From Sediminivirga luteola (GTDB lineage Bacteria > Actinomycetota > Actinomycetes > Actinomycetales > Brevibacteriaceae), in NCBI RefSeq assembly GCF_014639315.1, contig NZ_BMFY01000011.1, positions 62,001-126,000 on the forward strand: a stretch of 64,000 nucleotides of DNA. The letters run 5' to 3'. The notes beneath the pieces are model-generated. The model was not told the DNA's origin. It saw only the letters and a program-made list of their open reading frames with translations, and searched no databases. Below, in pieces: positions 1 through 64,000 of the stretch. Position 1 is the stretch's first letter; every line of letters begins with the position of its first letter. Both the position numbers and the translations under genes were made by a program.

Positions 1-1076
1 AGTTCGGCACGCATCGACTGCTCGTGCCGGCTGCCCAGCGGATCCGGGCCGCTGCGGCTGCGCCAGGCTGTCAGCGGGTAGGCCGTGGCCCGGTGGCTGC
101 GCCGCAGATAGTCCGCGTGCACGGTCGAGGCGATGGCGGGAACTCCGGCCGCCTCGGTCATGGCCTCCACGAGCTGTCCCCGCTCCGCGGGCGAGCCCGC
201 CGCACCGGACGGTACAGGCGCGCCGAGTTCGTCCCGGATCCGCTCAGCCACCGAGCGGGCATCGGCCAGCAGGCGTTCCTGCGCGGCCTGACGGGTCTGC
301 AGCGTCGCAGCGAGCAGTTCGCGCAGCTCACCCACGCCCTCCCGGGTGATCGCGGAGGCACTGCGCAGCTGGGAGGCGGCCAGGCCGTCCTCGTCCAGGA
401 GCGTGCGCAGATGAGCCAGGCATGCGTCCCGCTCGGTCTCGTCCAGGGTGTCGATCTGGTTGAGCACCACCACCATGACCTCGGCGTGACCGGCGAGCGG
501 ACGCAGGTACCGCGCGTGCAGGGCGTGGTCGGCGTACTTCTGCGGGTCGACGACCCAGATGAGGACGTCGACGAGTTCGATCATCCGGTCCGACTCGATC
601 TTGTGCTCCACCTCGGTGGAGTCGTGATCGGGAAGATCGAGCAGGATCAGGCCGTGCAGCGCCCGCTGGTCGTCGGCGTCCAGCGCCGACTCCCGCCAGG
701 TGCGGTGCCGCTGTGGCACCTTAAGCCAGTCGAGGATCTCCTCCCCGCCGGAACCCCAGATGCAGGCGGTCGGCAGGGATGTGGTGGGACGTTTGGCTCC
801 GACCCGCGCGATCTCCAGTCCAGCCACGGCGTTGAACAGGGACGACTTGCCGGACCCGGTCGAGCCGGCGAAGGCCACGACGGTGTGGGACTCGCTGATG
901 CGACGGCGCGCGGACGCCTTGGCGAGCACGGCTTCTGCTTCGGCGCGTACCGGTGCCGAGAGCTTGTCCTCCCCGAGCCCGAGCGCTTCGCCGATGCCGT
1001 CCATGAGCCGGTCGAGCTCTCCGGCCCCCGTCTGCTGGGCGGCGGCGGTCTCGCGGTTGCTCTCCGCAGTGCTCAC
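1..1076 (-). CDS. Dynamin-like/YfjP-type GTPase, second of a pair (3' part cut by window edge)
   Basis: This is a P-loop GTPase whose C-terminal part lies beyond the left edge. The readable 358 codons show GSTGSGKS (about residues 71-78, G1), a DLPD (about 147-150, G3) and NQID (206-209, a G4 NKxD variant). I start it at the GTG at 1076 because that codon overlaps the stop of the upstream GTPase in a GTGA, a typical coupled pair. Tandem GTPases of this kind are known in Actinobacteria and resemble dynamin-like or ribosome-binding GTPases. The substrate and cellular role are not established, and membrane remodelling is only an inference from the family. Confidence 0.8.
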   Translation of the reverse strand, partial: MSTAESNRETAAAQQTGAGELDRLMDGIGEALGLGEDKLSAPVRAEAEAVLAKASARRRISESHTVVAFAGSTGSGKSSLFNAVAGLEIARVGAKRPTTSLPTACIWGSGGEEILDWLKVPQRHRTWRESALDADDQRALHGLILLDLPDHDSTEVEHKIESDRMIELVDVLIWVVDPQKYADHALHARYLRPLAGHAEVMVVVLNQIDTLDETERDACLAHLRTLLDEDGLAASQLRSASAITREGVGELRELLAATLQTRQAAQERLLADARSVAERIRDELGAPVPSGAAGSPAERGQLVEAMTEAAGVPAIASTVHADYLRRSHRATAYPLTAWRSRSGPDPLGSRHEQSMRAE

Positions 1077-2803
1077 AGTGTCTCCCTCACTCGCGTGGCG
1101 CTCCGCCGCAACTCGTGCGCGACCCCCTCGTTCGGGGCGATGTCCTCCAAGAGCGCGTGCAACGGGGTCAGGCTCGCCCTGACCGCCTGTCCCGCGACAC
1201 TGCGCAGGCGGTCCCGCAGCGCGCCGGCCAGCTCGGCACGCACCTGTCCGCCGAACAGCGAATCCAGGAGGCTCTCCGTCAGCGCGGCGGTACCGGCGAC
1301 GGGGCGAGCGGCGTCACCGCCGGCGGTCTCTCGAGCCGTACCGCTGAGGACTGCCAGCTGCAGCACCGCGGCCACGCCTTTGACGCCGAAGCTCATCACC
1401 CGCGTCTTGGCCCTCTGCTCCGCCTCCGTGACGAGGGTCTCCGCTGCCAGCGACCACTGCCGTGCCGCGGCTTCGGCCTCCTCGGTGGTGCTTTCGGGAA
1501 GCCTCGCGGCCCCCGGATGCTCGGTGAGCGCCGCCAGGCCGGCACCCCGGCGCTGCAGCGCGCCCAGGGCCTCGGCGTGCAGTTCCAAGACGGTCTCCTG
1601 GATCAGCACGGCGAGGTTCCGCCGGATGGCGCCGAGCAGCTGCTCGGCCGCATCGGAGTGACCCCTCGTCCGGGCCAGGCTCGGGGAGATCCCGCGGAAG
1701 AACTGTCCCGAGCCGATGAAGTCCTGCCAGCGGGCGAGCACTTCACCGTGCAGCACCCGCCCGTCCACGAGGGCCTGATCGAGGTCACGCTGCGCGCGGC
1801 CGCGGCTCGCGTCCACGGCGTCCTTCAAGTCCCGGTGCGCGGTCTCCTGCGCCGAGACGGCCGCGGAGAGTTCCTCCAGCCGTGCCGGCAGCGCGCTCAG
1901 CACGGACTGCAACGTCTTCCCGGCGATGCGCTCGCGCGCGTCCGGGCGGGCTCCGAGGCCGAAGAGCCAGGACCGCACCGGCTGTGCCAGCCCCTCCGGG
2001 AGCCTGCCGTCCTCGAGCTCGACCTCCGGGATGGTGAACAGGGACGCCGATCCGTGGCCGGCATCGGCCAGCAGCCCGGCCAGATGGGAACGTACTTCGC
2101 GGTTCGCCTGCGGCGGCACGCGGTCCAGGACGAGCGCGACCGCGGTACCGTGCTCACCCGCACGGCGCAGCAGTTCCCAGGGCGCCGCGTCGGCGTAACG
2201 GCTGGCGGTGGTGACGAACAGCCAGAAGTCCGCCGCCGCCAGGAGCGCATGCGCGCCGGCGCGGTTGTCCTCAGAAGCGGAATCGAGATCAGGGGCGTCG
2301 ACGATGGCTAGTCCGGCCGGCACCGCCTCATCCGGCACGACCCGCAGCTTGGGCGCCTCGGCCGCGGCGCCGCGGGACTCATCGCCCTCGGGGGCGAAAC
2401 CGCCGAGGATACGCCCGGAGCGGAACAGTTCCGCCTCGTCCGGATGGCATACCACGACCGGCACGGTCGTGGTCGGGCGCAGCACCCCGGCGGTGGAGAT
2501 CTCAGCGCCGAGCAGCGAGTTCAGCAGGGTGGACTTGCCTGCGCCGGTGGACCCGCCGATGACGACGAGCAGGGGCAGCGGGGTCCCTGAGACACGCGGC
2601 AACGCGTAATCCCGCAGCACCGCACCGAGGCTCTCCCGCGCGGAGAGGGCCTCCTCGGCGCCGTCGACCCGCAAAGGGAAGCGCGCCCGGCTGACGGCGG
2701 CGAGAGCGGCTTGGAGGGCCGGCCGCAGCGTCTCTGCCGCGGGTCCGGGCACCTGGGCTCCGCTCACCTGCACGGGCGCGGGTGAATTCTTGGTTTCGGT
2801 CAC
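1073..2803 (-). CDS. Dynamin-like GTPase, first of a pair
   Basis: A 576-residue GTPase with GGSTGAGKST at about residues 83-92 (G1) and DAPD at about 169-172 (G3). It is followed by a long Ala/Glu/Arg-rich helical region as in dynamin-family proteins. An in-frame start at 2989 would run about 90 bp into sigA. The GTG at 2803 is preferred because a GGAAAG ribosome-binding site sits just upstream and it leaves a clean 97-bp spacer after sigA. It overlaps the downstream GTPase by 4 nt, so the two products are probably made together and may act as a heteromeric pair, which is inferred. There is no transmembrane segment before the G domain. Confidence 0.82.
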   Translation of the reverse strand: MTETKNSPAPVQVSGAQVPGPAAETLRPALQAALAAVSRARFPLRVDGAEEALSARESLGAVLRDYALPRVSGTPLPLLVVIGGSTGAGKSTLLNSLLGAEISTAGVLRPTTTVPVVVCHPDEAELFRSGRILGGFAPEGDESRGAAAEAPKLRVVPDEAVPAGLAIVDAPDLDSASEDNRAGAHALLAAADFWLFVTTASRYADAAPWELLRRAGEHGTAVALVLDRVPPQANREVRSHLAGLLADAGHGSASLFTIPEVELEDGRLPEGLAQPVRSWLFGLGARPDARERIAGKTLQSVLSALPARLEELSAAVSAQETAHRDLKDAVDASRGRAQRDLDQALVDGRVLHGEVLARWQDFIGSGQFFRGISPSLARTRGHSDAAEQLLGAIRRNLAVLIQETVLELHAEALGALQRRGAGLAALTEHPGAARLPESTTEEAEAAARQWSLAAETLVTEAEQRAKTRVMSFGVKGVAAVLQLAVLSGTARETAGGDAARPVAGTAALTESLLDSLFGGQVRAELAGALRDRLRSVAGQAVRASLTPLHALLEDIAPNEGVAHELRRSATRVRETL

Positions 2804-2900
2804 ATGTACAGCTTTCCGCAGAACCGGCTCCCGCCGCCACCTGACGCGCCGGTTCAGCCCCGGGGGCGACGGGCGGCGGGGCGGCCGGGGCCGCAGATCG

Positions 2901-4283
2901 TCAGTCCAGGTAGTCGCGCAGCACCTGCGAGCGGCTCGGGTGCCGCAGCTTGGCCATCGTCTTGGACTCGATCTGCCGGATGCGCTCACGCGTCACGCCG
3001 TAGACCTTGCCGATCTCGTCGAGGGTCTTGGGCTGGCCGTCGTTGAGGCCGAACCGCATGGAGACCACACCGGCCTCCCGCTCGGAAAGCGTGTCGAGCA
3101 CCGAGTGCAGCTGCTCCTGCAGCAGCGTGAAGCTCACCGAATCAGCCGGGACGACCGCCTCGGAGTCCTCGATGAGGTCGCCGAATTCGCTGTCGCCGTC
3201 CTCACCCAGCGGCGTGTGCAGAGAGATCGGCTCGCGGCCGTACTTCTGCACCTCGATGACCTTCTCGGGGGTCATATCGAGTTCCTTGGCCAGTTCCTCC
3301 GGGGTGGGCTCGCGGCCCAGGTCCTGGAGCATCTGACGCTGCACGCGGGCCAGCTTGTTGATGACCTCGACCATGTGCACCGGAATACGGATGGTCCTGG
3401 CCTGGTCTGCCATGGCGCGCGTGATCGCCTGGCGGATCCACCAGGTCGCGTAGGTGGAGAACTTGAAGCCCTTGGTGTAGTCGAACTTCTCCACGGCGCG
3501 GATGAGACCCATGTTCCCTTCCTGGATCAGATCCAGGAAGAGCATGCCGCGGCCGGTGTAGCGCTTGGCCAGGGACACCACGAGCCGTAGGTTCGCCTCC
3601 AGCAAGTGGTTCTTGGCGCGGCGGCCGTCCAGCACGATCCACTTGTACTCGCGCGCCAGCTTGGGGTCGAGGTCGCCCTGGGCGAGGAGGTACTCGGCGT
3701 ACATGCCCGCTTCGATCCGCTTGGCCAGCTCGACTTCCTCGGCGGCGTTCAGCAGCGCCACCTTGCCGATCTGCTTCAGGTAGTCCTTGACCGGGTCGGC
3801 CGTGGCGCCGGCGGACACGACCTGCTGGGCGGGCGCGTCGTCCTCATCGGCGTCGGAGTAGACGAAACCGCCGGTCGCGGCAGCGATCTCCTTGTCCTCG
3901 GCCTTCGCCTCATCGGACTCCTCGGCCGCGTCCAGCTCTTCCTCCGCGGTGTCCTCGACGACGTCGGGGGTCTCCAGGAGCTCTTCGACGTCGGTCTCCT
4001 GCTTGGTCTTCTTGGCTCCCGCCCGCTTGCCGGGCTTAGCCGTACTCTTGGCGGTCTTGGCCGACCGGGTGGTCTTCTTCGCCGGCGCCGCAGCGGTCCC
4101 GGTGTCCTCGGCGGGCTGGCTCTTCTTGGCCGAAGCGGTCTTCGTGCCGGTCTTCGCCTCCGTCTTCTTCGCCGGGGCTCGCTTGCTGGTCTTCTCGCCG
4201 GAGCCGGCGGTCTTGGTGGCGGTCGTGCGGGCAGTGGCCGCGCTCGTCTCAGTCACGGCGGTATCCTTCTGGGACGTCGGCAC
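2901..4283 (-). CDS. sigA: Primary RNA polymerase sigma factor SigA/RpoD (HrdB-type)
   Basis: The housekeeping sigma-70 factor that recruits RNA polymerase to vegetative promoters. The 460-residue product has a long Lys/Ala-rich N-terminus (about 1-110) and an acidic stretch. Region 1.2 starts near residue 162 ([11 protein letters not shown]). Region 2 includes the -10-reading segment [16 protein letters not shown], and region 4 lies at the C-terminus ([13 protein letters not shown], ending RDYLD). The start is the GTG at 4283, with GAAAGG seven bases upstream; the TTG and ATG codons farther upstream lack such a site. The Lys-rich extension is normal for actinobacterial SigA. The gene lies between DUF4192 and the GTPase pair, all on the minus strand. 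Confidence 0.97.
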
Positions 4284-4454
4284 TAGCAAACCTTTCGACA
4301 GCGGGGGACCCGAGCGATTCTCAGGCGACATCACTAAGACCCATGTCAAGTCCTCGCGCACTCGAAGCATGGGGTCTCGACCGGGTCAACGCTCCATTGT
4401 GCCACGAGTATTCCAACAGGCCCCAATTTCCCGAAAGCGCTGTTGACTCCGGGT

Positions 4455-5651
4455 TCACGCGCGGCCCGTTGCCTGGAGGCCGACCCATCTGGGCGTCGCG
4501 CCGCCGCGCACCAGATCCAGGATCAGCGCGCCGAGCTTCTGGCGCGGCTGATCCTCCAGGGCTCGCTGGGCGTAATGCTCCGCCTTAGAGCTGTGCATGG
4601 CCGCCCAGCTGAGCCAGGCCATCATGGCCAGCGGGCGCGCCCGGTCGGGTGAGTCCTCCAGCGCGGCCCAGAACGCCAGGTACCGCACTCCCCTGCCGAT
4701 CTCCTCCGCGACGGGGCGCGTGCGTCCCAGCCCTGGCAGCTGCGCCGCGACCGCCCGGCCGGTGGGGTGCGGCACCAGCCTGGGCTGTGGCATCGTCCGC
4801 AGCGTGGAATGCCAGCTGCGCAGGTCGCGCCGCGACGCCAGGCAGACGCAGATCAGATCCCGCATGCTCGGCCGCCAGGACTCCACCGCGACAGCGGCGA
4901 GGGCATCGACGTCCACGGCCCCCGAGCGCAGCAGCGCCTCGTGCGAGTCCAGCCGCTCGGCCTCGAAGAGCCGCTGCGCGCCGGGCATCCACAGCAGCAT
5001 CGCCTCCGCGCGGGCCCGGTCGCGGTCCTCGCTGCGCAGGCCCCGCCATTCCTCCTTCGCGGCGGAGAAACGCTCCCGGTCTACCACCGCGACGACCGGC
5101 AGGGCACAGGCCTGCGCCAGATCGGCGGCCGGGGCGGATCCCTCGTAGACCAGCCGAGTGGCCAGCGGCCCGGACTCGATGCGATCCAGCGGGTGCACCT
5201 CGCCCGCCGCCCGGCCGGTGAGCGCGCCGCAATACCGCGCACCGACCCCGAACACCGCCAGGACGGCGCGGTCCTCGGCCTGGAAGGCCGCCTGGAGCAG
5301 AGCCGCTGCCTGCCGGTAGCGCCGCCGGAGCGGATGCGACTGGCCCTCCGCGGCCGTCAGCGCCTGATCGAAGGCCTCGTCGTAGAAGCACAGCACAGCC
5401 GCATCGCCCCAGCCGCCCGCCTCGACGGTCCGCACCAGGGCGCGGGCCGCCTCAGCGGTGAGCCTGCCGGCGGCGGCCGTGCCGAAGTCGGCGCGGACGG
5501 TCAGGCCGAGCCGGTGGCGGCCCTGCGGGGTCCGGGAAAGGCAGACCACCACGAGGGAGTCGCGCGGATGCAGGCCGAGCTGGTGCGGCACCGCGCCGAT
5601 GATGTCCAGCGGTCCGCCGGTGAGGACCAGGGGTTCTGTCGTCTCGCTCAT
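4455..5651 (-). CDS. DUF4192 domain protein
   Basis: About 398 residues of the actinobacterial DUF4192 family, recognised from the N-terminal GGPLDIIGAVPHQLG and the following HPRDSLVVVCL. It lies upstream of sigA, a frequent neighbour in Micrococcales. No enzymatic motif or membrane segment is evident and its function is unknown. Two starts are possible: ATG 5651, which begins at the conserved MSETTEP, and ATG 5678 nine codons earlier. Neither has a convincing ribosome-binding site, so the start is uncertain. Confidence 0.8.
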   Translation of the reverse strand: MSETTEPLVLTGGPLDIIGAVPHQLGLHPRDSLVVVCLSRTPQGRHRLGLTVRADFGTAAAGRLTAEAARALVRTVEAGGWGDAAVLCFYDEAFDQALTAAEGQSHPLRRRYRQAAALLQAAFQAEDRAVLAVFGVGARYCGALTGRAAGEVHPLDRIESGPLATRLVYEGSAPAADLAQACALPVVAVVDRERFSAAKEEWRGLRSEDRDRARAEAMLLWMPGAQRLFEAERLDSHEALLRSGAVDVDALAAVAVESWRPSMRDLICVCLASRRDLRSWHSTLRTMPQPRLVPHPTGRAVAAQLPGLGRTRPVAEEIGRGVRYLAFWAALEDSPDRARPLAMMAWLSWAAMHSSKAEHYAQRALEDQPRQKLGALILDLVRGGATPRWVGLQATGRA

Positions 5652-5777
5652 GCCGCCAGCCGATCGCGTGACGGTCATTCCGGTCCACCGGCCCGCGTAG
5701 GCTGTGGATGGCGCACGGCCCGCCGTGGCGCCTGTGACCTCGCATCCTCACGACGTCTGAGCCCCTTAAGGAGGACC

Positions 5778-6578
5778 ATGGGACGCCGCCGCCCCGGCGC
5801 GGAGCCCGCCGCGGAGATCCCCGTCGACACCGGCACCGCGCGCATCGAGGCGGACCCGGCCGAACCCGGCCTGCTCACCCTGTATGTCAACGGGGTGCCG
5901 TCCTCCCAGGTGGCCCTCGGCGATCCCGCCCGGCTGGAGTTCGAGTACATGGACTGGATGGCACGGATCATCGATGCCGTGCTTCCCGCCGGCCCCCTGC
6001 GCGCGCTCCATCTGGGCGCCGGCGGTTGCTCGATGCCCCGTCATCTCGAAGCGGTGCGGCCCGGCTCCCGCCAGATCGGGGTGGACCTCGACGCGGCGCT
6101 GCTGCGGCTCGTCCGCGAACGTTTCGACCTGCCGCGGGCCCCGCTGCTGAGACTCCGCGCCGGTGACGCCGCGGCGGAGCTGGCCGGGTTCCCGGAGGGA
6201 CGTTTCGATCTGATCATCCGGGACGTGTTCTATCACGACCGCACGCCGGAGCCGCTGCGCGGCGAGACGTTCTACGCCCAGGCCGCGCGCGTGCTGGCCC
6301 CCGGCGGGCTGCTGCTGGCCAATATCGGCGATGCTCCCCCGCATGACGCCAGCCGGGAGGAGCTGCGCCTGGCCGCGGGCGTCTTCGAGCACTGCGGTCT
6401 GGCGGCCGATCCCGGGCAGCTGCGCGGACGTAGGCGCGGCAACCTCGTCCTGGCCGCCTCCCGCGCATCTGGCGACGGGCCCGACTGGTTCGCCGTCGCC
6501 CGCGCGCTGCGCGGCGGCCCGGCGCAGGCACGGCTGTTGGCCGGACACGACGACTCCCTGCGCCGTTTCGTCTCCTGA
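5778..6578 (+). CDS. Spermidine/spermine synthase-like methyltransferase-fold protein
   Basis: A 266-residue protein with a Rossmann methyltransferase fold related to polyamine aminopropyltransferases. It shows the nucleotide-binding loop LHLGAGGCSMPRHL, an acidic beta-2 end (IGVDLD) and a DLIIRDVFYHD segment at the place of the spermidine synthase gatekeeper region. The start ATG has a perfect AAGGAGG at 5768-5774. Many actinobacterial members lack proven aminopropyltransferase activity, so polyamine synthesis is not claimed. It runs divergently from DUF4192 and just ahead of helD, with 235 bp between. Confidence 0.7.
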   Translation: MGRRRPGAEPAAEIPVDTGTARIEADPAEPGLLTLYVNGVPSSQVALGDPARLEFEYMDWMARIIDAVLPAGPLRALHLGAGGCSMPRHLEAVRPGSRQIGVDLDAALLRLVRERFDLPRAPLLRLRAGDAAAELAGFPEGRFDLIIRDVFYHDRTPEPLRGETFYAQAARVLAPGGLLLANIGDAPPHDASREELRLAAGVFEHCGLAADPGQLRGRRRGNLVLAASRASGDGPDWFAVARALRGGPAQARLLAGHDDSLRRFVS

Positions 6579-6813
6579 GACATGCCCGGCACCCGCCCCG
6601 TCCTGCTCGCCGGTGGCCCGCTGGTGACCCTGTGACGACCCGGCGCTGGTCTGGCCGCCCGAGTGAGCCAGAGGGCTTACGCCCCTGCGTTCGCGGGCAG
6701 GCCGGGAGGCACCCAGGCAGTGAATGCGCATGAGGGGGCATAATGGAAGGCCGGTAAAACGAGGCTTGCATCCTGAAGGCCCCGTCGGTGATCCCCCTCA
6801 AGGAAAGGTCCAC

Positions 6814-9078
6814 GTGAGCGAGCAACTCGACGAGATCGGCCGCGAGCAGGCCACCCTCGATCGCCTGTACGGCCGTCTGGACGGCCTGCGTGCCGAGGCC
6901 CGCGCCCAGCTCTCCCGGATGCGGCTGGCACGGGTGGGCGGCCACCATCAGAACCGTTCCGAGCGCGACGCGTTCGCGCAGCTCTACGAGGACCAGCTGG
7001 CCCGGCTGGAAAGCGCCGAGGAGAACCTGTGCTTCGGCCGTCTCGACCTGGACGACTCCCCCGAGCCGGTGTACATCGGGCGCATCGGCCTCTCCGACGA
7101 ACACCGGCAGCAGCTGCTGATGGACTGGCGTGCTCCCGCCTCCGAGCCGTTCTATCAGGCCACCCCGGCCAGTCCGGGGAATGTGGTGCGTCGCCGGCAT
7201 CTGACCACGAGACAGCGCCGCGTCACCGCTCTTGAAGACGATGTCCTCAACCTGGAGAACCTCAGCGAGGAACAGCGCGCGCGCCTCAGCGGCGAGGGTG
7301 CGCTGATGGCGGCTCTGCAAGAGCGCCGCACCGGCCGGATGGGCGATATCGTCGCCACCATCCAGGCCGAGCAGGACCGCATCATCAGGCTCCCGCGCGA
7401 GGGCACCGTCGTCGTCCAGGGCGGGCCGGGCACCGGCAAGACCGCCGTGGCGCTGCACCGCGCCGCGTACCTGCTGTTTCGCCACCGGGAGCAGATCGCC
7501 AAGTCCGGCGTGCTCCTGATCGGCCCCTCCCTGGTGTTCCTGCGCTACATCGAGAAGGTGCTGCCCTCACTCGGCGAGACCGGCGCGGTGCCGATGACGC
7601 CCGGCCAGCTCTACCCTGGCATCGACGCCACCGTCCGGGACGAGCCCGCCGCGGCGGCGCTGAAGGGCGATCTGGCCATGGTGCGGGTGCTGCGGCGCGC
7701 AGTGGAGCTGCGCCAGCGCGTGCCGGAGGAGACGCAGGTCCTGCACGTGCATCAGCAGGACCTCGCGCTCACGCCCGGGATGGTCCGGCAGGCCCGGGAA
7801 CGCGCCCGGCGCAGCGGCGAACCCCACAACGCCGCCCGGGTCGGCTTCGTCAAGACCCTGCTGAAACAGCTCGGGCAGCAGCTGGCGGAACGTCTGGGCA
7901 CCACCGATCCGGCCGAACTGCCGGGTCTGATCGACGATGTCCGCCGGTCCCGCGATGCGCGGGTCGCGCTGAACCTGGCGTGGATGCCGCTCACCCCCCA
8001 GGGACTGCTGCGCGACCTCTGGTCCAAGCCGCATCGCCTGGCCGAGGCCGCAGCGGGCATCCTGCACGCGGATCTGTCGCCCCTGGAACGGCCCAAGGAC
8101 GCGGCCTGGACGGTCGAGGACGTGCCCTTGCTGGACGAACTCGCGGAGCTGCTCGGAGAGGGGCCGGAGCAGAGCGGCCGCAGCGCCGTCAGCAGCGAGG
8201 AGCGCGAGTACGCCGCGCACGTGGCGGAGATGACCGGCGTGAGCGAGTACGTCGATGCCGATCAGCTGGCCGCCCGCTGGGCGGCCGAGGGCCCGTCGAC
8301 GAGCCTGGCCGAGCGCGCGGCGGAGGACAGGGAGTGGACGTACGGGCACATGATCGTCGACGAGGCGCAGGACCTCTCCCCCATGCAGCTGCGCGCCCTG
8401 TACCGGCGGGTGCCGAGCAAATCGGCCACGCTGGTCGGGGATCTCGCCCAGACCTCCCGCGCGAACGGGGCACGCAACTGGGCGGACATCCTCCGCCCCC
8501 ACCTGGGCAACCGGTTCGAGGCGCACGAGCTCACCGTCTCCTATCGCACGCCCGCGCAGATCATGGAGCTGGCCAACCGGCTGCTGACCGCCCATTTCCC
8601 CGAGCTGTCCGTGCCCCGCGGCGTCCGGGAGGGCGATTGGGCACCACAGTTCCGGCGGGTCCCGGACACCGCCGCGGCGCTGTCCGAGGTGCCGGCGGCC
8701 GCGGCGGCGGAACTCGATCTGCTGCCCGGCGGGCGGCTGGCGGTGATCGCCGACGGCTCCCTCGCCGATGAGGTGCTTCAGCGGTTGCGCGCGGATGATG
8801 CGACCGGCGGCCGGACCGCCGGAGTGCGCGGCAGCATCGACGCGGAGATCGCCGTGCTCACGCCGGTGGAAGCCAAGGGGCTGGAGTTCGACTCGGTGAT
8901 CGTCGTCGAGCCCCGCCGCATCGCGCCGTCCGCCGCGTCCGGCACCGCCGGCGGGAATGGCGGGAGGCCTTCCGGGGCCACCGGCATCGGGGATCTGTAC
9001 GTCGCCCTGACCCGGCCCACCCAGCGGCTGGTGATCCTAGGCTCCGGCGGCTCCGCCATCGACGAGTTCACCGGCTGA
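6814..9078 (+). CDS. helD: HelD-type RNA polymerase-recycling helicase (UvrD/Rep superfamily)
   Basis: A 754-residue superfamily 1 helicase-like ATPase. It starts with a coiled N-terminal arm, has Walker A GGPGTGKTAVALHRAAYLL, a DEAQDL motif II (MIVDEAQDL), GDLAQ (motif III) and a C-terminal YVALTRPTQRL (motif VI). HelD proteins insert into RNA polymerase channels and release stalled polymerase from nucleic acid. Some actinobacterial homologues (HelR) give rifamycin tolerance. The start GTG 6814 is preceded by AGGAAAGG. A CATAAT at 6739-6744 could be its -10 element. Only 3 bp separate it from the downstream membrane protease, suggesting an operon. Confidence 0.88.
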   Translation: MSEQLDEIGREQATLDRLYGRLDGLRAEARAQLSRMRLARVGGHHQNRSERDAFAQLYEDQLARLESAEENLCFGRLDLDDSPEPVYIGRIGLSDEHRQQLLMDWRAPASEPFYQATPASPGNVVRRRHLTTRQRRVTALEDDVLNLENLSEEQRARLSGEGALMAALQERRTGRMGDIVATIQAEQDRIIRLPREGTVVVQGGPGTGKTAVALHRAAYLLFRHREQIAKSGVLLIGPSLVFLRYIEKVLPSLGETGAVPMTPGQLYPGIDATVRDEPAAAALKGDLAMVRVLRRAVELRQRVPEETQVLHVHQQDLALTPGMVRQARERARRSGEPHNAARVGFVKTLLKQLGQQLAERLGTTDPAELPGLIDDVRRSRDARVALNLAWMPLTPQGLLRDLWSKPHRLAEAAAGILHADLSPLERPKDAAWTVEDVPLLDELAELLGEGPEQSGRSAVSSEEREYAAHVAEMTGVSEYVDADQLAARWAAEGPSTSLAERAAEDREWTYGHMIVDEAQDLSPMQLRALYRRVPSKSATLVGDLAQTSRANGARNWADILRPHLGNRFEAHELTVSYRTPAQIMELANRLLTAHFPELSVPRGVREGDWAPQFRRVPDTAAALSEVPAAAAAELDLLPGGRLAVIADGSLADEVLQRLRADDATGGRTAGVRGSIDAEIAVLTPVEAKGLEFDSVIVVEPRRIAPSAASGTAGGNGGRPSGATGIGDLYVALTRPTQRLVILGSGGSAIDEFTG

Positions 9079-9081
9079 TCC

Positions 9082-9882
9082 GTGCTGCTCCCCGCGATCG
9101 CCGCGCCAGGGGCCGGGAACGCGCTCCCCGCGCTGCTCAGCGGGTTCGACGGGCTGGGCCGGCTCGGCCTGCCAGAAAGGTTCGAGCGTGCCGGCCTGGA
9201 CGCGCTGGAGCCCGAGCGGCTGGTCCTGCTGCTGGCCGGCGGGCTCGCCCTTGGCCTGCTGGCGCTGACCGTGCCTCGGCTGTGGCTGCTGCTGCGCATT
9301 GGGGTGACGGTCGTGCACGAGCTCGGCCACGCCGTCGCGGGGATCCTGGCCGGGCGCCGGCTGCTGGGCATCCGGGTGTCCTGGGACATGTCGGGCGAGA
9401 CCGTCACCACGGGCAAGCCCCGCGGGATCGGTCTGATCCTCACCACGCTGGCCGGGTACCCGGTGCCGCCGGTGATCGGCGCGGTGTTCCTGTGGGCTGC
9501 GGCCGCCGGATGGGCGCAGGCCGCGTTGTTCGCCGGCGCCGTGCTGCTGGTCCTGCTTCTGGTGATGGTGCGCTCGCTGCTCACCGCCGCGGCGTTCCTG
9601 GCCGTGATCGCCTTCCAGGGGTTCGTCTGGTGGCTGGACGAGCCGCTGGTGTCAACGGCCGTCGCGATCGGCATCGGCGTCCTGCTGCTGGCCGGGGGCC
9701 TGCGCGCCATCGGCGGCCTGATGTCGTCCCATGCGCGGGGCCGGGCGGAACGCTCGGACGCCGCGGCGCTGGCCCGCCTGACCCACGTGCCGGCAGCGCT
9801 GTGGCTGGGGCTGTTCGCGCTCATCGGCGCGGCATCCGCCCTGCTGCCGGCCTGGTCCTGGGCACGCCTCCTGGGTCTGTAA
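9082..9882 (+). CDS. M50B-type membrane zinc metalloprotease family protein
   Basis: A 266-residue polytopic membrane protein with HELGH at residues 79-83, the zinc-binding HExxH motif of M50 peptidases, followed by hydrophobic segments to the C-terminus. M50B proteins are intramembrane or membrane-associated proteases. This short type without a PDZ domain is common in Actinobacteria and its substrate is unknown. It starts with GTG three bases after the helD stop, so it is probably co-transcribed. It is convergent with nrdR. Confidence 0.75.
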   Translation: MLLPAIAAPGAGNALPALLSGFDGLGRLGLPERFERAGLDALEPERLVLLLAGGLALGLLALTVPRLWLLLRIGVTVVHELGHAVAGILAGRRLLGIRVSWDMSGETVTTGKPRGIGLILTTLAGYPVPPVIGAVFLWAAAAGWAQAALFAGAVLLVLLLVMVRSLLTAAAFLAVIAFQGFVWWLDEPLVSTAVAIGIGVLLLAGGLRAIGGLMSSHARGRAERSDAAALARLTHVPAALWLGLFALIGAASALLPAWSWARLLGL

Positions 9883-10010
9883 CCCCGAATTCGGAACAGT
9901 CGCCGGTAAATGGCAGAAACGGACAGGTTGATCGTGAATTCACGGGCAACCTGTGGGTTAAAGGCCAACCCGGCAATTCACTCCGGGTTTCCGTGCGGGG
10001 GCAAAAGAAG

Positions 10011-10050
10011 CCGCCGGCGGCGATCGGCTTCCCCTCCGATGCCGCCGGCG
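10011..10050 (-). terminator. Rho-independent terminator after nrdR
   Basis: A strong GC hairpin pairs 10011-10027 with 10036-10050 (CCGCCGGCGGC plus ATCGG, one-base bulge, 8-base loop). On the minus strand it is followed by CTTCTTTTG, a short T-rich tract. It lies about 100 nt beyond the nrdR stop and closes the long minus-strand block. It may also stop readthrough from the convergent helD/M50 operon. Confidence 0.7.
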
Positions 10051-10151
10051 GCGGTCTGTGGAACGCGGCCCGCCTGGCAGGGTTTTCTCTCCTGGTCCGA
10101 AGCGGTGCGTTGGCTTCGATAGTACACCAGCGCCGGCCGCTTCCCAAACAC

Positions 10152-10607
10152 TCAGCGGCCGGGAGGATCCTTGCGCAGCGACTCGATCGCGGCCTCGAAA
10201 TCGGCGAGCGAGTCGAAGCCCTGGTACACGCTGGCGAAGCGCAGATAGGCCACCTGGTCCAGTTCCCGCAACGGCTCCAGGATCGCCAGGCCCACCTCGT
10301 CGGCGGGGATCGAGGGAATGCCGCGACTGCGGATCTTCTCCTCCACCCGCTGCGCCAGCACCGCCAGATCGTCCTCGCTCACCGGCCGGCCCTGGCACGC
10401 CTTGCGGACCCCGCCGATGATCTTCCCGCGGGAGAACTCCTCGGAGATCCCGGAGCGCTTGACCACCATGAGGCTGGTGGTCTCCAGCGTGGTGAACCGG
10501 CGATTGCAGGACTGGCAGTGCCGGCGGCGGCGGATCGCGTTGCCCTCGTCCACGGCGCGGGAGTCCACCACCCGCGAGTCCGGGCTGCGGCAGAACGGGC
10601 AGTTCAC
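10152..10607 (-). CDS. nrdR: Transcriptional repressor NrdR
   Basis: A 151-residue Zn-ribbon/ATP-cone repressor of ribonucleotide reductase genes. The zinc ligands are visible as CPFC (Cys3, Cys6) and CQSC (Cys31, Cys34), followed by the ATP-cone sequence [16 protein letters not shown]. It uses GTG as start, overlapping the hisD stop by 4 nt, so it is translationally coupled to hisD. No nrd genes or NrdR boxes were seen in this window, so its targets lie elsewhere. Confidence 0.95.
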
Positions 10608-11932
10608 GCCTCTCCCCCGAACCGGCGGGTCACGGCGGCGCCGTGCGCGGGCAGGCCCTCCACGCGCGCGAGCGTCTCGACGTGCCCGGCCACCTCGGCC
10701 AGGGCTTCGCGGTCGTAGTCGATCACCTGGCTGCGGCGCATGAACGCCGGCACCCCCAGCCCCGAGGAGAACGCCGCAGTGCCCATGGTCGGCAGCACAT
10801 GGTTCGAGCCGGAGCAGTAATCGCCCAGGCTGACCGGTGAGTGGTCGCCCAGGAACACGGCGCCGCCCTTGGTGATCCGGGTGGCCACGGCCGCCGGCTC
10901 GCCGGTCATGACCTCCACGTGTTCCCCGGCGTAGGCGTTCGTCACGGCGATGCCGGCCTCAAGGTCGTCCACCAGGATCAGCGCGGACTGCTCCCCCGCC
11001 AGGGCCTGGGCGATCCGGTCGTGGTGCTCCGCCTGCGGCACCTGCCGGGCCAGTTCCGCCTCGACCGCCTGCAGCAGCGCCTCGCTGGGGCTGACCAGGA
11101 CCGCGGCCGCCTGCGGATCGTGCTCGGCCTGGCTGATCAGATCCGCGGCGACGAGCGCCGGATGCGCGCTGTCATCGGCGAGCACGATGATCTCGGTCGG
11201 CCCGGCGACGGCGTCGATCCCGACGATCCCGCGGACCTGCGCCTTGGCCGCGGCGACGAACGCGTTCCCCGGCCCCGTGATGAGGTCCACCGGCTCCAGC
11301 GACTCGCCGTCCTGAGGGTCGAAACCGTAGGCCAGGGCGCCGACGGCCTGCGCGCCACCGGCGATCAGGATCGTCTCCACCCCGAGCAGTCCCGCCGCGG
11401 CCAGCACGTCGCGATGCGGCAGTCCATCCGGGCCCGGCGGCGAGGCGATGATGAGGGCGTCGACACCGGCCTCCTGGGCGGGAACCACATTCATGACGAC
11501 CGTCGACGGGTACACCGCGCGGCCGCCGGGAACGTAGAGGCCCACCCGCTCCACCGGAAGCCAGCGGTCGGTGACCCGCGCACCAGCGGCCAGCTCCGTG
11601 GTGCGGTCGGCGGGCCGCTGGGCGGCGCTGACCCTCCGCTGCCGGGCGATGGACTCCTCCAGCGCGGCACGGGTGGCAGGGTCGAGCGACCGCACCGCGG
11701 ATTCGATCGCATCGGCCGGAGCGAAAACCCGCCCGGGACGCACGCCGTCGAAGCGCTCGGTCAGGTCCAGCAGTGCCTCGCGCCCGCCGGCGCGCACCTG
11801 CTCCAGGATGGGCAGCACGGCATCGGCCGCGGCCTGCGCGCCCAGCGCCGCTCGCGGCAGCCGGGCTGCCAGGGTCCTGCGGTCCAGCGGGATCCCGCGG
11901 AAGTCGAGCCGGTCGATCAGCCGATCGGTCAT
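10604..11932 (-). CDS. hisD: Histidinol dehydrogenase
   Basis: A 442-residue enzyme that catalyses the last two NAD-dependent oxidations of histidine synthesis (histidinol to histidine). Family sequence is clear: [33 protein letters not shown] and AEHDPQA. The start ATG 11932 follows an AGAAGAGGA-type site and gives the usual family length; the reading frame open farther upstream overlaps dnaE. It sits 17 bp after dnaE and overlaps nrdR. No other his genes are in the window. Confidence 0.95.
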
Positions 11933-11949
11933 GATGGCGTCCTCTTCTC

Positions 11950-14900
11950 CTACGCGCTGATGCAATGGGGGCCCAGCAGGGCCTTCAGGTCTCCGTACAG
12001 GGAACTGCTGGGGGTGACGCGCAGCCGGTTGTCCAGGCGCATCACGATGCGCCGGCCCGGCTGGGTCAGGCGCACGTGCACATCGGTGGGGCCCGGATGC
12101 GTCCGCAGCACGGACTCCAGCTGTTCCACCACCGACGGAGTGCATTTGTTCATGGGCAGCTGGATGGACAGCGGCCGGTCCTCGGGCGCGGTCACGTCCG
12201 GGATGGTCATCTCCAGCGCGGAGAGGCTGGGCGCCCGGTCATCCGAGCGGCGCAGCTTGCCCTTGATGGAGACCACCAGATCGGTGGCGAGCAACGTCGC
12301 CACCGGCTCGTACACCTGCCCGAAGAACATCACCTCGATGCTCGCGTCCAGGTCCTCGATGGTGACCAGGCCGTAGGGGCGGCCGCTGTTCTTGGAGACC
12401 TTCCGGATCACCTGCGTGATCATCCCGGCGACCGTGACGACCGAGCCGTCGGGACGGTGCTCGTCCCGCAGCAGCGCGGCGATCGGCACATCGGCCTCGC
12501 GTTCCAGCACGCCCTCCAGGCCGGTGAGCGGATGATCCGAGACGTACAGGCCGAGCATCTCGCGTTCAAAAGTGAGTTTCTCCTTCTTCTCCCATTCCGG
12601 CCGCTCAGGGATGGTGACGCTGAAGGTCGCGGCGGCTTCCTCCCCCATGCCGGCGAACAGGTCGAACTGGCCGTTGGCCTCCTGCCGCTTGACGTCGACC
12701 ACCTGGTCCACCGCCTCCTCGTGGATCTCCACGAGCGAGCGGCGGGTGTGTCCCAGGCTGTCGAAGGCGCCGGCCTTGATGAGGGACTCCAGGGTGCGCT
12801 TCTTGCAGACGTGGCTGGGCACCTTGTCGAGGAAATCGGAGAAGGAGGTGAAGGCGCCCTTCTCCTCACGTGCTTCGCGGATGCCCTCCACCACCTGGTA
12901 GCCGACGTTGCGCACGGCGCCCATGCCGAAGCGGATGTCGCTGCCCACCGGGGTGAAGTTCAGCGCGGACTCGTTCACGTCCGGCGGCAGCACCGTGATG
13001 TGCATGCGGCGGCACTCGTTGAGGTACACCGCCATCTTGTCCTTGTCGTCGCCGACCGAGGTCAGCAGCGCCGCCATGTACTCGGCCGGATAGCGCGCCT
13101 TGAGGAACGCCGTCCAGTACGCGACCAGGCCGTAGGCGGCGGAGTGCGCCTTGTTGAAGGCATAGTCGGAGAAGGGCAGCAGGATGTCCCACAGCGCCTG
13201 CGCCGCGGCCTCGGAGTAGCCGTTGGCGGCCATGCCCTCGAAGAAGCCGACCTTCTGCTTGTCCAGTTCGGCTTTCTTCTTCTTGCCCATCGCCCGGCGC
13301 AGGATGTCGGCCTGGCCGAGCGAGTACCCGGCCACCTTCTGCGCGATCGACATCACCTGCTCCTGATAGATGATCAGGCCGTAGGTGGTGTCCAGGATGT
13401 CCTTGAGCGGCTCCTCCAGCTCCGGGTGGATGGGCGTGATCTCCTGCTGCCCGTTCTTGCGCATCGCGAAGTTGGTGTGCGAGTTCGCGCCCATCGGGCC
13501 GGGCCGGTACAGGGCGATGACGGCGGAGATATCCTCGAAGTTGTCCGGCTTCATCAGCCGCAGCAGGGACCGCAGGCCGTCGCCGTCGAGCTGGAACACG
13601 CCCAGGGTGTCACCGCGGGCCAGCAGCTCGTAGGCCGCCTTGTCGTCCAGCGGGAGGTTCTCCAGGTCGACGTCCTCGTCCCGGTTGAGCTTGATGTTGG
13701 CGATCGCGTCGGAGATGATCGTCAGGTTCCGCAGGCCCAGGAAGTCCATCTTGATCAGGCCCAGCGTCTCCGCCGTGGGATAGTCGAACTGCGTGACCAC
13801 CTGGCCGTCCTGGAGCCGGCGCATGATCGGGATGACGTCGATGATCGGCTCGGACGACATGATCACGCCGGCCGCGTGCACGCCCCACTGCCGTTTCAGG
13901 CCCTCCAGGCCCTTGGCGGTGTCCATCACCTGGCGCGCCTCCGGATCGGTGGCCAGCAGCTGACGGAACTCCTCCGCCTCGCCGTAGCGGGGCGCATCGG
14001 GGTTCTCGATGTCGGCCAGCGGGATGTCCTTGGCCATCACCGCCGGAGGCAGCGCCTTGGTGAGCTGCTCGCCCATCGAGAACGGCTTGTCCAGCACCCG
14101 CGCGGAGTCCTTGAGCGCCTGCTTGGTCTTGATGGTGCCGAAGGTGACGATCTGCGCCACCCGCTCGTCGCCGTACTTCTCGGTGACGTAGTCGATCACC
14201 TCACCGCGCCGGCGATCATCGAAGTCGACGTCGAAGTCCGGCATGGACACGCGGTCGGGGTTGAGGAACCGCTCGAAGATCAGGCCGTGCTTGAGCGGAT
14301 CCAGATCGGTGATGCGCAGCGCGTAGGCGACCATCGAGCCGGCGCCCGAGCCACGGCCCGGGCCCACCCGGATGCCGTTGTCCTTGGACCAGTTGATGAA
14401 GTCCGCCACCACCAGGAAGTAGCCGGGGAACCCCATCGAGATGATCACGTCGAGCTCGTACTCGACCTGCTTGCGGACATCGCCCGGGATGCCGTCCGGG
14501 TAGCGGTAGTGCAGCCCGGACTCGACTTCCTTGATCAGCCAGGACTCCTCGTTCTCCCCGGGCGGGCAGGGGAACTTCGGCATGTAGTTGGCGCTCGTGT
14601 CGAAGGAGACCTCGCAGCGCTCGGCCAGGGCGAGGGTGTTGTCGCAGGCCTGCGGGAGCTCGCGGAACAGGTCCCGCATCTCCGCCGCGCCCTTCAGGTA
14701 ATAGCCGCTGCCGGAGAAGGCGAAGCGGCTGCCGCCCTGGTCATAGGTGGGTTCGGTCAGCTTGGAACCGGACTGGATCGCCAGCAGGGCCTCGTGCGCC
14801 TTCGCATCGTGCTCGTGCGTGTAGTGCAGGTCGTTCGTGGCCAGCAGCGGCAGGTTCAGGTCCTCCCCGAGCTGCAGCAGGTCCTTGGTGACCCGGCGCT

Positions 14901-15504
14901 CGATCTGAAGGCCGTGGTCCATCAGCTCGAGGTAGTAGTTCTCCGGGCCGAAGATGTCCCGGTAGTCCGCGGCGGCCTGACGCGCCTCCTCGTACTGGCC
15001 CAGCCGCAGCCGGGTCTGCACCTCTCCTGAGGGACAGCCGGTGGTGGCGATGAGTCCCTCGGAGTAGGTCTCCAGCAGCTCGCGGTCCAGCCTCGGCCAT
15101 TTGGAGTAGACGGTGTCCAGCGCGGCGACCGAGGAGGCCCGGAACAGGTTCCGCATCCCGGTGTTGTTGTAGCTCAGCAGCGTCATATGGGTGTAGGCGC
15201 CACCACCGGAGACATCATCGGAGCGCTGCGACTGATCGCCCCAGCGCACGCGGGTGCGGTCGGTGCGGGAGATCCCCGGCGCGACGTACGCCTCCACGCC
15301 GATGATGGGCTTGACCCCGTACTGCTGTCCCTTCTGCCAGAAGTCGTAGGCGCCGAAGAGATAGCCGTGATCGGTGGTGGCCAGCGCCGGCATCTCCATC
15401 TCGGAGGCGGCTTTGAACAGATCGTCGAGCCGAGCGGCGCCATCGAGCATGGAGTACTCGGTGTGCACGTGGAGGTGGACGAAATCGCCCTGCTGAGTGG
15501 CCAC
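11950..15504 (-). CDS. dnaE: DNA polymerase III alpha subunit DnaE1
   Basis: The replicative DNA polymerase catalytic subunit, 1184 residues, the normal length for DnaE1. The N-terminal PHP domain begins FVHLHVHTEYSMLDG. The palm motif MPDFDVDFDD near residues 422-430 carries catalytic aspartates. The C-terminus has an OB-fold (VVTVAGMITQVIRK). It starts with GTG preceded by AAGGAG (15513-15518). It follows rluD with a 101-bp spacer containing a hairpin and is followed closely by hisD. Confidence 0.97.
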   Translation of the reverse strand: MATQQGDFVHLHVHTEYSMLDGAARLDDLFKAASEMEMPALATTDHGYLFGAYDFWQKGQQYGVKPIIGVEAYVAPGISRTDRTRVRWGDQSQRSDDVSGGGAYTHMTLLSYNNTGMRNLFRASSVAALDTVYSKWPRLDRELLETYSEGLIATTGCPSGEVQTRLRLGQYEEARQAAADYRDIFGPENYYLELMDHGLQIERRVTKDLLQLGEDLNLPLLATNDLHYTHEHDAKAHEALLAIQSGSKLTEPTYDQGGSRFAFSGSGYYLKGAAEMRDLFRELPQACDNTLALAERCEVSFDTSANYMPKFPCPPGENEESWLIKEVESGLHYRYPDGIPGDVRKQVEYELDVIISMGFPGYFLVVADFINWSKDNGIRVGPGRGSGAGSMVAYALRITDLDPLKHGLIFERFLNPDRVSMPDFDVDFDDRRRGEVIDYVTEKYGDERVAQIVTFGTIKTKQALKDSARVLDKPFSMGEQLTKALPPAVMAKDIPLADIENPDAPRYGEAEEFRQLLATDPEARQVMDTAKGLEGLKRQWGVHAAGVIMSSEPIIDVIPIMRRLQDGQVVTQFDYPTAETLGLIKMDFLGLRNLTIISDAIANIKLNRDEDVDLENLPLDDKAAYELLARGDTLGVFQLDGDGLRSLLRLMKPDNFEDISAVIALYRPGPMGANSHTNFAMRKNGQQEITPIHPELEEPLKDILDTTYGLIIYQEQVMSIAQKVAGYSLGQADILRRAMGKKKKAELDKQKVGFFEGMAANGYSEAAAQALWDILLPFSDYAFNKAHSAAYGLVAYWTAFLKARYPAEYMAALLTSVGDDKDKMAVYLNECRRMHITVLPPDVNESALNFTPVGSDIRFGMGAVRNVGYQVVEGIREAREEKGAFTSFSDFLDKVPSHVCKKRTLESLIKAGAFDSLGHTRRSLVEIHEEAVDQVVDVKRQEANGQFDLFAGMGEEAAATFSVTIPERPEWEKKEKLTFEREMLGLYVSDHPLTGLEGVLEREADVPIAALLRDEHRPDGSVVTVAGMITQVIRKVSKNSGRPYGLVTIEDLDASIEVMFFGQVYEPVATLLATDLVVSIKGKLRRSDDRAPSLSALEMTIPDVTAPEDRPLSIQLPMNKCTPSVVEQLESVLRTHPGPTDVHVRLTQPGRRIVMRLDNRLRVTPSSSLYGDLKALLGPHCISA

Positions 15505-15548
15505 GGATTGACTCCTTACCTGTGCTTAGCTGTGACGTCCTGTCCGCT

Positions 15549-15574
15549 GGACCGCCGGGCCGGCCGGGCGGTCC
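15549..15574. repeat. Inverted repeat between rluD and dnaE
   Basis: GGACCGCC (15549-15556) and GGCGGTCC (15567-15574) form a perfect 8-bp stem with a 10-base GC loop in the 101-bp rluD-dnaE spacer. No T-run follows on either strand. It could weaken readthrough from lspA-rluD into dnaE or be a GC-rich chance fold. Confidence 0.4.
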
Positions 15575-15605
15575 GGCTACCGGACGGCCGCTGCCCGGGC
15601 ACGCC

Positions 15606-16535
15606 TCAGGGCATGCCGCGGATGACGTCCAGGGCGTGCTGGAGGTCTGGCGGGTACTCCGAGTGGAACTCCACCCAGGAACCGCTTTCCGGGTGGGTGA
15701 ATCCCAGGCTCATGGCGTGCAGCCACTGCCGAGTCAGGGCGAGCCGCTGCGCCAGCGTCGGGTCCGCGCCGTAGCTCAGATCGCCGACGCAGGGGTGCTT
15801 GAGCGCGGAGAAGTGCACCCGGATCTGGTGGGTGCGTCCCGTTTCCAGGTCGACTTTCAGCAGCGCGGCCCGGCGGTGAGCCTCCAGCACCTCGTAGTGG
15901 GTCACGGCGTGCTTGCCGCCGGTGACCACGGCGTAGAGGCCGTCGTGCCGCGGATGGCGGCCGATGGGCGCCTCGATGGTGCCCTCGACCGGATCGGGCA
16001 GGCCCTGCACGAGCGCATGATAGGTCTTCTTCACGGTGCGCTGCTTGAAGGCGCGCTTGAGCACCGAGTAGGCGTGCTCGCTCTTGGCGACGGCCATCAG
16101 GCCGGAGGTGCCCACGTCGAGCCGGTGCACGATCCCCTGCCGCTCAGCGGCTCCGGAGGTGGCGATCCGGTATCCGGCCGCGGCCAGGCCGCCGATCACG
16201 GTGGGTCCGTCCCAGCCGGCGGCGGCGTGCGCGGCGACGCCCACGGGCTTGTCCACCACTACGAACGACTCGTCGTCGTGCACGATCCGCATGCCCTCGA
16301 CCGGTTCGGCGACGATGGACAGCGGCTGCGGCGGCGCCGGGAGCACGACGTCCACGCGGCTGCCCGCCACGAGGCGCTCGGACTTGGACACCGCCCGGCC
16401 GTCCACCTGGACGTCGCCGTCGGCGGCCAGTTGCGCGGCGGTGTTCCGGGACAGGCCCAGCAGCCGGGCCAGCGCCACGTCGACGCGCTCTCCCTCCAGG
16501 CCGTCCGGGACGAGAATGGACTTCTCCTGGCTCAT
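15606..16535 (-). CDS. rluD: RluA-family 23S rRNA pseudouridine synthase (RluD-like)
   Basis: A 309-residue pseudouridine synthase. It has an N-terminal S4 RNA-binding domain ([20 protein letters not shown]) and the catalytic [11 protein letters not shown] motif containing the active-site Asp, followed by [10 protein letters not shown]. RluD-type enzymes modify helix 69 of 23S rRNA; this exact target is inferred from family. It follows lspA with only 3 bp between, the standard lspA-rluD arrangement. Confidence 0.92.
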
Positions 16536-16538
16536 GCT

Positions 16539-17144
16539 TTACGTCGTTCCTTCCTTCGCCGCCGGACCGGCGCCGGTGCCCTCGGCCGGGCCCGCGCCGG
16601 CGTCGTCGGCGGTACGCTCACGGCGTTCCCCCTCGCGGCTGCCGTCGATGCCGATCCCGCGGATGCTCAGCCAGATCATGGTGATCGCCGCGCCGGTGAT
16701 CGCGATATCGGCGACATTGCAGATGAACAGGCGCAGATCGATGAAGTCCACCACCGCGCCGTGAAGGAAACCCGGGGGCCGGACGAGCCGGTCGATCAGG
16801 TTCCCCAGCAGCCCGCCCAGCAGCAGCCCTAGGCCGAGCGCCCAGCCGCCGTGCGCCAGCCGGCGCAGCAGCACGATGACGACCACCAGGACCACCAGCG
16901 CGAAGAGCGAGAAGATCCAGGTGCTGCCGGCGCCCATGCCGAAGGCCGCCCCCGGATTGCGGTAGAACGTGAACCCGGCGAGATCGCCGATCACGGGCAC
17001 CGCCGGTCCCGGTCCTGTCCGCGGCAGCCCCTCGAGGGTGAGTACCGCAATGGCCTTGGTCACCTGGTCCAGGACGACGGTGCCCAGGACGATGCCGGTC
17101 AGGGCCGCGATGAGCCGCGAACGGGCGGGGCGGGTGGGGGGCAC
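16539..17144 (-). CDS. lspA: Signal peptidase II (prolipoprotein signal peptidase)
   Basis: A 201-residue membrane aspartyl protease that cleaves lipoprotein signal peptides at the modified cysteine. It has four hydrophobic segments and the two catalytic aspartate regions GNLIDR and NVADIAI. The C-terminal tail of about 30 residues is charged and Gly/Ala-rich, beyond the usual family end. GTG start. Lipoprotein substrates in this window include HmuT and the protein at 43730. Confidence 0.95.
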   Translation of the reverse strand: MPPTRPARSRLIAALTGIVLGTVVLDQVTKAIAVLTLEGLPRTGPGPAVPVIGDLAGFTFYRNPGAAFGMGAGSTWIFSLFALVVLVVVIVLLRRLAHGGWALGLGLLLGGLLGNLIDRLVRPPGFLHGAVVDFIDLRLFICNVADIAITGAAITMIWLSIRGIGIDGSREGERRERTADDAGAGPAEGTGAGPAAKEGTT

Positions 17145-17283
17145 GTGTGTCCTTGTCTGGTCGGGGGCCGCATCCGGCTCTCAGATGCGGCGGGCGCTCG
17201 GCAGTAGTCCAGTCTACTGCGATCGGCATCCGCCGAGCAGGCCGCACGCCGTGTGCGCGCCGTGCTGCCCGCCGGACAGCGCA

Positions 17284-17323
17284 GAAGCCGGCCGCACGCC
17301 ACCTCGGGCGTACGACCGGCTTC
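17284..17323 (-). terminator. Probable terminator after divIVA
   Basis: GAAGCCGG (17284-17291) and CCGGCTTC (17316-17323) form a perfect 8-bp stem, with a partly pairing interior. It lies just beyond the divIVA stop and before lspA. There is no clear T-run, which is common in high-GC Actinobacteria, so it is a probable hairpin terminator or attenuator. Confidence 0.5.
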
Positions 17324-17347
17324 CGCGTATGAGCTGGTAGGGCTCGC

Positions 17348-18085
17348 TTAGATGCCGGAGTTGTTCTGCTGGCCGTCCAGCGTCTCCGGGACGAGGGAGC
17401 CGTACGACTCCAGGTCCCGCAGCTGGTCGGTCAGGTAGGACTTCAGGCGCGTGCGGTACTGGCGCTCGAAGTTGCGCAGCGTGTCGATGCTGGACTCCAG
17501 CTTCGCCTGCTCGGTCTCCAGGCTCTCCAGGGTCTCGCGGCGCTTGGTCTCGGCGGCCCCGACGATCTCCTTGGCGCGCTGCTCGGCCTCGGAGATGAGT
17601 TCATGGGCACGCTGCTCACCGCGGGCCACGTGCTCGTCATGCAGCTTCTGGGCCAGCTCGATGAGGCCGTGGGCGTCACCCGGGGTCGCCGGGGACGAGG
17701 GCGCTGCCGGCGCGACGACGGGCTCGCTGACCGCGGGGGCCGGCTCGGCGGGTGCCGGCGCGGCGGCCGGGGCCTCCTGCGGGAACGGGGCGGGGAACGC
17801 GGCGGTCGCCGCCGGATCGGCGGGAGCAGCCGGGGCAGCAACCTCCGGAGCCTCCTGCGGCTCCGGGCTCTGAACTGCCGGCGCGGCACCGCTCTCCCCG
17901 AGGTCCGCGAGCTTCTGCTCGGCGGCGGAGAGCTTCTGGCGCAGCTCGTCGTTCTCCTGGTACAGCCGGCGGAGCTCCACGACGACCTCGTCGAGGAAAT
18001 CATCCACCTCGTCCTGGTCGTAGCCGTCACGGAACTTGACGTGCTGGAACCTCTTATTGACTACATCTTCAGGCGTGAGCGCCAT
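17348..18085 (-). CDS. divIVA: DivIVA/Wag31 polar growth and division protein
   Basis: A 245-residue coiled-coil protein that binds curved membrane and organises polar or septal wall growth. The N-terminal membrane-targeting domain reads LTPEDVVNKRFQHVKFRDGYDQDEVDDFLDEVV. It is followed by a coiled coil, an Ala/Pro-rich linker (about residues 75-150) and a second coiled coil rich in Glu/Arg. The start ATG has GAGGTGG upstream. In Actinobacteria DivIVA is often phosphorylated by PASTA kinases, and such a kinase is encoded at 47343. It is downstream of yggT in the dcw tail. Confidence 0.95.
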   Translation of the reverse strand: MALTPEDVVNKRFQHVKFRDGYDQDEVDDFLDEVVVELRRLYQENDELRQKLSAAEQKLADLGESGAAPAVQSPEPQEAPEVAAPAAPADPAATAAFPAPFPQEAPAAAPAPAEPAPAVSEPVVAPAAPSSPATPGDAHGLIELAQKLHDEHVARGEQRAHELISEAEQRAKEIVGAAETKRRETLESLETEQAKLESSIDTLRNFERQYRTRLKSYLTDQLRDLESYGSLVPETLDGQQNNSGI

Positions 18086-18182
18086 TAGGCCACCTCGTTG
18101 AACGAACGAACACTTGCATGACGATTCTGATATCTATGACGTTACTGAAGTTACAGTACCGTAATCAGCCTCGAATGTCCCA

Positions 18183-18482
18183 CTACGCCATCGACCCTGC
18201 CACCTGGATCAATACCGTGCTGACGATGTTGATCAAGAGGATCAACACGATGAACGCGAGGTCCAGGCTGATTCGCCCCAGACGCAGCGGCGGAATGAAA
18301 CGACGCAGAAAGCGCAGCGGCGGATCGGTGACGGTGAACACGAACTCGCATATCACCAGGACGATGCCGGTCGGCCGCCAATCCCGCGAGAGAATCTGGA
18401 TCAGGTCGATGATGACTCGCGCGATCAGGACGTAGAAATACAGGTTGAGCAGCGCGACTGCCAGCAGGAGCAGCAGACCCAT
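18183..18482 (-). CDS. yggT: YggT family membrane protein
   Basis: A 99-residue protein with two long hydrophobic segments and the family core RVIIDLIQ...DPPLRFLRRFIPPLRLGRISLD (shown in part). YggT proteins are linked by gene context to division and osmotic tolerance, with no defined biochemical activity. The start ATG has GGAAAGGAA upstream. It lies between sepF and divIVA, the conserved order. Confidence 0.9.
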   Translation of the reverse strand: MGLLLLLAVALLNLYFYVLIARVIIDLIQILSRDWRPTGIVLVICEFVFTVTDPPLRFLRRFIPPLRLGRISLDLAFIVLILLINIVSTVLIQVAGSMA

Positions 18483-18580
18483 TCAGTTCCTTTCCAGCGT
18501 GGGCCCGGGTGGGCGGGGCACGACACCGCCGCCTTCACGGCGGCACGCACGGTGACCGTGCGGCGTCAAGTCTAGCCGGA

Positions 18581-19087
18581 TCAGCTCTGATTGAAGAAAC
18601 TGGCCTGGGCGTCGGGCTCGGCGGCATCGGAGCTTCCGACCTCGATGTACTCCGGGGTGAGCAGGAACACCTTGGCGGTGACCCGTTCGATCGAGCCCCG
18701 CAGGCCGTAGATCAGGCCGGCGGAGAAGTCCACCAGGCGTTTGGCATCGGCGTCGCCCATATCGGAGAGGTTGATGATGACCGGGATGCCGTCGCGGAAG
18801 GCCGAGCCGATGGCCTTGGCGTCGTTGTAGCTGGTCGGGTGGATCGTCACGATCCGGCGCAGCTCGCCCTCGGGCGCCTCGTCGAGCGGCGGCAGCGGAG
18901 CGCTGCGCAGCGGGGTGACCTCGGCCGGGCGCTGCTCCGAGCCGGCCTCGTCGTACTGCTCGTAGTCGTCCTCGTAGTCCATCTCCGGCGCCTCGTCGTA
19001 CTGATCGTAGTCCCGGCCCTGGGGCTGGGCGCGATCATCGTCGGACAGGCCGAGGAAGACCATCGTCTTGTGCAGCGAGCTTGCCAT
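18581..19087 (-). CDS. sepF: SepF, FtsZ membrane anchor
   Basis: A 168-residue division protein that binds FtsZ filaments and membrane. It has an N-terminal amphipathic region (MASSLHKTMVFLGL), an acidic Tyr/Asp-rich linker and the core SepF domain with INLSDMGDADAKRLVDFSAGL and a C-terminal TPEYIEV. The start at 19087 is chosen for the AGGAG site and because the amphipathic helix must be N-terminal. In Actinobacteria, which lack FtsA, SepF is the main FtsZ anchor. Confidence 0.94.
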   Translation of the reverse strand: MASSLHKTMVFLGLSDDDRAQPQGRDYDQYDEAPEMDYEDDYEQYDEAGSEQRPAEVTPLRSAPLPPLDEAPEGELRRIVTIHPTSYNDAKAIGSAFRDGIPVIINLSDMGDADAKRLVDFSAGLIYGLRGSIERVTAKVFLLTPEYIEVGSSDAAEPDAQASFFNQS

Positions 19088-19201
19088 GAGTGCTCCTGGT
19101 GGGAAGTTGCGTAACCTGTGCCTCGAATCTATCGCAGGAGGCAGGTCGCGGACGGACAAGGCGCCCGGTGTGTCGCCCGCCTACCGCGGCCGGCGTCCGT
19201 T

Positions 19202-19963
19202 CTAGTGCTCCAGCCAGATCACCGCGGCCTGGCGCCCGGTCGTGCCCTCCCGGCGGTGGGAGAACAGCGCGGCGTCCTCCACGGTACAGTGCCGGGACCA
19301 GCGCAGCGGGACCCCGTGGCGGGTGAGCTGCTCGGCCACGCCGCCGGCGACGTCGATGGCGGGGGTCCCCTCCCAGGTGACGGATGCGCAGACCGGCTCG
19401 ATCCCGGCGGCCTCCTCCCGCATCGCAGCGGGCACCTCGTAGCAGCGCGGGCAGACGGTCGGGCCGATCACCGCCTCGATCCGCTCGGCGCCCAGGTCGC
19501 GCATCGCCGCCACCGTCGCCGGCACCACGCCCGCCAGCATCCCCGGGCGGCCGGCGTGCGCGGCGCCGATCACCCCGGCGGCCGGGTCGGCCAGCAGGAC
19601 CGGCGCGCAGTCGGCGGTGAGGATCGTCAGCCGGACGTCGCTGCGCGCGGCGACCACCGCATCGGCCTCGCGCAGGGACGAGGTGAGCTCGTCAGAGGCC
19701 AGCAGCGCGTCGTCGGCGAGTGCGACCCGCGCGCCGTGCACCTGCCGGAGGAAGACGAACGACTCCGGCGTCGCGCCGAGCGCCTGAGCCAGCAGGGCGC
19801 GGTTCTGCGCCACCGCGGTCTCCTGGTCTCCCACGTGCCGGGCCAGGTTGAAGTCGTAGGGATCTTCGGAGTAACCGCCGTGGCGGTCCGTGAAAGCGAT
19901 ATGTGCCCGGCCCCGGCCGGAGTTCCCTCCGGCGGGACCGAGCACATAGCGGTCGAGCAGCAT
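19202..19963 (-). CDS. pgeF: PgeF/YfiH multicopper-type peptidoglycan editing factor
   Basis: A 253-residue laccase-domain protein of the YfiH/PgeF family, with RQVHGARV, LTADCAPVLL, AHAGRPGMLAGVV and GPTVCPRCYEV. The Cys/His residues are the conserved zinc or purine-nucleoside ligands. Family members edit muropeptide intermediates and/or act on purine nucleosides. Where AHAGWRG is usual, this protein has AHAGRPG, a local change in a conserved segment. It lies 11 bp after ftsZ. The yggS gene usually found after it is absent. Confidence 0.9.
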   Translation of the reverse strand: MLLDRYVLGPAGGNSGRGRAHIAFTDRHGGYSEDPYDFNLARHVGDQETAVAQNRALLAQALGATPESFVFLRQVHGARVALADDALLASDELTSSLREADAVVAARSDVRLTILTADCAPVLLADPAAGVIGAAHAGRPGMLAGVVPATVAAMRDLGAERIEAVIGPTVCPRCYEVPAAMREEAAGIEPVCASVTWEGTPAIDVAGGVAEQLTRHGVPLRWSRHCTVEDAALFSHRREGTTGRQAAVIWLEH

Positions 19964-19974
19964 GGGTTACGTCG

Positions 19975-21165
19975 TCACTTCAGGAAGTCCGGGATGTCCA
20001 GATCCCGCAGATCCCGGCGGCTGCGCTCCTCCGGCAGCGACTCCGGCACGTCCTCGTCACGGCCGGTCTCCCCCGCGCCCGGCTGCGCCTGCGGGTCGAT
20101 GCCCGGGGCCGGCGCCTCGGTGGAGGCCGGCACCGGCGCGATCACCGGGATGGTGCCGCTGCTGTGATCCTGCGTGGTGCTCTGCGGGAGCGTCTGCTGC
20201 GCCTGGTGGGCTTCCTGCTCGCCCGCGTCGAAACCGGCGGCGATGACCGTCACCCGGACCTCGTCGCCCAGATCGTCGTCGATGACGGCGCCGAAGATGA
20301 TGTTCGCCTCCGGGTGCGAGGCCTCCTGCACCAGGCGGGCGGCCTCGTTGATCTCGAACAGGCCCAGGTCGCTGCCGCCCTGAACCGAGATGAGCACGCC
20401 GTGGGCGCCGTCGATGCTGGCCTCCAGCAGCGGGGAGGCGATGGCCGCCTCGGCCGCCTGCATGGCGCGGTCCTCGCCGCGGGCGGCGCCGATCCCCATC
20501 AGGGCGGTGCCGGCGTCCTGCATGACCGACTTCACATCGGCGAAGTCGAGGTTGATCAGGCCCGGGGTGGAGATCAGATCGGTGATGCCCTGCACACCCG
20601 AGCGCAGCACCTCGTCCGCGGACTGGAAGGCCTCCAGCACCGAGACGTTGCGGTCCGAGATGGACAGCAGCCGGTCGTTCGGGATGACGATGAGGGTATC
20701 GACCTCTTCCTTCAGCGCCGCGATGCCGGCCTCGGCCTGGGCGGCGCGGCGGCGTCCCTCGAAGGTGAAGGGCCGGGTCACGACGCCGATGGTGAGCGCG
20801 CCGAGGGAGCGGGCCACGCGGGCCACGACGGGCGCGGCGCCGGTGCCGGTGCCGCCGCCCTCGCCTGCGGTGACGAAGACCATGTCGGCGCCGGCGAGGA
20901 CCTCGCGCAGCTCGTCCTCGTGGTCCTCCGCGGCTTTGCGGCCGACCTCGGGATCGGCGCCGGCGCCCAGGCCCCGGGTGGTCTCCTTGCCGATCTCCAG
21001 CTTGATGTGGGCATCGGACATCAGGAGCGCCTGCGCGTCGGTGTTGATCGCAATGAACTCCACGCCGCCCAGGCCGACATCGATCATGCGCTGGACGGCG
21101 TTCACGCCGCCGCCGCCGGTGCCGGCGACCTTGATATCAGCCCCGGACTGTGGGAATTCAGCCAA
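19975..21165 (-). CDS. ftsZ: Cell division GTPase FtsZ
   Basis: The tubulin-like protein that forms the Z ring, 396 residues. The GTP signature [10 protein letters not shown] is around residues 102-111. The C-terminal peptide [12 protein letters not shown] is the site for SepF binding. The start appears to be TTG at 21165, with AGAGGAAA upstream. Near the N-terminus the usual IKVVGIGGGG reads [10 protein letters not shown]. The gene is followed by pgeF, sepF, yggT and divIVA. Confidence 0.97.
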
Positions 21166-21306
21166 GTCGGTTTCCTCTTTCGACGCATCGGGGCCGGCAG
21201 GTCTTCGAGGGACCTGGGCCGATAGTGCATTGCAGTGTGCTTGAAACGCTATTGCAGGGTCCGGGCCGGCGCAACAACCCGCCCGGCGTGTCCGAGCAGC
21301 GGCTGC

Positions 21307-22044
21307 TCAACCCGTGGTGACGGGCGTCCCGGGCCTGCTGACATCGATCGTCTCCGGTTCGCGCTCCAGCAGCATCAGCGTGACCTCCGCCTTGAGCTCG
21401 CCGTCCTCGGCGCCGCCCCAGTGCACCACGGTGCCGTCGTCCAGGGTGAGCTCCACCCGGTCCGGCGCCGGGGCGGCGATGCCGGTCACCCGCTCCCGGA
21501 GTTCCTGCGGCAGCGCGCCGACGATGCGGACCACGGCCGCGACCGCCTCGCCGTCCCCGCTGCCGGAGGCGATGCCGATCCGCGGCAGGTCCTGGTCCTC
21601 CTCGCCGGGCTCGCCGAGGGAGCTGCCGTGCGCGTCGACCAGGAATTCGCTGCCGCCGGACTCGATCAGCGCCACCGGGACTTTCTCCCGGAGGGTCACG
21701 CGCAGCGCCCTGGGCCCGGCGTAGGAGATCTCGGCACGGTCGACGGCCGGTTCGGAGTCGAGGACGTCCTGGGCGATCCGGCCCAGCGGCAGGCGCGGCA
21801 GCGGCGTCCCGGCGTACCCGTCCAGGATGGACTGCTCCACTGCTCCGGCGTCGGCGCGGCCGGCACCGGTGACGCGGACCTGCTCCAGGCGCAGCAGCGG
21901 CGAGAACCAGGCGACGGCGGCCAGCGCCAGCAGCACCACCAGGACGCCGGCGGCGATCAGCCACCGGCGCCATCGGCGGCGACGGCGCTCCAGGATCCGC
22001 CCGGTGAGGTTGGCCGGCTCCCCCGGCCCGATCTGCTCGGCCAC
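21307..22044 (-). CDS. ftsQ: Cell division protein FtsQ (POTRA domain)
   Basis: A 245-residue bitopic divisome protein: cytoplasmic basic stretch, one transmembrane helix (about residues 30-50), then a POTRA domain (SPLLRLEQVRVTGAG) and the FtsQ beta domain. The frame is open farther upstream into murC. I choose GTG 22044 because it lies after the murC stop and has GGGAG upstream. FtsQ connects FtsL/FtsB to the septal synthase in the FtsQLB complex. Confidence 0.9.
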   Translation of the reverse strand: MAEQIGPGEPANLTGRILERRRRRWRRWLIAAGVLVVLLALAAVAWFSPLLRLEQVRVTGAGRADAGAVEQSILDGYAGTPLPRLPLGRIAQDVLDSEPAVDRAEISYAGPRALRVTLREKVPVALIESGGSEFLVDAHGSSLGEPGEEDQDLPRIGIASGSGDGEAVAAVVRIVGALPQELRERVTGIAAPAPDRVELTLDDGTVVHWGGAEDGELKAEVTLMLLEREPETIDVSRPGTPVTTG

Positions 22045-22114
22045 GTCTGCTTGGCTCCCGTCGTCCTGGTACGTCCTGCTATGTCCCGGTGCCCCGGCAC
22101 CTCCTCCCGGCCGC

Positions 22115-23530
22115 TCAGCCGAGGGCTTTGAGGACCTCCGGGCCCAGCACGGTGACATCGCCGGCACCGATGGTCAGGACGACGTCGCCGGGCTGCGCCA
22201 GGCCGGCCACCTGCCCGGCGGCGTCGAGGAAGGACGGCTGGAAGTGCCTCCGGTCCTCCGGCAGGTCCACCCGGTCGGCGATCACGGCGCCGGTCACGCC
22301 GGGCACCGGGTCCTCCCGGGCGGCGTAAATGTCCAGCACCACCACGTGGTCGGCCAGCGAGAGCGCCCGGGCGAACTCCTCGGTGAAGGCCAGGGTGCGG
22401 GAGTACAGATGCGGCTGGAACACCGCGATGACCCGCCCTCCGGGCGCCAGCACCCCGCGGGCGGCCTTCAGCACGGCGGTGACCTCAGTGGGGTGGTGGG
22501 CGTAATCGTCGTAGACCCGGACGCCGCGGGCCTCGCCGCGCAGCTCGAAGCGCCGCCGGGTGCCGCCGAACAGGGCCAGGCCGGCCAGCACGCGCTCGGA
22601 CGGCAGGCCGAGCAGATGCCCCACGGAGAAGGCCGCCGCGGCATTGAGCGCATTGTGCGCCCCGGGCTGCTGCAGCTCGACCTCGCCGATCCGCAGTCCG
22701 CCGACCACCAGGCCGAAGGTGGCGCCGGTGCTGGAGGACCCCAGGTCGACCACGCGCACATCGCAGTACTCGCCCGTGCCGTAGAGCAGGACCTCGACCC
22801 CCGCAGCCCGGGCCCGCTCGGCCACATCCCGGGCACCGGGGTCGTCGCCGCAGGCCACGACGGTGCCGCCGGTGGTGTCGCGCACCCGGAGGCAGAAGGC
22901 GTCGAAGGCCTGCACGACGGCCTCGGCGCTGCCGTAGTGATCCAGGTGGTCGGCTTCGACATTGGTGATGACGCCGACGGTGGGCGTGTACAGCAGGAAG
23001 GAGCCATCGGATTCGTCCGCCTCGGCGACGAACACGTCCCCCGTGCCGTCCTGGGCGTTGGCACCGGAAGCCGAGAGCACCCCGCCGATAGCGAAGGAGG
23101 GGTCGATCCCGCAATGCTGCAGCGCCACGGTGGTCATGGAGGTGGTGGTGGTCTTGCCGTGCGTGCCGGCGATCGCGATGGCGCGCCGTCCCAGCATGAG
23201 CGAGGCCAGGGCGGCCGAGCGGTGGATCACCCTTAAGTTCCGCGACCGGGCCGCTGCCAGCTCGGGATTGTCCTCGCGGATGGCCGAGGACACCACGACG
23301 GTGTCCGCCTCGCCCAGGTGGGCGGGATCGTGGCCGATGCTCACCTGGGCGCCCAGGCCGCGCAGGACGTCCGCGGCGACGGACTCCTTCGCGTCGGAAC
23401 CGGATACGGCGATGCCCCTGGAGAGCATGATCCGGGCGATGCCGGACATGCCGGCCCCGCCGATGCCGATGAAGTGGACCCGGCCGAGCTCGGCCGGCGA
23501 GACGATGGCTCCGGCGTCCTGCGCGTTCAC
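22115..23530 (-). CDS. murC: UDP-N-acetylmuramate--L-alanine ligase
   Basis: A 471-residue Mur ligase that adds L-Ala to UDP-MurNAc with ATP. It has the nucleotide-binding loop FIGIGGAGMSGIARI at the N-terminus, the ATP P-loop GTHGKTTTTSM, and EADESDGSFL. The GTG start directly abuts the murG stop. It precedes ftsQ in the dcw order. Confidence 0.96.
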   Translation of the reverse strand: MNAQDAGAIVSPAELGRVHFIGIGGAGMSGIARIMLSRGIAVSGSDAKESVAADVLRGLGAQVSIGHDPAHLGEADTVVVSSAIREDNPELAAARSRNLRVIHRSAALASLMLGRRAIAIAGTHGKTTTTSMTTVALQHCGIDPSFAIGGVLSASGANAQDGTGDVFVAEADESDGSFLLYTPTVGVITNVEADHLDHYGSAEAVVQAFDAFCLRVRDTTGGTVVACGDDPGARDVAERARAAGVEVLLYGTGEYCDVRVVDLGSSSTGATFGLVVGGLRIGEVELQQPGAHNALNAAAAFSVGHLLGLPSERVLAGLALFGGTRRRFELRGEARGVRVYDDYAHHPTEVTAVLKAARGVLAPGGRVIAVFQPHLYSRTLAFTEEFARALSLADHVVVLDIYAAREDPVPGVTGAVIADRVDLPEDRRHFQPSFLDAAGQVAGLAQPGDVVLTIGAGDVTVLGPEVLKALG

Positions 23531-24658
23531 TTACTCCGCCTTCCTGGTGCGATCGCGGCCACCCGGCCGTCTCCCCTGCTCGATGGCGTCGTCGACCATG
23601 TCGGCCAGCCGCTCGTCGGCGTCCCGCATCGGCAGGGTGCCGCTGGCGGCGGTCATGGCCGCCAGCCGCCGGGGGTCCTGCAGCAGCGGCAGGACCAGCT
23701 CCGCGACCGTGCGGCCGTCGAAGTCCGCGTCGTCCACCAGCGTGGCGGCACCGGCCTCGACCGCGGACCGGGCGTTCAGGCGCTGCTCGCCGTTGCCGAT
23801 CGGCAGCGGCACGTAGACGGCGGGCAGGCCCACCGCGGTGACCTCGCTGACGGTGCCCGCCCCGGCCCGGGCGATGATGAGGTCCGCCACGGCATAGACG
23901 TCCTCCATCCGGCTGGCGTACTCCAGGACGTGGTAGCGGGGAAGGTCACCGAGCGCCTCGCGCACGGGCTGGTCCTTCCCGGCGCCGGTCAGGTGCACGA
24001 CCTGGACGCCGGCCGCGGCGATCTGCTCCCGGGCGGCGGCCAGACCCGCATTGAGCCGGGCCGCGCCGAGCGAGCCGCCGGTCACGGCGAGGGTGGGCAG
24101 CGCCGGGTCCAGGCCCAGGCGGACGGCGGCCTCCGGACGGGCGGCGGCCCGGTCGAGCTGGGAGATCTCGGTGCGCATCGGCATGCCGATCGGCCGGGCC
24201 CCGGACAGCGGAGTGCCCGGGAAGGCGCAGGCGACGTGATCGCTCAGCAGGGCACCGACGCGATTGGCCAGCCCGGGGCGGAAGTTCGCCTCGTGCACCA
24301 CGATCGGCACCCGCATCGAACGCGCCGCCAGATAGGCCGGGGTGGAGACGTAGCCGCCGACGCCGACCACCGCATCGGCGCCGGACTGCGCGATCAGGCG
24401 GCGCATGTCCCTGATGGTGCCGGCGAAGCGCCCCGGGAAGCGCAGCGCCGCGCCGGAGGGCTTGCGCGGCATGGGGACGCGGGCGATCGTGGCGAAGTCG
24501 AAACCGGCCTCCGGCACCAGGCGTGCTTCCAGGCCCTCGGCGGTGCCGACCATGAGCACCCGGACGTCCGGATGCCGGCGCCTGAGCGCGCGGCCCAGCG
24601 CCAGCATCGGCGAGACGTGTCCGGTGGTGCCCCCGCCCGCGATGACGATGCTGCTCAT
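23531..24658 (-). CDS. murG: MurG, lipid II-forming GlcNAc transferase
   Basis: A 375-residue GT-B glycosyltransferase that converts lipid I to lipid II on the inner membrane face. The N-terminal glycine loop GGGTTGHVSPMLALGRALR and the C-terminal donor-site segment IARAGAGTVSEVTAVGLP are visible. The same frame stays open upstream through ftsW; the start ATG 24658 is fixed by the Gly loop and a 4-nt overlap with the ftsW stop. Confidence 0.95.
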   Translation of the reverse strand: MSSIVIAGGGTTGHVSPMLALGRALRRRHPDVRVLMVGTAEGLEARLVPEAGFDFATIARVPMPRKPSGAALRFPGRFAGTIRDMRRLIAQSGADAVVGVGGYVSTPAYLAARSMRVPIVVHEANFRPGLANRVGALLSDHVACAFPGTPLSGARPIGMPMRTEISQLDRAAARPEAAVRLGLDPALPTLAVTGGSLGAARLNAGLAAAREQIAAAGVQVVHLTGAGKDQPVREALGDLPRYHVLEYASRMEDVYAVADLIIARAGAGTVSEVTAVGLPAVYVPLPIGNGEQRLNARSAVEAGAATLVDDADFDGRTVAELVLPLLQDPRRLAAMTAASGTLPMRDADERLADMVDDAIEQGRRPGGRDRTRKAE

Positions 24659-25932
24659 GAGGGTGTGCTCTCTCGCTTTCGTGCTCGGCGCGCGCTGATG
24701 TCGACGGCTCCGCGCGCGCGGGACAGATAACCGGTCAGGGCGGCACGGCCGCCCGCCTCGTGCAGGGCGAAGGACATCACCATCGCCAGCGCGAGGCATG
24801 TAGACATCATGGCGGACCCGCCCGCGGAGACCAGCGGCAGCGGCACGCCGATGACGGGCAGCAGGTTCGCCACCACGCCGATGTTGATCGCCGCCTGGCC
24901 CACCACCCAGGTGAGCACCGCCGCGGTGGTCACCTTGATGAACATGTCCTGGCTGCGGGCGATCAGCCGGAACATGCCGTAGGCCAGCAGCGCGAACAGC
25001 AGCACCACCAGGAGGGTGCCGATGAAGCCGAGTTCCTCGCCGATGATGGCGAAGATGTAGTCGTTGTGCGCCGCCGGCAGCCAGCCCCACTTCTCGCGGC
25101 TGGCGCCCAGGCCCTTGCCCGTCCAGCCGCCGGAGGCGAGGGCGAACAGGCCGTGGTTGGTCTGCCAGTGCGTGCCCATGGGGTCGTGGGCGGGGTCGTC
25201 GGCGCCGACCAGGAGCGACTGGATGCGGTGCATCCGGTTGGGACTGGTCAGCACGAAGAACAGCACGCCGGCGGCGAGCACGCTCACCAGGCCGATGAGC
25301 ATCCGCAGGGGCGTCCCGGCGGCGAAGAACGCGCCCAGTCCCAGCAGCACGACGATCATCGCGGTGCCCAGGTCCTCGCTGGAGACCATGATGACGCCGA
25401 GCATCAGCAGGAAGCCGCCGACCGGGAAGAGGAAGCCCTTCCAGGTGCTCAGCCGCTGCCGCTGGTGGCCGACTACGAAACCGAGCCACAGGGCGAGACC
25501 GAATTTGGCGAACTCGGCCGGCTGCAGCGTCGTGAAGCCCAGGCTGATCCAGCCGGAGTTGCCGCCGGCTGAGACACCCAGGCCGGGCACCAGCGGGAGG
25601 AACTGCGAGCCGAGCGCCACCACCATCACCAGGTACGCCAGCCGCCGCCAGCCGGTGGGCGGCAGCAGCATCGCCACGACCGCCAGCGGGATGGTGGCGG
25701 CCAGCGCGATCAGCTGCCCGCGCGCGGTGCCGAAGGAGGATCCGGACTGGGTGAAGTCGAACACGGAGGACGCCGAGAGCACCATCATCAGGCCGATGCC
25801 CACGAGCGCGGCCGTCGCGGCGAGCAGGATCCAGAAGGTCGCGATGGGCTGGTCGAGCAGTTCCCGCAGCCGTCCGCGCGCCGGCGCCGTGAGGGCGCCG
25901 GGGTCCAGATCCTCCCGCGTCGAGGCCATCAT
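24655..25932 (-). CDS. ftsW: Septal peptidoglycan polymerase FtsW (SEDS family)
   Basis: A 425-residue polytopic SEDS glycosyltransferase that polymerises lipid II at the septum with FtsI. It has about ten hydrophobic segments, with signature stretches GGNSGWISLGFTTLQPAEFAK and GGWTGKGLGASREKWGWLPAAHNDYIFA (quoted in part) and PLVSAGGSAM. It overlaps murD and murG by 4 nt on each side. Two adjacent Met codons are possible starts; the first forms the ATGA overlap. Confidence 0.95.
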   Translation of the reverse strand: MMASTREDLDPGALTAPARGRLRELLDQPIATFWILLAATAALVGIGLMMVLSASSVFDFTQSGSSFGTARGQLIALAATIPLAVVAMLLPPTGWRRLAYLVMVVALGSQFLPLVPGLGVSAGGNSGWISLGFTTLQPAEFAKFGLALWLGFVVGHQRQRLSTWKGFLFPVGGFLLMLGVIMVSSEDLGTAMIVVLLGLGAFFAAGTPLRMLIGLVSVLAAGVLFFVLTSPNRMHRIQSLLVGADDPAHDPMGTHWQTNHGLFALASGGWTGKGLGASREKWGWLPAAHNDYIFAIIGEELGFIGTLLVVLLFALLAYGMFRLIARSQDMFIKVTTAAVLTWVVGQAAINIGVVANLLPVIGVPLPLVSAGGSAMMSTCLALAMVMSFALHEAGGRAALTGYLSRARGAVDISARRARKRESTPS

Positions 25933-27479
25933 CCGCCCCCGTGCGGCTCGTGCGCCTCACCGCCGCGCTGGCGGGCGCGGACGGCGCGGTGGAACTCGTC
26001 CCCGCGCTGAGCGTAGTCGCGGAACTGGTCCATGGAGGCCGCCGCCGGGGCCAGCAGCACGGTGTCCCCGGCCGCGGCGAGCTCTGCCGCGCGCTGCACG
26101 GCGGCGTCCATCACGGCGGGACCGGCGGCGTGCTCGATCCTGGCCACGGGAACGTCCAAGCCGGCCTCGGCGATGCCGTCTCGCAGGGGCGCCGGATCGG
26201 CGCCGATCAGCACCACGGCCTTGATCCGGTCCGCGTGGCGGCGGACCAGGTCCGCGTACCGGGCGCCTTTGGCCAGCCCGCCGGCGATCCAGACGATCGA
26301 GTCGAAGGATCCCAGGGAGGCGTCGGCGGCATGCGGATTGGTGGCCTTGGAGTCGTCGACCCACCGGACGCCGCCGGCCTCGGCCACGGTCTCCAGGCGG
26401 TGGGCGCCGGGCCGGTAGGCGCGCAGGCCGTCGCGGACCGCACCGGCGGGGACGCCGATGCTGCGGGCCAGGGCGGCGGCGGCCAGGGCGTTGGCGATCT
26501 GGTGCAGCGGCGGCGCCTGGCCGGGCATGCCGGCCGCCAGAGCCACATCCGCCAGGCTGCCCAGTTCGGCGGCGGCCTTGTGGCGGTTGGGCAGATAGGC
26601 ACGGTCCACCAGGAGGTCCTCGATCACGCCGAGCTCTCCGACCCGGGGGGCGCCGGTGGAGAACCCGATGGCACGGGCGCCGGCGATCACATCGGCCTGC
26701 TCGACCATGCGCAGCGTGGCCTCGTCGTGACGGTTGTACACGCAGGCGTTCTGCACGTGCTCGTAGGCGCGGGCCTTGTCCTCGGCGTAGCCCTCGCGGC
26801 CGCCGTGCCAGTCGAGGTGGTCGTCGTCGAGGTTGAGGCACACGGCGGCGTGCGCGGACATGGAACGCTGCCAGTGCAGCTGGAAGCTGGCCAGCTCGAT
26901 GCACAGCACCTCGAGGCTGTCGTCGAGCACCGCTTCCAGCAGAGGGGCGCCGATGTTGCCGCAGGCACGCGTGCGCAGGCCCGCGGCGCTCACCATCGAC
27001 TCCAGCATCCCGGTCACCGTGGTCTTGCCGTTGGTGCCGGTCACCACCAGCCAGGGGGCGGCATCGGCGCCGCGCACGTGCCAGGCCAGTTCGACCTCGC
27101 CCCAGACCGGGATTCCCCGCGCGAAGGCTTCCTGCACCAGCGGCGAGTCCGGCCGCCAGCCCTGGGAGACGATGAGCAGATCGGGTGCGCCGGCGTCGCC
27201 GAACTCCGGCAGCGCGCGCACGGTGTCCGGTCCGCGGCGCACCTGGGCCCCGAGGACCTCGAGCAGGGAGATGCGATCGGTGAGGTCACGGGTCTCGTCC
27301 GCGTCGACGACGATCACCTCCGCCCCGCGCTCGGCCAGGTGGACCGCGCAGGGGAACCCCGAGACGCCGAGGCCGGCCACGACGGCGCGCAGCCCGGCCA
27401 GGGAGCTGCTGGGCCCCTGGATCCGGGCGGTGGCGTCGTTCTGGGCGGCGATGGTGCCGGCGGGGTTCGCGGGGTTCAC
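25929..27479 (-). CDS. murD: UDP-N-acetylmuramoyl-L-alanine--D-glutamate ligase
   Basis: A 516-residue Mur ligase adding D-Glu. The N-terminal Rossmann region is [23 protein letters not shown], the P-loop [11 protein letters not shown], and the C-terminal domain contains [17 protein letters not shown] 27479 is the start because it overlaps the mraY stop in a GTGA; the frame stays open antisense-like through mraY but that part is not coding. Longer than E. coli MurD by about 75 residues, partly from an N-terminal extension of about 30. Confidence 0.95.
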
Positions 27480-28561
27480 AGCCGGGCCACCCACTCCCCG
27501 TAGAACAGGGCCGCGCCGGCGATCGCGAACAGGCCGGCGATGATCCAGAACCGGACCACGATGGTCACCTCGGCCCAGCCTTTGAGCTCGAAGTGGTGCT
27601 GCAGCGGCGCCATCCGGAACACGCGCTTGCCGGTGGTCTTGAAGGAGGCCACCTGGATGAGCACGCTCAGGGTGATGATGACGAACAGCCCGCACAGCAC
27701 GATCAGCAGCAGCTGGGTGCGGCTGAGGATGGCGATGCCGGCGACGGCGCCGCCGAAGGCCAGGGAACCGGTGTCGCCCATGAAGATCTTCGCCGGGGAG
27801 GTGTTCCACCACAGGAAGCCGAACGCCGCGCCGGCCATGGCAGCGGCGACCATCGCCAGGTCCCGCGGGTCGCGGACCATGTAACAGGCGCTCTCCACCG
27901 CGCGGGGCACATCGCAGCCCTGGGTGTGCTGCCACGAGGTGATGAGCACATAGGCGCCGAGCACCATCACGGAGGCGCCGGTCGCCAGGCCGTCGAGGCC
28001 GTCGGTGAGGTTCACCGCGTTGGAGGCTGCGGTGATGATGAGGTTGGCCCAGACGACGAACAGGATGAGCCCGACGAGGCCGCCGGCGAAGGCCAGGTCC
28101 AGGGGCAGATCGCGGACGAAGGAGATCGCGGTGGAGGCGGGGGTGAGCCCGTCCTCGTCGCGGAATTGCAGGGCGCCGATGGCGAAGGTGATGCCGACGA
28201 AGCCCTGGCCGATGATCTTCTGGTAGGCGCGCAGGCCCAGGGACCGCTGCTTCTTGACCTTGATGAAGTCGTCCAGGAAGCCGACCAGGCCCAGGCCCGT
28301 GACGAGCCACAGCACGAGCATGCCGGAGACGGTCGGCGCCGAGCCTGTCGCCAGGTGCGCGCCGAGGTAGCCCAGGATGGTGGCGGCGATGATGACGACG
28401 CCGCCCATGGTGGGTGTGCCGCGTTTGGTGGCGTGCGAGGTGGGCCCGTCGTCTCGGATGAACTGGCCGTAGCCGTGCCGGACGAGGACCTTGATGAACT
28501 GCGGCGTGCCCACGAAGGTGAGCAGCAGCGCGATGCAGCAGGCGAGGAGGATGGCGATCAT
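27476..28561 (-). CDS. mraY: Phospho-MurNAc-pentapeptide transferase MraY
   Basis: A 361-residue membrane enzyme that makes lipid I from UDP-MurNAc-pentapeptide and undecaprenyl phosphate. Motifs: FLDDFIKV (Asp pair near the active site), [15 protein letters not shown] and the C-terminal [10 protein letters not shown], whose His residues are conserved. About ten transmembrane segments. ATGA overlaps with murF upstream, GTGA with murD downstream. Confidence 0.96.
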
Positions 28562-30039
28562 GACGCGGTCGTGACTCCTGCGATCTCGTCGCCGAGAAGG
28601 CGCAGCCCGGCGTCATGGGAGGACTTGAACAGGACGAGGTCGCCGGGCTGGAGCTCGGCCTGGAGCAGATCGCGGGCCTCCGCGATCGTCGCGACCCAGG
28701 CGGCCTCGTGACCCCAGGATCCCTCGAGGTTGGCGGCGGTGTAGATGGGCTTGGCGCCCTCCCCCACGGCGATGGTGCGGGTGATGTTGAGCCGGACCAC
28801 GAGCTCGCCGAGGTCGGCGTGGGCCTGGCGGGAGGATTCGCCGAGATCGAGCATCTCGCCGAGCACCGCGAAGGTGCGGCGAGGCGGGTTCTCCGCGTCG
28901 CCCCGGCCCATCGCGGCGAGCGTCTTGAGCGCCGAGCGCATCGAGTCGGGATTGGCGTTGTAGGCGTCGTTGATGACGGTGACGCCCTCGGGCGAGTCGA
29001 TCAGCTCCATCCGCCAGCGGCTGGCGGCGCCGGACGTCGCCAGGGTGGTGGCGATCGTCTTGGCCGGCACGCCGCAGGCACGTGCCGCCGAGGCGGCGGC
29101 GAGCGCGTTGTACACGTGATGCTCGCCCAGCAGCGCCAGGCGGACGTGCTGGGGCTCCTCGCCGGGCAGTTCCAGGGTGAAGGCGCTGCGCCCGCTGGCA
29201 TCGGAGACGGCGTCCGAGGCGGTGACGATCTCGTCGCCCTCGCGCGCGGCCTGCGGCAGGGTCCCGCGGGTGGAGAACCAGGTGACGCGCACGCCGGGCT
29301 GCAGCGCGTCCCGCATGGCGGCGACGCGGTGGTCATCGGCGTTGAGCACGGCGGTGCCGCCGGCGATGAGCGATTCGACCAGCTCGGACTTCGCCCGGGC
29401 GGTGTTCTCGACGGAGCCGAAGGCGCCGCTGTGGGCGGAGCCGACGTTCAGCTCCACGCCGATGTCGGGGCGTACGAGCGAGGTGAGGTAGGCGAGGTTG
29501 CCGATGCTGCGGGCGCCCATCTCCAGCACCAGGAAGCGGGTGTCCTCGCCGGCGCGCAGCGCGGTCAGCGGCACGCCGACCTCGTTGTTGTAGGAGTTCG
29601 GCGGCCAGATGGTCTCGCCCTGGGAGGAGAGCAGATCGGCGATGAGGTCCTTGGCGGTGGTCTTGCCCGCGGAGCCGGTGATGCCGATGACGGTGAGCGC
29701 GCCGTCGCCGGCTGCGCGCAGCGCCTCCACATTCGCGCGGGCCAGCTGGCCCAGGGCGACGGTGGCGTCGTCCACCCGGACGGTCGGCAGGGGCCTGCCC
29801 TCCAGGCTGGGCACCTGTTCGGCGATGACGAGGGCGGCGCCGGCCTCCACGGCCGCGCCGGCGAAGGTGATGCCGTCGAATCGCTCGCCGCGCCGGGCGA
29901 CGTAGATGTCCCCGGGAGTCACCTCCCGGGAGTCGGTGACGACCCCGCCGGTGAGGGGGGTTTCGGGGCCCTCGGGGCCCAGGCCGATCAGCTCGCCGTT
30001 GACGGCGGCTGCGATCTCGCGTGCTGAGAAGTGCTTCAT
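28558..30039 (-). CDS. murF: UDP-N-acetylmuramoyl-tripeptide--D-Ala-D-Ala ligase
   Basis: A 493-residue Mur ligase that adds the D-Ala-D-Ala dipeptide. P-loop [14 protein letters not shown], the family-specific [12 protein letters not shown], the YNANPDSM segment and the C-terminal SHDAGLRLL. It starts at ATG 30039, 14 bp after the murE stop. Standard position between murE and mraY. Confidence 0.95.
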
Positions 30040-30053
30040 GACAACCCCGAACT

Positions 30054-31574
30054 TTACCGTCTCGGCGGGTAGCGTCGTGCCGCGGCACGACGGGTCTCGG
30101 TCCGGTCGTCGAAGGGCACCACGCGGTCCCCGAGGTCCTGGCCGTGCTCATGTCCCTTGCCGGCCACGAGCACGGTGCCGTGCCGCCCGGCGGCCTGCAG
30201 CGCCGCGTCGATTGCGGCCTCACGGGGGACGATCTCCTCGATCCGCTGGGCCCGTCGCTGGGCCTCGGGCACGCCGCGGGCGCCGCCGAGGACGGAGGCG
30301 CGGATGGCCGCGGGATCCTCCGAGCGAGGGTTGTCGTCGGTGACGATCACCACATCCGCGCCGCGCGTGGCGGCCTCGCCCATGCCGGGCCGTTTGCCCG
30401 GGTCCCGTTCGCCGCCGGCGCCCAGGACGATCACGAGCGGCCGGCCGGCTTCGCCCAGCGAGCCGAGCGCCTTGCCGATCGCATCGGGCGTATGGGAGTA
30501 GTCCACCAGCGCCAGCGGCTGGTCCCAGACTTTCTCCATGCGGCCGGGCACCACCACGTCGAGCCGGGCGGCGGCCGCGACGATCCGGTCCCAGCCGAAA
30601 CCGAGGTCCCGGGCCAGGAGCATGGCGGTGGCGGTGTTGACGAGGTTGAAGGCCCCCGGCAGCGGCGAGCGCGCCGCCCAGCTGCCCTGGGCGCCGTGCA
30701 GGGTGAATCCCTGCGGGTCGCCCGGATCGGCCTCGACCCGGTAGTCGGCCCGGGTGCCTGCGTCCGGCGCCTCTGCCTCCGCGCTGAGGGTCACCACGGG
30801 GATCCGGGCCTCGCGTGCCAGCCGCTGCCCCCAGGCGTCGTCGATCACCACGACCCCGCGGTCCGCCCGTTCCGGGGCGAACAGCATCGCCTTGGCCTGG
30901 AAGTAGTCCTCCATGTCCGGGTGGAAGTCCAGGTGGTCCTGGCTGAGGTTGGTGAACGCCACGGCCCGGTAGCGCAGCCCGTCGACGCGGTGCTGGGCCA
31001 GGGCGTGGGAGGAGACCTCCATGCTGCAGGAGGTCACGCCGGCCTCGCGCATCCGCCGCATCAGGGCGTGGAGTTCGGCGGCCTCGGGCGTGGTGCGGAC
31101 GCTGCCGGCCTCCTCGTCGCCGATGCGGGTGGCCACGGTGCCGATCAGCCCGGTGGTCTCCCCCAGGGCGCGCAGCAGTCCGTCCAGCAAGTACGCCGTG
31201 GAGGTCTTGCCATTGGTCCCGGTGATCCCGGCCAGGCGCGGCCGGTCCGGATCGGTGCCGTAGACGTCCCGGGCGATGCCGCCGACGACGGCGCGCGGCG
31301 AGTCCACCACGATGACGGGCACCCGTGCCAGTCCTCGTTCCTCGGCGCGGCGCAGGCCCTCGGCGTCGGTCAGGACGGCGAGAGCGCCAGAGCCGAGAAC
31401 CTGCTCCAGGAAGTCGATGCCGTGGAACCGGCTGCCCGGCAGCGCCGCGTAGAGACTGCCCTCGCCGGCGAGCCTGGAGTCCTGGGCTACAGAGGCGGGC
31501 CGGGCGTCCCAGTCGCCCGTCCCGGCGGCGGTGCCGCCGAGGTTCGCGCGGATCTCCTCGAGCGTGGGCCTCAC
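30054..31574 (-). CDS. murE: UDP-MurNAc-tripeptide synthetase MurE (DNPR type)
   Basis: A 506-residue Mur ligase that adds the third stem-peptide residue. P-loop GITGTNGKTSTAYL, SMEVSSHALAQ, and GKGHE near the C-terminus. The residue-3 selectivity segment is DNPR at residues 414-417, followed by SED. In characterised MurE proteins DNPR marks meso-diaminopimelate specificity; Lys enzymes differ there. GTG start overlapping the ftsI stop by 4 nt. The amino acid assignment is inferred from the motif. Confidence 0.94.
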   Translation of the reverse strand: MRPTLEEIRANLGGTAAGTGDWDARPASVAQDSRLAGEGSLYAALPGSRFHGIDFLEQVLGSGALAVLTDAEGLRRAEERGLARVPVIVVDSPRAVVGGIARDVYGTDPDRPRLAGITGTNGKTSTAYLLDGLLRALGETTGLIGTVATRIGDEEAGSVRTTPEAAELHALMRRMREAGVTSCSMEVSSHALAQHRVDGLRYRAVAFTNLSQDHLDFHPDMEDYFQAKAMLFAPERADRGVVVIDDAWGQRLAREARIPVVTLSAEAEAPDAGTRADYRVEADPGDPQGFTLHGAQGSWAARSPLPGAFNLVNTATAMLLARDLGFGWDRIVAAAARLDVVVPGRMEKVWDQPLALVDYSHTPDAIGKALGSLGEAGRPLVIVLGAGGERDPGKRPGMGEAATRGADVVIVTDDNPRSEDPAAIRASVLGGARGVPEAQRRAQRIEEIVPREAAIDAALQAAGRHGTVLVAGKGHEHGQDLGDRVVPFDDRTETRRAAARRYPPRR

Positions 31575-33775
31575 TGTCCGCCTCCCCCTGTGCTGTCGGT
31601 CGATGTGGTGTTCCCGGGCTCCTCGGTGTCGCCGGCGCCGGCGCCGTCGCCGCCTTGGTTCTCAGTACCGGTGCCGCCGGGCTCCTCGGCGTCGGTCTCC
31701 TGGCTGGCGCTGCGGCCCTCACGCGGGTAGATGTCCGGTTCGCCCTCCGAGGGCGAGATGCCCAGGCTGCGCAGGCTGTAGGCCATCACCTGCTGGAACA
31801 GCGGCGCGGCGGCCTGACCGCCGTAGAAGTTCTTCTGCGGCCGCTGGACGATCACCGAGACGACGATCTCCGGGTCGTCGATGGGAGCGGCGCCGATGAA
31901 GGTCGCGGTGTAGCCGTCGTAGCCCCCGGTCTCGGATGGGGCCTGGGCGGTGCCGGTCTTGCCGCCGACCCGGTAGCCCGGGATCCTGGCGCTGCGACCG
32001 GTGCCCTCCTCCACCACGCCTTCGAGGATCTTGCGCATCTCCTCGACGGTGTCCTGGCCGACCACCCGGGTGCCCTCGTCGCGCGGCAGCGACGTGGTCG
32101 TGCCGTCGGGGGCGACCTCGCTGTCCACCAGCCGCAGGTCCCGGTGCACGCCGTCGCCGACCAGCGTCGTCATCGCGTTGGCGTTCTGCAGGCTGGTCGC
32201 GGTCATGCCCTGGCCGAACATGACGGCGTAGGCGGTGCGGCCGTCCCAGTCCTCGGGGGTGTGCAGGATGCCTGCGGTCTCACCGGGGAAGCCGATGCCG
32301 GAGGGCTGCCCGAAGCCGAACGCGCGCAGGTAGTCGTAGCGCTGCTGCGTGGTCAGCTGCTGGCCGGCCTGCAGGGTGCCGGTGTTGGAGGAGTCCATCA
32401 TGATGCCGGCGAAGGTCAGCCGTTCTTCCGGGTGGTCGCTGGAGTCGCGGAACCGCTCGCCGTTGGGGGCTTCCCAGCGGTCGGCCACATCGTACTCGGT
32501 CAGCGGGGTGACCAGGTCCTCTTCCAGGAGCGCGGCGGCGGTGACGATCTTGGCGGTCGAGCCCGGCTCGACGCTGGCCTCGAAGATGCGGGAGGACAGA
32601 TCGGCGTCCGGGCTGGCGGCGGGGTTGTTCGGATCCAGGTAGGGCGCCTCCGCGGCGGCCAGGATCCGGCCGCTCTTGACCTCGTTGACGATCACGGTGG
32701 CCCATTCGGCCCGGTGCTCCCGTACCGTCGCGGCGGCCTGCTGCTGCGCGTAGAGCTGGATGTTCGGGTCGATGGTGGTCTGGATGGAGGCTCCGTCGAC
32801 GGGCGGCTGGGTGTTCGAGTCGCCGAGCGGGATGAGCTGGCCGTTCTGGGCCCGCTCGTACTGCTGGGTGCCGTCGGTGCCGGTGAGCAGTTCGTCGTAG
32901 GCGATCTCCAGGCCGGCCAGCGGCGTGCCCTCCTGGTTGTAGTAGCCGACCATATTGCCGGCGACCGCTCCGGCCGGGTAGCTGCGGACCTGGTACTTCT
33001 CGCTGGTGATGCCGACCACGCCGAGTTCGCGCACGGCGTCCCAGACCTGCGAGGTGACTCCCCGGGCCAGCACGGAGTAGCGGCCGTCGCGCTCGAGCAT
33101 CGGCAGCAGGGTCTCCGGCGTCGTCTCCAGCACGGGCGCCAGCGCCTCGGCTGCGCCCCGGGCGCCGGTGATCTCCCCGTCCTCGTCCCGGTATCCGGCC
33201 ACGTTCACCGGATCGGCGACGATGCGGTAGCGGTCCACCGACTCAGCCAGCACCGTGCCGTCGGCGGCCAGGATCCGGCCGCGCTCGGCCGGCAGGGTCA
33301 CGGTGCGCAGCCGCTCTTCGAGGGCACGCTGGGCCAGGGCCATGGTGTCCAGTCCCTGGATCCGGACGAGCTGTCCCACCAGCAGAGCCAGGATGGCGAT
33401 GCTGGCGGCCGCCATCCACCACAGGCGGCGGCGCGGCTCGCCCACCCGCGGGGCGAACCGGCGCGGCGGGGCGGGCGGTTCCTGCGGCGGGCGCGTCCCC
33501 GGCGACCGGCGTTTCGGCGCGGCCTTCCGGGGTTCGCGCGCCGTCCCGGCGTCCCGGCGTCGCGCGGAACCGGGTGCCTGCCCCGCGCTCTGGGCGCGGG
33601 AGACGTTCGCCGTCCGGCCGGTGTTCTGCGTCCGGGTGCCCTGGCGCCGGGTGCTGGAGGCTCCCGGCCGGGGCTGCCGTGCGTTCCCGCCGTTCGGCGT
33701 TCGACGGTCCTTCTGAGCGCGGGCCACAGTGCCGACTGTACCGGCGGTGCCGCCGCGCGGGCGCGAAGGTGTCAT
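31571..33775 (-). CDS. ftsI: Septal penicillin-binding protein FtsI (class B PBP)
   Basis: A 734-residue transpeptidase that crosslinks septal peptidoglycan together with FtsW. A basic, disordered N-terminus (about 1-115) precedes one transmembrane helix, then a pedestal domain and the penicillin-binding domain with Ser406-Thr-Ala-Lys409, Ser462-Ser-Asn464 and Lys606-Thr-Gly608. The C-terminal tail after about residue 665 is acidic, Gly/Thr-rich and low complexity. ATG 33775 overlaps the ftsL stop by 4 nt. Confidence 0.95.
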   Translation of the reverse strand: MTPSRPRGGTAGTVGTVARAQKDRRTPNGGNARQPRPGASSTRRQGTRTQNTGRTANVSRAQSAGQAPGSARRRDAGTAREPRKAAPKRRSPGTRPPQEPPAPPRRFAPRVGEPRRRLWWMAAASIAILALLVGQLVRIQGLDTMALAQRALEERLRTVTLPAERGRILAADGTVLAESVDRYRIVADPVNVAGYRDEDGEITGARGAAEALAPVLETTPETLLPMLERDGRYSVLARGVTSQVWDAVRELGVVGITSEKYQVRSYPAGAVAGNMVGYYNQEGTPLAGLEIAYDELLTGTDGTQQYERAQNGQLIPLGDSNTQPPVDGASIQTTIDPNIQLYAQQQAAATVREHRAEWATVIVNEVKSGRILAAAEAPYLDPNNPAASPDADLSSRIFEASVEPGSTAKIVTAAALLEEDLVTPLTEYDVADRWEAPNGERFRDSSDHPEERLTFAGIMMDSSNTGTLQAGQQLTTQQRYDYLRAFGFGQPSGIGFPGETAGILHTPEDWDGRTAYAVMFGQGMTATSLQNANAMTTLVGDGVHRDLRLVDSEVAPDGTTTSLPRDEGTRVVGQDTVEEMRKILEGVVEEGTGRSARIPGYRVGGKTGTAQAPSETGGYDGYTATFIGAAPIDDPEIVVSVIVQRPQKNFYGGQAAAPLFQQVMAYSLRSLGISPSEGEPDIYPREGRSASQETDAEEPGGTGTENQGGDGAGAGDTEEPGNTTSTDSTGGGGQ

Positions 33776-34410
33776 GGCGTGCCGCCGTCCCCCTCGCCGC
33801 CTCCGGTCTCCTCTCGGGGCTCCCGCTGCTGGGGCGCGTCGATCTCACGCTGCTGCGGAGGCACGATCTCCTCGCCCGGCGGGTCGTCCGGCAGCGGGTC
33901 CGGCTGGCTCTCGACGATCTCCTGACGCTGCGAGGTGCGCAGGTCCGGCCGCTTGTCCTCGCGAATGTCCGCGCGCGGACCCGGGACGGGCTCGCCCGGG
34001 GTGGCCGGAACCGTGTTCTGCGGGTCCGGCTCGCTCATCCGGCCGGTCTCCAGGTCGATGTAGATCGGGTTCTGGTCCACCTGCATGCCGAGCTCCTCCG
34101 CCGCCTTGGCGACGTTCTGCGGGCTCGACCGGTAAGCCAGATCTTCCTCCAGGTACGCGCGCTCGACGTTCAGCGCGTCGAGTTCCTGCTCCAGGGCCCG
34201 GAGCTCGAAGCTCTTCTCGGAGATATGGATCGTCAGCATGAGGAGCCCGACGACCGCCAGCAGCAGCAGGCCGCCCAGGCCGGCGCCGAAGGGCAGCCGG
34301 CGGCGGGCGGGCAGCGGCTCGATCAGGGAGAGCCGGCGCCTGGCGGGCGCCGGTGCGGCACCACCGGCCCGGCGGCGGGCGGGAGCGAGCACCCTGGCCA
34401 GATCGCTCAT
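33772..34410 (-). CDS. ftsL: FtsL-like bitopic division protein with long C-terminal tail
   Basis: A 212-residue protein with a basic cytoplasmic N-terminus, one transmembrane helix (about 43-62) and a coiled coil (about 65-92), followed by the short [19 protein letters not shown] segment typical of FtsL-type proteins in Actinobacteria. Residues about 125-212 form an unusual Pro/Glu/Gln-rich tail predicted to be disordered and extracytoplasmic. Identity rests on position between rsmH and ftsI as well as topology. ATGA overlaps on both sides. Confidence 0.85.
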
Positions 34411-35462
34411 CGGCGTCCCTCCTTCTCCCTGGTCTTACGGACTGCCCGCAGCCGCACGCTGGCGGCCCGGGGGTTCTGCTCGATCTCTTCCACCGGGGCT
34501 TTCTCCGCTCCCGGCAGCAGCGGTTCGAGCCACGGCTGCATGTGCTCTGGCACGACCGGCAGTCCCGGGGGCGCCTGCACCTGGGTGCCCTGGGCGTGGG
34601 CGCGTTTGACGATGCGGTCCTCCAGCGAGTGGTACGCCATCACGACCTGGACGCCGCCGAGGGTCAGGGCGCCGAGCCCGGCCGGGATCGCGCGCTCGAG
34701 GACGTCCAGCTCGCGGTTGACCTCGATGCGCAGCGCCTGGAAGGTGCGTTTGGCGGGATGCCCGCCGTGCTTGCTCTCGGGCAGGACGCGCTGGAGCATG
34801 CCAGCCAGCTGACCGGAGGTCTCCCAGGGGCGGTCCCGCCGGTCGGCCACGATCACGGCGGCGATCCGCCGCGCATGCCGCTCCTCGCCGTAATCGCGCA
34901 GGATGCGAGTCAGCTCGGCTTCGCTGTAGGTGTTCAGCACCTCGGCGGCGGTGAGGCCGTCGCCGTCCTGGCCGCCGTTCATGCGCATGTCGAGCGCGGT
35001 GTCGCGGGCGTAGGAGAAGCCCCGCTCCGGTTCGTCGAGCTGCAGCGAGGAGACCCCCAGGTCGAAGAGCTCCGCATCGGCGCGGCCGAGGCCGAGGTCG
35101 TCCAGCACCTCGGGCAGCTCGTCGTAGACGGCGTGCACCAGGTCGATCCGCGCCGTGTGGCCGGCGAGCCGGTCGCCGGCGAGTGCGAGGGCCTCGCGGT
35201 CCCGGTCGAGGCCGACCAGGTGGATGTCGGGGTAGCGGTCCAGGGCGGCCTCGGCGTGCCCGCCCATGCCGAGCGTCGCGTCCACGACGACGGGGGTGCG
35301 GCCGGCCCGGCGCGCAGCCTCCACGCCATCGCCCAGGAGGGAGACGCAGCGCTCCAGCAGCACGGGGACATGCTTGCCGGCGGCCTCGCTGGCGTGCTCG
35401 TCACGCGTGCCGTGCCGGCGGTGCCCGCCATGCGTGCCGTTGCCGCCCCGGTCCTCGCTCAT
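34407..35462 (-). CDS. rsmH: 16S rRNA (cytosine-1402-N4)-methyltransferase RsmH
   Basis: A 351-residue SAM-dependent methyltransferase (MraW) that modifies C1402 of 16S rRNA. The SAM loop [33 protein letters not shown] and [13 protein letters not shown] are diagnostic. Two starts are close: GTG 35471 and ATG 35462. The latter has GAGGTGAG at proper spacing and is used here. The N-terminus is His/Gly-rich and extended relative to the E. coli protein. It is separated from mraZ by about 255 bp, which is long for this pair. Confidence 0.95.
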
Positions 35463-35717
35463 GTGTCTCACCTCACCTTCGCTGCTCGTCGGCGGTCATG
35501 CGTTCTGGCCGCCTATCCCGCCCGGACCCGCTCAGTCCGCCGTCCGGGCCGGACTCGCTGTCCCGGCCCGGAGCTGATCGCCCCAGAACCCCGGCCGCGC
35601 GGGTAGCGCGTCATGGGCTTCAGCGGCCCTGGCACCGGGGAAGTGTGTCAGGACCACTGGGCTTTGGAACCGGGGAAGAGTCCCAAAACCACCTGCGCGG
35701 CCGGGGATCTCGGGCGA
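35463..35717. other. mraZ-rsmH spacer with a direct repeat
   Basis: No gene is seen here. The 255-bp spacer contains two copies of ACCGGGGAAG 35 bp apart (35634-35643 and 35669-35678). Most dcw clusters have a short mraZ-rsmH gap, so an internal promoter or regulatory site is possible, but no clear -10 was identified. Confidence 0.35.
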
Positions 35718-36149
35718 TCAGAGGATGCCCGGGATCACTTCGTCATCACGTTCGGCGAAGCCTCCTTCGGTCTCGGAGAGGTACCTCTCCCAGGTCGGTG
35801 CGTCCCAGATCTCCGCGCGGTTCCCCATGCCGATGACCGCGATGTCACGGTCCAGCCCGGCATAGCGGCGCAGGATCTGCGGGACGGTGATCCGCCCTTG
35901 CTTGTCCGGCGTCTCCGAAGCGGCTCCGGACAAGAAGACGCGGAGGTAGTCGCGTGCCTCTTTCTTCGTCATCGGCGCCTTGCGCATCTCCTCGTGGACG
36001 GCTTCGAACTCCCCGAGGGAGAAGAGGGTGAGACAGTGCTCCTGCCCCCGGGTCAGCACTAGGCCGTCCTTGAGTTCTTCGCGGAATTTCGCGGGCAGGA
36101 TGAGCCGGCCTTTGTCGTCGAGGCGCTGATAGTGCGTCCCCAAGAACAT
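35718..36149 (-). CDS. mraZ: Transcriptional regulator MraZ
   Basis: A 143-residue protein with two AbrB-like swapped-hairpin repeats ([14 protein letters not shown] and [15 protein letters not shown]). MraZ forms ring-shaped oligomers that bind tandem GTGG/TGGG repeats with a 10-bp pitch and represses its own dcw operon in studied bacteria. The start ATG 36149 is fixed by the conserved [14 protein letters not shown]; the frame open upstream runs through the operator region. A GGGGGTGAG site lies upstream. Confidence 0.95.
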
Positions 36150-36194
36150 CGGTGTCTCACCCCCGCTCGCGAAACCATGCGGCTCCGACAGCCA

Positions 36195-36218
36195 CCACCA
36201 TACTCCACTTTCCCCCAC
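36195..36218 (-). promoter_or_regulatory. Candidate MraZ operator at the mraZ promoter
   Basis: On the minus strand GTGG occurs three times with an exact 10-bp period (36218-36215, 36208-36205, 36198-36195), reading GTGGGGGAAA, GTGGAGTATG, GTGGTGGCTG. This matches the known MraZ box architecture of three short G-rich repeats one helical turn apart. A possible -10, TATGGT (36203-36198), lies inside the array, consistent with autorepression. Confidence 0.75.
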
Positions 36219-36277
36219 CAAGCGTCCTGTTTTGCTCCATGTGAGCCCACCAGTGAGAAAACTCGCAGATCAAACCG

Positions 36278-36302
36278 GTGGTGCAAAGTGGAGGTTTTTG
36301 AC
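36278..36302 (+). promoter_or_regulatory. Second candidate MraZ site with adjacent -35 on the plus strand
   Basis: Two GTGG repeats, 36278-36281 and 36288-36291, are 10 bp apart on the plus strand (GTGGTGCAAA, GTGGAGG). A TTGACA (36297-36302) follows immediately and could be a -35 element facing moxR. A convincing -10 was not found at standard spacing, so the promoter is tentative. Confidence 0.45.
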
Positions 36303-36446
36303 ACGCCCGGTGCGGCGGCATCGGTGTCACCGGTGGCTTACGCCCCGGATTCACGGGATTTCCGGTGGTCGATGCGGCCGTTTCCGCCCCTCCACCGCCC
36401 TCCCCGCCGCGCTGAAACGGTCCTGGCTGGGAGGGATTGGAGGGAA

Positions 36447-36490
36447 GTGGGGCACGGGGAGCGAAGTGGGGTGCGGGGAGGCAAGTGGAG
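36447..36490 (+). promoter_or_regulatory. G-rich repeat array upstream of moxR
   Basis: GTGGGG (36447), GGGGAG (36456), GTGGGG (36466), GGGGAG (36475) and GTGGAG (36485) follow each other at 9, 10, 9 and 10 bp. The GAAGTGG unit itself repeats at 19 bp. The array ends about 30 bp before the moxR start. It resembles the MraZ boxes of the divergent mraZ promoter, so binding by MraZ or a similar helical-phase binder is plausible. Confidence 0.5.
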
Positions 36491-36521
36491 CGCCCCCGCC
36501 GCGGCAGGGAAGAATGGGGGC

Positions 36522-37457
36522 ATGCACACCCACGATGTGATCTCCCTGGCCCAGGCCGGCATCGGCGCCATGAACCGCGTGATCGACGGCAAGCCCCAGG
36601 CTGTCCGCCTCGCCTGGGTCGTCCTGCTGGCGCAGGGCCACCTGCTGATCGAAGACGTGCCGGGGGTCGGCAAGACCCTGCTGGCCAAGGCGCTGGGCCG
36701 GGTCCTGGGCGGGAGCGTGCGGCGCATCCAGTTCACCCCGGATCTGCTGCCCGCCGATGTCGTCGGCGTGAACCTCTTCAACCAGGAGTCCCGGCACTTC
36801 GAGTTCCGCCCCGGCCCGGTCTTCGCGAACGTGGTGATCGGTGACGAGATCAACCGGGCCTCGCCCAAGACCCAGTCGGCGATGCTGGAGTGCATGGCCG
36901 AGGCCCAGATCAGCATCGACGGCACCACGCACCGCATGCCGCATCCGTTCATGGTCGTGGCGACGCAGAACCCCGTGGACATGGAGGGCACTTTCGCCCT
37001 CCCGGAAGCCCAGCGGGACCGCTTCATGGCGCGGGTGTCCCTCGGCTACCCCGCCCGGTCGGCCGAGGTCGAGATGCTCGACCACCACGGCGCCCGCGAC
37101 CCCCTGAGCGAACTGGAGCCGGTCTGCGGGCCCGAGCACATCGCCGCGGCCATCGAGACGGTGCGCCGCGTGCACGCCAGCCCTGAGCTGCGCGGTTACA
37201 TCGTGCGGCTGGTCGAGGCCACCCGCGAGTCGGCCGAGTTCTCCCTGGGCGCCTCTCCCCGCGCCAGCCTGCACCTGCTGCGGGCGGCCAAGGCGAACGC
37301 CGCGCTGGACGGACGCGAGTACGCCAGCCCGGACGATGTCCAGCAGCTGGCGGTCAGCATCCTGGCTCACCGGCTGATCCCGCGTGAGGAGGGCACCGTG
37401 GAGCACGCCGCGGAGGCGCTGCGGCGTATCCTCGCGGCGGTGCCGGTGATCGCCTGA
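36522..37457 (+). CDS. MoxR-family AAA+ ATPase
   Basis: A 311-residue AAA+ ATPase with Walker A DVPGVGKTLLAKAL (Lys51), Walker B VVIGDEINRA, and the MoxR signature ATQNPVDMEGTFALPEAQRDRF (in part). MoxR ATPases act as chaperones for von Willebrand/DUF58 proteins. It is the first gene of a three-gene operon with DUF58 and a transglutaminase, and runs divergently from mraZ. The ATG 36522 follows GGGGG; AAGAAT six bases upstream might make the message leaderless. Confidence 0.9.
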   Translation: MHTHDVISLAQAGIGAMNRVIDGKPQAVRLAWVVLLAQGHLLIEDVPGVGKTLLAKALGRVLGGSVRRIQFTPDLLPADVVGVNLFNQESRHFEFRPGPVFANVVIGDEINRASPKTQSAMLECMAEAQISIDGTTHRMPHPFMVVATQNPVDMEGTFALPEAQRDRFMARVSLGYPARSAEVEMLDHHGARDPLSELEPVCGPEHIAAAIETVRRVHASPELRGYIVRLVEATRESAEFSLGASPRASLHLLRAAKANAALDGREYASPDDVQQLAVSILAHRLIPREEGTVEHAAEALRRILAAVPVIA

Positions 37458-38653
37458 TGCGGCTGACCTTCTCCGGCTGGGCGTTCCTGGTCGCCGGCGG
37501 CGGGCTGATCGCCGCGGCGTACCTCGCCGCGCTGCCCGGGCTGCTGCCGGTCGGGGCGCTCGTCGCCGCCCTGCCGGTGCTCTCCCTGCTCCTGGCAGGC
37601 CTGAGCGCGCGGGCGCTGCAGGTCTCCTTCCGGGTGCACGCCCCCGAACTGGGCGGGCAGCGCATCGCGGAGGTCGGGCGCCCCCTGGAGGTCGAGCTGC
37701 TCGTCGTCAACCGGCATCTGCTGCCCACCCAGGGCGAACGGCTCCAGCTGGATCTCTCCCCAGCCTTCGGCGCCGATGTGAGCACCCGGCTGCCGCGCAT
37801 CGCCCCGGGCCGCAGCCGGCGCATCTCCCACCAGGTGACTCCTGAACTGCGCGGCGTGTACCAGCTCGGCGGGGGCACCCTGACGATCTTCGGCCCCTTC
37901 ACCCTGTGCCGCATCACGCGGCGCCTCGAGCAGACCGGAGCGGCACGGCGGCGCAGCCAGCCCGAGCAGACGGCCGAAGTCGCCGTCTCAGCGGCCGTCT
38001 CCCCCATGCACCTGCCGGGCCACACATCGTCGTCCCATGCGCTGGAGGAATCCAGCCGGCTCTCGGTGGGCAACGCCACGAGGGACTTCCACGCCCGGGA
38101 GTACGTCCCCGGAGACGATCTGCGCTTCGTGCACTGGACCACGACCGCGCGGATGGGCGAGCTCATGGTGCGCAACGAATCCGAGGAGCATGTGCTCTCG
38201 GCGGTCCTGGTGGCCGATCTGCGCGCCTCCGCCTATCACGGTGAGGAGGCGTTCGAGACGATGGCGCTGGGACTGACCTCCGCGGCGGCGGCCTTCCTGC
38301 GGCGAGGCTACGAGGTCACCGTGCTGCGCCCCCGCGCCGCGCCGGTCACCCTGCACGGGCAGCAGAGCATGTCCCGGCTGCGCCGCCTGTCCGCCCAGCT
38401 GGAGTGGCGGGAGGACGAGTCGCTGCCGCGCTGGCCGGCCTCACAACCCCGGCCCTCGCAACTCGTCGTCTGCTGCGGCTCCCGGGACCAGGCACTGATG
38501 GACCTCGTCCCGCGCCGGCACCGGGTGCGGGCGGTCGTCCTGGCCGCCAACGAGGTCACCACGCCCGCCGACTCGCTGCGCCGGGCCATCTTCCGGATGC
38601 CGATGACGCTCCCGGCGCGCTGGCGCAGCCTGCAGCACGAGGCGGCCGGATGA
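37457..38653 (+). CDS. DUF58 domain protein
   Basis: A 398-residue protein with two N-terminal hydrophobic segments and a C-terminal DUF58 region containing REYVPGDDLRFVHWTTTARMGELMV, the family hallmark. DUF58 proteins carry a vWA-like fold and accompany MoxR ATPases and transglutaminase-like membrane proteins. Its start overlaps the moxR stop by 1 nt (TGATG) and its end overlaps the next gene by 4 nt. Confidence 0.88.
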   Translation: MRLTFSGWAFLVAGGGLIAAAYLAALPGLLPVGALVAALPVLSLLLAGLSARALQVSFRVHAPELGGQRIAEVGRPLEVELLVVNRHLLPTQGERLQLDLSPAFGADVSTRLPRIAPGRSRRISHQVTPELRGVYQLGGGTLTIFGPFTLCRITRRLEQTGAARRRSQPEQTAEVAVSAAVSPMHLPGHTSSSHALEESSRLSVGNATRDFHAREYVPGDDLRFVHWTTTARMGELMVRNESEEHVLSAVLVADLRASAYHGEEAFETMALGLTSAAAAFLRRGYEVTVLRPRAAPVTLHGQQSMSRLRRLSAQLEWREDESLPRWPASQPRPSQLVVCCGSRDQALMDLVPRRHRVRAVVLAANEVTTPADSLRRAIFRMPMTLPARWRSLQHEAAG

Positions 38654-40944
38654 GCGCGCCGCGGCCCCTCGCCGGTTCCCTCGCCACCGCCGTCTCCCTG
38701 GTGCTGGCGGCCTTCGCCTTGCAGGCGGCCTTCGCCGACCTGCGCTGGATGCCACCCGTGCTCGGCGCGGCGCTCCTCGTGCTCGCGGTCGGCGCCGTCT
38801 TCCGTGCCGTGCCCGCGCTGCGCCGCACGGGACTGGCCGTCGTGGCCCAGACGATCGCCGGCGTGCTCGGCGTAGCCGCCCTCGCCTCCCCTGCCACGGC
38901 GATCGGCGGCGTCCTGCCGACACCGGCATCGTTCCCGGGCGTCCTGGACGCGCTGAACTCCGGCATCGACGACCTCTACGCCACCCAGGCGCCGGCCGCC
39001 TCCACGTCGGGGCTGACCGCGCTCATCATGGCGCTGTTCGCACTGGTCGCGGTGCTGATCGACGGGCTCGTCTCAGATCTGCACGCGCCCAAGCCCGCCG
39101 GGCTGCTCCTGCTGGTCATCTACTTCATCCCGGTGCTCCTGGCCCCGAACGAACTGCGCTGGTACCACATCGTGCTGATCGGCCTGAGCTATCTGGTACT
39201 GCTGGCCGTGCCGCATCTGGAACAGCTGCGGGGCGGGCTGCCCGTGGCCGTGGCGGTCGCCGCGGCGGCCGGCCTGGCCGCGTCGCTGGCGGCCCCGCTC
39301 CTGCTGCCGCCGGCGGAAACCCGGCAGGACATCGGTTCGGGCCGCAGCGATCTGACGGTGGTGAACCCCTTCCTGAATCTGCGCGACAATCTGGACCGCG
39401 ACGAAGACCAGGAGGTGCTCCGGTACACCACGACCTCCGAGTCGAACGAGCCGTTGCGGCTGACCGCCGTGGCCGAGTTCGACGGGGAGACCTGGCAGCC
39501 CTCGCCGTTCCCGCTCGACCCGTTCGCGGTCGCCGAGGACGGCCTTCCCCAGCCACCCGGCCTCGACCCGGACACGCCCCGGATGACGGAGGAGCTGCAG
39601 GTCGCCGTGACCGGCCTGGACCAGGAGTACCTGCCCGCGCCGTATCCGCCGGTCCGCGCCGAAGGGCTCTCCCGCCGCTGGATCTACGACGAGCGCAGTT
39701 TCAGCATCGTCGGAAACGGCGTGCGCACCACGGATCTGCAGTACACGCTGGAGTATCTGGAGGTCGAGCCCACGCCGGGGCAGCTGCGCACGGCACCGCC
39801 GCCGGACCGCGCGGCGATGGCGGACTACCTCGCGCTGCCCGACGACCTGCCCGGCTCCGTCGGGGACCTCGCCGAGGAGGTCACGGCCGCGGCGGACACC
39901 GACTACGACCGTGCTGTCGCCCTGCAGGCGCATTTCCGCTCAGGCGAATACACCTACTCCCTGGACGCCCCGGACGAGGCCTCAAACGACGCCATTGCGG
40001 ACTTCCTGGAACAGCGCACGGGCTACTGCGTGCAGTTCGCCTCCGCGATGACCGTGATGGCCAGGCACCTGGGCATTCCCGGCCGGATCGCGGTGGGCTT
40101 CACCGCCGGTTCCGATGTCGGTGACGGTCAGCGGGCGGTGACGCTGCACAACGCGCATGCCTGGCCGGAGCTGTACTTCGAGGGCGTGGGCTGGGTGCGG
40201 TTCGAGCCGAGCCCGGCGGATGTGAACAACGCGCCCGAGTGGTCGCTGCCCACCGAGATGCCCGAGGAGCCGGCCGAAGAAGGCGCCGGTGAGGAGGAGA
40301 CCCCGGAAACGGCCGCGCCGGAACCGGAAGACGAGCAGACCGAGGCGCCGGAGGAGGATCCCGCCGCCGACGACCCCGGCGCCTTCCCGCTCCCGCAGGA
40401 ACCGGCCGCGGCACCGCGGGCGATCCTTGGCATCGGCGGCGGCCTGCTCGCGCTGTTGCTGGCGGCACTGCCCTGGTGGCTGCGTCGTTCACGGCGAAAC
40501 CGGCGCCTGTCCGATGGCGATCCCCGCGGCCTGTGGTCGGAGGTGGAGGACCTCTCCCTGGACGCCGGGAGGCCGCTCGATCCGGCGGACACCCTGCGGC
40601 GCAAGGGCGAACTGCTCCAGGAACGGCAAGAGCGGGCACTCCCGGAGGGCTTCGTCTCCGCCGCGGTACTGGCCGGCGCCGCCGAACGCAGCCGTTATGC
40701 GCTCGTGGGAGCCGGGTCGGAAGCCGGCGCGGTGGCCGGGGACGAACCTGCACCGCGCCGGCATGGGCGCCGCGACGCATCCCCGGCGTCCGCCGCGTCC
40801 CCGCAGCCGTCGGTGGACGCCGGGGAACGCCGCGAGCTGGTTCGCGCTCTCGGCGATGTCCGCCGCCTGCTGCGCGCTGAGTCCGGTCCGGTGCGACGGG
40901 TACTGGCCGCGCTGCTGCCGCGTAGCCTCTGGCGGCGCCGGTAA
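38650..40944 (+). CDS. TgpA-like membrane transglutaminase domain protein
   Basis: A 764-residue protein with an N-terminal block of about six transmembrane helices, a large extracytoplasmic region with a transglutaminase-like domain, an acidic linker, a further transmembrane helix (about residues 590-612) and a C-terminal cytoplasmic domain. The catalytic triad can be placed at Cys460 (TGYCVQFA), His503 (NAHAWPE) and Glu519 (VRFEPSP); Glu instead of Asp is seen in this family. Related proteins are found with MoxR-DUF58. A role in envelope remodelling is inferred from this location beside the dcw cluster. Confidence 0.87.
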   Translation: MSAPRPLAGSLATAVSLVLAAFALQAAFADLRWMPPVLGAALLVLAVGAVFRAVPALRRTGLAVVAQTIAGVLGVAALASPATAIGGVLPTPASFPGVLDALNSGIDDLYATQAPAASTSGLTALIMALFALVAVLIDGLVSDLHAPKPAGLLLLVIYFIPVLLAPNELRWYHIVLIGLSYLVLLAVPHLEQLRGGLPVAVAVAAAAGLAASLAAPLLLPPAETRQDIGSGRSDLTVVNPFLNLRDNLDRDEDQEVLRYTTTSESNEPLRLTAVAEFDGETWQPSPFPLDPFAVAEDGLPQPPGLDPDTPRMTEELQVAVTGLDQEYLPAPYPPVRAEGLSRRWIYDERSFSIVGNGVRTTDLQYTLEYLEVEPTPGQLRTAPPPDRAAMADYLALPDDLPGSVGDLAEEVTAAADTDYDRAVALQAHFRSGEYTYSLDAPDEASNDAIADFLEQRTGYCVQFASAMTVMARHLGIPGRIAVGFTAGSDVGDGQRAVTLHNAHAWPELYFEGVGWVRFEPSPADVNNAPEWSLPTEMPEEPAEEGAGEEETPETAAPEPEDEQTEAPEEDPAADDPGAFPLPQEPAAAPRAILGIGGGLLALLLAALPWWLRRSRRNRRLSDGDPRGLWSEVEDLSLDAGRPLDPADTLRRKGELLQERQERALPEGFVSAAVLAGAAERSRYALVGAGSEAGAVAGDEPAPRRHGRRDASPASAASPQPSVDAGERRELVRALGDVRRLLRAESGPVRRVLAALLPRSLWRRR

Positions 40945-41763
40945 CAGCCCGCGGCGCCGGCTGGCGGCGGCACGCCGTCCGCGCTACGCGGCCACGCCGC
41001 TTTCGCTACGAAGCACCACGGCGCGGCGCGCGCAGGGCGAGCCCGCCGGGCCCGTAGCTAGGTGTACTGCCACGGCATGTTGCGCCGCCCGCGGCAGACG
41101 GCCAGGCAGGGCCGGTTCGAGTCAACCCGGCACCGCGTCCAGCCCGGAAGACGGCCGGAAAGGATGGGGAGGCCGAGCCCGGTCGACACGCGTGAGCCAG
41201 ACACACTTTTTGGCCTTTAACCCCCGGCAGGCGGCCGTCCGGGGCCGGCTGGATCATGAGATGTGCGCAGCGGTGGCGCAGGCATAAGGAAACGCCGCGG
41301 AACTTGCCTGCGGCGTTCGAGTGAGTGGAGTCCGCCGGTTGCTGAAGCCCCTGCGCGTCCTGATCCCGTGCCACCGTGTCCACTGCCGCAGCCCCGGCAG
41401 TGCCGCTGGCGGACCACTTTTCGCAGCATCGTCTCATGGCGGAGATGGGGAACGTGACCGGCTCAGCCGCGCCCGGTCCGGCTCGCCCCCTGACGTTCAC
41501 GGTGGCCGTCAGAGCGGATGATCATCGCGCTGCATCAGTCAGGTCCGTACGGCGCCCTCCCGCGAAGGAACGAGCCTTCCCGCGAAGGGTCCACCGTCCC
41601 ATGCCGAGACGTGCCTCCACCGGCGAAGGAGCGGAAACGGGATTGGCCGCCGGGTGAGAGACCAGCCGGAAGCTGGACACCAGGCGATAGCCGCGGTCGA
41701 ACGCCATCTCGGCCGAGTCGCCCGGCGAGGGATCGGCCTGCCCGCCGGCGAGGGATCAGGGAA
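40945..41763. other. 819-bp region without a supported gene
   Basis: No frame here looks coding: the open frames are short, Arg/Pro-rich and lack ribosome-binding sites. The region holds an inverted repeat (41291-41317), an AT-richer patch near 41210, a tandem CCCGCGAAGG pair around 41559-41588 and GGCGAGGGATC repeated 23 bp apart (41724 and 41747). It separates the tgpA operon from the convergent DUF3040 gene. Confidence 0.5.
41291..41317. terminator. Inverted repeat, possible terminator
   Basis: AACGCCGC (41291-41298) and GCGGCGTT (41310-41317) form a perfect 8-bp stem with an 11-base loop. On the minus strand it is followed by TCCTTATG. It lies between convergent genes and may end transcription, but it is more than 350 bp from either gene. 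Confidence 0.35.
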
Positions 41764-42192
41764 TCAGCGGCCGCCTTCGTTGCGGCGGCGCTCCCAGCGG
41801 TCTTCCATCTTCTGCATGAAGTTCTTCCCGTTGGCACCGCCACCGGAACCGCCTCCCGGCGAGGTGCTGCGCCCGGACCCGCCCAGCGGCGAGGCGGAGC
41901 CGCCGGAGCGTCCCTTGCCCGGCGAGAAGGCCAGCAGGCCGCCGGCCACCATGACGCCGAAGCCGGCCACGCCCAGCGCGATGGCGAGGGGGCCGGAGCT
42001 GGCGGCGAAGGAGATGGCGAGAACGGCGAGGACGGCGCCGGCGATCATCGTCAGTATTCCCAGCACCACGCGCCGGGCGGAGAGCCCGGCGACGGGTTCG
42101 GGGTTGATGTTCTTCGCAAACCGGGGATCTTCGCTGGCCAGTTGCTTTTCGAGCTCGTCGAGGAGCTTCTGCTCGTGCTCGGAGAGTGGCAT
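41764..42192 (-). CDS. DUF3040 domain membrane protein
   Basis: A 142-residue protein starting MPLSEHEQKLLDELEKQL, the DUF3040 hallmark, with two hydrophobic helices (about 43-60 and 68-88) and a Gly/Ser-rich C-terminal tail ending in a basic segment. Function is unknown, although the family is widespread in Actinobacteria near dcw and dinB. AAGGAG precedes the ATG. Confidence 0.87.
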   Translation of the reverse strand: MPLSEHEQKLLDELEKQLASEDPRFAKNINPEPVAGLSARRVVLGILTMIAGAVLAVLAISFAASSGPLAIALGVAGFGVMVAGGLLAFSPGKGRSGGSASPLGGSGRSTSPGGGSGGGANGKNFMQKMEDRWERRRNEGGR

Positions 42193-42253
42193 GGCGTCTC
42201 CTTCGGCTCTCGTGCGCTGGGGCTACGCGCCTTCGCGAAAGTGGTGGACTCCC

Positions 42254-42259
42254 ATCATA
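42254..42259 (-). promoter_or_regulatory. Candidate -10 element for the DUF3040 gene
   Basis: TATGAT on the minus strand, about 62 nt upstream of the DUF3040 start in the dinB-DUF3040 spacer. It matches the TANNNT consensus of SigA promoters; no good -35 was found at 17-18 bp. Confidence 0.35.
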
Positions 42260-42382
42260 GCCGTCAAGCCCCGTCCCAGGGAAACCGCTCCCCCAGTTCA
42301 CAGGCGGGATTCAGCGATCTTCTCGGGGATGCTCACGGCGACCTTTCCGGCGCTCTCCCCGACGGCCTTTTCCGTGCTCTTC

Positions 42383-43651
42383 TCAGTGCTCTTCGGGGCG
42401 CGGTTCCGGGCGCCCCTGGGTTCCTTTCGCCAGCAGCGCCGCCGCGCTGATCGACCCTTCTCCGAAGCGGTCCCGCACGGCGTCCAGTGCCTGCTCCGCC
42501 TCCCGGCGGGCACGCGGCCGTTCGTCGAGAGCCGCCTGACGGCCCGCGGTGGCAGCTTCCAGCAGCCCGGCGGCGCGTACGCCCAGCAGCCGGACTCCCG
42601 GTGCCGAGCCGAGCGCCTCAGCGGCCGGGAGCAGCGCGGCGTGGATCTCCTGCCCGATGTCGGTCGGAGCGGTGAGGGTGACGGAGCGGCTGAGGGTGCG
42701 GAAGTCCGGCCGCCGCAGCTTGAGTCCGAGTCCGCCTGCGACCAGGCCGGCCCGGCGCAACCGCCAGGCGACCTTGTCGCTGAGGCGGAGCAGTTCCCGC
42801 GAGACGTCCTGTTCCCGGTAGAGCGGGTCGAAGTAGGTGTGCTCGGCGCTGATCGACTTCTCCGGGCGCTCGTTCCGCACGCGCCGGGCGTCCCGTCCGT
42901 GCGCCTGCTCGGCGAGGGCGAGACCGTGGCTGCCGAACATGCTCTGCAGCCGCTCGGGTCCGAGCTCGGCCAGGTCCCGCACCGTGCTGATGGCATAACG
43001 TGCCAGCCTCGCCTGCATGCTGGGCCCCACCCCGGGAAGCGCCTGCACCGGGAGCCGCTGGACGAACTCGGCGCCCTTGGCCGCGGGCACCACCAGCAGG
43101 CCGTCGGGTTTGGAGTGGGTGGAGGCCAGCTTGGCCAGGAGCATATTCGAGGCCACGCCCAGGGAGCAGTGCAGGCGGGTCCGCCGCAGCACCTCGTCCT
43201 TGATCAGCCGGGCGATGCGTGCCGGGCTGCCCAACCGCAGGCGGCTGCCGGAGACGTCCAGGAAGGCCTCGTCGATGCTGACTTTGGCCACCCGGTCCGT
43301 GACCGATTCCAGGACCTCCATCACCTGCGCCGAATAGCGGCCGTACTCGCCCCGGCTGGGTGGGATGACGACGGCGTGCGGGCACTGGCGGACCGCCTGC
43401 GCCATCGGCATCGCCGCGTGCACGCCGTATTCCCGCGCCTCGTAGGTCGCCGAGACCACCACTCCGCGGTTGTCCCGGCCGCCGACGATCACAGGCCGCC
43501 CGCGCAGTTCCGGACGGGTGAGCAGCTCCACCGAGGCGAAGAAGGCGTCCATGTCCACGTGGATGACATGGCAGCCCGTATCGTCGGCGCCCAGATCCCC
43601 GAATCCGCCGCTGGCCCGGTCCAGCTGCTTCCTGCTCACGTTCCCAAGCAT
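42383..43651 (-). CDS. dinB: DNA polymerase IV (Y family)
   Basis: A 422-residue lesion-bypass polymerase. The catalytic residues are visible as HVDMDAFFASVE (Asp33, Asp35) and SIDEAFLD (Asp127, Glu128), followed by helix-hairpin-helix LPVQALPGVGPSM and the little-finger domain. The start is ATG 43651 or the GTG four codons later; neither has a strong site. The C-terminus extends about 50 residues beyond the little finger and does not clearly end in a beta-clamp motif. No LexA box was identified. Confidence 0.92.
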   Translation of the reverse strand: MLGNVSRKQLDRASGGFGDLGADDTGCHVIHVDMDAFFASVELLTRPELRGRPVIVGGRDNRGVVVSATYEAREYGVHAAMPMAQAVRQCPHAVVIPPSRGEYGRYSAQVMEVLESVTDRVAKVSIDEAFLDVSGSRLRLGSPARIARLIKDEVLRRTRLHCSLGVASNMLLAKLASTHSKPDGLLVVPAAKGAEFVQRLPVQALPGVGPSMQARLARYAISTVRDLAELGPERLQSMFGSHGLALAEQAHGRDARRVRNERPEKSISAEHTYFDPLYREQDVSRELLRLSDKVAWRLRRAGLVAGGLGLKLRRPDFRTLSRSVTLTAPTDIGQEIHAALLPAAEALGSAPGVRLLGVRAAGLLEAATAGRQAALDERPRARREAEQALDAVRDRFGEGSISAAALLAKGTQGRPEPRPEEH

Positions 43652-43716
43652 AGGAGGCCGCACGGACAGCAGGCACGGCAGATATGACGGACATGCAGGA
43701 CGCCACCGCAGCCCGG

Positions 43717-43722
43717 TACCCT
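43717..43722 (+). promoter_or_regulatory. Candidate -10 for a leaderless transcript
   Basis: TACCCT is followed by exactly seven bases (GGGGAGC) and then the ATG of the lipoprotein gene. This TANNNT-N7-ATG spacing places the transcription start at or next to the A of ATG, as in leaderless actinobacterial mRNAs. The GGAG in the gap is too close to act as a normal ribosome-binding site. Confidence 0.45.
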
Positions 43723-43729
43723 GGGGAGC

Positions 43730-44305
43730 ATGATCCGAACCACCGCATGGCCATCCGCGGCGGGTGCCGCTCTCGCGCTCACCCTGGTCTTCTCCGGCTG
43801 CACCGGCGGCGGCTCCGAGGGCACGGAGGAACCCGAGGGGACGGCACCGCCCACGGCAGAGGCGACGCAGGATCCGGACGATCTGGCCGCCTTCCCCGAG
43901 CACATCGCGCCGGAGTACCCCGGCTCCGAGGTGCAGTACTCTTCGGTCGAGGAGGCCGGCGACCAGCTGAGCTTCATGCTCCGCGCCGCCACGGAGGACG
44001 ACCGCGAGGCGGTGTGGGACTTCTACCGCTCCCATCTGGAGGAGATCGGCTTCGGCGTGCTGCAGGAGCACGAGGAGGACGGCACCCACATCATCGATTT
44101 CGAGCGCGGCGGGGGCACCGAGCTGGTGTTCGTCTCCTACGCCGAGACCGACGAAGGCGGCCTCCTCACCGTCTCCGGCAACGTGAACCCGGAGGACGAG
44201 GGCGACGGGGCCGAAGAACAGGAGGACGGGCAGGGCGACGACGCCGGCGGTGAGAACGGCGGCGAGGCCGAGGGCGCCGACGCCGAAGGCGACGAGCAGG
44301 AGTGA
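43730..44305 (+). CDS. Putative lipoprotein, acidic
   Basis: A 191-residue protein with a lipoprotein signal peptide ending LVFSGC, the lipidated Cys being residue 24. A small folded region follows (about 50-150; EHIAPEYPGSEVQY through GNVNPE), then a Glu/Gly/Asp-rich tail. The family is not recognised. Its stop overlaps the start of the polyprenyl synthase gene by 4 nt, so the two are co-translated. The link between a surface lipoprotein and isoprenoid synthesis is unexplained. Confidence 0.7.
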   Translation: MIRTTAWPSAAGAALALTLVFSGCTGGGSEGTEEPEGTAPPTAEATQDPDDLAAFPEHIAPEYPGSEVQYSSVEEAGDQLSFMLRAATEDDREAVWDFYRSHLEEIGFGVLQEHEEDGTHIIDFERGGGTELVFVSYAETDEGGLLTVSGNVNPEDEGDGAEEQEDGQGDDAGGENGGEAEGADAEGDEQE

Positions 44306-45435
44306 CCGGCACGCTCAGCGACCGGGAACTGATCGCGGGCGCCGTGACGGAAGTCCTGGAGGAGTTCCTCGCCGCGCGCCGGGACGATCTGGCCGGCATC
44401 GGCTCCGGCACCGGCGTCCTGGTGGAGGCCGTGACGCCGATGCTCCGGCGGGGCAAGCGCATCCGCGCGGTGCTGTGCTGGTGGGGATACGAGCTGGCCC
44501 GGGCCGCCGGCGGCGAGCTGCCGGGTGCCGGGGCGACGGAGGCGGACGGTCTTGCCCGTGCCGCCGCCTCCCTGGAACTGCTGCAGGCGGCTGCCCTGAT
44601 CCACGACGACATCATCGACAATTCCCTCACCCGGCGGGGCCTGCCGGCGGTGCACGCGGATTTCGCCGCGCGGCACGCCGCGGAGGGACTGGATGGCGAC
44701 GGTGCCGAGTTCGGCCGCGCGGCCGGCATCATCATCGGAGATCTGTGCCTGGGCTGGCACGAGGAGCTGTTCTCCGGTTCCGGCCTGCCCCGCACCCATG
44801 CGCCGGCGGTGGCGCGGCAGCGGAACGCCATGCGCACCGAGGTGATGGCCGGCCAGTACCTGGACATGAGGATCCAGGCGGCCCGGCGGGACCGCCTCGA
44901 TCCGGCCGCTCTGCGCGCCGAGGCCTGGGATGTGCTGACCTACAAGTCCGCGAAGTACTCGGTGGAGCAGCCGCTGCTGCTGGGGGCAGCCCTCGGCGGC
45001 GCCGATGAGGCGCTCCTGTCGGCGGTCTCCGCGTTCGGCCTGCCCTTGGGGCAGGCGTTTCAGCTGCGCGACGACGTCCTGGGGGTCTTCGGGGATCCGG
45101 ACGTCACCGGTAAGCCGGCCGGCGACGATCTGCGCGAGGGCAAGCGCACGGTGCTGCTGGCCCACGCGCTCGCCGCGGTCACGGATGCCGCGACCGAACA
45201 CGCCGCCCGGGCGCTGGCACGCATCGGCGCCCCCGACCTCCGCGACGATGAGGTGGACCAGCTGCGCGAGGTGCTGCGCCAGACCGGGGCTCTTGCCCGG
45301 ACCGAAGACGAGATCTCCGCGCGCTACCGGCAAGCAACGCAGCGGGCCCAGGATCTGACCGGGTTCGGCGTGCCGGAGGATGCGGTCACCGCCCTGCTGG
45401 ACATCGCCGGGGCGATCGCGCACCGCAGCGCCTGA
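44302..45435 (+). CDS. Polyprenyl (geranylgeranyl-type) diphosphate synthase
   Basis: A 377-residue trans-prenyltransferase that condenses isopentenyl diphosphate with allylic diphosphates. First Asp-rich motif DDIID at residues 102-106; second region RDDVLGVFGDPD from residue 256, in which the last Asp of DDxxD is Gly, as in IdsA-type actinobacterial enzymes. Chain length is not predictable from reading alone. GTG start overlapping the upstream lipoprotein gene. Confidence 0.9.
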   Translation: MTGTLSDRELIAGAVTEVLEEFLAARRDDLAGIGSGTGVLVEAVTPMLRRGKRIRAVLCWWGYELARAAGGELPGAGATEADGLARAAASLELLQAAALIHDDIIDNSLTRRGLPAVHADFAARHAAEGLDGDGAEFGRAAGIIIGDLCLGWHEELFSGSGLPRTHAPAVARQRNAMRTEVMAGQYLDMRIQAARRDRLDPAALRAEAWDVLTYKSAKYSVEQPLLLGAALGGADEALLSAVSAFGLPLGQAFQLRDDVLGVFGDPDVTGKPAGDDLREGKRTVLLAHALAAVTDAATEHAARALARIGAPDLRDDEVDQLREVLRQTGALARTEDEISARYRQATQRAQDLTGFGVPEDAVTALLDIAGAIAHRSA

Positions 45436-45489
45436 ACCCGGAGAAGCAGCGCCTGCACTCGAACAAGGCGAAGCCTGCAGCGGGCTCGC

Positions 45490-45948
45490 TCAGAAACCGA
45501 GTGCCTGGGCCCGGCGACGGACCTCGGCCTTGCGGCCCTCCCGGAGCTGGTCGATGGGACGGCCCGGCAGGCTCTCGTCCGGGGTGAAGAGCCATTCGAT
45601 GGCTTCCTCATCGCTGTAGCCGGCGTCCTGCAGCACGATGACGGTGCCGCGCAGGCTGGAGATCAGCGAGCCGTCCTTGATGAACGCGGCCGGCGTGCGC
45701 AGCACCGGCGGCTCGCCGACGCGCAGTGCCAGGAGATGCCGTTCCTCGACCAGCCGGCGCAGTTTCGAGATGCCCACGTCGAGCTGCTCGGCGGCATCCG
45801 GCAGAGTCAGCCACTCCCCGACCAGGGCATGCAGTCCCGCTATCCCGCTTCCGGTCTGGCCCGCCGCCTGGGCGGCGTCCCGGGCCTGCGAGGCCGCTCC
45901 CCCCGCGTTGTCGGTGCTTCCAAGATGTTCAGTGTTCTCCACAGTCAT
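45490..45948 (-). CDS. Rv2175c-like winged-helix DNA-binding protein
   Basis: A 152-residue protein similar to mycobacterial Rv2175c: WLTLPDAAEQLDVGISKLRRLVEERHLLALRVGEP in part and C-terminal GTVIVLQDAGYSDEEAIEWLFTPDESLPGRPIDQLREG in part. Rv2175c is a known substrate of the kinase PknL, which reduces its DNA binding, and here too it lies beside a Ser/Thr kinase gene (47343). Thr residues in the N-terminal tail (MTVENTEHLGSTDN) could be phosphosites, which is inferred. It is divergent from the LysM/kinase operon. Confidence 0.85.
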   Translation of the reverse strand: MTVENTEHLGSTDNAGGAASQARDAAQAAGQTGSGIAGLHALVGEWLTLPDAAEQLDVGISKLRRLVEERHLLALRVGEPPVLRTPAAFIKDGSLISSLRGTVIVLQDAGYSDEEAIEWLFTPDESLPGRPIDQLREGRKAEVRRRAQALGF

Positions 45949-46197
45949 CAAGCCTACCGCCCGCCACGGATAGCGGCCCCCGCACCCGGCGCACCGGCTC
46001 CCGTCCGCACCCGTCGCCGGGCATCGGGTCCGCGCCGGTCTGCGCTCGACGCCGAAGGCGGTATGCGCCATGCCGGGAGAGGCAGATGGGACACTCCGGC
46101 GCAAATCAGGGGTTGCAGGGGCCCGCGTGGATAGTCTGGTCGTGCCCGACAGACACAACTTCCTCGACTCGGGACGGCAAAGGACGGCATAAGGACT

Positions 46198-47346
46198 ATG
46201 AGCGAAGACAAGCCCGAGGACACGCGGGGCCCGCGCCCGGCGGGCCGTTCGGCGGCCGCGATGGCGTCGGCACCGCTCATGGTCGCAGCCCTGCTCAGCC
46301 AGACGCCCGCGCACGCGCAGGGTCACCAGGACGGCCCGGACGTCCGGGGGCAGGTGGGCGACGTCCACCAGACGGATCCGGGCGAACCGGCCGCCGACTC
46401 CGCCCACGCCCCGCAGGCGAGCGGCTGGACGCGGGGCGTTGAGCCTGGCACGCAGACCGTCGCCGCCTCCGGCGGAGAGGCCTACAAGGTCAAGTCCGGG
46501 GACTCGTTGTTCAGCATCGCCAAGAAGCACGGCACCACGGTACGCAAGCTGCTCGAACTCAACGAGCTCTCCGCAGACGCCGTGCTGCAACCGGGTCAGA
46601 TCGTTTCGATCCCACGCAGCGAAGCCGCCGCAGGCGGTGCTGGAGAACCGGCGCAGGGGGCGACGCACCGGGTGAAGCCCGGTGACACGCTGCTGGGAAT
46701 CGCACTGAAGTACAACACGACGGTGGAGGCCCTGCAGAAGGCCAATGCGATGGGCGATTCCACTGTGATCCGGCAGGGCGAGATCCTCAAGCTCACCGGT
46801 ACCGGCGCCACCTCCGACCGGGAAGCGGCGAGTGACGACGAGGACCTGCCCTATATCCCGAAGGAGTTCGCCGGCCGGACCTACCCGGACGAGGTGGTCC
46901 ACGCCGCCCGGGTGAACAAGAAGATCCTGCTCTCGATGGATCTCCCCAGCCGCGACCAGGCCAAGCAGCTGGTCCGCCAGACGGCTCAGGACATGGGGAT
47001 CGATCCGGCTCTGGCGATGGCCGTGGCCCAGCAGGAATCGGGATTCAACATGGCCGCCGTCTCCCCCGCCAACGCCGTGGGGGTCATGCAGGTGATCCCG
47101 AGCTCCGGACGCTGGGCCTCCGGGCTCGTCGGCCGCCAGCTGGATCTGCTCGACCCGCAGGACAACATCACCGCCGGCGTGGCGATCCTGCGGCAGCTCC
47201 TGGCCAGCGCGGACTCGGAGAAGCAGGCCATCGGCGGCTATTACCAGGGACTGGCCTCGGTACGGCAGAACGGCCTCTACAGCGATACCCGCCGGTACGT
47301 GAACAACGTCCAGTCGCTCAAGCAGCGCTTCGGGGGCGGATCATGA
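46198..47346 (+). CDS. LysM-LysM lytic transglycosylase, secreted
   Basis: A 382-residue secreted protein: signal peptide ending AHAQ (about residue 40), LysM repeats at about 95-139 and 156-200, then a soluble lytic transglycosylase-like domain with catalytic Glu280 in QQESGFN, followed by GVMQVIPSSG and NITAGVAILRQLL. Such enzymes cleave glycan strands with formation of anhydromuramic ends. The ATG overlaps the kinase start downstream (ATGA), directly coupling wall hydrolase and kinase expression. AAGGA sites lie just upstream. Confidence 0.9.
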   Translation: MSEDKPEDTRGPRPAGRSAAAMASAPLMVAALLSQTPAHAQGHQDGPDVRGQVGDVHQTDPGEPAADSAHAPQASGWTRGVEPGTQTVAASGGEAYKVKSGDSLFSIAKKHGTTVRKLLELNELSADAVLQPGQIVSIPRSEAAAGGAGEPAQGATHRVKPGDTLLGIALKYNTTVEALQKANAMGDSTVIRQGEILKLTGTGATSDREAASDDEDLPYIPKEFAGRTYPDEVVHAARVNKKILLSMDLPSRDQAKQLVRQTAQDMGIDPALAMAVAQQESGFNMAAVSPANAVGVMQVIPSSGRWASGLVGRQLDLLDPQDNITAGVAILRQLLASADSEKQAIGGYYQGLASVRQNGLYSDTRRYVNNVQSLKQRFGGGS

Positions 47347-49745
47347 CGGCCGTGAAGGATCAGCTCATCGGGCATGTGCTCGATGACCGCTACCTGGTGA
47401 TCGAGCAGATCGCCCGCGGCGGCATGGCGATGGTGTATCGCGGCGTGGACATGCGGCTGGACCGCAGCGTCGCCATCAAGGTGATGCACCCGCATCTGAC
47501 CTCTGATGAGGGTTTCGTGATGCGGTTCCGCAGCGAGGCCCTGCATGCCGCGAAACTCTCCCACCCGAATCTGGTGGCCGTGCACGATCAGGGCCGCGAC
47601 GAGGACGCCGTCTACCTCGTCATGGAGTACGTGCGCTCGGAGACGCTGCGGGACCGGCTGCGGCGTGAGGGCCGGCTGACCCCGCGCGAGGCCATCATCA
47701 TCATCGACGCGATCCTCTCGGCGCTGCAGACCGTGCACCGCAGCGGGATCATCCACCGCGATCTGAAGCCGGACAACATCCTGCTGGGAGACAACGGCCA
47801 GATCAAACTCGCGGACTTCGGCCTGGCGAGGGCCGTGAGTTCCTCGACCACCACGAAGACGCTCATCGGCACCGTCGGCTATGTGGCCCCGGAACTGGTG
47901 ACCCGCTCGGAGACCGACGCCCGGACCGATCTGTACACCGTGGGCATCGTCTTCTACGAGATGCTCACCGGGCACCCGCCGTATACGGACGACATGCCCA
48001 TCCAGGTGGCCTACCGGCATGTGCACGATTCCGTGCCCAAGCCCTCGGAGGAGCTGCCCGAGCTGCCGGCCGGACTGGACGAGCTGGTGGTATGGGCTAC
48101 GCAGCGCAAGCGTCAGGACCGCCCGGCCGATGCGGAGGAGCTGCGGATGCGGCTCCACCAGGTCCGTTCCGAGCTGAGCGACGCCGAACTCGATATGCGC
48201 CCGCTCGACCGGGACGATCTGCGAGGGCTCGGTCCGGTGCACTCGGAGGACCTGGAGGAGTTCGTCTCCGCCGCGGCCGGCGAGCAGCACGACGCGCCCG
48301 CCCGCGAGGCCGGAACCCCCGGGGACTCAGCAGCCGCCACCCACGCCGGGAGCGAGCGCGCTGAGGAAGCCCCGTCTGCGCCGCGCCGCCGTGGGTTCCT
48401 GCGCCGGAAACGCCCGGCCGACGCTCCGACCACGCGGATCGGCCAGGCGAGCGCGGCGACGGGTGCTGCGGCTGCAGCGGTGAGCACGGCGGCGACGACC
48501 GGTGCTGCGGACGAGGCCGCCGATGTCGGCGGCCCAGGGACGGGCGCGGGCTCGGCTGACGCAGAACGTACCGGCGCCGGACGGACCGGAGGACCGGCAG
48601 GTCCGGCGGACGCGGACGCCCGTGGCTCCGCCGAAACCCCCGATCCCGCCGGCGGCGAAGAGCCCCGGACGCACACCGGTGACGCCTCACCCCCGGCGAA
48701 GGAACACACAACTGAGAGCCGGGCGGAGGACGCCGACCGGGCGCGCACGGCGGACACGGACGACACCGCTGCCGGTGCGGCCAGAACGAAGGCTTCCGCT
48801 GGCGGCGCTGCCGGGAAAGCCTCTGCCGCCGGCGGCGGGAGAACCTCGCCTGCGGCAACCGGGAAGGGCGCCGGCGGGAAGAACTCACCCCGGGCGGGCG
48901 CCGGGAAGGCTGAGGCAGGTGCCGGCGCCGCGACGCCCGCGGCACGCAGCGAGAGCGAGGGCTCTCCCCGCCGGACGGGCGGGCTGCTGGCATCTGTGAA
49001 GGGCCGGCGCGCCGCCGGGCTGGGCGTGCTCGCGCTCCTGGTCGTGGCGGTCGTCATCGCCGTGTGGGCTTTCGCCGCCGGTCCGCTGGCCATGCGCACC
49101 GTCCCGGACAACCTGGCCGGAACGGAAGGCGCCGCGGCCGCCGAGCAGCTGGAGAGCATGGGCTTCGAGGTCTCCACCAGCACCGCGCACCACGATGAGG
49201 TGCCCGAGGGCCTGGTCCTGGACACCATCCCGGCAGGGGGCACCGAACTTCGCCGCGGTGACGCGGTCACGCTGATCACCTCGCTCGGACCGGAGCTGTT
49301 CCAGGTGCCGGAGGTCACCGGCATGAGCGTGGACGAGGCGCGCACCGCCCTGGAGGAGGCCGGCCTGTCCCTGGGCGAGGTGAACGAGGAGTACAGCGAT
49401 TCCGTCGCCCAGGACGTCCTCATCAGACAGAGCGAGGAGCCGGGCACCGAGCTGCGTGCCGGCGCCGGGGTGGACGTGGTCGTGTCCCAGGGTGTGGAAC
49501 CCATCTCCGTGCCCTATGTCCGAGGCCTGAGCTACGAGGCCGCGGCCTCCCAGCTGAGCCGTCTGGGCTTCCTGGTGGCCCGGGAGGATGTCTTCGACCA
49601 GGACGTGCCCGCCGGGCGCGTGGTCTCGCAGACACCCGGCGAAGGCGCCGAGCGGCACGAGGGCGATCTGATCATGCTCAAGGTCTCCAAGGGCCCGATG
49701 GCCCAGCCGGAGGACGACGGCGGAGACGACGAGGGCGAGGACTAG
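47343..49745 (+). CDS. PASTA-domain Ser/Thr protein kinase (PknB/StkP-like) at the pknL locus
   Basis: An 800-residue transmembrane kinase. The kinase domain (about 10-280) has the Gly loop with ARGGMAMVYRG, Lys46, the HRD motif at 138-140, DFG at 158-160 and a Thr-rich activation loop SSSTTTKTLIGT. An Ala/Gly/Thr-rich linker leads to a transmembrane helix at about 556-580 and three extracellular PASTA domains. PASTA repeats bind muropeptides and lipid II. The locus (Rv2175c-like gene on one side, DAHP synthase on the other) is that of pknL, yet mycobacterial PknL lacks PASTA domains. Confidence 0.93.
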   Translation: MTAVKDQLIGHVLDDRYLVIEQIARGGMAMVYRGVDMRLDRSVAIKVMHPHLTSDEGFVMRFRSEALHAAKLSHPNLVAVHDQGRDEDAVYLVMEYVRSETLRDRLRREGRLTPREAIIIIDAILSALQTVHRSGIIHRDLKPDNILLGDNGQIKLADFGLARAVSSSTTTKTLIGTVGYVAPELVTRSETDARTDLYTVGIVFYEMLTGHPPYTDDMPIQVAYRHVHDSVPKPSEELPELPAGLDELVVWATQRKRQDRPADAEELRMRLHQVRSELSDAELDMRPLDRDDLRGLGPVHSEDLEEFVSAAAGEQHDAPAREAGTPGDSAAATHAGSERAEEAPSAPRRRGFLRRKRPADAPTTRIGQASAATGAAAAAVSTAATTGAADEAADVGGPGTGAGSADAERTGAGRTGGPAGPADADARGSAETPDPAGGEEPRTHTGDASPPAKEHTTESRAEDADRARTADTDDTAAGAARTKASAGGAAGKASAAGGGRTSPAATGKGAGGKNSPRAGAGKAEAGAGAATPAARSESEGSPRRTGGLLASVKGRRAAGLGVLALLVVAVVIAVWAFAAGPLAMRTVPDNLAGTEGAAAAEQLESMGFEVSTSTAHHDEVPEGLVLDTIPAGGTELRRGDAVTLITSLGPELFQVPEVTGMSVDEARTALEEAGLSLGEVNEEYSDSVAQDVLIRQSEEPGTELRAGAGVDVVVSQGVEPISVPYVRGLSYEAAASQLSRLGFLVAREDVFDQDVPAGRVVSQTPGEGAERHEGDLIMLKVSKGPMAQPEDDGGDDEGED

Positions 49746-50024
49746 AGGCGAACCAGGCATCGCTGTCATTGCCCACGTGCCACCGGCGCGCTTGACCGTG
49801 CACCTGAGCGCGGCTCCCGAGCCGGTGCGTCGCATCAGGTTCCATCCCGCCAGAGCACTCTAGCCCCTGGTGTCAGAACCGCACCGTAGACGGTGCTGCG
49901 GCGTCACGGCCGCACCCTGGCATCGCGCCCGGCACCGGTGACGTGCGAGCCCGCGGTCCGGCGGCCAGCCAGAGGCTTCCACGCCGCGCCGGCCCTCACC
50001 GGGCGGCCGGCGCGGGCGCCCGGC

Positions 50025-51419
50025 TCAGCTGCCGGCGGAGAGCTGCTCGGCGACCAGGAAAGCCATCTCCAGGGACTGATCGTGATTCAGCCGGGGATCG
50101 ACCAGGGTGAGGTACCGGCGGCGCAGGCCTTCCTCGTCGATCTCGTTGCTGCCGCCGAGGACCTCGGTGACATCGTCACCGGTGAGCTCCACATGCAAGC
50201 CGGCCGGGACGGTGCCGGCCTCGCGATGGGATTCGAAGAAGCCCGTCACTTCGTCCATGACGTCCTCGAACCGGCGGGTCTTGTAGCCCGTCGCCGAGGT
50301 GATGGTGTTGCCGTGCATCGGATCGCACACCCAGGCCACATGCGGCAGCTGGGGTGCCACCGTGCGCAGCAGCTCGGGCAGGCGGTCACGGATGACTCCG
50401 GCGCCCATGCGGGTGATGAAGGACAGCCGGCCCGGCTCCCCTTCCGGGTCCAGCTTCTCCGCCAGCCGCAGCACCGTGTCCGGATCCGCGTTGGGGCCGA
50501 GCTTGATGCCGATGGGGTTGGACACCCGGGAAAGGAAGTCCACGTGCGCGCCGTCGATGTCGCGGGTGCGCTCGCCGATCCACAGGTAGTGGCCGGAAAC
50601 GTCGTAGGGCTTGCCGGTACGGGAGTCGATGCGGGTCAGCGCACGCTCGTACTCCAGCAGCAGCGCCTCGTGCGCGGCGAAGAACTCCACGGAGCGCAGC
50701 GCCTCGAAGTCGACGCCGCAGGCATCCATGAACTTCAGCGCGCGGTCGATCTCCTTGGCCAGCTGCTCGTACCGGTGGTAGTTCGGGTTGTTCGCCAGGA
50801 AGCCGCGGTTCCACTCGTGCACCAGGCGCAGATCCGCGAAGCCGCCCTGCGTGAAGGCACGGATGAGGTTCAGGGTGGACGACGAGACATGGTAGGCCTG
50901 CAGCAGGCGCCGCGGGTCGTGGGCACGCGCCTCGGGCGTGAAGGCGTGCTCGTTGACGATGTCACCGCGGTAGGACGGCAGGGTCACGCCGTCACGGGTC
51001 TCCTCGTCGCTGGAGCGCGGCTTGGCGAACTGGCCGGCCATGCGGCCCATCTTCACCACCGGCATCGACGCCCCGTAGGTCAGCACCGCGGCCATCTGCA
51101 GCACGGTGCGGACGCGGTTGCGGATCTTGTCCGCCGTGGCGTCGGCGAAGGTCTCGGCGCAGTCGCCCCCGGCCAGCAGGAACGCCTCGCCGCGGCTGGC
51201 GTCGGCGATGCGCTTCTTGAGCAGATCGGCTTCCCCGGCGAAGATCAGCGGAGGCACGCTGGAGAGCTCCGACCGCACCCGCTCGACCTCGGCCTCGTCC
51301 AGATACGTCGGCTGCTGCTTCGGGGCGAGCTCGCGCCAGCGGTCGAGGCCGTGATGGTCCTCGATACGGGGCGAAGCGGCATCGGCGCTATGGAAGACGG
51401 GATCGATCGAAAGGCTCAC
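50025..51419 (-). CDS. aroG: Class II 3-deoxy-7-phosphoheptulonate synthase (DAHP synthase)
   Basis: A 464-residue type II DAHP synthase, first step of the shikimate pathway (phosphoenolpyruvate plus erythrose 4-phosphate). Signature segments: LLAGGDCAETF, KMGRMAGQFAKPRS, NPIGIKLGPNADPD, WVCDPMHGNT and the C-terminal LTGDDVTEVLGG. It is the type used by mycobacteria and other Actinobacteria. Next to the kinase and Rv2175c genes, as in mycobacteria. The 279 bp downstream toward the kinase contain no gene; a small GCACCGT/ACGGTGC hairpin lies near 49885-49905. Confidence 0.95.
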   Translation of the reverse strand: MSLSIDPVFHSADAASPRIEDHHGLDRWRELAPKQQPTYLDEAEVERVRSELSSVPPLIFAGEADLLKKRIADASRGEAFLLAGGDCAETFADATADKIRNRVRTVLQMAAVLTYGASMPVVKMGRMAGQFAKPRSSDEETRDGVTLPSYRGDIVNEHAFTPEARAHDPRRLLQAYHVSSSTLNLIRAFTQGGFADLRLVHEWNRGFLANNPNYHRYEQLAKEIDRALKFMDACGVDFEALRSVEFFAAHEALLLEYERALTRIDSRTGKPYDVSGHYLWIGERTRDIDGAHVDFLSRVSNPIGIKLGPNADPDTVLRLAEKLDPEGEPGRLSFITRMGAGVIRDRLPELLRTVAPQLPHVAWVCDPMHGNTITSATGYKTRRFEDVMDEVTGFFESHREAGTVPAGLHVELTGDDVTEVLGGSNEIDEEGLRRRYLTLVDPRLNHDQSLEMAFLVAEQLSAGS

Positions 51420-51518
51420 CCTGACATCTTACGGGTGCGCTCAACGCGGAGGCCAACCGCTTGAGCCACCGTCTCGCCACGCGGTCACCGGGCCCGGCGG
51501 CGCTGCCGGCTGCCTGGC

Positions 51519-52286
51519 TCAGTCGGCCGGCACCACGAGGGGCGCGCCCGATCCTGGATGCCGTAGCAGGTGGACCTGCTGCCCGTAGACCTGAAGGATA
51601 CGATCGGCCGTCAGCACGTCCGCCGGAGCGCCGTCGGCCGCCAGCCTGGAGCTGGAGAACATGAGCACGCGGTCGGCGTAACGCGCGGCCAGGTTCAGAT
51701 CGTGCAGGACCACCACGACGGTGGCGCCCAGGTCCCGGCGAGCCTGCGCCGTGCGCAGCAGCAGTTCCTGGTGCCGCAGGTCCAGCGCGGCGGTCGGTTC
51801 GTCCAGCAGGATCACCGGGGTGGTCTGGACCGCGGTCCGGGCGAATGCCACGCGCGCGGCCTCCCCGCCGGAGAGCGTGGTGACGTCCCGGTCCCGCAGG
51901 TTCCCCAGCTCACCCGCGGTCAGGGCAGCCTCGACGATCTCCTCGTCGGCGGCTTCGTCAACGTCATGCGGCAGCCGGCCCATCGCGACGGTCTCCCGGA
52001 CGGAGAAGCCGAAGTGCGCGCTGTGCTGCTGCAGCATGACGGCGCGCAGCCGCGCCAGCGGCTTGGCGGGCCACTGGGCCGCCGGCCGGTCACCGATCAG
52101 CACGCCGCCCCCGCTGGGCTCCAGGTCCCCCGCCAGCAGCCCGAGCATGGTGGACTTCCCCGCGCCATTGGGGCCGACCAGGGCAGTCAGCGTCCCCGGT
52201 TCCAGCGCGAAGGAGACATCCTGGACCAGCGCGCGCCCGGCCACGCGGTACTCGGCGGCCTCGGCCCGGACGGTCACCGGCCTCAC
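51519..52286 (-). CDS. hmuV: Heme/iron-complex ABC transporter ATPase HmuV-like
   Basis: A 255-residue ATP-binding subunit with Walker A GPNGAGKST, the signature LSGGEAARVAFART, Walker B VILLDEPTAALD and the H-loop histidine VLHDLN. Sequence is of the HmuV heme importer type. I choose GTG 52286 over the GTG one codon earlier because GGAGG is five bases upstream and the start forms a GTGA with the permease stop. Last gene of hmuT-hmuU-hmuV. Confidence 0.88.
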   Translation of the reverse strand: MRPVTVRAEAAEYRVAGRALVQDVSFALEPGTLTALVGPNGAGKSTMLGLLAGDLEPSGGGVLIGDRPAAQWPAKPLARLRAVMLQQHSAHFGFSVRETVAMGRLPHDVDEAADEEIVEAALTAGELGNLRDRDVTTLSGGEAARVAFARTAVQTTPVILLDEPTAALDLRHQELLLRTAQARRDLGATVVVVLHDLNLAARYADRVLMFSSSRLAADGAPADVLTADRILQVYGQQVHLLRHPGSGAPLVVPAD

Positions 52287-53377
52287 CACACCCTCCTCTT
52301 CTCCCGGACGATCAGGTATAGGAAGAACGGCGCCCCGACCGCCGCGGTGAACAGCCCGATCGGGATCTCGGAGGGCGGGTTCAGGGTCCGGGCCGCCGAA
52401 TCCGCCGCGACGATCAGCACCGCGCCGGCCAGGGCAGAGACCGGCAGCAGGGCCCGGTGCCCGGGACCGACGATCAGCCGCACGATATGCGGGACCACCA
52501 GCCCGATGAAGCCGATGCTCCCGGCGAAGGCCACTGCCGAGCCGGTGAGCAGCGCGGTGGCCACGATGACGGTGCCACGGCTGCGCCGCACGTTCAGGCC
52601 CAGGTGCTGCGCCTGGCGTTCGCCCAGCGTGAGCACGTCCAGATCCCGTGAGCGTCGCATCAGCACCAGCAGACCGAGCAGGTAGACCGGTGCCGCCGCC
52701 ACCACCTGCGGCCAGGTGACCTTGCCCAGCGAGCCCATCTGCCAGAACACCAGGGTCTGCAGCTGGGAGTCATCGGCGATGTAGGTGAAGAAGCCGGTGA
52801 GCGCCTGGCAGGCAGAGCCCACCGCGATGCCGACCAGGAGCATGCGCGCGGTGCCGGTGGCACGTCCGGGGCGGGCCAGGGCGTAGATGAGCGCGGTGAC
52901 GCCGAGACCGGCGGCGAAGGCGCCCAGGGGGACGATCCACTGCCCGGCGAGCCCGCCCGCCGATCCGGCCAGGACGATGGCGCCGACCGCGCCGGCGGAT
53001 GCCCCGCCCGTGACGCCGATGATTCCCGGGTCCGCCAGCGGGTTGGTGAACAGGCTCTGCAGGGCCGCTCCGGAGATCGCCAGCGCCGAACCCACCATCA
53101 CCCCCAGGACCACGCGCGGGACCCGCAGCTGCCAGACCACCGAGGTGTCACGCTGGCTCAGATGAGAGGCGTCCGCCAGGCCTGCGCGACCGGCCATGAT
53201 CTGCCAGACCTCCGCCAGCGGCACCCTCAGGGGACCGATCGACACCGCCAGGAACATCACCGCCAGCAGCAGGGCGCCACCGACGATCAGGCACAGCAGC
53301 AGCGGCGCGCGGCGCACCCGGGCGGCGTGCGAGGTCTCCTCCTGCGCGACCGGGTCCGCCCCTGCCTTCGTGGTCAC
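52283..53377 (-). CDS. hmuU: Heme/iron-siderophore ABC transporter permease (FecCD family)
   Basis: A 364-residue permease with about nine to ten transmembrane segments. FecCD hallmarks include LRVPRVVLGVMVGSALAISGAALQSLFTNPLADPGIIG (in part) and GFIGLVVPHIVRLIVGPGHR (in part). It starts at GTG 53377, overlapping the hmuT stop by 4 nt. It works as a dimer with two HmuV and HmuT. Confidence 0.9.
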   Translation of the reverse strand: MTTKAGADPVAQEETSHAARVRRAPLLLCLIVGGALLLAVMFLAVSIGPLRVPLAEVWQIMAGRAGLADASHLSQRDTSVVWQLRVPRVVLGVMVGSALAISGAALQSLFTNPLADPGIIGVTGGASAGAVGAIVLAGSAGGLAGQWIVPLGAFAAGLGVTALIYALARPGRATGTARMLLVGIAVGSACQALTGFFTYIADDSQLQTLVFWQMGSLGKVTWPQVVAAAPVYLLGLLVLMRRSRDLDVLTLGERQAQHLGLNVRRSRGTVIVATALLTGSAVAFAGSIGFIGLVVPHIVRLIVGPGHRALLPVSALAGAVLIVAADSAARTLNPPSEIPIGLFTAAVGAPFFLYLIVREKRRVW

Positions 53378-54423
53378 GAAAGCTGCGCGACGGCCTCGGC
53401 GAGGGCTTTGGCGCCCGCACCCAGATCAGGGCTGGAGTAGCGGAGCTGCGCATCGGGCATGACGAACACGCGGTGTTCTTCCCCGGCGGGGGTCTGCTGG
53501 AGGGTCGGGAAGGCCTCCCACAGGCCATCTTCGCCGCCCCAGCGCTCGTAGTCAGACTCCGCTAGCAGGATCAGGTCCGGCTCGGCGGCCAGGATTCCCT
53601 CGTTGGAGAACTCGCGGGAGAAGCCCCGCAGACCGGACTCCACGCCGACGCTGGTGTATCCCAGTTCCTCGATCAGCTCCGTGCCCGGCACGCCCGTGCC
53701 CGCCACTGAGTTCTGCCCGCCCGCTCCGGTGGCGGTGACCTGGATGACCCGGAGGTCCTCACCCTGTGAGGCGGCGGCGATGTCCCGGGCTTCCTGCAGA
53801 TCCGCCTCGACGGCGGCGACCAGTTCCTCGCCCGCCGCGGCATCGCCGATGTACTCGGCCACGGCGCGCAGCTTGTCCAGCTGGGACTGCTGGTCGTCCA
53901 CGACGACGGCGGCGGTGCCGGCGTCGCGGAACTGCTGGGCGACGTCGCCGTGGCGGGCCGTGTTGTCGCCGATGAAGAGCGTGCCGTCCATGGCCAGCAG
54001 GCCCTCGGTGCCGGTGTCGCGGTTGAAGCGGAAGTGCTCCGGCGCGGCGAGACCCTCCGGGGAGGTGCTCTCCTCCGGGGCGGCGTGGATATGATCGGCG
54101 AGGCCGAGCGCCCCGAGCGTGGAGGCGATGCCGTCACCGGCGACGATGATCCGGGAGACATCGGTGACCTCGACCTCCGTGCCGGTGCCGTCGGTCACGG
54201 TGACCGGCAGCGCCGGATCGGCAGTGAGCGCGTCGAAGTCGGCCTCGCCGGCGACGTACTGCCAACCCGCAGGCAGTTCGGGGTCCGCCTGGCCGGCGGC
54301 GCCCGCCGCCGTTCCGGCCTGGTCCTGCCGCTGCGCATCCTGGTCCTGCGCACCGCCGCAGGCGGCCAGGAGGAGGGAAGCAAGGGCGGCGGCACCGAGG
54401 GCGCTGGTGAGTCGGGTACGCAT
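53374..54423 (-). CDS. hmuT: Heme/iron-complex binding lipoprotein HmuT-like
   Basis: A 349-residue periplasmic-type binding protein anchored as a lipoprotein; the signal peptide ends LLLAACGG with Cys22 as the lipidation site. The class III binding-protein fold is visible from DVSRIIVAGDGIASTLGALGLAD and EPDLILLAESDYERWGG. HmuT of other Actinobacteria binds heme through His and Tyr. Candidate residues here are the His in PEHFRFNRD and the Tyr in ELGYTSVGV, not proven. A DtxR/IdeR-like box lies just upstream, so iron repression is likely. Confidence 0.87.
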   Translation of the reverse strand: MRTRLTSALGAAALASLLLAACGGAQDQDAQRQDQAGTAAGAAGQADPELPAGWQYVAGEADFDALTADPALPVTVTDGTGTEVEVTDVSRIIVAGDGIASTLGALGLADHIHAAPEESTSPEGLAAPEHFRFNRDTGTEGLLAMDGTLFIGDNTARHGDVAQQFRDAGTAAVVVDDQQSQLDKLRAVAEYIGDAAAGEELVAAVEADLQEARDIAAASQGEDLRVIQVTATGAGGQNSVAGTGVPGTELIEELGYTSVGVESGLRGFSREFSNEGILAAEPDLILLAESDYERWGGEDGLWEAFPTLQQTPAGEEHRVFVMPDAQLRYSSPDLGAGAKALAEAVAQLS

Positions 54424-54456
54424 GAGGTCCTTTCCGGAACGAGGAAGTGCGGAACA

Positions 54457-54475
54457 ATAGGAAAGCCTAAGCTAT
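54457..54475 (-). promoter_or_regulatory. DtxR/IdeR-type iron box upstream of hmuT
   Basis: On the minus strand ATAGCTTAGGCTTTCCTAT agrees with the 19-bp DtxR/IdeR consensus TTAGGTTAGGCTAACCTAA at 14 positions. It contains TAGGCT, which could be the -10 element of hmuT, so a bound repressor would block RNA polymerase. It sits 34-52 nt before the hmuT start and also upstream of the divergent esterase gene. Confidence 0.65.
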
Positions 54476-54583
54476 GTGAGACGCGGAAGGCGTGTGATCC
54501 TGTTCACCGCCGCGCTATGACGGACTCGCCGTGCCACGCCGGTCTGCCCGGCGGCTGAACGCAGTGGCACCGGAGAAAGGACG

Positions 54584-55951
54584 ATGAGGACACCGATGAT
54601 GGCACAACCGGCCGAGGCGGCCGCGCTGGTAGAGCGCGCTCAGCGGGAGGGCACCCCGCTCGTGGACGCCCACCCGCGCGATCCGGCACTGCGGCGAGTG
54701 ACGTTCCTGTGGGAGGAGGACTCCGGCTCCCCTGTCGAGGCAGTTCATCTGTGGGTCAACCGGGTCACCGACAAGGACTCGCACGAGCGCGGCTGGATGC
54801 GCCGGATCCCGAACACCTCGCTGTGGATGCTCACGCTGGACCTGCCCGCGGGCCTGCGCGCCAGCTACGGCTTCTCCCCCGGCCGGACGAGCACGCCCGA
54901 GCGCTCCCCCGGAACGCTCGCTCATCGCGCCGACCCGCTCAACCCCGCGCCGCGCCTGCGCGGACTGTCCGTCTTCTCCGGGGATCAGGCGCCCTCGCAG
55001 CGCGAATGGGAACCGCACGGGGCGACCGATCCCGCGGAGACGCTGCGCGCGTGCCGCACCGTGACCACCTCGCTGGACGCCTTGGACGTCGACGGACGGG
55101 GACCGCGGCCCTGCTGGTTGCACGTGCCACTCCTCGACGCCGCGGCCGGCGCAGGCACCGGGTCCGGCGCAGGTACTCCAGCCGGCGCAGGCACCCCGGC
55201 GACGCCGGAGACACCCGAGAAACCGGGGGTGCCGGCGGCGTCCGGCAAGATCGCGCCGGTGCCGCTGCTGGTGGTGTTCGACGGTGAGGTGTGGTTCGAG
55301 GAGGCCGGCCTGCCGGCCGCCCTCGCGGCAGCGCGGAGAGCCGGGCGCCTGCCGCCGCTGGCGGTACTGGGCATCGGCAACGGCAGGCGGGAGGACCGCA
55401 GGCGGTTCCTGGGCGGGCATCCGGCGATGCTCCGCGCGGTGGCGCACCGGGCGGTCCCCTGGGCGCTGAAGGCCCTGGCTGAGCACGGCGTACCCGCCCC
55501 GGGCACCGGCGGCAGGATCATCGCCGGTCAGAGCCTGGGCGGGCTCGCGGCGCTGGCAGCGGCGACCGAGACGCCGGGGACGTTCGACGCGGTGATCGCG
55601 CAGTCACCGTCCATGTGGTGGCGGCCGGAAGGCTGGCGTGGCATTGCCGGCACGCCCACGCCGCGTGATCTGCACTCCGCCGTCCCGGCTTGGATCACCG
55701 AGCGCTTCACCACGGCCGGGACTGCCGCCGGGAGCGGCATCGCGGGCCAGGCGCGGATCCGGCTGCAGGTGGGCACCCTGGAGGGCCTGACCATCGGACG
55801 GATGGAGACGCTCCGGCATCGGCTGGCCGGCGATGGCTGGGATGTGCGGATGCGAGGGTACGAGGGCGGTCACGACTACGCGTGGTGGCGCGGGGCACTG
55901 CTGGACGCGCTGGAGGAACTGACAGCGGAACCGGAGGACCGGAGAAGCTGA
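54584..55951 (+). CDS. Enterochelin esterase-like alpha/beta hydrolase (Fes family)
   Basis: A 455-residue protein with an N-terminal Fes-type beta domain (VTFLWEEDSG ... VHLWVNRVTDK) and a C-terminal alpha/beta hydrolase domain with GQSLGG, Ser317 as nucleophile, and GGHDYAWW, His430. Fes enzymes hydrolyse ferric-siderophore esters in the cytoplasm to release iron. A low-complexity Gly/Thr/Pro insert occurs at about residues 188-215. Divergent from hmuTUV with the iron box between. GAAAGGA precedes ATG 54584; a second ATG is four codons on. Confidence 0.85.
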   Translation: MRTPMMAQPAEAAALVERAQREGTPLVDAHPRDPALRRVTFLWEEDSGSPVEAVHLWVNRVTDKDSHERGWMRRIPNTSLWMLTLDLPAGLRASYGFSPGRTSTPERSPGTLAHRADPLNPAPRLRGLSVFSGDQAPSQREWEPHGATDPAETLRACRTVTTSLDALDVDGRGPRPCWLHVPLLDAAAGAGTGSGAGTPAGAGTPATPETPEKPGVPAASGKIAPVPLLVVFDGEVWFEEAGLPAALAAARRAGRLPPLAVLGIGNGRREDRRRFLGGHPAMLRAVAHRAVPWALKALAEHGVPAPGTGGRIIAGQSLGGLAALAAATETPGTFDAVIAQSPSMWWRPEGWRGIAGTPTPRDLHSAVPAWITERFTTAGTAAGSGIAGQARIRLQVGTLEGLTIGRMETLRHRLAGDGWDVRMRGYEGGHDYAWWRGALLDALEELTAEPEDRRS

Positions 55952-55963
55952 GAGCGGTGCCGT

Positions 55964-56500
55964 TCAGCGGGCCTCGGGGCCGCCCGGCTCCGACGGACCG
56001 TCGGGACCACCGGACTCCGCGGGACCGTCTGGGCCGCCGGACTCGAAGTCCTCGGCGGAGACATGGTCCAGGAACTCCCGGAACTGCTCCACCTCGGTCT
56101 CGTCGTCCACCTCCATCTCCACCCCTGCAGTGTCGATCAGCTCATCGGCGACGAAGACCGGCACCTGGGCGAGCAGCGCCAGGGCCGCGCCGTCGGATGG
56201 CCGGCAGCTGAGCCGCCGCCCGTCGTCGAACACCAGCTCACCCAGGAAGGTATGCCCGTCCAGGCCGGTGACCTCCACGCGCTCAAGGCCGCCGCCGAAG
56301 TGATGCACGACGTTCAGCAGCAGCTGATGCGTCAGCGGACGCGGCGGCTCCACGCCCTGGAGCGCGAGCGCGATCGCATTGGCCTCCTGCACGCCGATCC
56401 AGATCGGCAGGTACTTCGGCTCGTACAGGCTGCGCAGCAGGAGGATCGGCTGTCTGGCCGGGAGCTCGACCCGGACACCCAGGACCTCGACTTCTCTCAT
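55964..56500 (-). CDS. DUF151/bifunctional nuclease family protein
   Basis: A 178-residue protein of the DUF151 family: PILLLRSLYEPKYLPIWIGVQEANAIALALQGVEPPRPLTHQLL (in part) and SDGAALALLAQVPVFVADELID (in part). Plant and bacterial relatives were reported to have nuclease activity, but the role in Actinobacteria is unknown. The C-terminal 25 residues are Gly/Pro/Glu repeats. It is last in the gcvH-FHA-DUF151 series; there are about 77 bp to the FHA gene and no MerR gene between. Confidence 0.87.
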   Translation of the reverse strand: MREVEVLGVRVELPARQPILLLRSLYEPKYLPIWIGVQEANAIALALQGVEPPRPLTHQLLLNVVHHFGGGLERVEVTGLDGHTFLGELVFDDGRRLSCRPSDGAALALLAQVPVFVADELIDTAGVEMEVDDETEVEQFREFLDHVSAEDFESGGPDGPAESGGPDGPSEPGGPEAR

Positions 56501-56577
56501 GGGATCAGCCTACTGCGTCCCTCCCCGGTCACGCCTGTGAGACTTCTGGCGTCCTGCGGCGGCGCCGCGGGCAGGGC

Positions 56578-57258
56578 TCAGGCGCTGCGGGGACGCTGCT
56601 GGAAGATCATCCGGAACTTGCCGATCTGCACATCGGCGCCGTTGGTCAGCTCGATCGAGTCGATCAGCTGCCGCTGGACGTAGGTGCCGTTGAGCGAGCC
56701 GGTGTCCCGGAGCAGGAACCCGCTGGGCGTGCGGACGAACTCCGCGTGCTTGCGGGAGACGGTGACGTCGTCCAGGAAGATATCGGCGTTGGGGCTGCGG
56801 CCCACCGTGACGACATCGGTGTCGAGCAGGATCTGCGCCCCGGCGTCCGGGCCGGAGACGACGACCAGCAGCGCGTCGGTCTCCTGCAGGGAATCCAGGC
56901 CTTCGACGGGGTGGATCTCACCGGTGTGCGGATCGACGATGCTGTGACTGGATTGCGGCGGCACCGGATGGGAGCCGGCCGGCGGCGGGTTGGATCCGTA
57001 AGGCACCTGCGGCTGGCCCTGCGTACCGCCGTAGTGCTGCGGCTGGGAGCCATAGGGCTGGGGCGCCTGGGGCGGCTGGCTGCCGTACGGCTGAGGCGGC
57101 TGCTGCCCCCACTGCTGCGGGGCCCCGCCGGCGGTCTGCTCCCAGGGCGCCGGGGACTGCTGACCTTCGTGCGGCGGCCACTGCTGGCCGGGCTGCACCG
57201 GCTGCTGTCCCTGCGGGTACTGGCCCGGGGGCTGCTGGGGGTAGTTCGGAGACGACAT
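56578..57258 (-). CDS. FHA domain protein, GarA/OdhI-like, with Gln/Pro-rich N-terminus
   Basis: A 226-residue protein. The C-terminal FHA domain (about 128-220) matches GarA: ALLVVVSGPDAGAQILL, VGRSPNADIFLDDVTVSRKHAEF and DTGSLNGTYV. The N-terminal half is Gln/Pro/Gly/Tyr-rich. GarA of mycobacteria and OdhI of corynebacteria regulate 2-oxoglutarate metabolism after phosphorylation at an ETTS motif just before the FHA domain. Here only QETD is found at that place and no ETTS, so the switch may be missing or different. Nine bases separate it from gcvH. Confidence 0.88.
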   Translation of the reverse strand: MSSPNYPQQPPGQYPQGQQPVQPGQQWPPHEGQQSPAPWEQTAGGAPQQWGQQPPQPYGSQPPQAPQPYGSQPQHYGGTQGQPQVPYGSNPPPAGSHPVPPQSSHSIVDPHTGEIHPVEGLDSLQETDALLVVVSGPDAGAQILLDTDVVTVGRSPNADIFLDDVTVSRKHAEFVRTPSGFLLRDTGSLNGTYVQRQLIDSIELTNGADVQIGKFRMIFQQRPRSA

Positions 57259-57267
57259 GGGGATCCT

Positions 57268-57660
57268 TCAGCTCAGACTCTCGCGGTAGGCATCGGCGTC
57301 CATGAGCTGGTCCAGCTCGTCCGGCGCGGAGGCGCGGACCTCGTAGAGCCAGCCGTCCTCATAAGGCGAGGAGTTGACCACCTCCGGAGTGTCCTCCAGG
57401 GCCGGGTTGACGGCCACCACAGTGCCGGACAGGGGCGCCACGAGATCGCTGACGCTCTTGGTGGACTCGATCTCCCCGCAGGCCTCACCCGCGGTAAGGG
57501 CGTCGCCCTCGGCGGGAACGTCGACGAAGACGACCTCCCCGAGGGAGTCCTGCGCATACGCGGTCACGCCCACGCGGTAGACGGACTCCTCGGAGCCGGC
57601 CACCACCCACTCGTGGTCAGCGGAGTACCGCAGATGCGAGGGGTACTCGAGCTCGGGCAT
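57268..57660 (-). CDS. gcvH: Glycine cleavage system H protein
   Basis: A 130-residue lipoyl carrier of the glycine cleavage system. The lipoylated lysine is in EIESTKSVSDL, and YSADHEWV marks the N-terminus. ATG 57660 has AGGAG upstream and is preferred over GTG 57666. The other gcv genes are not here. gcvH beside an FHA/GarA gene is a known actinobacterial pairing. Confidence 0.95.
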   Translation of the reverse strand: MPELEYPSHLRYSADHEWVVAGSEESVYRVGVTAYAQDSLGEVVFVDVPAEGDALTAGEACGEIESTKSVSDLVAPLSGTVVAVNPALEDTPEVVNSSPYEDGWLYEVRASAPDELDQLMDADAYRESLS

Positions 57661-57746
57661 TCCCACTCCTCGTCGACGAGCCGAAACTAGGTGATCCCAG
57701 CATACCGGCCAGAACGGCCGTTCAGCGGCGCTGGGTCAAGAAAAGA

Positions 57747-58703
57747 CTACGGGCCGGTATTCCCGGCGGCAACCGTGGCGCGAATCTCCAGACGGGACTG
57801 TCTCTCCGTCGTCATCGCCGCGCCTCGCCGCTCCACCGTGTCCCTGACCCCGCCGGGAATCTGCAGGGCCGTGTCCATCGTCTCCGGATCGCCGATGGCC
57901 GCCACCCGGTACGGGGGCTCGGCCTCTTCGCCGCCGATCAGGACGCCGCCATCGGCCGATGCGGTGATGGCGGTGGAGGCGACCACCCGGATGCCGGAGA
58001 TCTCGATGGCCTCGGCCCCGGCGTCGCGCAGCTCCTGCACGATGCCGACCATATCGGCCGCCGTGACCGCCCGGCCCGGATCCGTCACCTCGATCACGAT
58101 GCCGCTCCCCTCCACCGGGGCTTCCCCGGTCAGGATGGCCAGGGCCTCGGCACGGGCCCTGGCCTGCTCGCGGGCGGCTTCCTGCTGGTCGCTGCCGGAG
58201 GCGAGTTCTCGCTGCTGGGCGAGCAGTTCATCCCGCTCGGCCTCCAGACGCTCGGTGCGCTGGCCGACATCGGCCATGATCCGCACCAGCTCGGCCTCCG
58301 AGAGCTGCTGCAGGCCATCGGCCTCGGTCTGGCGGATCTGCGTGGTGGCGGCGAAGCCCAGGATGGCGCACAGGAATGCGGCCAGCAGCTGCGAGCGTCC
58401 CGGGCGGGCGGTGAACGCCGCGCGCAGGCGCAGCCATGCCAGGCGGCGCGGGCTGGGCGTCGCGCCGGGACCGGTCTCGGCGGTCTCGGCCGCGGGGTCG
58501 GCGGTCGCGGCGGGCGGGGGATCGGCACGGTCGGCCTGGGCCCGAGCCTCGGCATCGTCGAGGTCGGTGGCGGCAGCATCGGCGGCACCCGGAGTGCGCG
58601 TGGTGCCGTCGGCGCCCGGGGCCTGCGCGGCCTCACCGGTCGTGGGCGAGCCGGTCCCGGTCCTGCGCCTGTCCCGGCGGGGGCGTTCGTGCTTGTGCGC
58701 CAT
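57747..58703 (-). CDS. DUF881 membrane protein (downstream copy)
   Basis: A 318-residue protein with a long acidic/Ala-rich cytoplasmic N-terminus, one transmembrane helix (about 105-122), a coiled coil and a C-terminal DUF881 domain with GSGIVIEVTDPGRAVTAADMV (in part) and PPYRVAAIGDPETM. DUF881 proteins are similar to the YlxW/YlxX group encoded near division genes, with unknown function. It is third in the DUF881-DUF1290-DUF881 cassette. Confidence 0.85.
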   Translation of the reverse strand: MAHKHERPRRDRRRTGTGSPTTGEAAQAPGADGTTRTPGAADAAATDLDDAEARAQADRADPPPAATADPAAETAETGPGATPSPRRLAWLRLRAAFTARPGRSQLLAAFLCAILGFAATTQIRQTEADGLQQLSEAELVRIMADVGQRTERLEAERDELLAQQRELASGSDQQEAAREQARARAEALAILTGEAPVEGSGIVIEVTDPGRAVTAADMVGIVQELRDAGAEAIEISGIRVVASTAITASADGGVLIGGEEAEPPYRVAAIGDPETMDTALQIPGGVRDTVERRGAAMTTERQSRLEIRATVAAGNTGP

Positions 58704-58709
58704 CGGCGG

Positions 58710-59042
58710 TCAGGCCTTCAGCAGCTGGCGGCGGATGGCCGCGACGTTGGTGAAGATACGGATGCCCAGGACGACCACGACGGCGGTGGACAGCTGCGTG
58801 CCGACGCCGAGCTGATCGCCCAGGAACACGATGAAGGCGGCGATGAGCACATTGGAGAAGAAGGAGATGACGAAGACGCGGTCGTCGAAGGTGCCCGAGA
58901 GCACCGCCCGCAGGCCGCCGGCGAGCGCATCGAGCGCCGCCACCACGGCGATGGGCAGATAGGGCTGGATGGCCGGCGGCACCGTGGGGTTGAGCCAGAT
59001 GCCCAGCAGGATGCCCAGCACGAGCCCGATGATGGCGATCAC
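58710..59042 (-). CDS. sbp: DUF1290 small basic membrane protein (Sbp-like)
   Basis: A 110-residue membrane protein with about three hydrophobic helices and the DUF1290 core YLPIAVVAALDALAGGLRA, GTFDDRVFVISFF and GIRIFTNVAAIRR. It is homologous to the small basic protein found near ftsZ in Bacillus; its role is unknown. GTG start, overlapping the preceding DUF881 stop by 4 nt. Confidence 0.9.
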   Translation of the reverse strand: MIAIIGLVLGILLGIWLNPTVPPAIQPYLPIAVVAALDALAGGLRAVLSGTFDDRVFVISFFSNVLIAAFIVFLGDQLGVGTQLSTAVVVVLGIRIFTNVAAIRRQLLKA

Positions 59043-60007
59043 TCGGTGACCTCGCTTCCGTCTGCGGTGCTCAGGGTGTCGGCGTGCCGGAAGGCCGGCA
59101 TCTCCGCCGCCGGCACGCTCACGGCGCGTGGCTGTGAGACGCCGGAGGCGATGGCGTAGTCCCGCTCAAGCACCTTCAGGTAGTCGAAGGTGTCCGAAGC
59201 GAGGAACTGACGGCGCAAGCTCCCGGGGTCCTCGCCGCCGACGGCCGCGACCTCGTAGGGGGCGGTGAGCGGGGTGTAGTTGACCATGATGGCACCTCCG
59301 GCACCGCGGATCGCCGACAGGGAGGTGAACCGGTGCCCGTTGATGGCCACGGCCTGCGCGCCGCAGGCGAACAGGGCGTTGACGACGGTCTGCAGATCCT
59401 GGTCCTGCACCCGGTTTGCGGTGTCCTCGGCGCTGCGGGGATCGCCGGCGCCGGTGACCGCGGCCGGGTCGTCGTTGAGGGTGACGACGATGCCGCGCCC
59501 GTCCACCGGAGTGGTGCCGGCGGCGCGTTCGAGCCGTTCAAGGCGCTCGCCCAGGCCGGTGTCGCTCAGGGTGGCGCTGCGCTCGGCACTGAGCCGGGCA
59601 CCGAGTTCCTGGTTCTCCTGCTGCAGGAGGTTCGCATCGCCGGTGGCGGCCTCGATCTGCTCGATGAGGGCGGCACGGGCGGTCTCCCGCTCCGGGTCCC
59701 CGATCCGCAGCTGCCCGATGGCCACGGCCAGCCCGGCGCCCAGGATGAGCGCGACGAGACCGCTGAGCAGCGTGGTGGTCACCCCGGGGCGGGTGCCGTC
59801 AGCCTCGTGCTCGGCGCGGGCGGCGGCATAGGGGTCGTCCAGGCGCTGCCACAGGGACTCCAGGAGGGAGGACGTGCTCTCGTCCTGCCGCTGCGCGACG
59901 GTCCGGGGCGCAGCCAGCTGCTGGGCGGCGTGGCCGCGCGGAGCACGCCTTCCGCGTGGAGCGCGCCGCCCTCGATGAGCGCTTCGCCCCGGCTGGGCGG
60001 CGGGCAT
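59039..60007 (-). CDS. DUF881 membrane protein (upstream copy)
   Basis: A 322-residue protein with a basic Arg/Gly-rich N-terminus, one transmembrane helix (about 80-100), a coiled coil, then a DUF881 domain (DGRGIVVTLNDDP, AVAINGHRFTSLSAIRG, PYEVAAVGGED). The start ATG 60007 has GGAGG upstream; the frame open farther upstream is not used. First gene of the DUF881-DUF1290-DUF881 cassette. The two DUF881 copies are diverged, so it is an old duplication. Confidence 0.87.
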   Translation of the reverse strand: MPAAQPGRSAHRGRRAPRGRRAPRGHAAQQLAAPRTVAQRQDESTSSLLESLWQRLDDPYAAARAEHEADGTRPGVTTTLLSGLVALILGAGLAVAIGQLRIGDPERETARAALIEQIEAATGDANLLQQENQELGARLSAERSATLSDTGLGERLERLERAAGTTPVDGRGIVVTLNDDPAAVTGAGDPRSAEDTANRVQDQDLQTVVNALFACGAQAVAINGHRFTSLSAIRGAGGAIMVNYTPLTAPYEVAAVGGEDPGSLRRQFLASDTFDYLKVLERDYAIASGVSQPRAVSVPAAEMPAFRHADTLSTADGSEVTE

Positions 60008-60186
60008 GGCACCTCCGGGTGGGAGCAGGACTTCAGGCGTCCCTCGGGCGGGACTGGCGGTGTCCCTCAAGACTAAGTCATGGGGGCATGCCCCGGCCGT
60101 CGCGTGTGGACCCAGCCGAGGCGCGCGGCCCAGAAGCAACCGGGGTCACGCACCTCGACTGGGGCCGTGGCATCCTCGCGGCACCC

Positions 60187-60192
60187 TAGAAT
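60187..60192 (+). promoter_or_regulatory. -10 element for leaderless panC
   Basis: TAGAAT followed by seven bases (GGCGTGC) and then ATG at 60200. A transcript starting at the usual distance from this -10 would begin at the start codon itself. This matches the known leaderless pattern in Actinobacteria. No standard ribosome-binding site precedes the gene and no good -35 was found. Confidence 0.6.
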
Positions 60193-60199
60193 GGCGTGC

Positions 60200-61111
60200 A
60201 TGGCCAGACTGACGCTGACGCGGACCGCACGGGAACTCCACGACGCCATCGACGCCGCCCTGGAGGGTGCCGGGCGCGGCTCGCGGGGCCTGGGACTGGT
60301 GCCCACCATGGGCGCGCTGCATGACGGGCACGGCCAGATGGTGCGCATGGCCCGGGACGAGTCCGATGTGGTGGTCGTGACCATCTTCGTCAATCCGCTC
60401 CAGTTCGGGGACCCGCTGGACCTGGAGCGCTATCCGCGCACGCTGGAGGCCGATGTGGCGATGCTGCGCGAGCTCGGGGCGGACATCGTCTTCGCTCCCT
60501 CGGTGGAGGAGATGTACCCGGACGGCGAGCCGCTCGTCTGGGTCCGCACCGGCGCGATGGGCGACCGGCTGGAAGGCGTGGGCAGGCCCGGGCACTTCGA
60601 CGGCGTCGCGACGGTGGTCAGCAAGCTGTTCCATCTGGCGCAGCCGCGGGCGCAGGTGCCGTACCGGGCGTACTTCGGGCAGAAGGACGCGCAGCAGCTG
60701 ACCATCATCAAGCGGATGGTGCATGACCTGAACATCCCGGTGGAAGTGGTGCCGGTGCCGGTGGTCCGCACGTCCGAGGGCCTGGCGCTCTCCAGCCGGA
60801 ACCAGCTCCTCTCCCCCGAGCACGTCCAGACGGCCCTGGCTCTGCCGCGTGCCCTGTTCGCACTGAAAGAGGCCGCGGCGCGCGGGGAACCGCTGGACCT
60901 GGAGGGCGCCGATGCGTTGCTGCGCTCCGAGCCGGGCGTGCGGGTGGAGTACCTGGAGGTGGTGCACCCGATGACGCTCGAGCCGCTGCCGGCCGGCTCG
61001 CTGCGCCGGCCTTTCCGGGGACGGGCGCTGGCGCTGGCGGCGGTCGTCGTCGGGGGCATCAGGCTGATCGACAATATGCCCTTGCAGGGCCCGGGAGGCG
61101 GGGAGTCCTGA
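60200..61111 (+). CDS. panC: Pantothenate synthetase
   Basis: A 303-residue enzyme that joins pantoate and beta-alanine with ATP. Motifs: [14 protein letters not shown] (HxGH nucleotide-binding motif), [19 protein letters not shown] and [19 protein letters not shown] 60200 is used because the -10 spacing suggests a leaderless message; an in-frame ATG exists at 60191. It abuts the deaminase gene (1-nt overlap). Confidence 0.95.
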
Positions 61112-61716
61112 TGCCGGCACCGCATGAGGGCCTGCCGGTCTCGTTCGGGGTGCGGCTGCCGGAGTGGCTGCGGCTTCAGCTGGACTACCTGCCGCGGGCG
61201 CTCGGCTCAGCCGAGGAGCGCATGGACCTGGTGAACGCGCTGGCGCGCCGGAACGTCGACGAGGGTACCGGCGGGCCGTTCGCGGCGCTCGTCGTGGACG
61301 GCGACTCCGGCCGGGTGCTGGCCGCGGGAGTGAACCTGGTGCTCGGGACGGGTCTGTCGAGCGCGCACGCCGAGGTCGTGACCTTGTCCCTGGCGCAGTC
61401 GGCCCTGGGCACCTGGAATCTGGGTTCCGCGGCGCCGCGGGTCCTGCTGTCGGTCAATGCGCAGCCGTGCGCCATGTGCTTCGGTGCGTTGTTGTGGTCG
61501 GGCGTGCGGGAACTGGAGTTCGCCGCGCTGGGTCCGGACGTGGAGCGGCTGACGGGCTTCGACGAGGGCCCGGTACCGGCCGGCTGGCGGGATGAACTTG
61601 CGGCGCGGGGGATCGAACTGCGCACCGGCGTCCGGGAGCCGGAAGCACATGAGGTGCTGGCCCATTACGGACGGCTGGTCGCCGAGGGGCAGCTGCCGCT
61701 GTACAACGGGCGGTAG
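61111..61716 (+). CDS. Nucleoside/cytidine deaminase-like zinc enzyme
   Basis: A 201-residue member of the cytidine/guanine deaminase superfamily, with zinc motifs HAE (in SSAHAEVVTL) and PCAMC. The GTGGPFAALVVDGDSGRVLAAGVN (in part) and NAQPCAMCFGALLWSG segments are typical of nucleoside deaminases of the guanine/tRNA-adenosine type. The substrate is not clear. It is probably co-transcribed with panC. Confidence 0.8.
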   Translation: MPAPHEGLPVSFGVRLPEWLRLQLDYLPRALGSAEERMDLVNALARRNVDEGTGGPFAALVVDGDSGRVLAAGVNLVLGTGLSSAHAEVVTLSLAQSALGTWNLGSAAPRVLLSVNAQPCAMCFGALLWSGVRELEFAALGPDVERLTGFDEGPVPAGWRDELAARGIELRTGVREPEAHEVLAHYGRLVAEGQLPLYNGR

Positions 61717-61729
61717 TGAGGGGCTGCGG

Positions 61730-61758
61730 CAGGGCACCGGCTTTCAAGCCGGACCCTG
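61730..61758. terminator. Bidirectional hairpin between deaminase and htpX
   Basis: CAGGG (61730-61734) and CCCTG (61754-61758) flank an inner perfect stem CCGGCTT/AAGCCGG (61737-61743 with 61746-61752). The hairpin lies in the 61-bp space between two convergent genes, the expected place for a shared terminator. No T-run. Confidence 0.5.
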
Positions 61759-61777
61759 GCCGCGCCCCGCGGAGGGT

Positions 61778-62680
61778 TCAGCGCAGCGCCCAAGGCGTCC
61801 ATAGCGGCCGCAGGGCCGGCACCGACGCACGGCCAGCCATCTTATGGAGCCGTCGCACGCGTTCGGAGGTCGGTGGGTGAGTGCGGAACATCGCCGCCGC
61901 ACCCTCCCCGGCAAGCGGGTTGGCGATCATCAGATGAGCCTGCGAGACCGCCGAGCCCTCCGGTGCCAGTGGCACAGCTCGCGTTCCGGCCTCGATCTTC
62001 TCCAACGCGGAGGCCAACGCGAGCGGATCGCCGGAAAGCCGGGCACCATCCGCGTCGGCCTCGTACTCCCTGCTACGGCTGATCGCCAGCTGAATCAAGC
62101 CCGCCGCGAGTGGGCCAAGGACCAGCATCAGCATCGCCGCCAGCGGATGCGGCGCATCGTCGTCCTCGGCGCCCAGCGGCAGGAAGAACGCCAAGTTCGC
62201 CACCGACGTGACGATACCGGCCAGAGCCGCGGCGACGCTGGAGATCAGGATGTCCCGGTTGCCGATGTGCGACAGCTCGTGTGCCAGAACCGCGCGCAGC
62301 TCCCGCCGGTTCAGGATGCGCAGGATGCCCTCGGTGACGCATACCGCCGCATGCTCCGGGTTCCGCCCGGTTGCGAAGGCATTGGGCTGGGCCAGTGCGC
62401 TGATATAGATCCGCGGCATCGGCTGCCCCGCCGACTCGGTCAGCTCCCGCACCATGGCGTGAAGCTCCGGTGCCTGCCGTGGGCCGACCGGCCGCGCTCC
62501 CATCGTTCTCAGCGCGATCCGGTCAGAGGCAAAATAGGCGATCCCATTGGTGACCAGGGACAATACGGTCGCGATGCCCAGGCCGGTGCTACCGCCCAAC
62601 CAGTAGCCCGCCGTCAGGATCAGCGCCGTGAGCAGGCCCAAGAGCACGGCCGTCTTGAGTCCGTTGCGGTAACGGCGCAT
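61778..62680 (-). CDS. htpX: HtpX-family membrane M48 zinc metalloprotease
   Basis: A 300-residue membrane protease with N-terminal helices (about 10-50), HELSH at residues 134-138 (zinc ligands His134, His138 and catalytic Glu135), another hydrophobic pair, and the third ligand in SREYEADADG. HtpX degrades damaged membrane proteins and is often heat-inducible. No heat-shock operator was identified. Isolated on the minus strand. Confidence 0.93.
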   Translation of the reverse strand: MRRYRNGLKTAVLLGLLTALILTAGYWLGGSTGLGIATVLSLVTNGIAYFASDRIALRTMGARPVGPRQAPELHAMVRELTESAGQPMPRIYISALAQPNAFATGRNPEHAAVCVTEGILRILNRRELRAVLAHELSHIGNRDILISSVAAALAGIVTSVANLAFFLPLGAEDDDAPHPLAAMLMLVLGPLAAGLIQLAISRSREYEADADGARLSGDPLALASALEKIEAGTRAVPLAPEGSAVSQAHLMIANPLAGEGAAAMFRTHPPTSERVRRLHKMAGRASVPALRPLWTPWALR

Positions 62681-63200
62681 CGTTCACCACCATCCTCTCC
62701 TCACTGACGCCCGGTTGACGTCCTGGAACACCCCAGCGGCACGCGACCGGATCTAGCGAGGAGCCCGGGCCGACCCACCACTGGTTCGTTCCGCATGCAT
62801 TCCTTTTGGTGTGCACAACGCAACACGCGGGCAGAGCATTCCAACATGAGCGTGATCGACTCAATTTTCTTACACTGGGGCGGGCTCCCGTTCGGCCGGT
62901 GACGCTCCGGGCGCCTTCCTCGCTTTCTGACCAGCGTGCAGTTACGGCACGCTGGTCAGCGATCCGGAAGACGGGACGCCCGTGGGGCGCCGGATTACGC
63001 CGGCGCACGCGAGCCTCGTGGCATGGAAAGGCACGCGGTCTACGGCGCAGGATGTGGGACGCCGACGCATGGCCCCTCAAGCCTCCTCCCGGAACCAGTC
63101 GACCCGGCCCCTCAGCGGCACCCGGAGTCAGGCGGCCACATATCCAGGGCGGCGCTTGGCACGGTGGACGAGGCCCTCCGCTGCCGGCCGCACCGGCGGT
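62681..63200. other. 520-bp spacer upstream of htpX
   Basis: No gene is supported; short frames on either strand are Arg/Pro-rich and lack start signals. The spacer contains a 13-bp perfect inverted repeat (62927-62959). The AT-rich patch CAATTTTCTTAC (about 62862-62873) could contribute to an htpX promoter on the minus strand, but no clear -10/-35 pair was found. Confidence 0.5.
62927..62959. repeat. Perfect 13-bp inverted repeat
   Basis: CTGACCAGCGTGC (62927-62939) and GCACGCTGGTCAG (62947-62959) form a perfect 13-bp stem with a 7-base loop. Neither side has a T-run. It lies about 250 bp upstream of htpX and about 240 bp beyond the CDGSH gene stop. It could be a terminator, an operator or a DNA-structure element. 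Confidence 0.7.
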
Positions 63201-63413
63201 TCACTCCCGCGGCTGTGTGGTGAAGCCGGTGATCTTATGGGTGCCGTCGCACCAGGGCTTGATCGCCGAGGCACCGCAGCGACACAGCGCAGCAGACCGG
63301 CGCGGCTGCTCGATGGGCTCGCCGTTCTCGTCGACGAAAACGGCCGGACCGCGGACGATCAGGGGCCCGTTGGGGTAGGCGGTCACGGTGACGGGACGTT
63401 CATCGTGGGTCAT
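63201..63413 (-). CDS. CDGSH-type iron-sulfur domain protein
   Basis: A 70-residue protein with the iron-sulfur binding signature CRCGASAIKPWCDGTH (three Cys and one His ligand for a 2Fe-2S cluster) and an N-terminal beta segment VTVTAYPNGPLIVRGPA. Small CDGSH proteins are redox or Fe-S handling proteins; the partner is unknown. The start ATG overlaps the stop of the upstream glycosyltransferase (ATGA). Confidence 0.88.
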   Translation of the reverse strand: MTHDERPVTVTAYPNGPLIVRGPAVFVDENGEPIEQPRRSAALCRCGASAIKPWCDGTHKITGFTTQPRE

Positions 63414-64000
63414 GAGCGTGCCTCCTTGCAGTGACGTGTGAGCCGACGGGTGCTGTGGGCTGCGGTGGTGATGCGCGTGTCGCGGTAGCGGACGCCGCCG
63501 CGCATCCGCACCAGGGGAACCGTCCAGGCGGTGAGGGCGCGTTCGGCCACCCACAACGGCGCCCACAGGACCGCCGATGCCGGGAAGTGCGCGGCGCCGC
63601 GATCCCGGTACCGGCCCCAGGCGGCGATGGCGACGGTGGCCGTCACGATCACGGAGAGCCTGCGTGCTGGCCGCCGGAACGCCCAGACGGCAACCGGCAG
63701 GAGTGAGAGTTCGGCCAGGGACCGTGCTGGCTGGCCCAGGCTGTCATAGGCCTGCCGGACCCGTTGTTCCAGGAACCTGGCCGCGGTGGGCGGACGCCGG
63801 GCGATGTAGATGTCCCGGGCGATGCGCACGCGGCCGCCGCATGCCCGGACCGTGCGCTCGAGCTCGAGGTTCTCGAACAGCACATCGGTGTCGTACCCTT
63901 CCGGCGGCAGCGCGTTCCGCCGTAGTGCCAGGGTGCCGGAGTAGTCGCCGCCGAACGCCCGGTTGATGAGAGTCCGCCCGGTATCCCAGCGGGCGTGCCA
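63410..64000 (-). CDS. Family 2 glycosyltransferase, membrane-associated (5' part beyond right edge)
   Basis: The 196 readable residues are the C-terminal part of a GT2-type enzyme: GGDYSGTLALRRNAL, then YDTDVLFENLELERTV (the region containing the catalytic base and the receptor site) and RRPPTAARFLEQRVRQAYDSL, the QxxRW-like segment, followed by hydrophobic stretches. The start lies outside. The sugar and acceptor are unknown. It overlaps the CDGSH gene by 4 nt. Confidence 0.75.
   Translation of the reverse strand, partial: WHARWDTGRTLINRAFGGDYSGTLALRRNALPPEGYDTDVLFENLELERTVRACGGRVRIARDIYIARRPPTAARFLEQRVRQAYDSLGQPARSLAELSLLPVAVWAFRRPARRLSVIVTATVAIAAWGRYRDRGAAHFPASAVLWAPLWVAERALTAWTVPLVRMRGGVRYRDTRITTAAHSTRRLTRHCKEARS

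Follow-up and report, generated by a model that had tools for sequence, protein, structure and literature searches.

The regulator MraZ is conserved across a very wide range of bacteria; to our knowledge, the operators described for it are short and its known targets few. In Mollicutes, MraZ sites are direct repeats of AAAGTG[T/G] (PMC8475190), and Mollicutes MraZ is cited in PMC7761207 as an octameric toroidal complex. The Burkholderia MraZ site, downstream of the -10 element, consists of four GTG repeats, each 7 nt long and set 3 nt apart (PMC7761207). As for MoxR systems, moxR is followed by a DUF58 gene in both the bifidobacterial PFNA cluster and the mycobacterial moxR1 locus, and in bifidobacteria a transglutaminase gene is also part of the moxR-DUF58 operon (PMC12067865, PMC8430577). 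These loci differ from the one analyzed here in having ripAB or a kinase/fn3 gene nearby, and the cited passages describe no MraZ control of them.

The window analyzed here, a stretch of 64,000 nucleotides, carries mraZ and moxR as divergent genes separated by an intergenic gap of 372 bp (Table 1). The MraZ protein belongs to the MraZ family by its PF02381 domain and by both AbrB-like DNA-binding motifs, which are retained (DDKGR..P and DKQGR..P), and it is 36% identical to the solved MraZ structure 1n0e. Its closest named relatives come from Brevibacterium species, with identities mostly of 73-84%, and the family label Brevibacteriaceae used below for the relatives was assigned from these matches; the window's genome is the sole representative of its genus in the searched set and falls in the same family. 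The dcw cluster begins on the (-) strand with mraZ as its first gene and Mur ligase genes further on, while moxR opens an operon with DUF58 and transglutaminase genes on the (+) strand. Beyond this operon, at 41654-44253, two (+) strand open reading frames, 677 and 189 aa long, match no Pfam family; a (-) strand frame overlapping them (42383-44089) matches the IMS/DinB polymerase family and is likely the real gene there.

Table 1. Genes, box blocks, and predicted promoter elements at the mraZ-moxR locus (window coordinates).
Feature	Position	Strand	Description
FtsI-type PBP	31571-33775	(-)	dcw cluster
rsmH/mraW	34407-35471	(-)	dcw cluster
mraZ	35718-36149	(-)	143 aa; PF02381, E 1.2e-38
Operator O1	36194-36220	(-)	three boxes of mraZ, TGG at 36217, 36207, 36197; 10-bp steps
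Candidate mraZ -35	36268-36273	(-)	TTGATC; aligned position in Brevibacteriaceae
Operator O2	36279-36294	(+)	middle pair, orientation opposite to O1
Operator O3 (array)	36428-36491	(+)	seven boxes: TGGGAG 36428, TGGAGG 36438, TGGGGC 36448, GGGAGC 36457, TGGGGT 36467, GGGAGG 36476, TGGAGC 36486
Last O3 box (TGGAGC)	36486-36491	(+)	predicted moxR -35 position, 18-bp spacer
Predicted moxR -10 (AAGAAT)	36510-36515	(+)	6 bp before ATG (36522)
moxR	36522-37457	(+)	MoxR-type AAA ATPase, 311 aa; PF07726, E 1.5e-61; PF17863
DUF58 protein	37457-38653	(+)	start overlaps moxR end; PF01882
TgpA-type transglutaminase	38404-40944	(+)	PF11992, PF01841; longest ORF, true start probably later

The boxes in this gap resemble the MraZ operators of E. 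coli and Burkholderia cenocepacia in being GTG-containing direct repeats at 10-bp steps, and O1, which lies in the mraZ leader upstream of the start codon, corresponds in place to the operators of those species, which sit between promoter and mraZ start (PMC7761207). However, in E. coli and Burkholderia a few boxes, four of them in Burkholderia, form a single block at mraZ, whereas three blocks in two orientations are found here, the third being a run of seven boxes beside the divergent moxR operon. The Mollicutes site shares an identical box core and, as the M. genitalium motif occurs only at mraZ (PMC8475190), the boxes here are likewise confined to one intergenic gap; in contrast, no MoxR operon is involved in Mollicutes. 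An O1-like operator precedes mraZ in 117/117 regions scanned, the best-scoring site being picked in each. In each of the 23 Brevibacteriaceae whose gap is complete, the middle pair of O2, TGGTGCAAAGTGGAGG here, is placed 117-130 bp from the mraZ start. It abuts an element, TTGATC here and conserved as TGACC in relatives, that is probably the mraZ -35, as judged from the aligned sequences.

The original prediction described five G-rich hexamers before moxR (those from 36448 to 36486) at 9-10-9-10 bp, forming a 19-bp unit (AAGTGGGGCACGGGGAGCG / AAGTGGGGTGCGGGGAGGC), and this description holds on the sequence. Two further in-register boxes upstream, TGGGAG and TGGAGG, had been missed, so that the run counts seven boxes at steps of 10-10-9-10-9-10. 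It is thus indeed longer than a three-box MraZ operator, with seven boxes compared with three in mraZ's own operator. The unit of O3 is the pair [T/G]GG[A/G]G-N5-TGG[A/G]G, 10 bp apart and repeated head-to-tail, in which the core TGG[A/G]G stands within AAGTGG, as it also does in the operator of mraZ itself, and the boxes form direct repeats at about 10-bp steps. In resamplings at constant dinucleotide content, at least three such pairs arose in 0.0004 of Markov samples matching the 90-bp tail in its G-rich composition, and the strict pair pattern never exceeded one copy when the whole gap was resampled 5000 times, compared with three observed. A pair pattern fitting mraZ's own operator, KGGDGNNAAGTGGRG, has five exact matches in the 3.86-Mb genome, all within the mraZ-moxR gap (one in the mraZ operator, one in the middle pair, and three in the array), while its reversed control has none genome-wide. 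Across 39 genomes, most matches to this pattern lie beside mraZ and the remainder are scattered. The possibility that MraZ has a wider regulon in this genome was also considered and rejected: allowing one mismatch yielded 12 further matches compared with 26 for the reversed control.

To compare relatives, we used a 20-position matrix trained only on mraZ-strand sites, the best one in the 200 bp next to mraZ being taken from each of 117 regions (90 distinct sites). In the present gap it picks out O1, O2 (at 36279), and O3. The three array pairs score 12-20 bits with it, the 1e-5 null threshold being 8.9. The class sample comprised 196 genomes; sites were surveyed class-wide in 117 regions of uneven relatedness, so the counts are not independent events. 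As the original prediction would have it, the array lies between mraZ and moxR in related genomes, often at greater length than here: all 23 Brevibacteriaceae carry forward sites before moxR, 86 in total, and none of them has a reverse-strand distal site in the matrix scan. The same scan found no site in moxR coding sequence over about 45,000 positions per strand. Divergent mraZ and moxR are widespread in the class (the list of families with this arrangement includes inferred moxR starts, possibly off by tens of bases), and outside Brevibacteriaceae a distal site is present in only 14 of 55 such gaps.

The boxes were next compared with the presence of mraZ. Eight genomes of a Streptomyces-like genus without mraZ have no forward sites upstream of moxR and a single reverse-strand match, and the pair pattern is not enriched genome-wide in 12 mraZ-less genomes, with 18 matches versus 39 for the control. 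Similarly, no forward sites were found upstream of moxR in 10 genomes of a family (f17, Microbacteriaceae-like by inference) in which moxR lies away from mraZ. Since such sites are lacking at moxR where mraZ is missing or moxR is elsewhere, the boxes follow mraZ. Taken together, the sequence comparison shows that the boxes form an array, that this array is conserved and strand-biased, and that it is tied to mraZ. Separately, a Streptomyces-like genome in which mraZ was undetected has three boxes arranged head-to-tail at G053:C1:4226999-4227023, namely TGGAGGGAAG twice and TGGAG after it. Another arrangement has a DUF3040 gene (PF11239) co-directional upstream of mraZ and no adjacent moxR; 11 of 19 such genomes have forward sites in a distal position, at 216-340 bp from mraZ. 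At seven loci (L029, L048, L051, L053, L056, L069, and L160), DUF3040 replaces moxR and the forward box pair persists before mraZ, in most of them about 20-40 bp from the end of DUF3040.

On the moxR side, the array meets what looks like a leaderless moxR promoter, judging by a conserved geometry. A scan of the mraZ-moxR gap for sigma-70 consensus elements and terminators found nothing, and the predicted moxR -10 is without the usual leading T; its distance from the ATG implies a leaderless transcript. The arrangement TGG-N20/21-NANAAT-N6/7-ATG, in frame with moxR, recurs in 21 of 23 Brevibacteriaceae, and the chance of such a -35/-10/ATG geometry is about 2e-4 per start codon. In several Brevibacteriaceae, including this genome, the array reaches the moxR -35, and the box there has a proper partner. 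One Brevibacterium subclade has instead GTGG at the -35, followed by CTG or ATG (GTGGCTG or GTGGATG), without a partner box and apart from the array, suggesting that GTGG may be the promoter's own -35.

We consider it probable that O3 is a third, expanded MraZ operator in a control region shared by the divergent mraZ/dcw and moxR-DUF58-transglutaminase operons, through which high MraZ levels would lower the expression of both. Because published MraZ sites are built of GTG boxes and both DNA-binding motifs are kept, we propose that oligomeric MraZ would occupy O1, O2, and O3, that is, the mraZ leader, the oppositely oriented pair that abuts the mraZ -35, and the region up to the moxR -35. Such a protein would bind several boxes together, cover O3, and possibly bridge O3 to O1 and O2. 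High MraZ would then reduce mraZ/dcw transcription, autorepression being the main effect, and MraZ on O3 would block RNA polymerase at the moxR promoter, with moxR repression as a probable second effect. MraZ binding, bridging, and control of moxR are what we infer from the layout, and the preference for repression over activation is a guess from the position of the boxes. Published MraZ effects vary by species: in M. gallisepticum, more FtsZ accompanies MraZ overexpression (PMC8475190), so regulation may differ in sign.

O3 could also serve mraZ only, as a distal auxiliary operator that loops to O1 and O2 and boosts autorepression, the moxR start being adjacent by chance. This is what the distal sites in 11 of the 19 DUF3040 genomes would suggest, as would the fairly constant distance of the first distal site from mraZ (270 +/- 26 bp in 23 genomes), but the array is expanded in Brevibacteriaceae and in several genomes extends into the moxR -35 with its partner box, and we regard a role restricted to mraZ as rather unlikely. 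The new circuit between MraZ and MoxR that had been proposed is therefore upheld in part: the promoter geometry speaks for it, and the distal sites without an adjacent moxR speak against it. As those sites also suggest that an auxiliary mraZ operator may be the older role, the simplest history is that a distal MraZ operator is old, was enlarged in Brevibacteriaceae, and in this family also ended up next to the moxR promoter.

Duplication does build the array, since array length varies between close relatives, and the 19-bp repeat of this genome, which Tandem Repeats Finder independently delineated at 36439-36488 (period 19, 2.6 copies, 83% matches), probably arose by tandem duplication. The longest array observed, at locus L012 (genome G009), lies about 263-461 bp upstream of mraZ and is organized as a 35-bp super-repeat with box steps of 10, 12, and 13; it holds about a dozen pairs, an approximate total owing to an N-gap in the contig, after which the region end, including the moxR start, repeats. 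A recent duplication of G-rich sequence without function is nonetheless very unlikely. The same boxes occur at different periods in 23/23 relatives with strict strand bias, and box-core identity between Brevibacteriaceae pairs is 0.78 compared with 0.61 for both the in-between bases and the neighbouring stretch, although some pairs align poorly where array lengths differ and pairs share species; neutral duplication would not give cores better conserved than spacers. Box-start lags enriched in the family are 10 (z=18), 12, 13, 22-23, and 35 bp. The helical phasing originally predicted thus applies to this genome, with its steps of 9 and 10 bp, and does not extend to the relatives, in which the constant unit is the 10-bp pair and the step between pairs is variable.

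It is highly improbable that the G-rich run acts as a G-quadruplex, in DNA or RNA, rather than as protein-binding boxes. The array does hold a four-tract G3+ motif (GGGAGGGATTGGAGGGAAGTGGGG), but such a motif is absent from 13 of the 25 regions examined in Brevibacteriaceae and, among the 23 complete gaps, from 12, whereas all 23 keep the box pairs, and the bases interrupting the G-runs (the T of GTGG and the A of TGGAG) recur throughout. Equally remote is the binding of another envelope-gene regulator such as MtrA, a repressor that in Dietzia acts on mraZ by binding upstream of it (PMC9602371), as the mraZ operator and known MraZ sites have the same boxes, and genomes that have lost mraZ lack them at moxR.

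If O3 is indeed an expanded MraZ operator, the moxR operon becomes a candidate MraZ target outside dcw; we found no report linking MraZ to moxR among open-licence papers. A more ambitious reading, in which MraZ rings bridge the three operators of opposite orientation into one switch for the dcw and moxR-DUF58-transglutaminase operons while tandem duplication sets the number of boxes species by species, is less likely than not. With its several operators, its arrays that reach about a dozen box pairs, and a divergent MoxR chaperone operon sharing it, the region offers a natural operator-size series for studying a ring-forming regulator on repeated DNA.
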